A stretch of 47,778 bases of DNA from an uncultured Gemmatimonadota bacterium (lineage in GTDB: Bacteria; Gemmatimonadota; Gemmatimonadetes; Gemmatimonadales; Gemmatimonadaceae): assembly GCA_903900795.1 (NCBI GenBank), contig CAIUOO010000067.1, forward strand, positions 1-47,778, in the 5' to 3' direction. Positions within the stretch are counted from its first letter, which is position 1, and each line of letters opens with the position of its first letter. Positions 1 to 47,778 of this stretch are shown piece by piece. The notes under the pieces are model-generated. The model searched no databases. It had not been told where the DNA came from and was given only the letters and a program-made list of their open reading frames with translations. Made by a program: the position numbers and the translations under genes.

Positions 1-552
1 ATTCTGCATGCTCACGAAGCGCGACCAGCCTTTGAGGTCTGACGTGCCGAGGGCGCGCGCGAACTGCCATGCCCAGCCGGAACTCGCGCCGATGTAGCGC
101 ACCTTGCCCGACTGCACGAGGTGGTCGAGGGCGGCGAGCGTTTCCTCGATGGGCGTGTTCACGTCGAAGCGATGGATCTGATACAGGTCGATCGTGTCCA
201 CACCCAGGCGCCGGAGGCTGGCCTCGCACCCCTGGACGATGTGCTTGCGGGAGAGCCCGCGCATGTTCGGGCCGGCGGCCATGGGCTGGTAGACCTTGGT
301 GGCCAGCACGATCTCGTCCATGCGCCCGTACTCCCGCAGCGCACGCCCCGTAACCTCCTCGCTCATGCCGAGGGCGTACATGTCGGCCGTATCGAAGAAG
401 TTGATGCCCGCTTCGATGGCGCGCCGGAAGAACGGGCGGGCATCTGCTTCGCTGAGCACCCAGGGGCGCCAGTCAGGGGTGCCGTAGCTCATGCAGCCCA
501 GGCAAAGGCGCGAGACGGTCATCCCGGTGGATCCAAGGGTCGTATATCGCAT
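1..552 (-). CDS. Aldo/keto reductase (3' end truncated by window edge)
   Basis: Minus-strand translation from ATG at 552: MRYTTLGSTGMTVSRLCLGCMSYGTP...GINFFDTADMYALGMSEEVTGRAL...; typical AKR N-terminus and FFDTADMY motif. Confidence 0.9.
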   Translation of the reverse strand, partial: MRYTTLGSTGMTVSRLCLGCMSYGTPDWRPWVLSEADARPFFRRAIEAGINFFDTADMYALGMSEEVTGRALREYGRMDEIVLATKVYQPMAAGPNMRGLSRKHIVQGCEASLRRLGVDTIDLYQIHRFDVNTPIEETLAALDHLVQSGKVRYIGASSGWAWQFARALGTSDLKGWSRFVSMQN

Positions 553-639
553 GGGACGGAATCTCGAGGCGGGTTTTGGGAACGGAATAGCGCGCGGAAT
601 GCTAAAATGTATGCACCCTATACTCCCACACCCACGCCC

Positions 640-1581
640 ATGCTGATTCGCCGTCCCGACGATATCCCCTCGTCCGAGATCACCTCGGAGACCGTCTACC
701 AGAACCGCCGGGCCTTCATCGGCACAGCCGGGGCGCTGGCGCTGAGCGGACTGGTGGCGCCGTCGGCGCTCGAGGCCATGCGCTTCGATCGCGGTACGTC
801 GGGCGCCTTCCCGGGGCTGCAGCAGGACGACAAGCTGACGCCCGAGGAAGACGCGACCAGCTACAACAACTACTACGAGTTCGGCACCGGCAAGGACGAG
901 CCGAAGGATCAGGCGAAGGACTTCAAACCGATGCCGTGGACGGTGAACGTGGAGGGGCTGGTCAAGAAGCCCCGGCCGTACTCGTTCGACGAACTCGTGG
1001 GCAAGTTGCCGGTGCAGGACCGGGTCTACCGCCATCGCTGCGTGGAAGCGTGGTCCATGGTGATCCCGTGGCAGGGCGTGCAACTCAAGGATGTCGTGGC
1101 GCGTTGCGAACCGCTGCCGGGTGCCAAGTTCGTGGAGTTCACCACGCTGTACGACCCACGCCGGATGCCGGGCCAGGCCCGGGCGGTATTGCCGTGGCCG
1201 TACAAAGAGGCGCTACGTCTCGACGAGGCCAACAATCCGCTGGCGTTGTTGGCCACCGGCATGTACGGCAAGGCGCTGCCGAATCAGAACGGGGCGCCGC
1301 TCAAGCTCGTCGTGCCGTGGAAGTACGGGTTCAAAGGCATCAAGGCGATCGTGAAGATCAAGTTCACGGACAAGATGCCCAACACGACCTGGAATGACGC
1401 CAATCCGAGCGAGTACGGCTTCTACGCCAACGTAAACCCTATGGTCGATCATCCGCGGTGGAGTCAGGCCAAGGAGCGTCGGATTGGGCAGTTTCTGAAG
1501 ATCCCGACGCTGCCGTTCAACGGCTACGCGGCGCAGGTCGCGTCCATGTACAGCGGCATGGATCTGCGGAAGTACTACTGA
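640..1581 (+). CDS. msrP: Protein-methionine-sulfoxide reductase catalytic subunit MsrP (YedY-like molybdoenzyme); start may be 607
   Basis: RRAFIGTAGALALSG Tat-like signal, VYRHRCVEAWSMVIPWQG molybdopterin-binding Cys motif, C-terminal NPMVDHPRWSQAKERRIG; followed by msrQ. Confidence 0.93.
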   Translation: MLIRRPDDIPSSEITSETVYQNRRAFIGTAGALALSGLVAPSALEAMRFDRGTSGAFPGLQQDDKLTPEEDATSYNNYYEFGTGKDEPKDQAKDFKPMPWTVNVEGLVKKPRPYSFDELVGKLPVQDRVYRHRCVEAWSMVIPWQGVQLKDVVARCEPLPGAKFVEFTTLYDPRRMPGQARAVLPWPYKEALRLDEANNPLALLATGMYGKALPNQNGAPLKLVVPWKYGFKGIKAIVKIKFTDKMPNTTWNDANPSEYGFYANVNPMVDHPRWSQAKERRIGQFLKIPTLPFNGYAAQVASMYSGMDLRKYY

Positions 1582-1589
1582 GCCCTGAC

Positions 1590-2228
1590 ATGCAGTCGAT
1601 GCTCTCACGCGCCGAATCCCCGATTCGGCGCGTGATCCGTCCTGCGCTCTGGCTGCTCGTGATCGTGCCCGCCATCGTGCTGATCGCGCAGCTTCTGCTG
1701 GATCAGTTAGGTGCCGAACCAATCGAGTCCCTCGAGCACGCGTCGGGCGAGTGGGCGCTGCGACTGCTCGCGGCCTCGTTGGCGGTCACCCCGTTCATGC
1801 GCCTCACCGGCTGGGGCTGGCTGGTGGCGCAGCGCCGGTTTCTCGGTCTCGCCGCCTTTTTCTGGGCGATGGGGCACCTCAGCGTGTACATCGTGCTCGA
1901 CCAGTTTTTCGACTGGCCGGAAATCGTGAAGGACGTGCTGAAGCACCTGTACATTACCGTCGGGATGCTGGCGTTCGTGCTGATGATCCCACTGGCGCTG
2001 ACGTCAACCAAGTGGTCCATCCGGACGCTTGGCGGCAAGCGGTGGACGCAGCTTCACCGGCTGGTGTACGTATCGGCGGTCGCCGGCTGCGTGCACTACC
2101 TCTGGGCGGTCAAGAAGGATCTCGCCGAGCCGATGCTCTATGCCGCCGTTTTTGCCGTCCTGTTTGCCCTGCGCCCGATTCTGCGCAAGCGGGGGCCGCG
2201 GACGCCGATCGGGTCACCAAGAGGTTGA
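1590..2228 (+). CDS. msrQ: Heme-binding membrane subunit MsrQ (ferric reductase-like transmembrane domain)
   Basis: Hydrophobic multi-TM protein; W..LHRLVYV and HLSVYIVLDQ motifs; directly downstream of msrP. Confidence 0.9.
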   Translation: MQSMLSRAESPIRRVIRPALWLLVIVPAIVLIAQLLLDQLGAEPIESLEHASGEWALRLLAASLAVTPFMRLTGWGWLVAQRRFLGLAAFFWAMGHLSVYIVLDQFFDWPEIVKDVLKHLYITVGMLAFVLMIPLALTSTKWSIRTLGGKRWTQLHRLVYVSAVAGCVHYLWAVKKDLAEPMLYAAVFAVLFALRPILRKRGPRTPIGSPRG

Positions 2229-2230
2229 AC

Positions 2231-3415
2231 ATGTCATCGATGCGGGAGGCGAAGGGCGGGCCCCCGGTTGCTTCGGCGGGTTTTGACGCGTTCGCGATCG
2301 CCGCGCCAGGTCTCGCGCCGCTGATTGCCGCAGAGTGCATCGCGCTGGGCATCACCCCCCGCGACGTCAGCCCGGCTGGTGTGTCGTTCAATGCCACCAC
2401 CGAGCAGCTGTTCACGGTGAACCTGTGGTCGCGATTAGCCAGCCGTGTGCTGGTGCGCTTGGCCGAGTTCGAGGCGCGCGATTTCGCGACGCTCGAAAAA
2501 ATGGCGGGGCGCGTACCGTGGCATCACGTGCTCTCGCCCGGGGCGGCCGTGCGGCTGCGGGTGACCTGTCGCAAGTCGCGGTTGTATCACTCGGACGCGG
2601 TGGCCGAGCGTGTAGCGCGCGGCATCACCAACAGTATCAAGGGCTCGCAGGCGCTTGGCCGAGCCCGGGATGACGAGGAGGACGACGACGGCAATACGCA
2701 GTTGATCGTGGTGCGCTTCGATCACGACCGATGCACGATCAGCGCCGACAGCTCGGGGGCACTGCTGCACCGACGCGGCTGGCGGCAGGCGATCGCGAAG
2801 GCACCGCTGCGCGAGACGCTGGCAGCGGCGATGCTCGCGGCCTGTGACTGGAACGGCGAGGTGCCGTTGGTAGATCCGTTCTGCGGATCGGGTACGATCG
2901 GTATCGAAGCGGCGCTGCGCGTGCGCCGCATGGCGCCGGGATTGGGGCGCGAGTTCGCGATGGAGCTGTGGCCGGGGGCCGACGCCCCCATGCACGCGCG
3001 GGTGCGCGCGGCGGCGCAGGCGGTGGCGCTGCCGTCGGTGGGCGCGCCGATCGTGATGCGTGACCGCGATGCGGGTGCGTGCAAGGCCGCCGTGGCCAAC
3101 GCGGAGCGGGCGGGCGTGCTGCAGGATCTGGTGATCCAGCAGGGACCGCTGTCGGATACGTCGCTGGAATCGATCGGCGCTGGCGGATTGGTGTTGACCA
3201 ACCCGCCGTACGGCCTGCGCATCAGCGATGGGGCCGATCTGCGATCACTGTATGCGCGGCTGGGCGATGTGGTGCGCGCCGGCGGTCGCGGATGGCAACT
3301 CGGCCTGCTGGTGCCCGATCGCGTGTTGGCGGCGCAGACGCGGCTCACGTTCGATGCGGTACTTCGCACCGCGAACGGTGGGCTACCGGTGGAAGTATTG
3401 GTGTCGCGCGCGTAG
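2231..3415 (+). CDS. THUMP-domain class I SAM-dependent RNA methyltransferase (RlmL/YpsC-like)
   Basis: PLVDPFCGSGTIGIEAAL and LTNPPYG motifs, typical of N6/N2 guanine/adenine methyltransferases. Confidence 0.9.
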   Translation: MSSMREAKGGPPVASAGFDAFAIAAPGLAPLIAAECIALGITPRDVSPAGVSFNATTEQLFTVNLWSRLASRVLVRLAEFEARDFATLEKMAGRVPWHHVLSPGAAVRLRVTCRKSRLYHSDAVAERVARGITNSIKGSQALGRARDDEEDDDGNTQLIVVRFDHDRCTISADSSGALLHRRGWRQAIAKAPLRETLAAAMLAACDWNGEVPLVDPFCGSGTIGIEAALRVRRMAPGLGREFAMELWPGADAPMHARVRAAAQAVALPSVGAPIVMRDRDAGACKAAVANAERAGVLQDLVIQQGPLSDTSLESIGAGGLVLTNPPYGLRISDGADLRSLYARLGDVVRAGGRGWQLGLLVPDRVLAAQTRLTFDAVLRTANGGLPVEVLVSRA

Positions 3416-3440
3416 ACGTGCACGCGACACCACCGGACGC

Positions 3441-3881
3441 TTACACGCGGAAGTGATCGGGGCGCCAGGTCTTGATCTGACTCTTGATCTCCTTGCCCGT
3501 GAGCGCCGGGTTCTTCACTACCATCTCGACCATCGCGGCCAGTTCAGCGTCGCTCGCGAAGCGCAGCGCGATATAGTGGCGCGGCGAGAAGGCGGCCTCG
3601 GCCCGCGCGGCCAGATCAGCCGGCAGCAGGCGGGCGTAGCGGAGCTGCTCTTCGAGGCGGATCAGGCGGTCCTGCGCGCGCAACGGAGACAGGCGTGACA
3701 CCGAGACCGCCCCGAAGAGCGCCAGCGCACCAACCAGCAGGTAATGCGTCTCGACGTCTCGGATCGTCATCGCCCGCCACGCACTCCAGATCAGGAAAAT
3801 CATCGAGAGCGGAGCGGCAAAGAAATGGAACATCGGCATGTACTTCGCGTGGTTGGCGAAATTCTGCGTCTTGTCAGACAT
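3441..3881 (-). CDS. DUF6526-like membrane-anchored protein
   Basis: MSDKTQNFANHAKYMPMFHFFAAPLSMIFLIWSAWR...RLIRLEEQLRYARLLP; two hydrophobic segments. Confidence 0.65.
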   Translation of the reverse strand: MSDKTQNFANHAKYMPMFHFFAAPLSMIFLIWSAWRAMTIRDVETHYLLVGALALFGAVSVSRLSPLRAQDRLIRLEEQLRYARLLPADLAARAEAAFSPRHYIALRFASDAELAAMVEMVVKNPALTGKEIKSQIKTWRPDHFRV

Positions 3882-3913
3882 GGTGGTGTGTCCTGTAAAA
3901 GAAAATCGGCCAG

Positions 3914-4480
3914 CTAGACGGTGTCGATCAGTGCGGCTGCTGTGGCGAAACGTGTTTCCCACGTGCCCTGTACAACGGTAACCGGTGCGGCGAATCGCGC
4001 CAACGTGTCGCGAAAGAGGGTCTGCACTTCGACTCGGTGTTTCTCGCGGTCGCGGATGCCGTCGGCGATCCACGGCACGTCGATCTCGAGCAGCAGATAG
4101 TGCGCGGCGCGGCGCGCCATTGCCGCCTGCTCGATGAAGTCGGGGCAGCGGCCGAAGTAGTGATGGCAGTATACGACGGTGCTGATCAGGTCGGTGTCCT
4201 GCAGCAGCAGCGTGTCACCGCGGGCGAGGGCGGCGGCCATGTGCGTGTCTTCCAGCGCCATCTGCCCCGTGGCGATGGGGCCATGATCGCGATCGTCGAG
4301 CGGCGCGCCCTTCGCGGCGGCATAGTCGCGTACGAACTCGGGCACGCACGTGATGCCGTAGCGCGAGGCCAGCTGTAGGCCGAGCGTGGTTTTCCCGACC
4401 GACTCCGAGCCGGTCAGGACGATGCGGGTCAGTTCGTGCGTTCGCTCGCGAGCTCTGTCCGCGTGGCCGATCGATGCCAT
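3914..4480 (-). CDS. AAA/NadR-type nucleoside kinase (start uncertain)
   Basis: Walker A GSESVGKTTL, EFVRDYAAAKG, LLQDTDLISTVVYCHHYFG; resembles the ribosylnicotinamide kinase domain of NadR; overlaps the downstream end of the PnuC-like gene. Confidence 0.8.
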   Translation of the reverse strand: MASIGHADRARERTHELTRIVLTGSESVGKTTLGLQLASRYGITCVPEFVRDYAAAKGAPLDDRDHGPIATGQMALEDTHMAAALARGDTLLLQDTDLISTVVYCHHYFGRCPDFIEQAAMARRAAHYLLLEIDVPWIADGIRDREKHRVEVQTLFRDTLARFAAPVTVVQGTWETRFATAAALIDTV

Positions 4481-5073
4481 TGCACGTAGCCAGTGATGGC
4501 GAGCACCAGAAACACGGCGTACAGAATCGCCGTGAGGGGGAGCTGCCGGTTGATGAACAGACCGATGTAGACCACGTCGACGGCGATCCAGAGCAGCCAG
4601 TTCTCGAGGAGTTTGCGCGTCATCATGTACTGCGCCACGAGGCTGATCGACACCAGCGCGGCGTCGAGCCACGGCAGCGCCGCCCCGGGCAAGCGGCGGG
4701 TGATCGTGGCCAGCATGACCCACGACACGAGCGCGATGGCGACCATCAGCAGCGCCGTGCGGCGTGGTGTGCGCGTCACGATCACCGCTTCATGGCCCGG
4801 TCCACCGCGCAGCCAATGCCACCATCCGTACAACGACAACACCAGATAGACCGCCTGCAGACCGGTGTCGGAGTAGAGACCGGTGCGGGCAAATACCACC
4901 GCGTAGAACCCGGCGTTGAGCACGCCGAGTGGCCAGCTCCAGATGTTCTCACGCGTGATGAGCCACACGTTGAGCACACCCGTGATGAAGCCGAAGAGCT
5001 CCGGGCAGGAGCTCCCATGCGCGACGAGCCACGCGCAGGGCTCGGACAGGAGATGGAACTCCATACTGGTCAT
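4429..5073 (-). CDS. PnuC/PnuT-family vitamin transporter
   Basis: NVWLITRENIWSWPLGVLNAGFYAVVF and YLVLSLYGWWHW motifs of the PnuC family; multi-TM. Confidence 0.92.
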   Translation of the reverse strand: MTSMEFHLLSEPCAWLVAHGSSCPELFGFITGVLNVWLITRENIWSWPLGVLNAGFYAVVFARTGLYSDTGLQAVYLVLSLYGWWHWLRGGPGHEAVIVTRTPRRTALLMVAIALVSWVMLATITRRLPGAALPWLDAALVSISLVAQYMMTRKLLENWLLWIAVDVVYIGLFINRQLPLTAILYAVFLVLAITGYVQWHRSATRTELASERTN

Positions 5074-5106
5074 AAGCCGGAAAGCTAATTAGGGTTCTCC
5101 GCACAT

Positions 5107-5189
5107 GACCGGGGTGCCGGCGCCGCCAGTGCGCGTTGGCTGAGAGAGTCCCGTAGAACCTGATCCGGCTCGTACCGGCGTAGGGAGTC
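5107..5189 (+). promoter_or_regulatory. TPP (THI-box) riboswitch
   Basis: Matches THI-box consensus blocks: CCGGGGTGCC ... GGCTGAGAGAGTCCCGTAGAACCTGATCCGG ... TACCGGCGTAGGGAGTC, followed 7 nt later by the ATG of the TonB receptor. Confidence 0.95.
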
Positions 5190-5195
5190 CAATCG

Positions 5196-7304
5196 ATGTA
5201 TCCGCACGCAATCGCGCGCCATTGGCGCACGCCGCGACTTGGTGTCGCCAAATTCAGCGCTGCCCTCAGCGCCTGCCTTCTGACTGTTGCCGCCGCCACG
5301 CTCGGCGCGCAGTCCCGCCCCGACAGTGCGACGACGGCCGCGAAGGCCGACTCCGTTCGCAACATCGAAGGCGTGTTGGTCCGCGCCATCCGTGCCAACG
5401 AACAGGCGCCGATCTCGCAAACCACCATCGGTCGCGCCGCCCTTACGCAGCGGCATTTTGGACAGGACGTGCCCATGCTGCTCATGAATGCGGCGCCTTC
5501 CATGACGTCGCACACCGAAACCGGCACCAACTGGGGCTACAGCTACCTGCGACTGCGCGGCATCGACCAGACGCGCATCAACATCACGCTCGACGGTGTA
5601 CCGCTGAACGACATGGAAGATCAGGTGCTGTACTTCGCCAACCTCGCCGACCTGATGTCGAACGTGCAGTCGGTGCAGGTGCAGCGCGGGGTGGGCACGA
5701 GCACCGCGGGCACGGCGTCATTCGCGGGTAGTGTGAACTTCGAGACGATGCCGGTGGCCCGCGCCGATGCCGGTGGCGATGTGCAGCTGCAGATGGGATC
5801 GTTCGGCGCCCAGCGCGTGAGCGCATCGTTCAATTCGGGGCTCACGGCGTCAAAGTTCGCGGTGTACGGCCGCGCCAGTGCGCTGCGCACCAACGGCTAC
5901 CGTGATCACAGTGGCGTCATGGGCCGTTCGGCGTTTGTGGGGGCCGGTTGGTTCGGCGCGCGCGACGTGCTGAAGCTGACCACGCTGGTGGGACTGCTGG
6001 CCGACACGCTTTCGTACACGGGCGCCACGCTCGAAGAGTTACGGGCGAATCGCCGCTTCAATCCGCTGCAGCCAGACGAGCGCGATAAGTTCGGACAGCA
6101 GATGGTGTCGCTGGCCTACACACGCGCCCTGCAGAACGGCGGGTCGGCAAGCACCACGGTGTACCGCAACTCGGCCAGCGGCAACTACGACTACATCGCG
6201 TTGCCCGATCGCTATCGCTTTAACCTGGCGCATACGTGGTACGGCATAACGAGTGCGTACAACGTGGAGCGCGGCGCGCTACGCGTGAATACCGGCATCA
6301 ATGCCAACACGTACCAGCGCGCGCACCGTGGCTACTTGCAGCCGTCCACTACGTTGTATGACAATACCGGCCACAAGCAGGATGCCAGCGCCTTCGCCAA
6401 GCTGTCGCTCGACGCCGGCAAGGCCCGCTGGTTTGCCGACTTGCAGGGACGCTACGCCAAGTTCCGCTACGAGCCCGACGCCAACGCCGGCATAGACGAG
6501 CGCAGCATTGATTGGCTGTTCTTCAACCCGAAAGCCGGTGTCACGTACCAGCTGGCTACGGGTGTCGCGTCGTACGCGTCGTACGGCATCACGAGCCGCG
6601 AGCCGGCGCGCAATGATCTGTTTGCCGGCGATGATGACCTGAACAGCGGCAACGTGGCCGACTACGGCGATTTCACGCGGGTGAAACCGGAGTCGGTGCG
6701 CGACGCCGAGTTGGGTATCACGTGGTCGCGGGCCACGATGGAGCTGTCGGCGAATCTGTACAGCATGGATTTCCGCAACGACATCGCGCGCATCGGCGCG
6801 CCCACGGCGTCGGGATCGATTCTGCGACGGAACGTGGGCAACAGTTATCGCCGTGGTATCGAAGTCGATGCGGCCTATCGCGGGATCTCGCGCGTGGTGC
6901 TGGCGGGCAACGCCACCTGGAGCCAGAACCGTATCGCGCAGTTCACCGATTCGTCGCGCGGCACGCCGGTGGTGCGACGTAACGTCGCGCCGATGCTCAC
7001 GCCGGCGTTCATCTCGTCGCATCGTATTGAAGTGTCGCCCACGCAGCGCTTCATGGTGAGCGTGGAAGGGCGGTATCAGTCGGCGGCGTATCTCGATAAC
7101 ACCAGCAGTGCGGATCGCGTGCTACCCGACTACTACACACTCGATGCGTCGGCGCGGGCGACGCTGGGCCGCTATGCGCTCACGGTGCGTGGGGTGAATC
7201 TGGGGGACACGCAGAAGTTTGCCAGCGGTGCGGTGTCGGGGACGGTGCGCTACTTCGTGCTGCCGGCGCGGGCGGTGTTTGCGACGGTGAGCGCGGAGTT
7301 CTGA
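5196..7304 (+). CDS. TonB-dependent outer-membrane receptor (probable thiamine or related vitamin uptake)
   Basis: Signal peptide, plug domain (YLRLRGIDQTRINITLDGVPLNDMEDQ), beta-barrel C-terminus ending in F; directly behind a TPP riboswitch. Confidence 0.9.
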   Translation: MYPHAIARHWRTPRLGVAKFSAALSACLLTVAAATLGAQSRPDSATTAAKADSVRNIEGVLVRAIRANEQAPISQTTIGRAALTQRHFGQDVPMLLMNAAPSMTSHTETGTNWGYSYLRLRGIDQTRINITLDGVPLNDMEDQVLYFANLADLMSNVQSVQVQRGVGTSTAGTASFAGSVNFETMPVARADAGGDVQLQMGSFGAQRVSASFNSGLTASKFAVYGRASALRTNGYRDHSGVMGRSAFVGAGWFGARDVLKLTTLVGLLADTLSYTGATLEELRANRRFNPLQPDERDKFGQQMVSLAYTRALQNGGSASTTVYRNSASGNYDYIALPDRYRFNLAHTWYGITSAYNVERGALRVNTGINANTYQRAHRGYLQPSTTLYDNTGHKQDASAFAKLSLDAGKARWFADLQGRYAKFRYEPDANAGIDERSIDWLFFNPKAGVTYQLATGVASYASYGITSREPARNDLFAGDDDLNSGNVADYGDFTRVKPESVRDAELGITWSRATMELSANLYSMDFRNDIARIGAPTASGSILRRNVGNSYRRGIEVDAAYRGISRVVLAGNATWSQNRIAQFTDSSRGTPVVRRNVAPMLTPAFISSHRIEVSPTQRFMVSVEGRYQSAAYLDNTSSADRVLPDYYTLDASARATLGRYALTVRGVNLGDTQKFASGAVSGTVRYFVLPARAVFATVSAEF

Positions 7305-7416
7305 GACGGGGTGTGACTCCGGCGGGCTTCGCGTGAACCAAAGAGTTGTCGACCGTCAGCGCGGCCCCGGTCGCCACGCCCCTGTCGAAGCAGCCATCCT
7401 GCTCACAACTTCAGGA

Positions 7417-8988
7417 ATGGCCTCTCTACATCGTACCCTCGTGGCGTCCATCGCCCTCGCCGCGCTCGCTGCCGCCCCGCTCGAAGCCCAGCAACTCCGT
7501 CCCGCCGTCGACGCGTGGCGGAAGGCCCACGAGCGCGAGATCCTCGACGAAGCGTTCGCGCTGATGGCCATTCCCAACGTGGCCTCGGACACCGCGAACA
7601 TCCGGCGCAACGTGGAGTTTCTCACCGCGGCCTTCGCCAAACGTGGCGTGGCCATGCGGCCCCTGCGTGCGCCCACGGGCGGCAGTCCGGCGCTCTTCGG
7701 CGAGCTCAAGGCGCCCGGGGCCACGCGCACCATCGTGATGTATGCGCACTACGACGGACAGCCGGTGGCCGGGGGCGGATGGAACGGCGATCCCTTCACC
7801 CCCGAGCTGCGTCGCTACGAAAACAGTGTGGCCACCGACGCCGTGGCCATGCCGGCCAAGGGCGACACCATCGATCCCGCCGTGCGCATCCGCGCGCGCT
7901 CGGCCAGCGACGACAAGGGCCCGATCATCGCCATGCTGGCCGCCCTCGATGCGCTCAAGGCGGCCAAGAAGGCGCCCACGGTGAACGTGAAGTTCTTCCT
8001 GGAAGGCGAGGAAGAAGCGGGCTCGGCGCACCTGGGCGACCTGCTCAAGGCGCACAAAGCCGTACTGGCCGCCGACGCGTGGCTATTCTTTGACGGCCCT
8101 GCCCACGTGAGCGGCGCACCGCAGCTGGTGCTCGGCGTGCGCGGCGTGATGGGCGTGGACGTGACCTTCTACGGCCCCAACCGCGCGCTGCACAGCGGCC
8201 ACTACGGCAACTGGGCGCCCAACCCCGGCGTGGCGGTGGCGCATTTCATCGCCAGCGTGCGCGACATGGACGGCCGCGTGAAGATCGCCGGCTTTTACGA
8301 CGACGTGCCGGGTATTTCCGAGAACGACCGCGCGTTGGGGAAGGCGCTGTCGAATACCGACGACTCGCTGCGCACGTCACTGGGCCTCGCGCGCACCGAA
8401 GCGAACAACGCCGCCTTGGGCGAGCGCATCATGCTGCCGGCACTCAACATCCGCGGCATTCGCACCGGCGAAGTGGGTGGTGGGGCGGCCAACGCCGTGC
8501 CCACCAGTGCGAGTGTGTCCATCGACTTCCGCCTGGTGCCCGACCAGCAACCGGCGCGTATCTGCGAGCTGGTCACGCGACATCTCGTGTCGCTGGGTTA
8601 CACCGTGGCCACAGACCCTAACGCGGCGGCGCGCAGCACCGATCGCGCGCATCTGGCGTACATGGGCTGCGGTGGTGGCTACACCAGCGTGCGCGTGGCA
8701 TCCACGTTGCCCTCGGTACGCGCGGTGAAGACGCTGATGGCGCGCGCCTACGGCCGCGAGCCGTTCGTGATGCCGATGCTGGGTGGGTCGTTGCCGCTCT
8801 TTCACTTCGTGGAGCAGCTCGGGGCCACGGTGATTACGGTGCCCACGGTGAACGCCGACAACAGTCAGCACGCGCCCAACGAGAACCTGCGCATCGGCAA
8901 TCTGTGGGACGGGATTGGCGTGATCGCGGAGCTGATGGCGGGATTGGGGCCGCTGTGGCCGGGCGGGGCGTCGCCGGTGATGAAGTAG
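7417..8988 (+). CDS. Secreted M20/M25/M40 family metallopeptidase
   Basis: Signal peptide; TIVMYAHYDGQPV, SASDDKGP, FLEGEEEAGSAHL motifs. Confidence 0.9.
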   Translation: MASLHRTLVASIALAALAAAPLEAQQLRPAVDAWRKAHEREILDEAFALMAIPNVASDTANIRRNVEFLTAAFAKRGVAMRPLRAPTGGSPALFGELKAPGATRTIVMYAHYDGQPVAGGGWNGDPFTPELRRYENSVATDAVAMPAKGDTIDPAVRIRARSASDDKGPIIAMLAALDALKAAKKAPTVNVKFFLEGEEEAGSAHLGDLLKAHKAVLAADAWLFFDGPAHVSGAPQLVLGVRGVMGVDVTFYGPNRALHSGHYGNWAPNPGVAVAHFIASVRDMDGRVKIAGFYDDVPGISENDRALGKALSNTDDSLRTSLGLARTEANNAALGERIMLPALNIRGIRTGEVGGGAANAVPTSASVSIDFRLVPDQQPARICELVTRHLVSLGYTVATDPNAAARSTDRAHLAYMGCGGGYTSVRVASTLPSVRAVKTLMARAYGREPFVMPMLGGSLPLFHFVEQLGATVITVPTVNADNSQHAPNENLRIGNLWDGIGVIAELMAGLGPLWPGGASPVMK

Positions 8989-9064
8989 GGGCGTTGCCCG
9001 ATCGATCTGATCGATCTACCTTTTGTACAACGATATGTCGATCGATACGCAAACTGGGGGACGA

Positions 9065-9271
9065 ATGGACGTGGTCACGATTTCGCCCAAGTATCAGGTG
9101 GTGATTCCGCGGAGCGTTCGCGAGCGGCTCCAGCTGGAACCTGGGCAGAAAGTTCAGGCCATCGTGTACGGCGATCGCGTCGAGCTGATCCCATTGCGGA
9201 CCGCGCGGAGTCTGCGCGGATTCGTGCGCGGGATTGATAGCCGTGTCGACCGTGACGCTGATCGCGAGTAG
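9065..9271 (+). CDS. AbrB/MazE/SpoVT-fold antitoxin (VapB-like)
   Basis: VVTISPKYQVVIPRSVRERLQLEPGQKVQAIVYGDRVELIPL; precedes a PIN-domain gene. Confidence 0.88.
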   Translation: MDVVTISPKYQVVIPRSVRERLQLEPGQKVQAIVYGDRVELIPLRTARSLRGFVRGIDSRVDRDADRE

Positions 9272-9280
9272 GGTTGCGAC

Positions 9281-9676
9281 TTGGTGACCCGTGCCACGTT
9301 GAATGTGGTCGACTCGTCGGCGTGGCTCGCCTATTTCGCCGACACGGCGAACGCCGCCGTGTTCGCCGCGGCCATCGAGGACGAGCGGCGGCTCGTGACG
9401 CCGGCGATCTGCCTGCTGGAAGTCTTCAAGGTGATCGCGCGCCAGCGCGGAGAGAGCGACGCACTGCAGGCGATCGCGGTGATGCAGCAGGGGCGTGTGG
9501 TCGATCTCGACGCGACGCTGGCGCTACGAGCGGCATCGCTGGGGCTCGAGCACAAGCTGCCGCTGGCCGACAGCATCGTGTACGCGACCGCGCGCGAACT
9601 TGGTGCGACGGTGTGGACGCAGGACGCCGACTTCGAGGGGCTTCGGGATGTCGAGTACGTCCCGGCGCCTCGCTAA
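9281..9676 (+). CDS. PIN-domain toxin (VapC-like); TTG start, or GTG at 9284
   Basis: NVVDSSAWLAYFADT...LPLADSIVYATAR...VWTQDADFEGL, with conserved PIN acidic residues. Confidence 0.88.
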   Translation: MVTRATLNVVDSSAWLAYFADTANAAVFAAAIEDERRLVTPAICLLEVFKVIARQRGESDALQAIAVMQQGRVVDLDATLALRAASLGLEHKLPLADSIVYATARELGATVWTQDADFEGLRDVEYVPAPR

Positions 9677-9692
9677 TGTCGCCAGCCGCCGT

Positions 9693-9878
9693 TCACCCCG
9701 CCCCCTTCCCCATTCGGCACTTGTCGCTGCAGTAGCGCACCTGTTCCCAGTCGCGCTCCCACTTCTTGCGCCAGCTGAACGGGCGGCCGCAGCGGGCGCA
9801 CAGTTTGTCGGGGTGGCCGTTGACCCCCTGGCCGCGCACGCCGCCGTCGCGCGGGCGTTTGGATTCTCGTGAAGGCAT
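9693..9878 (-). CDS. DUF2256-type small zinc-ribbon protein
   Basis: [31 protein letters not shown]; CxxC...CxxxC arrangement. Confidence 0.8.
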
Positions 9879-11209
9879 CGCTCCCCAAGCGACCCGAAGC
9901 GGTGCAGAGTTCCCGGATGCAGAGTCCGCACAGTTCTCACGACCCGGCGCACTTCCCGGCGCACTTCCCGGCCAGCACGGAAGACCTCCTGTATTCCGAC
10001 TACCGGAAAACGGAGGAGCTTGGCACGCTCCGCCAAGTGGCCCGCGCCCTCGCCGCCGAAACGAACTCCCAGAGCGTGCTGCAAACGCTTTGCGAGCTTT
10101 CCATGGTGCGGGGGCGAGCAAATGGCGCTTCAGTGGCCGAATTAAGTGGTGATAATGGCGTATATGTGGCCTGTGCCGGGCGCACCAACGATCTGCTGTC
10201 CATGTCCTTCCCGCTCGAAGGCACGGTTACCGGACGGGTGGCCAACGAGCTGCGCGCCATCACCATCCTGGCGCCACAGGCCAGCTCGCCGTTCTTCGCC
10301 GACCTGCTGCCGCGGCTGGGCATCGGCCCCATGCTGCTGCTGCCGCTGGTGGCCAATGGCCAGCTGTTCGGCATCCTCTCGATTACCCGCGACATCGGGC
10401 ACCCGCAGTTCGACGAGGCCGACGAGGAGCGGCTGGGGGTCATGGCCGACCTGGCCGCCCTCGCGCTCTGGAAGGCCCGACTGCTGGAAGACGCCCGTTC
10501 CGCTGATGCCGCAAAAACCAGCCTTTTAGCGACACTATCGCACGAGCTTCGCACCCCTTTAACGGCACTGGAGGGGTATAGCGAGCTGTTGGAAGATCAA
10601 ATCCTCGGGCCGCTGTCGCCCGAACAGCAGGATGTGGTCATGCGCCTGCGCACCGTGGGACGGCACTTGGGCTCGCTCATCGAGGACATTCTCACCTACG
10701 CCAGCCTTGAGGCCGACCGCCTCACGCCGCGCAACGCCACCGTCCGCGTGCCCGAACTGCTGGATTCCCTCCATCCGTTCATCGAGCCGCTGGCACGCGA
10801 AAAGGGGATCGAGTTCTCGATCGACCTCGAGCCGGGGCTCCCGCTGATGCACACCGACGAGGCCCGGGTACGGCAGATTCTGCTCAATCTCTGCCAGAAT
10901 GCCGTGAAGTTCACGGAGGAGGGGGCCGTGGGGGTGCGGGTCACCCGCGGCTCGCCGCTGGCCGACGGCGCCGCCACCATCCGGTTTGCCGTGCGCGACT
11001 CGGGCATCGGCATCGAGCCCACCGACATGCAGCGGCTGTTTCGCCCGTTCTCCCAGATCGAGAACGTGCCGGCCGGTCGACACCGGGGCACCGGCTTGGG
11101 GCTCTATATCGCGCGCCGTCTCGCCACCATGCTGGGCGGGCGCATCGAGGTGGTGTCGCGCCCCGGCGACGGCTCGGTGTTCACCCTTGTCGTGCCCGTG
11201 ACACACTGA
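9869..11209 (+). CDS. GAF-domain sensor histidine kinase (start may be 9917)
   Basis: GAF-like N-terminus; His[25 protein letters not shown]; HATPase [34 protein letters not shown]. Confidence 0.9.
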
Positions 11210-11280
11210 GCACACGCGCCCGGCGATGGAGTGCACCGCTCACCTGTGTCTTCGAGAACCCGCCATTACATTCGAAGATT

Positions 11281-14061
11281 ATGACCGCTGCCATCACGAG
11301 CGTTTTCAACGACGGCATTTTTGCCGAACAATTCGAGCGTTATCGTCACGACCCCGCCAGTGTGGACGAGACGTGGCGCCAGTATTTCCGCATCGCCGAG
11401 TCGCTGTTCGGACCGGGGGCGGCGACGCCATCGTCGGCCCCAGCGGGTGGCGCCACCTACGACGTCGCCTTCCTCCGGAAAGTGGCGGCGGCCGCCTCGC
11501 TGCAGCAGGCTATCCGCAGCTACGGGCACTACGCGGTGCAGCTCGATCCCCTCGGCACGCCGCCTCCCGGCGCTGAGGATCTGAGCCCGGCGTACTGGGG
11601 GCTCACCGAGGCCGATCTGCAGGCGATTCCCGGCGAGGCCCTTGGCGACGCGCGCTTTGCCACCGCCGCTGACGCCATCGCGCGCAAGCGGCAGGTGTAT
11701 GCGGGGCGCATCGGCTGGGAGGTGTGGCATCTCGAAGTCGACGAAGAGCGCGACTGGTTTCAGCGCGCGTTCCGCGATGGTGTGCTCACGCGAGATCTCA
11801 CCCCCGACGAAAAGAAGGACACGCTGCGTCGCCTCAATCAGGTGGACGGGCTTGAGCGCTTCATCGGTCGGGCGTATCAGGGGTATAAGCGCTTCTCGGT
11901 GGAAGGCACCGACACGCTGATTCCGATGCTCGACGAAGTGATTCGCGAGTCGGGACGCTCGGGTGCGCGCGAGATCGTGATCGGCATGGCGCATCGCGGT
12001 CGGCTGAACGTGCTCACGAACGTGATGGGCAAGCCATTCGAAAGTCTGTTCGCCGAGTTCGAAGGTCGTCACGATCACGTCGACGGCAACGCGACGGGCG
12101 ACGTGAAGTACCACATGGGCTTCGTCGGCTCACGCGACGTCGACGGCAAGATGGTGACGCTGCGGCTGGCGCCCAACCCGTCGCATCTCGAAGTGGTGAA
12201 CCCGGTCGTCGAAGGCATGGTACGCGCGTTGCAGCGCGTTCCGGGCCGGTTAGCCGAGCGCGATGAACTCGCGGTGGTGCCGGTGGCCATTCACGGCGAC
12301 GCGGCGTTCCCGGGCGAGGGCATCGTGGCCGAAACGCTCAACATCTCGCACCTGAACGCGTATCGCACCGGCGGCACGATCCACATCATCGTGAACAATC
12401 AGGTCGGTTTCACCACCGACCCGACCGATGCCCGCTCCACCCACTACGCGTCGGATCTCGCGAAGGGCTTCGAGATGCCGGTGTTCCACGTGAACGCCGA
12501 CGACGCGCAGGCCTGCCTCACGGCGGTGCGGGTGGCGTGCGCGTATCGCGCCACGTTCAAGAAGGACGTGTTGATCGACCTCGTGGGCTATCGTCGTCAC
12601 GGGCACAACGAAGGTGATGAGCCGATGTACACGCAGCCCACGCGGTACGCGCAGATCCGCAAGCACCCCACGGTGCCGCAGGTGTGGGCCAGCCGCCTGG
12701 TGGCCGAGGGTGTCGTCACCGAGGCGGAAGCGGCCGAAGTCGAGCAGGCGGTCTCGCTGCATTATGCCGAGATTCATGCGCGCTTCAAGCAGTCATTGCT
12801 GAGCAGCGAGCAGCACGCGCCGTGGCCGGCCGTACCGGCGTCGGCGCAGACGGCCGTGGTCACCAGCGTGGCGGTCGAGCGGTTGCAGGAGGTGAACGAA
12901 GCGCTGCTCACCTGGCCGTCCGATCACAAGCCGAATCCGCGGTTGGCCAAGCAGCTCGAGCGTCGTCGCGAGACGATGGGTGAGCAGGGTGGTATCGAGT
13001 GGGGACACGCCGAAGCGTTGGCGTTCGGTACGCTGCTCCTCGACGGCATGTCGGTGCGCATCACGGGTCAGGACGCCGAGCGCGGCACCTTCTCGCATCG
13101 TCATGCGGTGCTCAGCGACAGCGAGAACGGCCGCAAGTACGCGCCGCTTGCCAACCTGCCCGGAGCCAAGGGCGTGTTCGAGATCTTCAACTCGGCGCTC
13201 TCCGAGACCGCCGTGCTGGCGTTCGAATACGGCTTCAGTACCGTTGCCACCGACGCGCTTACGGTGTGGGAAGCGCAGTTCGGTGACTTCGTGAACGTGG
13301 CGCAGCCGATCATCGACCAGTTCATCGTGGCCGACCGCGCCAAGTGGGGACAGGACAGCGGCGTGGTGATGCTGCTGCCGCACGGCTATGAGGGACAAGG
13401 CCCGGAGCATTCGAGCGCGCGTCTCGAGCGGTTCCTGCAGATGTGTGCCGAAGGCAACATGACCGTCGCCTACTGCAGTACGCCAGCACAGTACTTCCAC
13501 CTGTTGCGTCGGCAGGCGCTGCGGACATCGCGTCGTCCGCTCATCTGCATGCAGCCGAAGTCGCTGCTGCGTTTGCCGCAGGCGGCGTCGAAGCTCGACG
13601 ACTTGTCGCAGGGTGGATTTCAGTCGGTGATCGACGATCCCATCGCGTCGCAGCATCGTGACGATGTGCGTCGCATCGTGTTCTGCACGGGCAAGCTGTA
13701 TTACGACATGTCGCTGGCGGCGACGCGCAATCCGCACGTGGCGCTGGTGCGCGTCGAACAGCTGTATCCGTGGCCGCACGAGGAAATCGTGCGCATCATG
13801 GACCTGTATCCCTCGATCGAACAGGTCGTATGGGCGCAGGAAGAGCCGAAGAATCAGGGTGCGTGGACCTACGTGCAGCCGCGCTTGCGGGCGTCGGCCG
13901 GCGCGTCGGTGGGTGTGCGCTACGTGGGCCGTCCGGAGCGCGCGAGTCCGGCGGAAGGGTACATGGATGCGCATCAGGCCGAGCAGGCCCGAATCATTGC
14001 GATGATCATGGATACCGGCGAAGTGGCCGTGGAGCGCGCCACGATGACGGTGGGGCAGTGA
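11281..14061 (+). CDS. sucA: 2-oxoglutarate dehydrogenase E1 component
   Basis: EQFERYRHDPASVDETWRQYF, IGMAHRGRLNVL, HMGFVGSRDVDGK, LPHGYEGQGPEHSSARLERFLQ motifs. Confidence 0.96.
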   Translation: MTAAITSVFNDGIFAEQFERYRHDPASVDETWRQYFRIAESLFGPGAATPSSAPAGGATYDVAFLRKVAAAASLQQAIRSYGHYAVQLDPLGTPPPGAEDLSPAYWGLTEADLQAIPGEALGDARFATAADAIARKRQVYAGRIGWEVWHLEVDEERDWFQRAFRDGVLTRDLTPDEKKDTLRRLNQVDGLERFIGRAYQGYKRFSVEGTDTLIPMLDEVIRESGRSGAREIVIGMAHRGRLNVLTNVMGKPFESLFAEFEGRHDHVDGNATGDVKYHMGFVGSRDVDGKMVTLRLAPNPSHLEVVNPVVEGMVRALQRVPGRLAERDELAVVPVAIHGDAAFPGEGIVAETLNISHLNAYRTGGTIHIIVNNQVGFTTDPTDARSTHYASDLAKGFEMPVFHVNADDAQACLTAVRVACAYRATFKKDVLIDLVGYRRHGHNEGDEPMYTQPTRYAQIRKHPTVPQVWASRLVAEGVVTEAEAAEVEQAVSLHYAEIHARFKQSLLSSEQHAPWPAVPASAQTAVVTSVAVERLQEVNEALLTWPSDHKPNPRLAKQLERRRETMGEQGGIEWGHAEALAFGTLLLDGMSVRITGQDAERGTFSHRHAVLSDSENGRKYAPLANLPGAKGVFEIFNSALSETAVLAFEYGFSTVATDALTVWEAQFGDFVNVAQPIIDQFIVADRAKWGQDSGVVMLLPHGYEGQGPEHSSARLERFLQMCAEGNMTVAYCSTPAQYFHLLRRQALRTSRRPLICMQPKSLLRLPQAASKLDDLSQGGFQSVIDDPIASQHRDDVRRIVFCTGKLYYDMSLAATRNPHVALVRVEQLYPWPHEEIVRIMDLYPSIEQVVWAQEEPKNQGAWTYVQPRLRASAGASVGVRYVGRPERASPAEGYMDAHQAEQARIIAMIMDTGEVAVERATMTVGQ

Positions 14062-16763
14062 AGTCGCTAGGGCGCACCAGGGTCCACCAGATGCTGACAA
14101 GCGCTGCGGCTATTGCCGCGGCGCTTGTCGCTGGTGGGCGGGCCATGTCGGCGCAGACCGTGACACTCGACCGCGGCGCCGCCGCCTTGGGCTCCACGCT
14201 GGCCGGCGTGGGCACCACGGGTCGCGTGCTCACGGTGGCCGCGCACCCCGACGACGAGGATACGCCGATCATTGCGTGGCTGGCCAAGGGCCGCCATGTG
14301 GAAACGGCATATCTGTCGCTCACGCGTGGCGATGGCGGGCAGAACTTGCTCGGTAACGAACTGGGCGAAGCGCTCGGCGCGATCCGCACCCAGGAGCTGT
14401 TGTCGGCGCGTCGCATTGATGGTGGCAAGCAGTACTTCACGCGCGCGTATGACTTCGGCTTCAGCAAGAACGCCGAAGAGACGTATATGCACTGGCCCAA
14501 GGACTCCATTCTCGGCGACGTGGTACGTGTGGTACGCGCGTTCCGTCCGCATGTGATGGTGGCCTTCTTCAGCGGCACGCCGCGCGACGGGCATGGGCAT
14601 CATCAGGTGTCGGGGTTGCTGGCGCGCGAAGCGTACGATCTGGCGGCCGACACGGTGCGCTTTCCGGTGAAAGGCTTTGGGTTGCCGTGGACGCCGCAGA
14701 AGTTCTATCGCAGCGCGCGACAGGCCCCTGACTCGGCCACGTTGCGCGTGAATGTGGGCGAGTACGATGCGCTGTTGGGACGGAGCTACTACGAGATCGC
14801 GGCCGAGAGCCGCTCACAGCACAAGAGCCAAGGGTTTGGCGTGTTGCAGAAGAAGGGCGCTATTCCGGGATATCTCTCGCGTGAAGCCTCGCGCGTGGGG
14901 CCGGAGAATGCGCGTAGCGAGCAGTCGTTGTTCGATGGCATCGACACCACGTGGACGGCGTTGCGCGGCGCGCTTCCGGTTGCGGCGCAACCCGTGCTCG
15001 ACTCGGCGTTGCGTACCATCACGGCGGTGCGCGTGGCGTATCGCGCGGATGATCCGTCGCCGATTGTCGCGCCGCTGGCCCAAGCGCTGCGGCAGCTACG
15101 CGACGTGCGTGGTGCGAGTGGCAGTGGCCCCGGCATTCTGATTGCCGGTCGTCCGGGTGCGTCGTCCAGCTTGTCGCGCCGCGCCCCCGACGAAGCGCCG
15201 CCGGCGCTATGGGATGCGCTGGTCACGACGATCGATCGCGCTGAGCATGCGTTGGTGCTGGCGGCGGGTGTGGCCGTGGAAGCCACGGCCCCGCGTGCCA
15301 CGTTCCCGGTGCGTGAGGCGGTGAAGATTGCGGTGAACGATTCGCTGCCGGTCACCATTACCGTGTTCAATCGCGGCCGCGCTGCGGTGCAGTTGCTGAA
15401 TGCGTCGGTGGCGGGATTGGGATTGCGTCCGGGTGAAGTGGGCGACGTGGCGATCAGCCCCGACAGCGCCGCGGTACTCAACCGCTGGGCGGTGGCATTT
15501 CAGGCGAATTCCCCGTGGTGGCGTGCCTTCGGTCGCAAACAGCAGGATTGGTTTCAGGCACCGATCGACGCGCGCACCGAAGCGCAGCAGCAGGAGCAGC
15601 GTGCCACGATGGTGCAGGCGCGACTCATGATCGCCGGGGAAAGCGTGACGGTGAATGAGCCGGTGGTGTATCGCTTTGCCGATCCGATCAAGGGCGATCA
15701 GCAGGTGCCGGTGTCGGCGGTGCCCGGCATCACGGTGAATCTCGGCAGCACGATGGAGTACATCCGCGCTGGCGTGCCGGTCGAACGGTTCGTGCCGGTT
15801 CGGATTCAGTCGTCGTATCCGCACGACGCGGAGGTCACGGTGAAGCTCGAGCTCCCCGAGGGGCTCAAGGCCGACTCGGTGGAACGCGAACGCGTGTTGG
15901 GCCCCGATGGCGCCACGATTCTCACCTTCCGTGTGCGTGGTATGGTGAAGGAAGGGCGTCTCGAACTCGTCGCCCTCGCGCTGCACGAGGGTGCGCTGAG
16001 CACGAGCAGCGTGTTCACGATCCAGTACGATCACATCACGCCGATGCGCCTGTACGGCGCGAGCGGCATGTATCTGTCGTCCGTCAACGTGAAGCTCCCA
16101 CCGCGCGCCCGGGTGGGCTACGTGAAAGGCGTTGGTGACACCGGCCTCGAGGCGCTCGAGCAGCTCGACATCGCGGTGGAGAAGATCGAACCGTCGATGC
16201 TGACCAGCACGGACTTGTCGCGTTTCACGAGTATCGTGGTCGGGCCGCGCGCGTATGAAGCGAGCGACGTGCTGGTGCGCAACAACGCGCGGTTGCTCGA
16301 CTACGCGACCAAGGGTGGCACACTGGTCGTGCAGTACGGCGCGCAGGACATGAATCGATTCCCGGGTGTCGTGCCGTATCCGATGCAGTGGACCCGCCCG
16401 GCCGCACGTGTCACGATGGAGCAGGCGCCGGTGACCGTGTTGCAGCCCATGCATCCGCTGCTGGTGGGGCTCAACCGCATCGGCGCAGCGGATTGGGCCG
16501 ACTGGGCGCAGGAACGCGCCACGTACATGCCGAGCACGTTCGACACGCGTTATACGCCGCTGTTGGCGATGAACGATCCGAATGAACCGGTGCAACAGGG
16601 GGGCTTGCTCGTGGCCCCACTGGGCAAGGGGCGCTACGTGTACGTCACGCTCGCGCTGTTCCGGCAGTTGCCGAACGGGGTGCCGGGCGCGGCGCGGATT
16701 CTGGCGAATTTGATCAACGCAGCGCCGGTGGTCAGTGCACCTTCACGGGGGCAGGGTCGTTGA
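14058..16763 (+). CDS. Large secreted PIG-L/LmbE-family deacetylase with C-terminal extension
   Basis: Signal peptide; VLTVAAHPDDEDTPIIAWLA; DGHGHHQVSG; GTG start overlaps sucA stop by 4 nt; about 900 aa. Confidence 0.88.
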   Translation: MKSLGRTRVHQMLTSAAAIAAALVAGGRAMSAQTVTLDRGAAALGSTLAGVGTTGRVLTVAAHPDDEDTPIIAWLAKGRHVETAYLSLTRGDGGQNLLGNELGEALGAIRTQELLSARRIDGGKQYFTRAYDFGFSKNAEETYMHWPKDSILGDVVRVVRAFRPHVMVAFFSGTPRDGHGHHQVSGLLAREAYDLAADTVRFPVKGFGLPWTPQKFYRSARQAPDSATLRVNVGEYDALLGRSYYEIAAESRSQHKSQGFGVLQKKGAIPGYLSREASRVGPENARSEQSLFDGIDTTWTALRGALPVAAQPVLDSALRTITAVRVAYRADDPSPIVAPLAQALRQLRDVRGASGSGPGILIAGRPGASSSLSRRAPDEAPPALWDALVTTIDRAEHALVLAAGVAVEATAPRATFPVREAVKIAVNDSLPVTITVFNRGRAAVQLLNASVAGLGLRPGEVGDVAISPDSAAVLNRWAVAFQANSPWWRAFGRKQQDWFQAPIDARTEAQQQEQRATMVQARLMIAGESVTVNEPVVYRFADPIKGDQQVPVSAVPGITVNLGSTMEYIRAGVPVERFVPVRIQSSYPHDAEVTVKLELPEGLKADSVERERVLGPDGATILTFRVRGMVKEGRLELVALALHEGALSTSSVFTIQYDHITPMRLYGASGMYLSSVNVKLPPRARVGYVKGVGDTGLEALEQLDIAVEKIEPSMLTSTDLSRFTSIVVGPRAYEASDVLVRNNARLLDYATKGGTLVVQYGAQDMNRFPGVVPYPMQWTRPAARVTMEQAPVTVLQPMHPLLVGLNRIGAADWADWAQERATYMPSTFDTRYTPLLAMNDPNEPVQQGGLLVAPLGKGRYVYVTLALFRQLPNGVPGAARILANLINAAPVVSAPSRGQGR
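14096..14129 (+). other. 15-bp inverted repeat with 4-nt loop in the 5' coding region of the PIG-L gene
   Basis: GACAAGCGCTGCGGC-TATT-GCCGCGGCGCTTGTC; all pairs match as RNA counting one U-G. Confidence 0.8.
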
Positions 16764-17580
16764 AGACCCCTTGAACGCCATCCGCGTCGTCTGGTGCGAG
16801 GAGCGAAAGCCAGTCGAGGTGCAGATCCCCGATCGCGACAAAGTGCGCATTGAGTCGGCGGGGGGAGTGATAGCGCAAGGGCGCGCCCGCCGTGTCAAAG
16901 ACCTCCCCACCGGCGGCGGCGAGCACCGCGTGTGCCGCCGCCGTATCCCATGGCATCGTCGGCCCGTCGCGATAGTACAGATCGGCACGCCCCTCCGCGA
17001 TGAGGCAGAACTTCAACGAGCTGCCCATGCTCAGCGTGCTGGCGTCGGGCAGGCGTTCCAGCAGCGCGCGGACCTGTGGACCGGCATGATCCCGACTGGC
17101 GACGAGGCGCAGCGGCACTGCGGGTGCGCCTCGTGTCACGTGGATACGCCGGCGCTCGTCGCCGTGCCAACGCTCAGCCCCACCGTCGGTGGTTACCCAG
17201 GTGGTTCCGAGCACGGGGGCATACACCACACCGCGTATCGGACGCCCGTCTCGGACGAGCGCGATGTTGACCGTGAACTCACCGGTCCGCTTGATGAACT
17301 CCTTGGTCCCGTCGAGCGGATCAATGAGCCAATAGTCTCCGCGCTGCGGTGCCACCGTGTCCTCCGCGCCCGCATCTTCCTCGGAGACAATCGCGATGGT
17401 CGGCGAGAGGGCGGCAAGGGCGTCAACGATGACCTGATGGCTGCGCCGATCCGCTTCCGTCAGCGGCGAGGCGTCCGACTTCTGTTCCACGGCCATCGGC
17501 GTGTCCGCGTGATAGACCGCGAGAATTGCCGCACCGGCATCGTGCGCGACCTGTACCAGCTGTTCCGTCGAGATCACCAC
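16732..17580 (-). CDS. cysQ: 3'(2'),5'-bisphosphate nucleotidase (CysQ/inositol monophosphatase family)
   Basis: SPLTEADRRSHQVI, SEEDAG, YWLIDPLDGTKEFIKRTGEFTVNIALV, MPWDTAAAHAVLAAAGG. Confidence 0.92.
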   Translation of the reverse strand: MVISTEQLVQVAHDAGAAILAVYHADTPMAVEQKSDASPLTEADRRSHQVIVDALAALSPTIAIVSEEDAGAEDTVAPQRGDYWLIDPLDGTKEFIKRTGEFTVNIALVRDGRPIRGVVYAPVLGTTWVTTDGGAERWHGDERRRIHVTRGAPAVPLRLVASRDHAGPQVRALLERLPDASTLSMGSSLKFCLIAEGRADLYYRDGPTMPWDTAAAHAVLAAAGGEVFDTAGAPLRYHSPRRLNAHFVAIGDLHLDWLSLLAPDDADGVQGVFNDPAPVKVH

Positions 17581-17814
17581 ATCCCCCAGCGAAGCGCTAC
17601 AAGAAAGACGGTCGAGAAACACGCTCCCGCACAACGTCAGCAACATGAGCGGCGTACCGAGCCGGGAATGATCTGTTCGTGCCCACCGGCAGCGCCGCAT
17701 CCAGCGGTCAGACGAGCAGAAGCTCTCGCCGGTCACGCCTGCGCGCGGCAAAGCCCCGATCGAGCACCTTCCCCGAAGTGGCTCGGCTGAGCGATCATCA
17801 CGACCACCACCACG

Positions 17815-18486
17815 ATGATGAAAACACAACCCACCAGCCTGACACAGTTTTTCCTCCGCATCGGCGACGAGGCGCTCACGCGTTGTCGCATGGTCTTCAG
17901 CCGCGAGCCTCGGGCGATCCACGACTGGAAGCGGCGGGGAAGTCCCCTGCCACCGCCACCCGTCGTCAAGCAGCAGATGCTCCTCGGCCTCGCGAGACGG
18001 TACTCGCTGCGGCTTTTCGTCGAGACGGGCACGAGCTTCGGCGACATGGTGCGGGCGATGATTCCCCACTTCGATCGAATCTGGACGATCGAACTTGGCG
18101 ATCAGCTCTATGCCGAGGCTCAGGAGAAGTTCCGTGATGAACGAAAGGTCCAACTGATTCACGGCGACAGCGGTCGGGAGTTGGGCCGTCTGCTCCCCAC
18201 ACTCGATGCCCCGGCCCTCTTCTGGCTCGATGCCCATTATTCCGGCGGGCAGCTGCGCGGGGCCACGTCGGCTCGTGGTGAGAAGGACACTCCCATTCTC
18301 GAGGAACTCGCCCACATCCTCGGAGCGGCCGACATACGCCACGTCGTCGTGATTGATGATGCGAGACTGTTTGGAACCGATCCCGCGTATCCCACCCTCG
18401 ACACCGTCGCGGCGTTCGTGACATCACGAAGCCCGCAGCGTCGCATGATCATCGATTGCGACGGCATCCAGATCCTGCCAGGTTGA
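17815..18486 (+). CDS. Class I SAM-methyltransferase-fold protein
   Basis: LFVETGTSFGDMVRAMIPHFDRIWTIELGDQLYAEAQEKF...VQLIHGDSGRELG...FWLDAHYSGG. Confidence 0.65.
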   Translation: MMKTQPTSLTQFFLRIGDEALTRCRMVFSREPRAIHDWKRRGSPLPPPPVVKQQMLLGLARRYSLRLFVETGTSFGDMVRAMIPHFDRIWTIELGDQLYAEAQEKFRDERKVQLIHGDSGRELGRLLPTLDAPALFWLDAHYSGGQLRGATSARGEKDTPILEELAHILGAADIRHVVVIDDARLFGTDPAYPTLDTVAAFVTSRSPQRRMIIDCDGIQILPG

Positions 18487-18584
18487 CCGGACGGCAGTGA
18501 GCGTCCATTGTAGCTGGCAGACGGTCGAGCATTGCGATTTCGCGTTGCCTCTTGCACACCCGTCCCAAAGAGGATGATCTCGCG

Positions 18585-19529
18585 ATGAGATGGACGATCG
18601 AACCGCCGCCGGCCTATTTCGTGCACGTACCGAAGACCGGAGGGATTACGCTGGGCCGGTTTTTGGAGGATGCGTACCTACCACACGACCGCGTGCGGCT
18701 CAATCCTCCCGTCATGCGAAGGGTCTCGCTGGAGCAATTGCGCCGGTTTCGCTTCTACCACTCGTTTCATCAGGGCCGACGGCTGCTCGAAATGACCGGT
18801 CGGCCCGATCTGCTCACGATCACGATGGTGCGTGATCCGGTGGAGCGGTCGGTGTCGCAGATGCTCCATCTGCAACGGGTCGTCCGCGACATTCCTCACA
18901 CGTTCACGCCCGAGTATCTCGCTTCGGTGGCACCAATCGTGAACGCCTCGTTGGAAGATTGCGTGGAACACGAGGCGTTCGCAAAAGCCTGCGACAGTCA
19001 GATCCGCACGCTCGGCGTGATGGAAGACTATACGCCGCTTTTCCAGGGTAGCCCGGATGCGACGAGCGGCCGTAGCGTCATCCGTCCTTTTCCGCTGCCG
19101 CCGCTCATGGACGTCGACGACGCGTCGCAACTCTTGGCCAATGCCAAGCGCTGGCTCTCCGAGATCGATGTCGTCGGCACGACTGAACACTACCACGAGT
19201 CGGTGCTCATCGCGTGCGACATGCTGGGGATTCCCGCGCCGCCGAAGTTGCAAATGCTCAACGCCAACCCAGAGCGCCACAACACAAGATCGCAATACCG
19301 CGAACGGCTGCCGCCGAAGCTCGTATCGCAACTGGAGGAACTGACCGCGGACGACCGGGAACTCTACGGGATCGCGGCGGAGCGGTTCCACGAGCAGTGG
19401 AGCCGGTATCAGGCGAGGCCTCGGCGGGCCTACAGCATCGGGGCCCACGTGCGACACGCGACGATACGGCCATTACGGGCTGCCGTGCAGCCCCTGCGGC
19501 GCATCGCGAAGCGGATCCTTCGAAAGTGA
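18585..19529 (+). CDS. Sulfotransferase family protein
   Basis: 5'-PSB-like FVHVPKTGGITLGRFL and 3'-PB-like TMVRDPVERSVSQML. Confidence 0.82.
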   Translation: MRWTIEPPPAYFVHVPKTGGITLGRFLEDAYLPHDRVRLNPPVMRRVSLEQLRRFRFYHSFHQGRRLLEMTGRPDLLTITMVRDPVERSVSQMLHLQRVVRDIPHTFTPEYLASVAPIVNASLEDCVEHEAFAKACDSQIRTLGVMEDYTPLFQGSPDATSGRSVIRPFPLPPLMDVDDASQLLANAKRWLSEIDVVGTTEHYHESVLIACDMLGIPAPPKLQMLNANPERHNTRSQYRERLPPKLVSQLEELTADDRELYGIAAERFHEQWSRYQARPRRAYSIGAHVRHATIRPLRAAVQPLRRIAKRILRK

Positions 19530-19533
19530 GCCG

Positions 19534-20715
19534 ATGAAGATCGGAATTTGTGTCCGTGCTATCCAGACAGACGGCAACAGCAGCACGGCGTTCGTGCTGG
19601 CGGACACACTGTTGGACGCGGGCCACGAGGTGACCCTGCTGTCGCCGGTGCCGGGGCAGGCGGCCGCCGAAGCCCCTGGTCGCCGATGGGCCTTCCTCTC
19701 CCTCCGCCAGCAGCGGTGGGAGAGCGATGCGGCGCTCATCCAGCGTCTGGGCAGGACGTTCGCCGAACAGCAGTTCGACGTGCTGGTGGTCTTGACCGGA
19801 CTGCCGATTCCCCGGATCGAGGAGGCCTACCGACTGCTGCCAGCGTCGACCGCGCTCGTGCCGGTCGTCCTCGGCGATCGCGAGCATGTGTATGAGCCGG
19901 CGGTGCGAAGCTCGCGGCTCTGGAACGTGTTGGTGACGATCAGCCCGGGACTCAACCGGGAGGTGGAGCGACGGGTGTCGGGCCGGCCGGTGCGCCTGCT
20001 CACGCACGCGATCGACCTTCCCGATCCGGCGCTGGTTGCGAACCGGGCCCATCTTGGCTCGCCGCTGCGACTGATCTCGGTGGGCCGGCTATTCGGCCGG
20101 AAGAACGTGCTGGATATGCCGCCGATTCTCGCGGAGTGCGGCCGGCGGGGCGTGGATGTGACGCTCACGATCGTCGGCGAAGGCCCCGACCGTGGGCCGC
20201 TCGAAGCCGCCGCGCAGGAATTGGGCGTGAGGGACCGCATCACGTTCCGATCGATCCCGACGCAGGCGGAACTCTACGAGGCCCTGCGGGAGCACCACGG
20301 CCTGCTCTGGACGGCTGGTCAGGGGGAGGGCTTGGGACTCGTGCTGTTGGAGGCGCAGGCGAACGGCTGCGTTCCGGTGGCCACGAAGCTGCCGGGGATT
20401 TCGGACTATGCGGTCGAAGAAGGCGTGACGGGGCTGCTCGCGCCGGAGGGAAATGCGGCAGTCTTTGCCGAGCAGCTGGTGGCCTTGGCCGATCCCGGCC
20501 GCTGGACGTCGCTGAGTGCCGCCGGTATCGAGCGGACACGGTGGCTCTTCTCGCGGGAGGTGATGGCGGGGGAGTTGGCCACGTTGCTCGAGCAGGTCCA
20601 TGCGGGTCAATTTCCCCTGCCGGCAGCCCGGAGCACGACACGGCGCCCCTGGCTGGGCTGGCGGGCCTACGTGCCGCCAGCACTGCGCCGCTACGTCAAG
20701 CGACTGCCGTTTTAA
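19534..20715 (+). CDS. Glycosyltransferase family 4
   Basis: RLISVGRLFGRKNVLDMPPILAEC, LTIVGEGPDRGPLE, GEGLGLVLLEAQANGCVPVA. Confidence 0.9.
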   Translation: MKIGICVRAIQTDGNSSTAFVLADTLLDAGHEVTLLSPVPGQAAAEAPGRRWAFLSLRQQRWESDAALIQRLGRTFAEQQFDVLVVLTGLPIPRIEEAYRLLPASTALVPVVLGDREHVYEPAVRSSRLWNVLVTISPGLNREVERRVSGRPVRLLTHAIDLPDPALVANRAHLGSPLRLISVGRLFGRKNVLDMPPILAECGRRGVDVTLTIVGEGPDRGPLEAAAQELGVRDRITFRSIPTQAELYEALREHHGLLWTAGQGEGLGLVLLEAQANGCVPVATKLPGISDYAVEEGVTGLLAPEGNAAVFAEQLVALADPGRWTSLSAAGIERTRWLFSREVMAGELATLLEQVHAGQFPLPAARSTTRRPWLGWRAYVPPALRRYVKRLPF

Positions 20716-20765
20716 CGTCGGGATCACGCGGACGTCGCTGCGTTGCCTCGAGGATTCTCTCCGCA

Positions 20766-21992
20766 TCATGGGGGGTCCAGATCCGGTGGAACGGCAGGCT
20801 GCCAACTGGGCAAGAGACGGGCATACCGTTCCAAAATCGGCGGCGGCAAATAGGCCGTCCACGGGAGTCGAGGCGGTGCCAGCGTCGACCGCGGCCTCGG
20901 CAGGGCATAGACGCCGCGCTCGAGATCAGCCAACAACGCGAGATAGTCTCGCGCCATCGTTCCATAGGTGAACAGGTCGCGGGTCCTGGAGACTCCAGCG
21001 CGGCTCAATTGCCGCCACCGATCCGGTGCGGTCAGCGTGGCGATCTGGTCGGCGAAGTGTTCGGCGTTCTTGATCTCCGCCAACAAACCCGTCACCCCGT
21101 CTTCGATCGCGAAGTCGAAGACTCCCTGGAGGCGTGAGGCGACCGGCACGCAGCCGTTGGCCTGCGCCTCGAGCAACACGAGCCCAAGCCCCTCGCCGTA
21201 GCTCGACGTCAGCAGGAGCACATGGTGCTGCCGGTACGTTTCATAGAGTCCCGCCTGATCGGGCACATCAGGAAACTCGACCAGCTGTGACACGCCCGCG
21301 GAGCGGCACGCTTCCACCAATGCCTCGTGATCGGGGCCATGGCCGCATACCGTGAGCGTGACATCGACGCCGCGGCGGAGACACGCCGCCAGAATCGCCG
21401 GCAGCATGAGAACATTCTTGCGACCGGCCTGACGGCCCACGAAGAGCAACCGCAGCGGCGTGCCATGGGCGGCCCGGGTCGCCAGTTCGGCGTCCGTCGG
21501 ATGCGGTACGCCGGTCATCAACAGTCGTACGGGTTTGCCGGGCACGCGATGGTGGACTTCGTTCAACAGACGCGGACAGATGGCGGCCGCGACGTTCCAC
21601 GCTGCCGCACTCCGCGCCAATGGCTCGTAGACGATAAGCCGGTCGGTCACGACAATCGGCACGATCGCGGTCGAGTCCGGCAATCGATGAAGGAAATGCG
21701 CCAGATGACGTGGCGGCACGCCCAGGCAGACGAAGGCCACGTCAAACCGGGCCCGCTGAAACAATCCGCCGATGTTGGAAAGGTCTCGGGCCATGCTGTC
21801 CCAGCGTCCGGGACGCGTGTGCAGGTAGGCCATCCCCGTGGGGAGGTGGGCCAGTTCGTGGGGCTGCGACCGCATGCCCGCCACCAGCGTGACCCCATGC
21901 CCAGCCGCCATCAGCATCTCGCCGAGTTGGGTCGCGAAGTGGCTCGTGCCGTCGCGGGGCTGAACCTTGTTGAGACAGATCGCGATGTTCAT
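20766..21992 (-). CDS. Glycosyltransferase family 4
   Basis: RLLFVGRQAGRKNVLMLPAIL, LTVCGHGPDHEAL, GEGLGLVLLEAQANGCVPVASRL. Confidence 0.9.
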   Translation of the reverse strand: MNIAICLNKVQPRDGTSHFATQLGEMLMAAGHGVTLVAGMRSQPHELAHLPTGMAYLHTRPGRWDSMARDLSNIGGLFQRARFDVAFVCLGVPPRHLAHFLHRLPDSTAIVPIVVTDRLIVYEPLARSAAAWNVAAAICPRLLNEVHHRVPGKPVRLLMTGVPHPTDAELATRAAHGTPLRLLFVGRQAGRKNVLMLPAILAACLRRGVDVTLTVCGHGPDHEALVEACRSAGVSQLVEFPDVPDQAGLYETYRQHHVLLLTSSYGEGLGLVLLEAQANGCVPVASRLQGVFDFAIEDGVTGLLAEIKNAEHFADQIATLTAPDRWRQLSRAGVSRTRDLFTYGTMARDYLALLADLERGVYALPRPRSTLAPPRLPWTAYLPPPILERYARLLPSWQPAVPPDLDPP

Positions 21993-22945
21993 TCGGTGAT
22001 GCTCGCCAACACCGTGGCGGCCCGACTCTCCTCGTGTGGCCCCGAGCGGTCATTCGTGAGCCAGTGCGAGAGGTCACGGCCGATCAGCATCTGCAGCTTG
22101 AGAATATCCTCGCGATAGCCTTCGGTCAGTTCATGCCAGAGGTCGGGGGGCATCGGCGGCGGCTGCATCTGATTCCAGCGATCCAGCTGCGAACGGAAGC
22201 CGGCCGGCAGGAGGCGGCGCAGCCGTTTGCCGAATCGCCTTGGGCGGGCAAGAAAGCGGTGCAGCCGCTGGCTCCGATACTGGTGGGTCACATTCCGTCG
22301 TTCGACACTGACCGGCGCGTTTTCGTCGACGTCCAGAAAGCGGAAAATGCTTCGCAGGGTACCGGCGGGATCGGCGTTCCATTCCTCGAACAGATAGACC
22401 CGGATCTGCTCGCGGGGAAAGAGGTCGTAATACGGCTTCAGGTTGGCATAGTAGAACCCGTTCATCCGATACCGGAAATCGGGCGTATCGTTGGCCTGGA
22501 TCCGTGCCGGCTCGGCGGCGAGCGCTTCCGCAAAGCTCGCCAGTGGCTCGAAGTCGCGGGCACGGTAGAAGTTGTAGGCGGAGTAGGCCCGCTCCGCCGG
22601 CTGGCGCACCAGCGCGATGAGCTTGGCCTCCGGAATACGGTCGCGGATGCGTGCCGCGGTCTTCTCCGGAACATAACTGCTCAGATAGATCGCCGAGGCT
22701 TCACCGATCGCCCGCTTGCCGTCGGCATCGGCAAAGAGCTGCAGGTAGGCATTCCAGTCGTAGACCAGCCGATTGACATATCGAGGGCCGGGCAATCGGT
22801 AATCGGGCAGCCTGCCGTCCATGAGAAAAAAGAACGGCTCCTTGTTCGCACTCATGGCAATATCCGGATGCTGCTGCAGCGCGTGATAGAGCGCGTCGGT
22901 GCCGCACTTCTGTGCGCCGATGATCAGGAAATTGGGCGTGGGCAT
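21989..22945 (-). CDS. Sulfotransferase domain protein
   Basis: FLIIGAQKCGTDALYHALQQHPDI (5'-PSB) and KLIALVRQPAERAYSAYNF (3'-PB). Confidence 0.9.
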   Translation of the reverse strand: MPTPNFLIIGAQKCGTDALYHALQQHPDIAMSANKEPFFFLMDGRLPDYRLPGPRYVNRLVYDWNAYLQLFADADGKRAIGEASAIYLSSYVPEKTAARIRDRIPEAKLIALVRQPAERAYSAYNFYRARDFEPLASFAEALAAEPARIQANDTPDFRYRMNGFYYANLKPYYDLFPREQIRVYLFEEWNADPAGTLRSIFRFLDVDENAPVSVERRNVTHQYRSQRLHRFLARPRRFGKRLRRLLPAGFRSQLDRWNQMQPPPMPPDLWHELTEGYREDILKLQMLIGRDLSHWLTNDRSGPHEESRAATVLASITE

Positions 22946-22978
22946 GAGGCCTGCGTTGGCAAAGGAAGTGTTCAGCCG

Positions 22979-24253
22979 TCAGCCCGGACTCGGCCGCTTG
23001 CGGTCGAACAGTTTCATCCGGCGGATGGCACGAATCGCCTTGTTCTTGCGTCGGCGAATTTCGCGGACGGTCTTGATCGGCAAACATCGCAAGACCACCC
23101 GTGGCAGATGGTCCTGCCACGTGAACGGCACGTCGGAGAGCGACTTCGAACGATGGTAGGGGCGGGAGATCGGATGCGCACCCCGGGCCAGCGCCGCCAC
23201 GAGCGTCTCATATTGTTCGCCCATCGCCGCAAGCGAGAAGAGCCGCTCCGCGCGGGCCACGGCCGCGTCGCTATGCCGCTGCCAAGCGCCGCGATCGAGC
23301 ATGTCCGCGATGTGATCGACACACGCCTCGATGTCGCCCAGCGCCATCAGCCGCCCCGTCACCCCATCCTCGATGGCGACATCGGTAATGCCTGGCAGCA
23401 GCGTGGACACCGGCACACAGCCATTGGCCTGGGCCTCCAGAACCACCAGCGGCATGCCTTCGGTGTTGGTGGGAAAGACGAACACATGATGATCGCGCAT
23501 GGCCGCGGCGATGGCCGACGGCGGCTGCATACCCATCATCGTCACCAGATCGCTCACCCCCGCTTTGGCGAACAGCCGCGCCAGTCGCCGCCGGTCCGGG
23601 CCATCCCCGATCAACGACAGCGTGACCGGCAGACCGCGGGCTCGACAGGCTGCGAGGATCGCGGGGAGTCGGAAAACGCCCTTGTGCGAGTCGATGAGCC
23701 GGCCGACGAAGAGTAGTCGCAACGGCAGTTTCCATTCGCGACGGGCGTGCCGCTCCGCCTCCGTGGGTAGTTCGATGCCGTTGTCGATGCCGATCACGGG
23801 TTTGGCTGGGAAGCGGGCGGCGGCGCCTTCGCGAACCGCGGGACTGACGCCCACCGCGCAGTTCCAGGCCCGCACGTCGGTCTCCGCCAGGTCGTAGAGA
23901 TCCCGCCAATCACCATGGAGCAGGTACACGACCGCGATGTCGTCGCTCAACAAATGGCATGTACAGTGCGCGAGCCGATTGAAGCCGCTGACGTTGACGA
24001 ACACCACATCAAACTGTTGGCTGTTCCAGGCGGCGGCCAACTGCCCGGCCCGATGCGCGAGGCTATCGTTGGGGTTGAGGGGCGGGCCGTCGGTGGCGAC
24101 GCCCAGGCCGGCCAATTCGGGCCACCATTTCCCCTGCCGTTCGGCCCACACGGTGACGTCATGACCGGCCGCAACCAAATGACGACCGAGGTTCATCATG
24201 AACTTCGGCCCACCGCCTGGCGACATCTCATCGAGCGCGAGTAGTAGTTTCAT
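22979..24253 (-). CDS. Glycosyltransferase family 4
   Basis: MKLLLALDEMSPGGGPKFMMNLGRHL, RLLFVGRLIDSHKGVFRLPAIL, EGMPLVVLEAQANGCVPVSTLLPG. Confidence 0.9.
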   Translation of the reverse strand: MKLLLALDEMSPGGGPKFMMNLGRHLVAAGHDVTVWAERQGKWWPELAGLGVATDGPPLNPNDSLAHRAGQLAAAWNSQQFDVVFVNVSGFNRLAHCTCHLLSDDIAVVYLLHGDWRDLYDLAETDVRAWNCAVGVSPAVREGAAARFPAKPVIGIDNGIELPTEAERHARREWKLPLRLLFVGRLIDSHKGVFRLPAILAACRARGLPVTLSLIGDGPDRRRLARLFAKAGVSDLVTMMGMQPPSAIAAAMRDHHVFVFPTNTEGMPLVVLEAQANGCVPVSTLLPGITDVAIEDGVTGRLMALGDIEACVDHIADMLDRGAWQRHSDAAVARAERLFSLAAMGEQYETLVAALARGAHPISRPYHRSKSLSDVPFTWQDHLPRVVLRCLPIKTVREIRRRKNKAIRAIRRMKLFDRKRPSPG

Positions 24254-24291
24254 GAAAAATGCGGCATGCATGGAACGAACGACGACAGCGT

Positions 24292-25542
24292 ATGGATAAC
24301 GAGCAGCTTCAGCGACTCAGATTCGATTTTCTCCATGGACTCCGCGGCGTGCTATCGCTGACGGTGGTTCTCTATCATCTGGTGGCAGGGCTGGGGATCG
24401 ACCGTTCGCGGCCAGCGGTTGCCCTGCTCCTGACTCCGATCATGCACGGCCACCTGGCAGTGCCGGCGTTTCTGGTGCTCTCCGGTTTTCTCTTGGCGAT
24501 GCCGGTGGTGCTTCGTGGCGGCCAGCTACCGGGAGGGCGATTCGATTTCCTTCGCCGCCGCGCGATTCGCATTCTGCCGCCGTACTTCGCGGCCTACTTC
24601 CTGTCGATGGTCTTCTTTCTGGCGCTCGAGTGGGGGCTTGATCTCTATGGGATCGATCCGTGGCGCAAGCTAACACGCATGATCGCCCGGGACTGGACAA
24701 TTCCCAGTGTTGTCTCCCACCTGTTGCTTGTCCACAACCTCGACGCCAAGTGGGCGGCGGGTATGACCGGTGTGTTCTGGACGATCGCGTGCGAGTGGCA
24801 GATCTATCTCCTCTTTGCGCTGGTGCTCACGCCCCTGTGGCGTCGCTATGGCTTATGGGCGGCCGTGGCCCTCTGCGTGACACTCGCGGCCGCGCTCACG
24901 GAACTCGGTGCCCGCGACCTCATATTTTACCAGTTCCCCTGGCTCATCCCAGTGTTCGCCGCGGGCATGGTGGCTGCCGTCGTGGTGTTCGGTTCAGCGC
25001 CGCTGTGCCGGTCGCTGCGTACGGCCAATTGGGGGGCCATCACGCTCGGGCTGGTCGTGATCCTGTGCATCGTTGTCTGGCGTCTCGAGGAGACCGTCTT
25101 GGCCAGAGAAGGGATGCGGTGGGTGGCGGTGCCCTACAATTATCTTCCGCTCCGCACCCGGTGGATCCCGGACGTTTTGGCCGGCATCTGCGTCGCCTCA
25201 GGCATCGTCTGGCTGGCGGTCGGACACCCGAGCATCGCCGCCGCATCGTCGCGAAGTGGTGCCGTTGCGAGCGGCCTGTGCGGCATACTTGAGTCACGCG
25301 GGTTCTTGTCGCTGGGACTGTGCGGCTACAGCCTCTACCTCACCCATCTGCAGTGGGTCGTGCTGCTGAAGTGGGCCACGGAGGCACTCGCCCTGCCGCC
25401 GGGCCCGCGACTTGTCACGTTGCTGGCTCTGGGCATCCCGGGGAGCTTGGCAATTGCCTGGGTATTCCATCACTGGTTTGAACGCCCCTTCATGACACGC
25501 TCCACGCGAGAGATGTTTCGCCCCGGACGGGAACGGCACTGA
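24292..25542 (+). CDS. Acyltransferase family 3 (OafA/YrhL-like) membrane protein
   Basis: FDFLHGLRGVLSLTVVLYHL, FLVLSGFLLAMPV, FLRRRAIRILPPYFAAYF; multi-TM. Confidence 0.92.
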   Translation: MDNEQLQRLRFDFLHGLRGVLSLTVVLYHLVAGLGIDRSRPAVALLLTPIMHGHLAVPAFLVLSGFLLAMPVVLRGGQLPGGRFDFLRRRAIRILPPYFAAYFLSMVFFLALEWGLDLYGIDPWRKLTRMIARDWTIPSVVSHLLLVHNLDAKWAAGMTGVFWTIACEWQIYLLFALVLTPLWRRYGLWAAVALCVTLAAALTELGARDLIFYQFPWLIPVFAAGMVAAVVVFGSAPLCRSLRTANWGAITLGLVVILCIVVWRLEETVLAREGMRWVAVPYNYLPLRTRWIPDVLAGICVASGIVWLAVGHPSIAAASSRSGAVASGLCGILESRGFLSLGLCGYSLYLTHLQWVVLLKWATEALALPPGPRLVTLLALGIPGSLAIAWVFHHWFERPFMTRSTREMFRPGRERH

Positions 25543-25545
25543 AGA

Positions 25546-26460
25546 ATGTCCACCACCAGCCCCGTCTTCATCGTCGGCGTTCCACGGAGCGGCACCAGCC
25601 GGCTCTACCTTGCGCTCCAGGCTCACCCGCGCTTCACGCCGACCCACAGCCCCGGCGGCTTCGACCTCACCGAGTCGCGGGTGTTCCTCAATCCGGCGAG
25701 CATCCGCGAGCGGCAGGGCAAAGCCTGGGATTACCTGCTGCACGATGCGGCAGCACAGGAATCACTCGTCCGCTCGCTGCCGCCGGCCTCGGGACGGCGT
25801 CCAATCGCGCATGCCCTGCTTCGCTTCGTGACCGACCGTAGCCGGTGGGCGCGGGCGCTGGCATGGCGGCTTGGCCGGAACGACGCCGCCATGCGAGCCT
25901 ATTTTGCACATGCGGCTTGCGCCCGCGGTGTGCAGCGGATCGTCGAGAAGACGCCTGATCACATCCATCGGCTCCCGCACATCCTTTCGGCGTTTCCCGA
26001 CGCGCGGATCCTCTGCATGATCCGTCATCCGCTCGACGTATACAGCTCCTACCGCCGTCGGCTTGGCGTCGCGCTGCAGACGGAGCCCGCTGATTCGCCG
26101 AGCGTCCGCTGGCTGCAAAGCACGCTGCCGCCCACGTTCTGCCGGGCATACCGGGCGACGATTTCGGAAGCCGAGCGACTGGCCTCCCGGCTGTTGCTCA
26201 TTCGCTACGAGGATTTTACCGGCACGCCACAGGACACGTTCGCACGGATCTGCTCGTTCATCGCCGAACCGTTCGACGCGGGCTGCGTGGCGCAGCGCAC
26301 GCCCGGCCTCGACGCCTGGCAACAGGATCCACTGCTGTCGGGACCGATTAAGCAGAACGACAAGCGCTGGTCGGACTACATTGACCACTCCGTGGGCCGC
26401 GGCATCGAAGACCGGTTGGCCGACACGATGCGGCACCTCAACTACGCCCGCTACACGTGA
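25546..26460 (+). CDS. Sulfotransferase family protein
   Basis: VFIVGVPRSGTSRLYLALQAHPRF (5'-PSB); ILCMIRHPLDVYSSYRRR (3'-PB). Confidence 0.9.
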   Translation: MSTTSPVFIVGVPRSGTSRLYLALQAHPRFTPTHSPGGFDLTESRVFLNPASIRERQGKAWDYLLHDAAAQESLVRSLPPASGRRPIAHALLRFVTDRSRWARALAWRLGRNDAAMRAYFAHAACARGVQRIVEKTPDHIHRLPHILSAFPDARILCMIRHPLDVYSSYRRRLGVALQTEPADSPSVRWLQSTLPPTFCRAYRATISEAERLASRLLLIRYEDFTGTPQDTFARICSFIAEPFDAGCVAQRTPGLDAWQQDPLLSGPIKQNDKRWSDYIDHSVGRGIEDRLADTMRHLNYARYT

Positions 26461-27644
26461 CACTCCTGCTTGGCGTTCCCGTCTATCGCAAGTACAACCT
26501 GTTGGCGAAGCTGATCGAGTCGGCGCTGGGCGGCAGCATGGTGCCGGATCGTATCGTGGTGGTCGACAACGGCTGCCGCTTCGATGCCGAGTACCACGGC
26601 CCGATGGAACGCGTCGAGGTCATTCGGCCAGGCACCAACGAGGGGTGCGCGGCGGGGTGGAACCGCATCTTCAGCGCCGCGTCGGCCGCGCACGACGAGA
26701 TCATTCTGGCCAACGACGACATCGTGATCCGGCCCGACGGCATCGAGATCATGATTCGGCAACTGCGGGCCGACAACGGCGCGTCGGTCGTCCGCGGCCA
26801 TGGGTTTTCGCTGTTCGGCCTTTCACAGGAGACGTGGCGGCGGGTCGGCATGTTCGACGAACGATTCTGGCCGGCCTACTTCGAAGACAATGACTACCAG
26901 CATCGCCTTTCACTGGCGTCGGTGCCCATGCCGCCGAAGGTGGCTGCCGCCGCGTGGCATGCGTCGAGCGCGACGATCAAAACGTACACCTGGCTCGAAC
27001 GGCTTCAGTTCCGCGTTCGCTATCTTCTCAACCGACTCTATTACGTGTCGAAGTGGGGCGGTGGCCCCGGCCGGGAACGTCGTCGCAGCCCGTTCGTCGC
27101 GTTCAAGAAGCGACGCGACCTGAATCTGGAGGAGCGCTACACGCTCGCCACGCAGACTGTTACCGACATCCATGAGCACGTCCCTGTGCTGCGTGCACTG
27201 GCGTCGCAGGTAGAGCATGTGACCGAGTTCGGTGTTCGTCACGGCGTTTCCACCACCGCACTGCTCGCGGCCCAGCCCGCGGTGCTGCGCAGCTACGATA
27301 TCGAGGATCGCGCCGTTGCCGCCAGCCTGGCGCCGCTGGCCGGTCGCACCGACTTCCGTTTTGCGGTCGGCGACACGAAGGCCATCGACATCGAGGAGAC
27401 CGATCTCCTCTTCATCGATACGCTCCACACCTACGACCAGCTCAAAGCGGAGTTGGCCCGTCATGAGGCAAAGGCGCGCCGCTGGATCGTACTGCACGAC
27501 ACGACCACGTTCGCCACCACGGGAGAGGACTCCGACACGCGGGGGCTATGGCCGGCGGTGGAGGAGTTTCTCGCTGCCGGCACGTTCGCGATCAAGGAAC
27601 GTCGCACGAATAACAACGGGCTCACCATCCTGGAGCGAGCGTGA
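26457..27644 (+). CDS. Bifunctional: N-terminal GT2-like glycosyltransferase, C-terminal class I methyltransferase-like (Methyltransf_24-type) domain
   Basis: N-term LLGVPVYRKYNLLAKLIESAL...IVVVDNG...ILANDDIVI; C-term VTEFGVRHGVSTTALLAAQP...DLLFIDTLHTYDQLKAELARHEAKARRWIVLHDT. Confidence 0.85.
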   Translation: MTLLLGVPVYRKYNLLAKLIESALGGSMVPDRIVVVDNGCRFDAEYHGPMERVEVIRPGTNEGCAAGWNRIFSAASAAHDEIILANDDIVIRPDGIEIMIRQLRADNGASVVRGHGFSLFGLSQETWRRVGMFDERFWPAYFEDNDYQHRLSLASVPMPPKVAAAAWHASSATIKTYTWLERLQFRVRYLLNRLYYVSKWGGGPGRERRRSPFVAFKKRRDLNLEERYTLATQTVTDIHEHVPVLRALASQVEHVTEFGVRHGVSTTALLAAQPAVLRSYDIEDRAVAASLAPLAGRTDFRFAVGDTKAIDIEETDLLFIDTLHTYDQLKAELARHEAKARRWIVLHDTTTFATTGEDSDTRGLWPAVEEFLAAGTFAIKERRTNNNGLTILERA

Positions 27645-27672
27645 CCGCCCCCAGCCGCTCGGCTCCTTCTCT

Positions 27673-28605
27673 GTGAACACCCACGTCACCGTCATCATTC
27701 TCAACTGGAATGGCAAGGCCGACACGCTCTCCTGCCTGTCGAGCCTGAAGACACAGACGGTCCCGATCGATCTCGTCGTCGTCGACAACGGCTCGGAGGA
27801 TGGTTCCGAGGCCGCGATTCGCCAGGCCCATCCCGACATCACCGTGCTGCAGACAGGCCGGAACCTCGGCTACACCGGTGGCAACAACGTCGGCATTCGT
27901 CATGCCTTGGCGACCGGAGCCACCCACATCTTCGTGGTCAACAACGACGTCGTGTTCGACCCCCAGTGTGTCGCCGAACTGTTGGCGGACTGCATGGCCC
28001 ATCCCAACACCGCCGCCGCCGCGCCGAAGTGTCTCTTTGCGTCAGAGCCCGACACGATCTATTTCGCCGGGGGCCGAATCTTGAGAAGGGGACCCGCTGT
28101 GCATGTGGGCCTCGGCCAGCCTGACGGCCCGGAGTTTGACCAACCCGGGAACACCGACTGGATCACCGGCTGCGCACTGTTTGTCACCCGACAGGCGTTC
28201 GAACGCATCGGCCCGTTCGACGACCGGTTTTTTCTGCTGTTCGAGGATGTCGACTGGAGTCTGCGGGCGCACGAGGCGGGCATGTCGCTGCGATACGTCC
28301 CCGCAGCACGGCTCTGGCACGGCGGATCGAAGACGTTCGGCGGCAAGCGTGGCACCGTCTACCAGTATTACTTCACCCGTAACGGCCTGCTGCGGCTGGA
28401 ACGGCACTCCTCCCTCCTGCTGCTCGTGCCCCGCATGCTGTTGTTCCTGCGGGAGGCGCGGGCGAGGGTGTACAGATTGGGGTACACCCCAGCGGAGCGA
28501 ACGGCGCTCGCTCGGGCGACCACGCTTGGTATCAAGGACTACGTGCTCAGACGTTTTGGCAAAGGGACCATGATTCCCGCGGTTCCGTCAGGAGTCGCGG
28601 CGTGA
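27673..28605 (+). CDS. Glycosyltransferase family 2 (rhamnosyltransferase-like)
   Basis: VTVIILNWNGKADTLSCLSSLKTQTVPIDLVVVDNGSEDGS; NNDVVFDP; GPFDDRFFLLFEDVDWSLRAHEAG. Confidence 0.92.
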   Translation: MNTHVTVIILNWNGKADTLSCLSSLKTQTVPIDLVVVDNGSEDGSEAAIRQAHPDITVLQTGRNLGYTGGNNVGIRHALATGATHIFVVNNDVVFDPQCVAELLADCMAHPNTAAAAPKCLFASEPDTIYFAGGRILRRGPAVHVGLGQPDGPEFDQPGNTDWITGCALFVTRQAFERIGPFDDRFFLLFEDVDWSLRAHEAGMSLRYVPAARLWHGGSKTFGGKRGTVYQYYFTRNGLLRLERHSSLLLLVPRMLLFLREARARVYRLGYTPAERTALARATTLGIKDYVLRRFGKGTMIPAVPSGVAA

Positions 28606-29567
28606 CCACGACGCCAATCCGCTATGCCTACTTCGGCCACCACAAGTGCGCCACACAGTGGATCACAGCGATCCTGGCCGACATCTGCGCGACCACGCAC
28701 CTGCGGATGTTCGAGGTCTCGAGAATCGAAGACTGGGACTTTGCCGATTTGCGTGCTCTCGTGGGGTGTTATCGGCCCGATATCCTGGTCTACTCGAATG
28801 CCGAGATCGATCAGGTCAAACTGCTGCCGCCGCTGCGTGGATTTCACGTGATCCGGGATCCCAGAGACCTGATTGTGTCGGCGTATTTTTCGCACCTTCA
28901 CTCCCACAACCTCGGAACATGGCCGAGACTGGCCGAGCATCGCCGCCAACTGCAGGCCGCCGACAAGTCGGCCGGGCTGTTGCTGGAAATGGAGTTCAGC
29001 CGCGGCGTACTCGCCGACATAGCAAGCTGGGATTACGATCAACCCGGAGTGCTTGAACTTCGCATGGAGGACCTGATTGCGTCGCCCGTCGAGCACGTGG
29101 TCCGGATCGTGGAGCATTTGGGGCTCACGCACCTGCCGCGGAGCAGGTATCGGGAACGGCTTGCGGGCCTGATCGGCATTCTGGTCGGCCGTGCGCAACG
29201 GTTGGCACGGCGTCGACTTCGGCAATGGATGCGCTCACCGACGCCTGAAGGAGAATCGTCGGCCACAGCGCGGGTGCACGGGCTCGACCCCTATCGCCAT
29301 TACCCGCTGGACGCGGCCTGGAAACACGGCCTCCGGTATCGAAGCCTGGCCATCGCGGATGTGGCCGGCATCGTGGACCGACACAGCTTTTCACAGAAAG
29401 CGGGCGGTCGTGAACGGGGCGTCGAAGATGCGCGCAATCACTATCGGAAGGGAGTCGCGGGGGACTGGCGACACCATTTCGAGCCGGTGCACATCGAGTA
29501 TTTCAAGCGCAATTATAATGATCTTCTCCTCACGCTGGGCTACGAGACGGATGCGCACTGGGTGTGA
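28602..29567 (+). CDS. Sulfotransferase family protein
   Basis: YAYFGHHKCATQWITAILADI (5'-PSB-like); GFHVIRDPRDLIVSAYFSHLHS (3'-PB). Confidence 0.85.
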   Translation: MTTTPIRYAYFGHHKCATQWITAILADICATTHLRMFEVSRIEDWDFADLRALVGCYRPDILVYSNAEIDQVKLLPPLRGFHVIRDPRDLIVSAYFSHLHSHNLGTWPRLAEHRRQLQAADKSAGLLLEMEFSRGVLADIASWDYDQPGVLELRMEDLIASPVEHVVRIVEHLGLTHLPRSRYRERLAGLIGILVGRAQRLARRRLRQWMRSPTPEGESSATARVHGLDPYRHYPLDAAWKHGLRYRSLAIADVAGIVDRHSFSQKAGGRERGVEDARNHYRKGVAGDWRHHFEPVHIEYFKRNYNDLLLTLGYETDAHWV

Positions 29568-29642
29568 TGTGGCCACGGGCCTGGGGCGTGCGGCGTGCGT
29601 TGCGATCCAGACACTGAGAACTTCCCCCGCGTGACCCCCTCT

Positions 29643-30818
29643 ATGCCGTCCGTTGTCTTCGTGGCTCGCCCCCTCCCCTCCGATATCGGCCCCGGCGGCA
29701 AGCATCGAACCTACCAACTCGAGCACGACCTCAAGGCGGGTTTCGGCGAGGACCGGGTGCATACACTGAGTTTGATGGACTGGCGGGCCAGGCATGCGGG
29801 CGGGCAGGCTGCCCCCACGGCGTCTCCGCCGCTCACCCAAAGGATCGTGCGGCGGATGGGCGAGTGTCTGGATAATCCCTTCGGCGTTTTGCACGGCACC
29901 GGATATTCTTCCCGCACGTTCGCGCCGCGGGGCTTTGTAAGAGAATACCGGGCACTGCTCGAACGCCTGCCCCGGCCGATCGTCACGGTGATCGACGACG
30001 CCCGCTTCACCGGCATTGTGGACGTCGCACGGGAGTTCGACGTGCCGGTCGTCGCGATAACGCACAATCTCGAATCGCTCGACCTCGCCGCGGCCGACCC
30101 CCACGGGTCGTGGGGCCTGCGCACCCATCTGGTCGACTTTGCCAACGAACTCGGGCACCTGCAGCGATGCGCAGGGCGGATGTTCATTTCGAAAGTCGAG
30201 ACAGGTCTTGTGGGCGGCTTCGGTATGGAGGCCGAGCACTATCCCTATCGACCCGTGGGCGCGATCCGCGAGCGGCTGGAGGCGATTCGCCAGGCGCGAC
30301 GTCAGGCGGAGCAGGAGCCGGGGCTGTTTCTCCTGCTCGGCAGCGCCATGCATGGCACTACGCACCGCGCGTTTGAGTGGTTCCTGGCGCAGGCACGCCA
30401 GCACGGATTGCCGCCCGGGGTTCGACTCGTGCTCGTGGGAATGGGCACCGACACACTCGACCTTCGCGGCACCGCTGGCGTCGAAGCCTTGGGGTGGGTT
30501 GGCCAGCCGGATCTCGACCGTTTACTGACTCACGCACGGGCAGTCGTGGTTCCACAGTTCAGCGGCTTTGGCTCGGTGACCCGACTGGTGGAACTCTCGT
30601 GTGCCGGGGTGCCCTCGCTCACTCCCGCTCACACCACGTTCGCGATCGATCTCCCCCCGGGCGTGCACGTGCTCGGCGACGCGTGGCCCCAGTGGCATGA
30701 TCTGCTGCGTGAGCTTGCGCAGTCGCCCCGACAGGACGCTTGGGATTACCCGGCTTGGGAAGCGGTCCAGCCGCAGACGTTGCACCGCTATCTCTCCCGC
30801 TGGGTCGGAGAGGAGTGA
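29643..30818 (+). CDS. Glycosyltransferase (GT4-like)
   Basis: SVVFVARPLPSDIGPGGKHRTYQLEHDL; GVEALGWVGQPDLDRLLTHARAVVVPQFSGFGSVTRLVELSCAGVPSL. Confidence 0.8.
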   Translation: MPSVVFVARPLPSDIGPGGKHRTYQLEHDLKAGFGEDRVHTLSLMDWRARHAGGQAAPTASPPLTQRIVRRMGECLDNPFGVLHGTGYSSRTFAPRGFVREYRALLERLPRPIVTVIDDARFTGIVDVAREFDVPVVAITHNLESLDLAAADPHGSWGLRTHLVDFANELGHLQRCAGRMFISKVETGLVGGFGMEAEHYPYRPVGAIRERLEAIRQARRQAEQEPGLFLLLGSAMHGTTHRAFEWFLAQARQHGLPPGVRLVLVGMGTDTLDLRGTAGVEALGWVGQPDLDRLLTHARAVVVPQFSGFGSVTRLVELSCAGVPSLTPAHTTFAIDLPPGVHVLGDAWPQWHDLLRELAQSPRQDAWDYPAWEAVQPQTLHRYLSRWVGEE

Positions 30819-30825
30819 CACCGAC

Positions 30826-31716
30826 ATGACCGCATTGCAGCCGTTGATTTCCGTCATCTTCATCGATGGCTCGTTCCGCGAGCGGTTTCATGCCGTCGAC
30901 GCGTTCGCCACTCAGACGTTCCCCCCAGAGCAGTTCGAAATCATCTGGGTGGAGCACTACGACCGGGTCGATCCGGCGCTGGCGGAACGGGTGGCCCGGT
31001 ATCCAAACCTTCGCCTCATCACGCTGGGCCGGGAGGGCGCCTACCATTCCGCCTACTGCCGCAACGCCGGCGTGCGGGCGAGTCGCGGCGAGTTGATCGT
31101 GTATGCCGATGGCGATGTTGTGCCGGAACCGACCGCGCTGCAGTCCTTGTGGGATGCGCACCAGAAAACGGACGATCTGGTGGTGTTTCTCTATCGTCAC
31201 GACGAGCCTCAGTCGGTCCATCGCGATGACTGGGACCTCGCCCACCTCCAGACGCATGCGAAGATTGGCAACACCACGAACTACGGCGCGTGCATGAGCG
31301 TCCGCAAGAAATGGATCGTCGCCATCAACGGGTGGGAGCAGCATGCGGCCTTCGGGTCGCACATCAACGCCCATGGCACGGACATGTATATCCGGTTCAA
31401 GAATCTCGGGCTGGCGGTAAAGTGGGATCCCCAGATTCGCCTCTATCATCCGTGGCATCCGCTGACCGACGTGGGCTCCTTCGCGTATGTGGTGCAATCG
31501 GCCTTCAGCGGCTACCGGGCCCGGAAGCTGGTTACGGTCGCCTACGACGGCCTCGACCCGACCAGAACCATGCCCCTGCCGGCGGATCTCGAGGCCGAAC
31601 TGAATCCCCTGATGCGTCGGCTGGCCCTCACCCGCTACGGTCTCGCGGGCAAGCTTCTCGCCGCCGCGTCTGAGCTCTGGCGGAAGTTGGCATACCCGTC
31701 ACGGCTGAATCGATGA
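30826..31716 (+). CDS. Glycosyltransferase family 2
   Basis: PLISVIFIDGSFRERFHAVDAFATQTFPPEQFEIIWVEHYDR; GAYHSAYCRNAGVRASRGELIVYADGDVVPEP. Confidence 0.9.
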   Translation: MTALQPLISVIFIDGSFRERFHAVDAFATQTFPPEQFEIIWVEHYDRVDPALAERVARYPNLRLITLGREGAYHSAYCRNAGVRASRGELIVYADGDVVPEPTALQSLWDAHQKTDDLVVFLYRHDEPQSVHRDDWDLAHLQTHAKIGNTTNYGACMSVRKKWIVAINGWEQHAAFGSHINAHGTDMYIRFKNLGLAVKWDPQIRLYHPWHPLTDVGSFAYVVQSAFSGYRARKLVTVAYDGLDPTRTMPLPADLEAELNPLMRRLALTRYGLAGKLLAAASELWRKLAYPSRLNR

Positions 31717-32990
31717 GAGTCGGCCTCGATATCACCGCCATGGAGCCGGGATTCAAATGCCACGCCAGTCGTGGCATCGGCCGCTACGCGTCCGAACTGT
31801 CCAGCCGTCTCCTGGCTAGTGCCGGTCGGCCAGATCACCCGGACGTAACGATCACCTCCTTTCGCCAGACGGCGCTTCCGCTGCCCGGCTGGCTTGCATC
31901 GGGCGTGAGGCTTCTGGGGGAGCATCGCCATGTGGCCCGGCAGCACCTGCTGTTTTCGGGCGTGTTCGCCGACTCCCTGGCCACGCAGTACGACATGCTC
32001 CACTTTCTCTCGCAGCTCGACGCCCCCGCCTGGTGTGCGGTCCCGTACTGCGTGACCGTGCATGACGTGATTCCCCTGGTGCTCGCCGATCGACACCAAA
32101 CAAACGCCCCGCTCCGGGAGCCGTGGCGGCGACGATTCAGCCTTGGGCTCGAGCAGAAGGCGATCGCCGGCGCGGCGCACGTGGTGACCGTCAGCCATGC
32201 CAGTGCCCGCGACATCGAACGGCTCACTGCCGTGTCAGCCGAGAACATCTCGGTGGTCTACAACGGCGTGGGGCCGGAATTCTTTGCTCCACCTCGGAAG
32301 CCGGCCCACCAGATTCGGGCGGAACTGCATCTTCCAGCCGACAGGGATCTCATTCTGTATGTCGGCGGCATCGACCCCCGAAAAAACGTCGAGGGACTGA
32401 TCTCGATTTTCGAGCAGACCTGCCAACGGGCGCTCGACAGCCGCGGGCCGTCGTCCGCGGATCCCGCCTCCACCCTGCCGGCTCTGGTCATCGCCGGCGA
32501 TGTGAAGCACGATACGCACTATCCAGTCGTCCAGCGCCGGATCAACGCCTCACCCATGCGAGCGGCGATCCATGAGATCGGCTACGTGCCCGACGAGGAC
32601 CTCCGCTCGCTGCTCGGAACGACCGCGGTCTTCGCATTCCCCAGCCTGTACGAGGGATTCGGGCTTCCGCCCTTGGAAGCGTGCGCGGCGGGTGTGCCGG
32701 TCGTGAGTTCGAACCGGTCGTGTCTGCCGGAGATTCTCGGAGACGGGGCGGTGTTGTGCGATCCCGACGACACCGACGACTTTTCGGCGAAGCTCTGGGG
32801 CATCCTCTCGAATCCCGACCATGCCCAGGCCGTCAGCCGCAGGGGCACGGAACACGCCCGAAAGTTCACCTGGGACAAAACCGCCGAGGGCACGCTGGCG
32901 GTCTACGATCGCTTGGCGAAACAGGTATCGCGGCGAGGCCCACAGCCATTTCGTCTGGCTGTGGGACATCCGGCCGTCATGTCTCGATGA
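31713..32990 (+). CDS. Glycosyltransferase family 4
   Basis: GIGRYASELSSRLL; LILYVGGIDPRKNVEGLI; VFAFPSLYEGFGLPPLEACAAGVPVVSSNRSCLPEI. Confidence 0.93.
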   Translation: MRVGLDITAMEPGFKCHASRGIGRYASELSSRLLASAGRPDHPDVTITSFRQTALPLPGWLASGVRLLGEHRHVARQHLLFSGVFADSLATQYDMLHFLSQLDAPAWCAVPYCVTVHDVIPLVLADRHQTNAPLREPWRRRFSLGLEQKAIAGAAHVVTVSHASARDIERLTAVSAENISVVYNGVGPEFFAPPRKPAHQIRAELHLPADRDLILYVGGIDPRKNVEGLISIFEQTCQRALDSRGPSSADPASTLPALVIAGDVKHDTHYPVVQRRINASPMRAAIHEIGYVPDEDLRSLLGTTAVFAFPSLYEGFGLPPLEACAAGVPVVSSNRSCLPEILGDGAVLCDPDDTDDFSAKLWGILSNPDHAQAVSRRGTEHARKFTWDKTAEGTLAVYDRLAKQVSRRGPQPFRLAVGHPAVMSR

Positions 32991-34128
32991 CCTGCTTGTA
33001 GAACCCGAGGTGCTCTCGGGCGATGACCGAAGGCGAATGGTTCGCGGCGTACAGGAGAGCCTGTTGACCGAGGCGGCGGCGGCGATCGGCGTCGGCCAGC
33101 AGTAACTCGATCTGCCGGGCACAGTCAAGCGGATCTTCGCTCGCGAAGAAGGCGAGCGTGTCGGGCACCCGGTCGTTGATCTCCCGATTGAGGGGGAGGT
33201 CGGAGGCCAGTACAGGGGCGCCGCGGCACAGGGCCTGCACGAGCGATCCTGAGCCGCTCGTGCGACGGAAGGGCGCCACCACGAGGTCGGATTCCTCAAA
33301 GAGTCGCGAAATATCCGCTTCGGGAACGAATCCGGTGACCTCGACGCGATCGCGAAGGCCACCGTCCGCAATCCGCCGCCGGCACTGTTCGTGATAGGCG
33401 TTGTTCACGGGATGCCCCACCCCCCCTGCTAGTCGCAACATCACCGGAGTCTTCACGTGCCGCAGGGCCTCGATGACGACGTCCTGCCCCTTCTCCGGGC
33501 AGAAGTAGCCGAACACCGTGACCCTCGGGATGGGATTGCGTGGCCGTTCTCCGGCCGACGTTCGGATCTCCGGAACGACATGGGGGATGGACGCGATCGG
33601 AGACAACCCGCCCGGCTCGAGAAGCGCCGCTTGCAAAGCGGAATGGACGATCACGCCATCGAATAGCCCCCAGGTGCCGTCCCGCCAGCGGCGGCGCAGC
33701 CACGGCAACATTGTGGCATTGGCCATTCGGTTGAGCGGAGTGCGCCATCCCTGCCCGCGGGTTTCCAACCGATACCCGTCCGGCAACACATTGTGGGCCG
33801 TGGCGACGATTCGCGTGCCGTTGGGCACCGCGTCCCGAAGCTGGCGCATCCACTGTGGCAGGGCGTCCAGAAACGGATTCATGCCGCCGAAGAGCCCGTA
33901 TTCATGCTGCACGTGCACGAGGTCTGGCTGCAGATCTCTGGCCGCTGCAATCTCGTCGGCTCGTGCGCCGGGGGCCGTCTGAACATTCGTGAGCAGTTCG
34001 AAATGCCCCTCGGCATGCGCCGCGTCAGCCACGGCTGGCCAGAGGATGCGCGAGTAGGACGCAATCCCGCCCTGCAACTCCGGGGTGATCCACAGCACGC
34101 GGACAGGCCGGGATGCGCTGGTGTTCAT
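32977..34128 (-). CDS. Glycosyltransferase family 4
   Basis: RVLWITPELQGGIASYSRILW; VTVFGYFCPEKGQDVVIEALRH; LFEESDLVVAPFRRTSGSGSLVQALCRGAPVLAS. Confidence 0.9.
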   Translation of the reverse strand: MNTSASRPVRVLWITPELQGGIASYSRILWPAVADAAHAEGHFELLTNVQTAPGARADEIAAARDLQPDLVHVQHEYGLFGGMNPFLDALPQWMRQLRDAVPNGTRIVATAHNVLPDGYRLETRGQGWRTPLNRMANATMLPWLRRRWRDGTWGLFDGVIVHSALQAALLEPGGLSPIASIPHVVPEIRTSAGERPRNPIPRVTVFGYFCPEKGQDVVIEALRHVKTPVMLRLAGGVGHPVNNAYHEQCRRRIADGGLRDRVEVTGFVPEADISRLFEESDLVVAPFRRTSGSGSLVQALCRGAPVLASDLPLNREINDRVPDTLAFFASEDPLDCARQIELLLADADRRRRLGQQALLYAANHSPSVIAREHLGFYKQVIET

Positions 34129-34853
34129 GGAAAGTAACGCTGAACAGCCGCGCGGCCTTGGTTTATCAGCCGCGCCAGCGGCGAACGCCAGGAGTTTTCG
34201 TAGTGGTGGATGCCGTAGGCACCTCGCGCGACGGCCTCCAACCGCCGATGATCGGTGATCCGCTGCGTTGGTATGGAGGGATACAGGGCTTCGCTTGGCA
34301 ACAGGATCACATCGCCGTCGCCCGTCAGACGGCGCTCGACACAGCCGTCGAGGATCGCGATCGCCATGCGGATCACATAGCGGGTGTGGCCTTCAAGAGC
34401 TCTTCGCGGGCGATAGGCCCGTACCATGCCATGCATGACCTCGAGCCACAGCGGGTGGCCAGGGGGCGATGCTATCAGCGCGTTGATGACATAATCGTGC
34501 CCCCGCATGGCCGAACCGATCCCGCCGCGTTCACGGGCGACGATCGCGTGCGGTGTGGCGAGCAGGTCGTCCAGCGGACGCATGACCTCGTAGTCGAGAT
34601 CGGCATAGACGCCTCCGTGGCGGTGCAGATACGCCAGCCGCACCAGATCCACTCTCAGGATCGTTGGCGTCGCCCCACGGGAGTACTCAAGAAATGCTGG
34701 GTAGTGCTCGGCGATCAGGGCGTCGTTGGCGGCATCGTCCCAGAACCGGTATTCCCATCCGGGGTGGTGGTGACGCCATGATTCCTGGAATCGGCGCAGG
34801 TGGCTTGGAATGTCCTTCGACTTCCAGGTCTGATGAATGATTTTGGGAATCAT
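34125..34853 (-). CDS. GT32-like (DXD sugar-binding) glycosyltransferase
   Basis: MIPKIIHQTWKSKDIPSHLRRFQESWRHHHPGWEYRFWDD; RVDLVRLAYLHRHGGVYADLDYEVMRPLDDLL. Confidence 0.9.
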   Translation of the reverse strand: MIPKIIHQTWKSKDIPSHLRRFQESWRHHHPGWEYRFWDDAANDALIAEHYPAFLEYSRGATPTILRVDLVRLAYLHRHGGVYADLDYEVMRPLDDLLATPHAIVARERGGIGSAMRGHDYVINALIASPPGHPLWLEVMHGMVRAYRPRRALEGHTRYVIRMAIAILDGCVERRLTGDGDVILLPSEALYPSIPTQRITDHRRLEAVARGAYGIHHYENSWRSPLARLINQGRAAVQRYFP

Positions 34854-35012
34854 GCGCGATGGCCTTCGACGGTGTGATTGCGGAACAGTTCAATCGTGGT
34901 CGGAGGCGATTGCACATGAAGCTTGTGGACGAATGCGTCGCGCGACAAGGCTCGAGGGTTGCTTGGTACCTCCAGCCTTCCGATGTGTTTTGACCGTGAA
35001 TGTCCCGCGATC

Positions 35013-36710
35013 CTACGGCGTTGGCAGCGCTGCCGTTGGCCGTGTCCGATCTCCCAGGCTCAACACGGAGCCCACCACCACCACCACCACCGCCCCAATC
35101 ACGTTGTGCCACAGGAAGCTCACGGTGGGCACCCCGAACGACACCGCCGCGACCGCACCCATGCCGCTCAGCAAGCCCACGAACGCGCCGAAGGCGCGGG
35201 TGCGTGGAATCATGGCGAGCATGAACACGCCGAGAATCGAGCCGTAGAAGAACGAGCCGAAGCGGTTCACGACTTCGATCAGTGAGCCGAGGTTGGCCGC
35301 GTACACGGCCACCACGCAGGCAAATGCGCCCCAGACCGCAGTGGAGGCCTTCGACACGAACAGGTAGTGTGCGTCGGTGCCTTCGCGCTTGAACCAGCGC
35401 TGGTAAAAGTCCACCACCGTGGCGGTGGAGAGCGAGTTCAATTCGGCGGCGATGCTGGACATGGCGGCGGCGAGCACGGCGGCCAGAAAAATGCCGGCAA
35501 AGCCGAGTGGCAGATGGTCGAGCACGAACCGCGGAATGATGTAGTTCACGTCGCGCGAGGCTTCACCGGTCACGCGGCCGGCGGTGGCCAGCGCGTCCTT
35601 GCGCACCACATTCACCGAGGAGTCGGCGCGGCGGAAGGCGAGCAGTGCGCTGGTGGTGGCGGCGTCGGCGCCGTGGTCGATATCAGCCGACGCTGCGCGT
35701 GCGGCGGCCGCGCGCTGTGTGATGGCGGTGGAGTAACGCGCCTCGAGCGCGGCGAAGGTGGCCGGCTCTTTTTGCTGCACCTGCGCGCTGTGCTGCGGAT
35801 TGAACAGCATGGGCGCCGGCGTGAACGTGTAGAACAGGAACACGAGCACGCCGATCAGCAGGATCAGCGCCTGCAGCGGGATCTTCCAGTACGCGCTCAT
35901 CAGCAGTGAGCTGCGCGCTTCGTCGACCGACTTGGCGGCGAGATAGCGCTGCACCTGACTCTGGTCGGTGCCGAAGTACGACAGCATGAGGAACGTGCCG
36001 CCCAAAATGCCCGACCAAAACGTGTACGTCTCCGACAGGTTGAACGAGAAATCGAACACGCGCAGGCGGCCGGTGGCGCCGGCGATTTCCAGGGCGTTGT
36101 CGAGCGGCACGGGCATACGCATGATCAGCACGACCACGATCGCGAGCAGGGCGCCCACGATCACGACCATCTGCTTCACGTCGGCCCAGGTGACCGCCTG
36201 CACGCCGCCCAACACGGTGTAGATGACCGTGGGAATGCCGATCAGGGCGACGCACCAGGTGATGTCCCAGCCGAAGATGGCTGAGAGGACGACGCTGGGA
36301 GCCGCGATGATGGTGCCGCAGGACATGCCGCGCGAGAGCAGGAACAGAAAGCTCGTGAGCGAGCGCGTTTTCGCGTCGAAGCGTTTCTCGAGGAACTCGT
36401 AGGCCGTGTAGACCTTGGCCCCGTGCAGGAACGGCACGATGGTGACGCCGAGAATGACCATCGCGATCGGTAGACCGAAGTAGAACTGCACGAAGCGCAG
36501 GCCATCGGTCGCGCCTTGGCCGGTGGTGCCGATGAGGGTGACGGCTGACAGCTGCGTGGCCATGACCGACAGCCCCACGGCCCACCAGGGCAGGCTGCGG
36601 TTGGCCAGGAAGTACCCTTCGATGTTGGTGGTGCCGCGCGTCCGGCGGAGCCCGTCGAAGACCACGACGGCGAGGTACACCGCCACGATGACCCAATTGA
36701 TCCAATGCAT
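35013..36710 (-). CDS. Sodium:solute symporter (SSS family)
   Basis: GYFLANRSLPWWAVGLSVMATQLSAVTLIG; FLMLSYFGTDQSQVQRYLAAKS; FLAAVLAAAMSSIAAELNSLSTATVVDFYQRW. Confidence 0.93.
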   Translation of the reverse strand: MHWINWVIVAVYLAVVVFDGLRRTRGTTNIEGYFLANRSLPWWAVGLSVMATQLSAVTLIGTTGQGATDGLRFVQFYFGLPIAMVILGVTIVPFLHGAKVYTAYEFLEKRFDAKTRSLTSFLFLLSRGMSCGTIIAAPSVVLSAIFGWDITWCVALIGIPTVIYTVLGGVQAVTWADVKQMVVIVGALLAIVVVLIMRMPVPLDNALEIAGATGRLRVFDFSFNLSETYTFWSGILGGTFLMLSYFGTDQSQVQRYLAAKSVDEARSSLLMSAYWKIPLQALILLIGVLVFLFYTFTPAPMLFNPQHSAQVQQKEPATFAALEARYSTAITQRAAAARAASADIDHGADAATTSALLAFRRADSSVNVVRKDALATAGRVTGEASRDVNYIIPRFVLDHLPLGFAGIFLAAVLAAAMSSIAAELNSLSTATVVDFYQRWFKREGTDAHYLFVSKASTAVWGAFACVVAVYAANLGSLIEVVNRFGSFFYGSILGVFMLAMIPRTRAFGAFVGLLSGMGAVAAVSFGVPTVSFLWHNVIGAVVVVVVGSVLSLGDRTRPTAALPTP

Positions 36711-36715
36711 GCGGC

Positions 36716-36823
36716 TTACAGCGGCGGCAGGGTGTAACGAGCCTGCAGCAGCCACAGCAGGGCCAGGGTGACGGCCTGAATCAGCAGGACTCGCCAGAGT
36801 GTGGTGCGAAACGGGGTAGGCAT
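36716..36823 (-). CDS. 35-aa single-TM mini-protein upstream of the SSS symporter
   Basis: MPTPFRTTLWRVLLIQAVTLALLWLLQARYTLPPL; stop lies 5 nt before the symporter ATG. Confidence 0.5.
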   Translation of the reverse strand: MPTPFRTTLWRVLLIQAVTLALLWLLQARYTLPPL

Positions 36824-37056
36824 AAATTCCAAGCTACTGGACGAACGGAGATCACGCTGCCCGGCCGAGGCGCGCCGCCGAATTGCAGGCGCACCCTGCA
36901 CGAGTCTTTGCTCCCGCTTCTACAACCGAGTAACACTAAACCGGACTTCCTCTCGACCATTCGCCTGCTGGTGGCCGAAGACAACGCCGTCGAGCAAGCG
37001 CACGTGATGCGACGTTGCGCATGGCCGATACGCGGGCGCGGTCCCCGACAGCGAAC

Positions 37057-37091
37057 CCGGCATGAAGGCGTAAGCACTGGCTTCATGCCGG
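37057..37091. terminator. Hairpin downstream of the M20 peptidase (terminator candidate, no U-tract)
   Basis: CCGGCATGAAG - 13 nt - CTTCATGCCGG perfect 11-bp inverted repeat just past the stop of the 37108..38574 minus gene. Confidence 0.5.
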
Positions 37092-37107
37092 TGGGGCCAC
37101 GGCTACC

Positions 37108-38574
37108 TCAGGAAATCGGCTTGCCCGCGTTGGGGCCGGCCACCTGCTTCACGAGTTCGTACAGGAAGTCGAGTCCGTCGTAGAAGCTCTTGACGCGCAA
37201 CTTCTCGTCGCGCCCATGCGCGTTGGTTTCACCGGGCGACGAGAAGATGCCGCTGACGCCGTAGGTGGGAATGCCCACGGCGCGCAGGCGATAGCCGTCG
37301 GTGGCGCCGGTGCTCATGGTGGGAATCACCGGGACGCCACCGAACATTTTGTTCGTGAGCTGCGTGGTGGCTTGTAGCAAGGTGGCATTGATCGCCCCTG
37401 GCGCGCCGTCTTTGCGATCTTCGCGTGAGCCGGTGACCTTCACCGTCGCGTCGCCGATCACCTGTTCGAGCGCGGCCTTCACCTGCGACCCCGTGCTGGT
37501 CGGGGCGATGCGGCAATTCACATTCGCCGTGGCCGTCTGCGGCAGGGCGTTGTTGGCGTGGCCGGCCGACAGGCGCGTAGCCACGCAGGTGGTGCGCAGC
37601 ATCGACGCATAGCGCGGATCGGTGGAAATAATGCGCGCGGCCGCGGTGTCGGTGGGATTGGCCACCAGCGCCTTCATGGCGGCCGACAGCGACGGCATTT
37701 CGACCTTCGCCGTCTGCTCGAAGAACGGACGCGTGACGTCGTTGAGTTCCACCGGGAACGTGTACTTCTCGATTCGGGCCAACGCGTTCGCGAGGGAGTA
37801 GATCGCATTGTCCTTGCGCGGCACGCTGGAGTGACCGCCCGTGTTCAGCACGGTCAGCGTGTAGTCGTTGTACACCTTCTCGGCCGCCTGAATGGAATGG
37901 AACAGCGGCTTGTCATCCTGCAGCGTGCCCCCTCCGCCTTCGTTGATCGCATACTCGGCATCGATCAGCTCGCGATGGTTGGCGATCAGCCAGCTCACGC
38001 CGTTCTCGCCGCCGCCCTCTTCGTCGGCGGTGAGTGCTAGAATGAGATCGCGCTCGGGCACCCACCCCTCTTTCTTGTAGCGCAGGACGTTGGCGGTGAG
38101 AATGGCCGCCATCGATTTGTCGTCGGCCACGCCGCGTCCCAGGAAGTAGCCGTCCTGTTCGGTCATGGTGAACGGGTCGCGCGGCCAGTCGCTGCGGAGT
38201 GCCGCCACCACATCGAGGTGGGCCAGCAGCAGGATGGGCTTGCCGCGGCCTTTGCCACGGTAGCGCACGACCAGATTCTGCTTGGCCGGGGCGCTGGCGG
38301 GGCCCACCACGTGAATATCCCCAGCCGGGAATCCTGCGGCCTTGAAGCGGGCCGCGACGGCCTGTGCGGCCTTGGTCACCGATCCCACGGAATCGACCGT
38401 GTTGATCTCGACCATCTCCTTGTAGATCGCGCGGGCGTCCTGCTGCGCCGGCGTGAGCGTGGTCGGGGCGCCGGGCGCCTTCTGGAGGATCTGCGCCGAG
38501 AGTGCGAGCGGGAAGGCGAGTGGCAGGAGCGCAGCGAGCGTGCGGGCCACGGCGGGACGACGGAGCAGGGACAT
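37108..38574 (-). CDS. Secreted M20 family metallopeptidase
   Basis: Signal peptide; PILLLAHLDVVAAL; GRGVADDKSMAAIL; ALTADEEGGGENGVSWLI. Confidence 0.92.
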   Translation of the reverse strand: MSLLRRPAVARTLAALLPLAFPLALSAQILQKAPGAPTTLTPAQQDARAIYKEMVEINTVDSVGSVTKAAQAVAARFKAAGFPAGDIHVVGPASAPAKQNLVVRYRGKGRGKPILLLAHLDVVAALRSDWPRDPFTMTEQDGYFLGRGVADDKSMAAILTANVLRYKKEGWVPERDLILALTADEEGGGENGVSWLIANHRELIDAEYAINEGGGGTLQDDKPLFHSIQAAEKVYNDYTLTVLNTGGHSSVPRKDNAIYSLANALARIEKYTFPVELNDVTRPFFEQTAKVEMPSLSAAMKALVANPTDTAAARIISTDPRYASMLRTTCVATRLSAGHANNALPQTATANVNCRIAPTSTGSQVKAALEQVIGDATVKVTGSREDRKDGAPGAINATLLQATTQLTNKMFGGVPVIPTMSTGATDGYRLRAVGIPTYGVSGIFSSPGETNAHGRDEKLRVKSFYDGLDFLYELVKQVAGPNAGKPIS

Positions 38575-38804
38575 GGTCGGAACGGCTCCAACGGCGAAAA
38601 CGTGAGGGAGGGAACGCGCCGCAGTGGCACGCCCCGGTTTCTGGAAAGCTACAGCGAACTCGTGACGGCGGCGTTCAGCGCGCAGCGCTCAACAGGACCG
38701 CGGTCGGTCGCGTAAGTTGCAACGACCGTTGGTCCCTCCGGAGACGCCCATCGCAGGCCCGTGGGCGGGTCCGCGTCCCCTCCCGCCCCGCTCATGATCT
38801 GCTC

Positions 38805-40454
38805 ATGACACGCTCCCGCCGCGATTTCCTCAAGGCCAGCGCCGCTGTGGCCGCCGGTGGTCTGGTCGCTACGCGATCGGCCTCCGCGCTGTCCCCCTCC
38901 GGCTCGCTGATCGCCGCCCCCGGCCTCATGTCGTCCGATTTGCCGTCGGCCGACGATCCGGCCATCAAGGCCCTCATGCAGGCGGCGATCGACGTCGCCA
39001 AGACCGGCGGCGCCTCGTACGCCGACGTCCGCGTGGCGGCCCGCCGGCAACAGAATGTGAATACGCGCGATCGCATCGTGCAGGGCGTCAGCGACACCGA
39101 CACCTTCGGACTCGGCGTGCGCACCCTGGTCGACGGCGCGTGGGGCTTCGCCGCCACCAGCCGTCTCGACACGGACTCGGTGGCCACCGCCACCCGCGCC
39201 GCGCTCGAGCAGGCCCGCGCCAATCGCGCCAGTCAGCTGCGTCCGGTGCAACTCGCGCCCACGCCCGGCAATCAGGTGGGCGAGTGGAAGAGCCCCATCG
39301 AAACCGATCCGTTCACCGTGGCGATCACCGACAAGGTCGCGCTGTTGCTCGCCGCCAACGAATCGGCGCTCGCGGTGAAGGGCATCCGCAACGTCACGTC
39401 GAGCATGTTCTTCCTGCGCGAAGAGAAGTCGCTTATGACGAGCGACGGATCCTTCCTGGTGCAGACGATCTATCGCACGTCGCCCAGCATGTCGGTCACC
39501 GCGGTGTCGGCCGACTTCTCCGACTTCCAGACGGTGCAGAGCAGTGAGATTGCGCCGATGGGCTTGGGTTATGAGTGGGTGATCAACTCGAAGATGGCCG
39601 AGCGCGCGCCCAAGTGGGCCGAGCTGGCGGTGCAGAAGCTGAGTGCCAAGCCGGTGGAGCCCGGTCGCTACGACCTGCTGCTGCATCCGTCCAACCTGTG
39701 GCTCACGGTGCACGAAGTGATCGCGCACCCCACCGAGCTCGATCGCGCGCTTGGCTTCGAAGCCAACTACGCGGGCACCAGCTTCATCGCGCCGCCGGCG
39801 CAGGTGCTGGGCAAGCTGCGCATCGGATCGGAGCTGCTGAACGTGGTCGGCGATCGTGAGCAGAAGGGATCGCTCGGCGCCATCGGTTGGGACGACGAAG
39901 CGGTGAAGCCGATAAAGTTCGACATCATCAAGAACGGCGTGTTCGTGGACTATCAGACCACGCGCGAGCAGGCCACGATGATGACCGACTACTACACGAG
40001 TGTGGGGAAGCCGGTACGCTCGTACGGCTGTTCGTACGCGCAGAGCTGGGCCGACGTGCAGTTCCAGCGCATGCCGAACGTGAGCATGGTGCCGGGCAAC
40101 ACCGACGCCACGTTTGACAGCATGATCGGCACGATGGACAAGGGCATCGCGATCGTGGGCGACGGCTCGTTCTCGATCGACCAGCAGCGCTACAATGGCC
40201 AGTTCGCCGGCCAGATCTTCTACGAAGTGAAGGGTGGCAAGATCGTGGGCCAGCTCAAGGACGTCGCGTACCAGTTCCGCACGCCCGAGTTCTGGAAATC
40301 ACTGAAGGCGATCGGCGGCCAGAAGAGCTACGAACTGGGCGGCGCTTTCGGCGATGCCAAGGGACAGCCGGGCCAGTCGAACTCCGTGAGCCACGGCTGC
40401 GTGCCGTCGCTCTTCAGCCAAACCAACATCATCAACACCGGGAGGAGGGCGTGA
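38805..40454 (+). CDS. Tat-exported TldD-family metallopeptidase
   Basis: SRRDFLKASAAVAAGGLVATRSASA Tat signal; HEVIAH metal-binding HExxxH; AGTSFIAPPAQVLGKLRIGSELLNVVGD. Confidence 0.88.
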   Translation: MTRSRRDFLKASAAVAAGGLVATRSASALSPSGSLIAAPGLMSSDLPSADDPAIKALMQAAIDVAKTGGASYADVRVAARRQQNVNTRDRIVQGVSDTDTFGLGVRTLVDGAWGFAATSRLDTDSVATATRAALEQARANRASQLRPVQLAPTPGNQVGEWKSPIETDPFTVAITDKVALLLAANESALAVKGIRNVTSSMFFLREEKSLMTSDGSFLVQTIYRTSPSMSVTAVSADFSDFQTVQSSEIAPMGLGYEWVINSKMAERAPKWAELAVQKLSAKPVEPGRYDLLLHPSNLWLTVHEVIAHPTELDRALGFEANYAGTSFIAPPAQVLGKLRIGSELLNVVGDREQKGSLGAIGWDDEAVKPIKFDIIKNGVFVDYQTTREQATMMTDYYTSVGKPVRSYGCSYAQSWADVQFQRMPNVSMVPGNTDATFDSMIGTMDKGIAIVGDGSFSIDQQRYNGQFAGQIFYEVKGGKIVGQLKDVAYQFRTPEFWKSLKAIGGQKSYELGGAFGDAKGQPGQSNSVSHGCVPSLFSQTNIINTGRRA

Positions 40455-41860
40455 GCGACTTCGGCCCCCGTTCTCTGTACGCGCCGGCTGGGATTCTCAC
40501 GCGTGCCGAGGCGCAGGAAATCGCCCAGCGTGTGTTGCGAAACTCGCCGGCGGAAGAGACACGCGTTTCGATCAACAGCGCAGCGCGTGCGGATACGCGC
40601 TTCGCGCTGAATCAGGTCACCACGTCGGGTGAGAATCAGGACACGCAGGTGACGATCACCGCGTATTCGGGCAATCGTGCGGCGAGCGTGAACACCAACC
40701 GTCTCGACGAAGCCTCGCTCGCGGCGGCGGCAAAGCAGGCGTACGAGATCGCGAAGCTGGTGCCGCCCAATCCGGAGCGCATGCCGGAGCTTGGCGCGCA
40801 AACGTATCCGGCGACGCGCGAGCGCAGCATCACGCTGCCCTCTCCCACCGAGCGGGCGGCGGCGTCGAAGATCGTGACCGAGCTGGCGCGTGCGAACGAA
40901 CTGATCGCGACCGGCTTCATCGAGTGTCGTGCCGGGGCGACGGCGCTCGCCAACTCGAAGGGATTGTTCGCGTACGACTCGAGTTCGTCGGTGACGATGA
41001 CGACCACCGTGCGCTCGCCCGATGGCACCGGTTCCGGCTGGGCGTGCACCGATGGTAACACGTTTTCCGATCTCGACCCGGCGCGCGTGGCGGCCACGGC
41101 CGTGCAGAAGGCCAAAGACTCGCGGAGTCCGGTGGCGATCGAGCCGGGCCGCTACACCACGATCCTCGAGCCCACGGCCGTAGGCAATCTGGTGCAGCTG
41201 ATCGCCGGTGCGATGCAGGCGCGTTCCGCCGATGAAGGCCGCTCGTTTTTCTCGAAGCAGGGCGGTGGCAACAAGATCGGACTCAAGGTGGTCGATGAGC
41301 GTGTCACGCTGATCACCGACCCGGCCGATTCGCCGAGTACGAGCGGCGGGTACGACGGCGACGGCATGCCGCTCGAGAAGGTCACGTGGATCGAGAACGG
41401 CGTGGTGAAGAACCTGAATTACGATCGCTTCTGGGCGCAGAAGCAGGGCGTGCAGCCCACGCGCGCCGGTGGTGGTGGAGGCGGTGGCGGCGGAGGCGGC
41501 GGTGCGCGTTCGCTGCGCATGCTGGGCGGCACCACGAGTGTGGCCGACATGATCAAGAGCACGGAGCGCGGGATTCTGGTGACGCGCTTCTGGTACATCC
41601 GTGGCGTGGACCCCCGCACGATTCTCTATACGGGACTCACGCGCGACGGTACGTTCCTGATCGAGAATGGCAAGGTGACGCGTCCGATCAAGAATTTCCG
41701 CTTCAACGAGTCGCCGATCTTCTTCCTGAACAACCTGGAAGCGATGGGCCCGACGATTCGCATTAACGCGTCGGAGAACCTCGGTGCCGGCGGTGCGGTG
41801 TATATGCCGCCGATCAAAGTCAGAGACTTTACGTTTTCGTCGCTGTCGGATGCGGTGTAG
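40451..41860 (+). CDS. TldD/PmbA (TldE-like) family protein with polyglycine insert
   Basis: PmbA-like layout; TILEPTAVGNLVQLI; C-term RNFRFNESPIFFLNNLEAMG; overlaps the upstream tldD-like gene by 4 nt. Confidence 0.87.
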   Translation: MSDFGPRSLYAPAGILTRAEAQEIAQRVLRNSPAEETRVSINSAARADTRFALNQVTTSGENQDTQVTITAYSGNRAASVNTNRLDEASLAAAAKQAYEIAKLVPPNPERMPELGAQTYPATRERSITLPSPTERAAASKIVTELARANELIATGFIECRAGATALANSKGLFAYDSSSSVTMTTTVRSPDGTGSGWACTDGNTFSDLDPARVAATAVQKAKDSRSPVAIEPGRYTTILEPTAVGNLVQLIAGAMQARSADEGRSFFSKQGGGNKIGLKVVDERVTLITDPADSPSTSGGYDGDGMPLEKVTWIENGVVKNLNYDRFWAQKQGVQPTRAGGGGGGGGGGGGARSLRMLGGTTSVADMIKSTERGILVTRFWYIRGVDPRTILYTGLTRDGTFLIENGKVTRPIKNFRFNESPIFFLNNLEAMGPTIRINASENLGAGGAVYMPPIKVRDFTFSSLSDAV

Positions 41861-41886
41861 GCGGGGACTGCAACTGCCAACTCCCT

Positions 41887-41980
41887 AGGAAGCAGGAGGG
41901 AGGGTATCCGGGAAGAGGAGGCAGGAACCACGCGCGGTTCACCTGCTTCCTGCCTCCTGATACCCTCCCTCCTGCTTCCT
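41887..41980. repeat. Long imperfect purine/pyrimidine-biased inverted repeat
   Basis: Left AGGAAGCAGGAGGGAGGGTATC-(CGGGAAG)-AGGAGGCAGGAA, 19-nt loop, right TTCCTGCCTCCTGATACCCTCCCTCCTGCTTCCT; 34 paired bases with a 7-nt bulge on one arm. Confidence 0.9.
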
Positions 41981-42242
41981 AAGCGGTTGGCCGTTCCGAG
42001 TCGTCAACCACGCGCCGTTTTCAAGGTCTTTTCAAGGGGTCAGAGTCGTTGAACCTTGAAGAGCCGCGATCGCCGTGGCGCGTACTTCGGACGGGGGCGG
42101 ACAGCGAGGTGCGTGCTTAGGTTGCGAAGTGCGAGCCCAATCGTGTCAGAGTCAGGCGCGGTGTCCTGCGCCGGCGCGACCCTCTGCCTCCTTTCCCAGA
42201 CGACGTGATGCCGACGAATGACCGCATGCGAAGGAGTATGAC

Positions 42243-43862
42243 GTGTCCGAGCCTTTGAACGTGCCGCCTCGCGAGAACGGCGTCGCGGCACGTTCGCACA
42301 TTCTGCCGCCGCCAGGAGACCGCGCGTTCGCGTTGGTCGCGCTGCTCGTCTTCGCCGGAATCACGACGATCCTGTCGACGTGGCACGAGCCGTGGCACGA
42401 CGAACTGCAAGCGTGGCGAATTGCGCTGGACAGCGCGAGTCTTGCGGAACTCGTGCGAAATGTACGCTACGAGGGACACCCGCTTTTCCCATTCCTGCTG
42501 TTACGTGCACTCGGGCTGGTGTCGCGGGCCTGGACCTCCGTCGTCATCGCGCATGTGCTGATCGCCTGCGGCAATGCGTGGATCGTGCTGCGATATGCGC
42601 CGTTCAGTCGTTTACATCGGCTGCTGATCATCTTCGGATACTTTTTTGTGTTCGAGTATGCCGTGATTGTGCGGCCCTACGGGCTGGGCATGTTGTTCGG
42701 GTTGGCAGCGTGCGCCGCCTGGTGCGCACCGCGGCGTCGCGGGGCCCTCACGGCCGTCCTGCTGCTGCTCCTCGCCAACACGAGCGCCGTCGGTCTCGCT
42801 CTCGGCCTCGCTCTCGGCTGCGGCTTCCTGTTGGACGCCGCTGAGGATTGGGGTGATTGGAGGTGGTCGCCGCGCGCACGGGCGGGCGCCATGGCTGCGG
42901 GCGTGCTGGTGGTCACGGTGGTGGCGATCACGATGGTATGGTCGATGATGCCGCCCGCCGATTCGGGGTACCGCGGCGGCACGGGGGACAACGCGCGAAA
43001 ACTCCAGTTCGTCGCGCGTTCGATCTCGCTTCCGGCACGTGCCTTCCTGCCGTTCCCGCCCATCGGCGTCGACGGGTCAACGCGTTGGAACAGCTGGGCG
43101 TTTGGCGCGTCACAGACCCAGTTGATCGTCGCCGACCTGGTGGCCGTCGCCCTTGTCCTGGCGGGTGCCCTGGTGGTGGCACGCCGACGTTCGGCACTCG
43201 TCCTCTGGGCGATGGCCGTGGGCGGATTCTATGCCTTTTTTACGCTCCTTCACCCGGGTTCCTTTCGCCATCATGGCTATATCGTCGTCGCGTTCATCGC
43301 GGCGGCCTGGCTTGCGTATGCGCGCCCCTCCAGTCGATGGACGGAATCGCTCGCGCGCGTTCTGCATCGTCTTGAACCCGCGCGAGGACCCCTACTCACC
43401 TTCTTGCTGCTGCCGATGATCGGGGCCGCATGGCAACTCGCATGCGCCGATCGCGACCAGCAGTTCGCCAGCGGCCCGCAGGTCGTCGAAGTGCTGCGCA
43501 GCGAGCACCTGATCGACCTGCCGATTGTGGGAGACGCCTATCCGTGGTCGCAGCCCGTTGCCGCGCTACTCGACCGGCCCGTTTTTCTGCCACGCGAAAA
43601 CCGTGCAACGACCTGGGTCAGCAATGGTTACGTCCGACACGGACTATCGGCCGATGTCATCCTCGACCGCACCATACGCGCTTTCTTCAGGACGCACTGT
43701 CAGGTGGTGGTGCTGGCCAACAACAAGCGGCAGTTTTCGCCGTGGCTTATGCGACGATTAGAGCGCGTCTCACCGCCGCCACCGATGCGGCCGATGAGCG
43801 ACATTGCACTCAGTGTGTGGCTCGCCACCGCCCCGCGCTGCGCCGGCAGCGCGAAGCCCTAG
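42243..43862 (+). CDS. Polytopic membrane protein, candidate GT-C-type (GT39/PMT-like) glycosyltransferase
   Basis: About 10 hydrophobic segments; early WHEPWHDELQAWRIALDSASL with acidic/DE motif, YEGHPLFPFLLLRAL; lies next to other GT genes. Confidence 0.6.
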   Translation: MSEPLNVPPRENGVAARSHILPPPGDRAFALVALLVFAGITTILSTWHEPWHDELQAWRIALDSASLAELVRNVRYEGHPLFPFLLLRALGLVSRAWTSVVIAHVLIACGNAWIVLRYAPFSRLHRLLIIFGYFFVFEYAVIVRPYGLGMLFGLAACAAWCAPRRRGALTAVLLLLLANTSAVGLALGLALGCGFLLDAAEDWGDWRWSPRARAGAMAAGVLVVTVVAITMVWSMMPPADSGYRGGTGDNARKLQFVARSISLPARAFLPFPPIGVDGSTRWNSWAFGASQTQLIVADLVAVALVLAGALVVARRRSALVLWAMAVGGFYAFFTLLHPGSFRHHGYIVVAFIAAAWLAYARPSSRWTESLARVLHRLEPARGPLLTFLLLPMIGAAWQLACADRDQQFASGPQVVEVLRSEHLIDLPIVGDAYPWSQPVAALLDRPVFLPRENRATTWVSNGYVRHGLSADVILDRTIRAFFRTHCQVVVLANNKRQFSPWLMRRLERVSPPPPMRPMSDIALSVWLATAPRCAGSAKP

Positions 43863-44889
43863 AACCGCGCGCCCGCACCCCCCCCGGTGATTCGCCGGGG
43901 ACGGCGCTCCCTAAGGGTCCCGGCGCCGCGCTGGCCAGCGCGGACAGCGAACCCTCGAAATCGAATTCCCAGTGCTGCCCAACGCCGCGCATGACGGCGG
44001 GAGAGTCTGCGACCCTCGCGAGCGGCGATGCGGTCGGTGCGCGGTCCTCCGGGACGTCATCGGGCGTACCCGGTCGCCGCGCGAAAAACGGGGCCAGCAG
44101 CGCCCAGAATGTGGCGGGATCACCCTGGCTGTGCGCGGCCGCTCGATGGGCCGCGTTCCACTCCTCATCCCAGCGCATCCGGAAGGGGCCAGCGCGTGCC
44201 ATCGCGCGTCGGACCTCGATCTTGCGTAGATAATTGGCGGGGCACAGTGCCCGGTACCGGAAGATGGCGGCCGGGAGCATCGATCGGTCGTATACCCCCC
44301 GTGCCCCCATGCGCTCGTGCCGCGACACCCAGCGCTCCGTGGCGCGAAGTCCCCAGCGCCTGAGCGCGAAGGGACCGCCGGTGATCCCGGCATCGTAGCC
44401 GTCACCGGTGATGCACACGCCGGTCGTCCGGCGAAACAACCGGTTCCGACCTTGGTGCAGCCAGAGCGTATCGCGCCCCAGAATGTTGTGGACGGGCAGC
44501 GAGAACAGCAGACGACGCGGGAACGCGTGGGGCAGCGCCGCGATGGCGCCCAACGCGTCTTCGTGCACGACCTCATTCGCTTGCACGTACAGGCAATGAC
44601 TGCTGCGACAATCGGCCAGTGCACGGTTGCTGATGTGCGCAATCACCTCCCCATTGTCTGGCGAGTCGCTCCAACGATCACGTCGAATTCTGATCTTGTC
44701 CGGAAAGTGATTGGCCAGCGCCTGCACGGCTTCCCATGTGCGGTCGGTCGAAAATCCCTCGCTGATGATAAATTCGTCACAGAGGGGCAGCGCCGCGCGC
44801 ACCGACTCGATGAACGGATAGCCGAGTGCCTCCACGTTGCGCGCAATGGTGAAGCCCGAGATCGTGGATGTGCCTATGCGCAACGGCAT
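43810..44889 (-). CDS. GT2-like glycosyltransferase
   Basis: GFTIARNVEALGYPFIESVRAALPLCDEFIISEGFSTDRTWEAVQALANHFPDKIRIRRDRW; C-terminal tail is low complexity. Confidence 0.75.
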   Translation of the reverse strand: MPLRIGTSTISGFTIARNVEALGYPFIESVRAALPLCDEFIISEGFSTDRTWEAVQALANHFPDKIRIRRDRWSDSPDNGEVIAHISNRALADCRSSHCLYVQANEVVHEDALGAIAALPHAFPRRLLFSLPVHNILGRDTLWLHQGRNRLFRRTTGVCITGDGYDAGITGGPFALRRWGLRATERWVSRHERMGARGVYDRSMLPAAIFRYRALCPANYLRKIEVRRAMARAGPFRMRWDEEWNAAHRAAAHSQGDPATFWALLAPFFARRPGTPDDVPEDRAPTASPLARVADSPAVMRGVGQHWEFDFEGSLSALASAAPGPLGSAVPGESPGGVRARGSRASRCRRSAGRWRATH

Positions 44890-44913
44890 GCGTGTCCCGG
44901 CGGTGCCATGCCA

Positions 44914-46068
44914 TCAGCCATGACAGCACGCCTCGAGCACGGCACGCCACTGCGGGGCGAGGCGTGCAGCCGAATAGTGCTCGCGAATGCGTGTCTGCAG
45001 CACGCGAGCCTTGGCAAAGGCGGCCGCGCGGTTCTCATGGACGTCACGAAGGGCATCGACCGCCGACTCATGGTCGGCGTCGGCCCAGGACTGCTCCGAC
45101 GTAAAGAATCCTTCAAACCAGTTGACCGTGCAGGGCACCATCGTGTGGTCGACCACATGCGACAGCTCAGGGTCGAGGAATTCCGTCTGCCCACCGAAAC
45201 CCGTCATCACCACGGGGTTCCCCAGCGCGGCCGCCTCGAACGCCCCCAGCCCCCAGCCTTCCGCATGACACAACGACGTGTAACAATGGCTGTGCACATG
45301 CAGGTTCACGATACCCGCACGGGGGTCGTGTCCTGTCAGCAGTCGAATGGGCGCGCGCGAGTCGTATTCCCGACGAAGCCGTGCTAACGAGCGCGCGCTG
45401 GTGTTCCACGCATTCACCACGTGCCTCACAGCGAACCGACGGCTCAGCCTCGACAGGTCCTTCGCGCTGGTCTTGAGCACGAGTTCGGTGTCATCGGCAC
45501 GATCGAACGCCGAGAGATACGCCCGGACCAGTCGGTCGATGGCCTTCCGGCTGGTCCAGAGTCCGATGGAGTAAAACACGGTCTTACGGCCCGTCGGCTC
45601 GGGCTTCTCGCGGTACATGTCCTCCGCAAGGGTATGTGGGATGACATGAACGGGTACGTCCACCCCGGAATGCCGGAATACCTGCGCGTTCCAACGACAC
45701 GGCACGATCACCGCGTGCGCGCGGTTCAGCAGTGTGTCCCATCCGGCCGGGAGTCGGTCGGACTCCCAGACGGTGTGCACGATGAGGCGATGCGTACCGT
45801 ACCGCTCGAACCAGTGCTCCAACTGATTTGGCATCATGTGGAGCACGACGGCGTCAGGACGCGACGGCGCCTTGCGGCGCGCATCGAGCAATGGGTCGGG
45901 TGGCAGGGGGCCGTGGTAGCTCTGCATGCGCCCGTCGCGCCAGCCGATGGGCTCCCAGGACACCTCGACTCCGGCGAGCACCAAGGTGCGGATCGCTTCG
46001 CGACCGGCCACGGCGAAGCCGGAGTGCCCCGCCTCAACCACGTAGTGAATGCGCAAGGGTGCGCTCAT
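44914..46068 (-). CDS. Glycosyltransferase family 4 (GT1/GT4-like)
   Basis: SRKAIDRLVRAYLSAF; CHAEGWGLGAFEAAALGNPVVMTGFGGQTEFLD. Confidence 0.88.
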   Translation of the reverse strand: MSAPLRIHYVVEAGHSGFAVAGREAIRTLVLAGVEVSWEPIGWRDGRMQSYHGPLPPDPLLDARRKAPSRPDAVVLHMMPNQLEHWFERYGTHRLIVHTVWESDRLPAGWDTLLNRAHAVIVPCRWNAQVFRHSGVDVPVHVIPHTLAEDMYREKPEPTGRKTVFYSIGLWTSRKAIDRLVRAYLSAFDRADDTELVLKTSAKDLSRLSRRFAVRHVVNAWNTSARSLARLRREYDSRAPIRLLTGHDPRAGIVNLHVHSHCYTSLCHAEGWGLGAFEAAALGNPVVMTGFGGQTEFLDPELSHVVDHTMVPCTVNWFEGFFTSEQSWADADHESAVDALRDVHENRAAAFAKARVLQTRIREHYSAARLAPQWRAVLEACCHG

Positions 46069-46874
46069 GCAGATGCGCTCCGCCAGCTGCCGAAGGTGAG
46101 ATGCTGAAACAGCCGGCCGGCCTCCGACTCATCGAGGACGACGAGATCGCTCGTCTCGCGCGCTCGCTGAATCACTTCCGTGACGACATCAGGACCGGTG
46201 GTATACAACACGTCATAATCGGTGTGAACATCGAGCGCCGATCGCTGGGCGAGCAGTGCGATGATGGCGCCGAGCAGCGGATGCCCCGCCACCGCGCCCA
46301 GAAAAAAATTGGCGATGCGCTCTGTATACTCTGCGCGTCCGTTGCGGATGGGTTCCTGAGAGCCGATGCGGCGCGCTTGTTGCGGCGTCAACGTGGTTTC
46401 GACACAGGCGAGCACGCCGGCGCCGGCATGTTCGCGCCGCACGCGGTCGATGCCAGCACCGCAGCGCACGTCCAGATCGACATAGAAGCCGCCGAGACGG
46501 TAGAGGAGGAGGTATCGCAACAGATCTGCCCGCTGGACGTTGCGCGGGAGTGCCTGATAAAGCGCCCAGTGTTCCGGGCTTTCGCGTTGGATAAAAGCTT
46601 CCGCGGTCACCCTGTTCCAGCACACGATCGTCCATTCGCGCGGCGGGTGCCGACGTCTCCATCCTCCCAGAATCAACCGGCCGTGCCACGGGATGCGTCG
46701 GGACTCCCACAGGCCGAACACCGTGTGGATGACTCGCGGAATGCCGCGCGTCTCACCCGCGCCTGCCCCCTCGGGTGCGATAGCTGGTGTGTACGCCGAG
46801 GCGACACGCCCGATGCCCCACGCGAAGTCAGGGAGAGACCGAAGCTGCGCGGCACGCGCGCGCAGGCTCATCAT
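46065..46874 (-). CDS. GT32-like (DXD) glycosyltransferase
   Basis: IPRVIHTVFGLWESRRIPWHGRLILGGWRRRHPPREWTIVCW; RADLLRYLLLYRLGGFYVDLDVRCGAGIDR. Confidence 0.88.
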   Translation of the reverse strand: MMSLRARAAQLRSLPDFAWGIGRVASAYTPAIAPEGAGAGETRGIPRVIHTVFGLWESRRIPWHGRLILGGWRRRHPPREWTIVCWNRVTAEAFIQRESPEHWALYQALPRNVQRADLLRYLLLYRLGGFYVDLDVRCGAGIDRVRREHAGAGVLACVETTLTPQQARRIGSQEPIRNGRAEYTERIANFFLGAVAGHPLLGAIIALLAQRSALDVHTDYDVLYTTGPDVVTEVIQRARETSDLVVLDESEAGRLFQHLTFGSWRSASA

Positions 46875-47778
46875 GTGCGTTCGAAGAGATCGGTGATCGT
46901 TCCCGCGATCGCTTCGGGTCGGTAGTGCGTCGACCAGCGCGCCATGGCCGCAGCGGCCAACGACTCACGAAGGCCAGCCGACTGGGCGAGCCTGAGGCAT
47001 TGCGCCGCGAACACTTCGGGGGAGTCGGCCAGCAACAGATGGACTTCATCGTCCACGGCAATGCCCTCGGCGCCCACCGTGGTGGACACCACGGGGATCC
47101 CACGCGCGAACGCTTCCAACAGCTTGATGCGTGTGCCGCCGCCGCCCCGAATCGGCACGACCGCTACATCCACCTCGCGATACGCCACGCCTATGTCCGG
47201 GACGGGCCCCTCGTAGACGGCGTGCGCGGTGGCCGCGATCGTGTCCTGTAACTCGCGACGTGCCATGGCGCCGACGAAGCGAAACCGCACCGCGCCCTGC
47301 ATGCCCGCGACCACCAGTGGGATGACCTCGCGGCACAGCCACATCGCGGCATCGTGATTCGGGAAGTAGCCGAAGGCCCCGATGAACAGGAACGTGACCG
47401 GGGCGGTCGCACGCATGGCCTCGCGCGGCGGTGCGGCCGGGTAGACGTTTGGCAGCACCGCGAGGCGATGTGGGTCGAGGGTGCCCGCGAGCCGATCGCG
47501 GTCGATGGCGGATGCCACGAAGACGCCGTCGCAGCCGGGCAAGACCCGCGCTTCCAACTCATGGTAAAACTGCGACTCCGCGTCGAGGATCGCGGCCATG
47601 TCGCGCTGACCCCGCGCTCGGTAGAGGCCACCGATACGCTGGCGCGTTACCGATTCGATATCGTCGAGATCGATGTACAGCCGTGCACCAGGCATCGTCT
47701 CCAGCAGCGCGCTCGCCACGGGGTAGAGATAGAGCCGAAACAGCACGATGCGGCGGCAGTACAGGGGCGAGCGGTGAC
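46871..47778 (-). CDS. Glycosyltransferase family 4 (N-terminus beyond window edge)
   Basis: VTFLFIGAFGYFPNHDAAMWLCREVIPLV; VDVAVVPIRGGGGTRIKLLEAFARGIPVVSTTVGAEGI; frame stays open to the last base. Confidence 0.9.
   Translation of the reverse strand, partial: HRSPLYCRRIVLFRLYLYPVASALLETMPGARLYIDLDDIESVTRQRIGGLYRARGQRDMAAILDAESQFYHELEARVLPGCDGVFVASAIDRDRLAGTLDPHRLAVLPNVYPAAPPREAMRATAPVTFLFIGAFGYFPNHDAAMWLCREVIPLVVAGMQGAVRFRFVGAMARRELQDTIAATAHAVYEGPVPDIGVAYREVDVAVVPIRGGGGTRIKLLEAFARGIPVVSTTVGAEGIAVDDEVHLLLADSPEVFAAQCLRLAQSAGLRESLAAAAMARWSTHYRPEAIAGTITDLFERT

Follow-up and report, generated by a model that had tools for sequence, protein, structure and literature searches.

A TPP riboswitch-controlled receptor beside a PnuC-family transporter and a NadR-like kinase: a predicted thiamine uptake and salvage locus in Gemmatimonadota

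Described systems for vitamin uptake and trapping

In Bacteroides, the carrier PnuT, a TonB receptor and Tnr3 are encoded under TPP riboswitches, with growth phenotypes (PMC5613172). The B. thetaiotaomicron set, OMthi/pnuT/tnr3, corresponds to BT2390 and BT2396-2397 (PMC5613172). The locus analyzed here lies in a 47,778-nucleotide stretch of DNA from an uncultured Gemmatimonadota bacterium, hereafter the window. It shares with the Bacteroidetes set a TPP riboswitch, a TonB receptor, a PnuC-family inner-membrane carrier and a predicted thiamine-phosphorylating enzyme. However, it lacks tnr3, which is of the TPK type, and has a NadR-like AAA_28 kinase together with ThiL instead; moreover, the receptor and the pnuT-kinase pair are divergent. 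An earlier note on this DNA had invoked PnuT as a precedent, which is indeed documented in Bacteroides; the enzyme used there is of the pyrophosphokinase type, which this genome lacks (PMC5613172).

The PnuC and NadR system for nicotinamide riboside (NR) has a homologous carrier and kinase, and likewise traps its substrate by phosphorylation after transport. The window locus differs from it in that the kinase has no NMNAT domain, a TPP riboswitch is found rather than NAD control, nadA is kept in the genome, and the proteins occupy separate tree branches. E. coli ThiK (YcfN) resembles the window kinase in the predicted reaction, from thiamine to thiamine monophosphate (ThMP), and in its partner ThiL, but belongs to an unrelated protein family. 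The plasmid clusters of Novosphingobium and Acinetobacter also bring together a TonB receptor, PnuC and a small-molecule kinase; unlike in the window, the kinase is of the APH family (PF01636) and no TPP riboswitch scores above the cut-off. We observed such a set of TonB receptor, APH-family kinase and PnuC in L204 (1050-5115), L206 (531-4558) and L213 (1064-5078), which derive from Novosphingobium, Acinetobacter lwoffii and a 'phage' contig. These clusters possibly follow the same uptake-and-trap logic with another kinase family.

The specificity of Pnu transporters is predictable from the riboswitch class (PMC7749635). Palauibacterales are reported to have thiamine synthesis far more often than Gemmatimonadales and Longimicrobiales do, and no salvage kinase was named in that work (PMC10469786). 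Among the open-access papers searched, none was found that connects a NadR-like enzyme and PnuC/PnuT with a thiamine kinase; given this scope, priority is uncertain.

Layout of the locus and its riboswitch

The four elements proposed in the earlier note, a TPP riboswitch, a divergent TonB receptor, a PnuC and a NadR-like kinase, are all present, as judged by Rfam and Pfam matches. The TPP aptamer occupies positions 5100-5203 of the + strand and matches the RF00059 covariance model with 61.8 bits, above the gathering threshold of 54.3 (E 7.7e-10). It is the sole Rfam match above gathering in the window, and no second TPP riboswitch was found elsewhere in the draft genome. The aptamer faces a TonB-dependent receptor (5196-7304, +), which contains the PF00593 barrel and PF07715 plug domains and is a predicted outer-membrane thiamine receptor. 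Divergent from both, on the - strand, are a PnuC-family transporter (4429-5073; PF04973, E 2.1e-56), predicted to be a PnuT-type thiamine carrier, and a NadR-like AAA_28 kinase (3914-4480; PF13521, E 2.3e-33), a predicted ThMP-forming thiamine kinase. ATG 4480, a codon also kept in the sister genome G074, is the probable start of the kinase, which therefore overlaps the end of pnuC (4429). No riboswitch was matched on the - strand of the window, which carries pnuC. Thus, within the window the receptor is the riboswitch target, and the pnuC-kinase pair is outside its control.

The aptamer model covers the receptor start codon, ATG 5196, in its final 8 bases. The aptamer end, including this codon, reads GTAGGGAGTCCAATCGATG, in which GGGAG (5183-5187, +) forms part of the conserved 3' strand and, located 8 nt before the ATG, is also the probable Shine-Dalgarno sequence. 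Among the congeners, the GTAGGGAGTC...ATG layout is kept, and the start codon is placed 6-9 nt ahead of the end of the aptamer model. This arrangement suggests that TPP binding would directly occlude the ribosome-binding site of the receptor. In the Acidobacteriota relatives, the leader is mostly longer than in the window. When 5098-5215 was folded as a single RNA sequence, the aptamer structure did not emerge, and shuffled sequences scored better (z +2.2). Since the aptamer is GC-rich and ligand-stabilized, such folding is uninformative, and the covariance model constitutes the evidence.

As for the neighboring genes, a DUF6526 protein is encoded after the kinase (3441-3899, -), and G074 has the same neighbor (L082, 9038-9478). 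Inspection by eye indicated a short ORF pair resembling an AbrB-type antitoxin and a PIN toxin (9023-9676, +) and a 2-oxoglutarate dehydrogenase E1 (11281-14061, +). The latter enzyme is TPP-dependent, and its proximity to the receptor gene, about 4 kb away, is probably a coincidence.

Regulated operons and the kinase clade in relatives

In contrast to the window, where pnuC and the riboswitch are on opposite strands, homologous operons place them on the same strand. G016 and G113, whose loci are nearly identical, encode the TPP riboswitch, TonB receptor, PnuC and kinase in this order on a single strand; in the L095 operon, these elements occupy 2523-2631, 2627-4822, 4836-5375 and 5421-5921. 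A search of genome contigs for relatives returned 80 loci, and about 20 further loci, mostly with Acidobacteriota titles, carry the riboswitch ahead of the receptor, PnuC and kinase, all in the same orientation. The operon count is 22 loci, including L193, which is G113 again, and two riboswitches that score slightly below gathering. In the Acidobacteriota-type loci, the gap between PnuC and the kinase is within about 40 bases. Thus, judging from gene order, the kinase is inside a TPP-regulated operon in G016, G113 and the Acidobacteriota-type loci. A Persicobacter (Bacteroidota) plasmid shows another order: PnuC, kinase, TPP riboswitch and TonB receptor.

The link between riboswitch and receptor persists where these genes are dispersed. 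In 20 genomes chosen because the riboswitch is away from the kinase and PnuC, it still precedes a homolog of the window receptor in every case. Altogether, 38 of the 39 riboswitches examined in relatives have a receptor homolog downstream, and the 39th (L089) points toward a thiE region. In L087 (G068), pnuC is beside the riboswitch and receptor, and the kinase is about 14 kb off. The congeners G019, G055, G068 and G079 carry a second TPP riboswitch and ThiE, both absent from the window genome, which suggests precursor salvage in this part of the genus.

The AlphaFold model of the kinase has a pLDDT of 94. Its top fold match is the NadR kinase domain (8x7f, TM 0.84), followed by thymidylate kinases; together with the PF13521 match, this identifies the P-loop kinase domain of the RNK type that is expected of NadR. 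P-loop kinases of the NadR kinase and thymidylate kinase class are known to transfer one phosphate. However, the protein consists of the kinase part only (176-188 aa), with no N-terminal NMNAT domain, and its score against the NadR model TIGR01526, 76.6 bits, is below the NCBIfam cut-off of 341. In NCBIfam it gave no match to the ThiK model (TIGR02721), its domain match being AAA_28, and it has no TPK catalytic domain (PF04263). The kinase is predicted to work like ThiK, yet it belongs to a different family. Its closest database relatives share 97-82% identity with it and come from MAGs that bear the names Gemmatimonadetes or Gemmatimonas, which places the window in Gemmatimonadaceae, probably close to Gemmatimonas.

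In the kinase tree, the clade of thiamine-linked sequences has 62 members (support 97/92) and leaves out the E. coli NadR, phage, Nostoc and Leptospira kinases, some of these reference branches being long; the window kinase did not branch with the NR-associated kinases. The thiamine-linked and NR-type groups also differ in residues, among them DTDL-ST versus DTD[FV]-TT and, at the end of the PW..D..R motif, RD versus RS. Three AAA_28 kinases fall outside the thiamine-linked clade, namely G123b (L116), G135 (L120) and that of Tritonibacter mobilis (L203). The Tritonibacter locus, which also lacks a TPP riboswitch, was rejected as a member.

The transporter has the PnuC fold, and firm clustering with PnuC would have spoken against a PnuT-like assignment. 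In the PnuC tree, the five NR-type references form a clade of their own (100/92) that excludes the window protein, and the tree contains no verified PnuT. Several reference branches are long, and both trees were relied on only for the separation from the NR type. A residue difference, W..W...D versus N, was considered as a PnuC/PnuT marker and discarded, as D also occurs in the PnuCs of Nostoc and Leptospira. These observations are consistent with a PnuT-type thiamine carrier. On the other hand, the nearest solved relatives of both the kinase and the carrier are NR proteins (NadR and PnuC), which counts against the thiamine reading.

Thiamine gene content, alternative substrates and predicted pathway

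The panel, a fixed set of 150 Gemmatimonadota genomes, was searched for the kinase, TPP riboswitch, PnuC, ThiL, TPK, ThiC, ThiE, ThiK and NadA families. ThiC and ThiE are both absent from 31 genomes, 30 of which have PnuC and the kinase, as compared to 13 of the remaining 119. The association has a Fisher p of about 3e-20, which overstates independence, as shared ancestry is uncorrected. Since TenI-like paralogs were scored as ThiE, the true number of genomes without ThiE would, if anything, be higher. The pattern is seen in 14 genera and extends to a second family (G041 and G109). The lone exception, G124 (91% complete), has no ThiC, ThiE, kinase or PnuC. In the opposite direction, G127, G123 and G119 carry the kinase with both ThiC and ThiE present and no TPP link, which counts against the thiamine reading.

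The genome check proposed earlier included thiE and thiL. ThiE was not found in the window genome, and ThiC was found neither there nor in any tested member of its genus. G039 and G074, congeners with complete single-contig genomes, agree with the window genome in this, and assembly gaps are therefore not the cause. ThiL is present in all 150 panel genomes, and above the cut-off in each of the 31 that lack ThiC and ThiE. By contrast, neither TPK nor, above the cut-off, ThiK was detected in any of the 150 genomes, the E. coli control for ThiK being positive. Outside the panel, 26 genomes with related kinases all have ThiL (23 above the cut-off), and none has TPK. With ThiL but no ThiE, TPK or ThiK, making TPP from thiamine requires another ThMP-forming enzyme, and the kinase is the candidate. 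Judging from its genes, the window organism, a soil/lake bacterium, cannot make vitamin B1 and seemingly imports it.

The earlier note had left two options, a PnuT-like transporter with a non-orthologous AAA/NadR thiamine kinase, or two vitamins sharing the locus. In the latter case, thiamine would enter by the TPP-controlled receptor, and NR would be taken up by PnuC and the NadR-like kinase. The homology of these proteins to PnuC and the NadR kinase, and the control of the receptor alone by the window riboswitch, fit such a division. However, 53 of the 54 panel genomes of the family, the window genome among them, retain nadA for de novo NAD synthesis, so NR is unneeded there and the option is disfavored; within this family, kinase presence tracks ThiC/ThiE loss and not NadA loss. 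The sister family speaks for NR, as all six of its PnuC-bearing genomes (G041, G107, G109, G119, G121 and G133) lack nadA and may be NR users or NAD auxotrophs. Nevertheless, the TPP-controlled operons of G016/G113 and Acidobacteriota include the kinase, the window kinase lacks the NMNAT domain, and ThiL would be left with no thiamine kinase supplying it. Taken together, a two-vitamin locus appears improbable.

It is still less probable that HMP or hydroxyethylthiazole, precursors of thiamine, rather than thiamine itself is the kinase substrate. Four members of the genus retain ThiE, some of them next to the second TPP riboswitch, which hints at precursor salvage in them, but ThiC and ThiE for joining precursors are missing from 31 genomes, including the window genome, G039 and G074, and the kinase is nonetheless present in 30 of these 31. 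That the kinase yields TPP directly, in the manner of a pyrophosphokinase and bypassing ThiL, is scarcely credible: tnr3 (a thiamine pyrophosphorylase per PMC5613172) holds the equivalent position in the Bacteroides operon, but ThiL is retained in every genome, ThiE-less ones included, and in fold the kinase is closest to the NadR kinase and thymidylate kinase domains of the single-phosphate P-loop class.

The first option, a PnuT-like carrier with a NadR-like thiamine kinase, is supported by the co-occurrence with ThiC/ThiE loss, the absence of TPK and ThiK, the universal ThiL and the TPP operons elsewhere, from which we infer the kinase activity. The locus is very likely a TPP-controlled receptor, a PnuT-type carrier and a NadR-fold thiamine kinase feeding ThiL. 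At low TPP, the riboswitch would leave the ribosome-binding site of the receptor free, and the TonB receptor would carry thiamine over the outer membrane. Thiamine would then diffuse through the inner membrane via the PnuT-type carrier and be trapped as ThMP, not TPP, by the kinase, and ThiL, encoded elsewhere, would convert ThMP to TPP. At high TPP, the aptamer would fold and hide the Shine-Dalgarno sequence.

More generally, it is likely that this AAA_28/NadR branch, labeled NAD-related throughout the databases, comprises widespread thiamine kinases that share no homology with ThiK. Working with PnuT and TPP-controlled TonB receptors in Gemmatimonadota, Acidobacteriota and some Bacteroidota, they would close ThiL-dependent salvage in the absence of both TPK and ThiK. 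If so, the branch would provide the thiamine kinase that whole B1-auxotroph lineages in at least two phyla had seemed to lack, and would correct a common misannotation, in which PnuC with a NadR-like kinase is read as NAD salvage. It would also mean that a Pnu carrier and its trapping kinase switched vitamin together. Predictions of B1 auxotrophy in abundant soil and lake bacteria hinge on this thiamine-kinase step.
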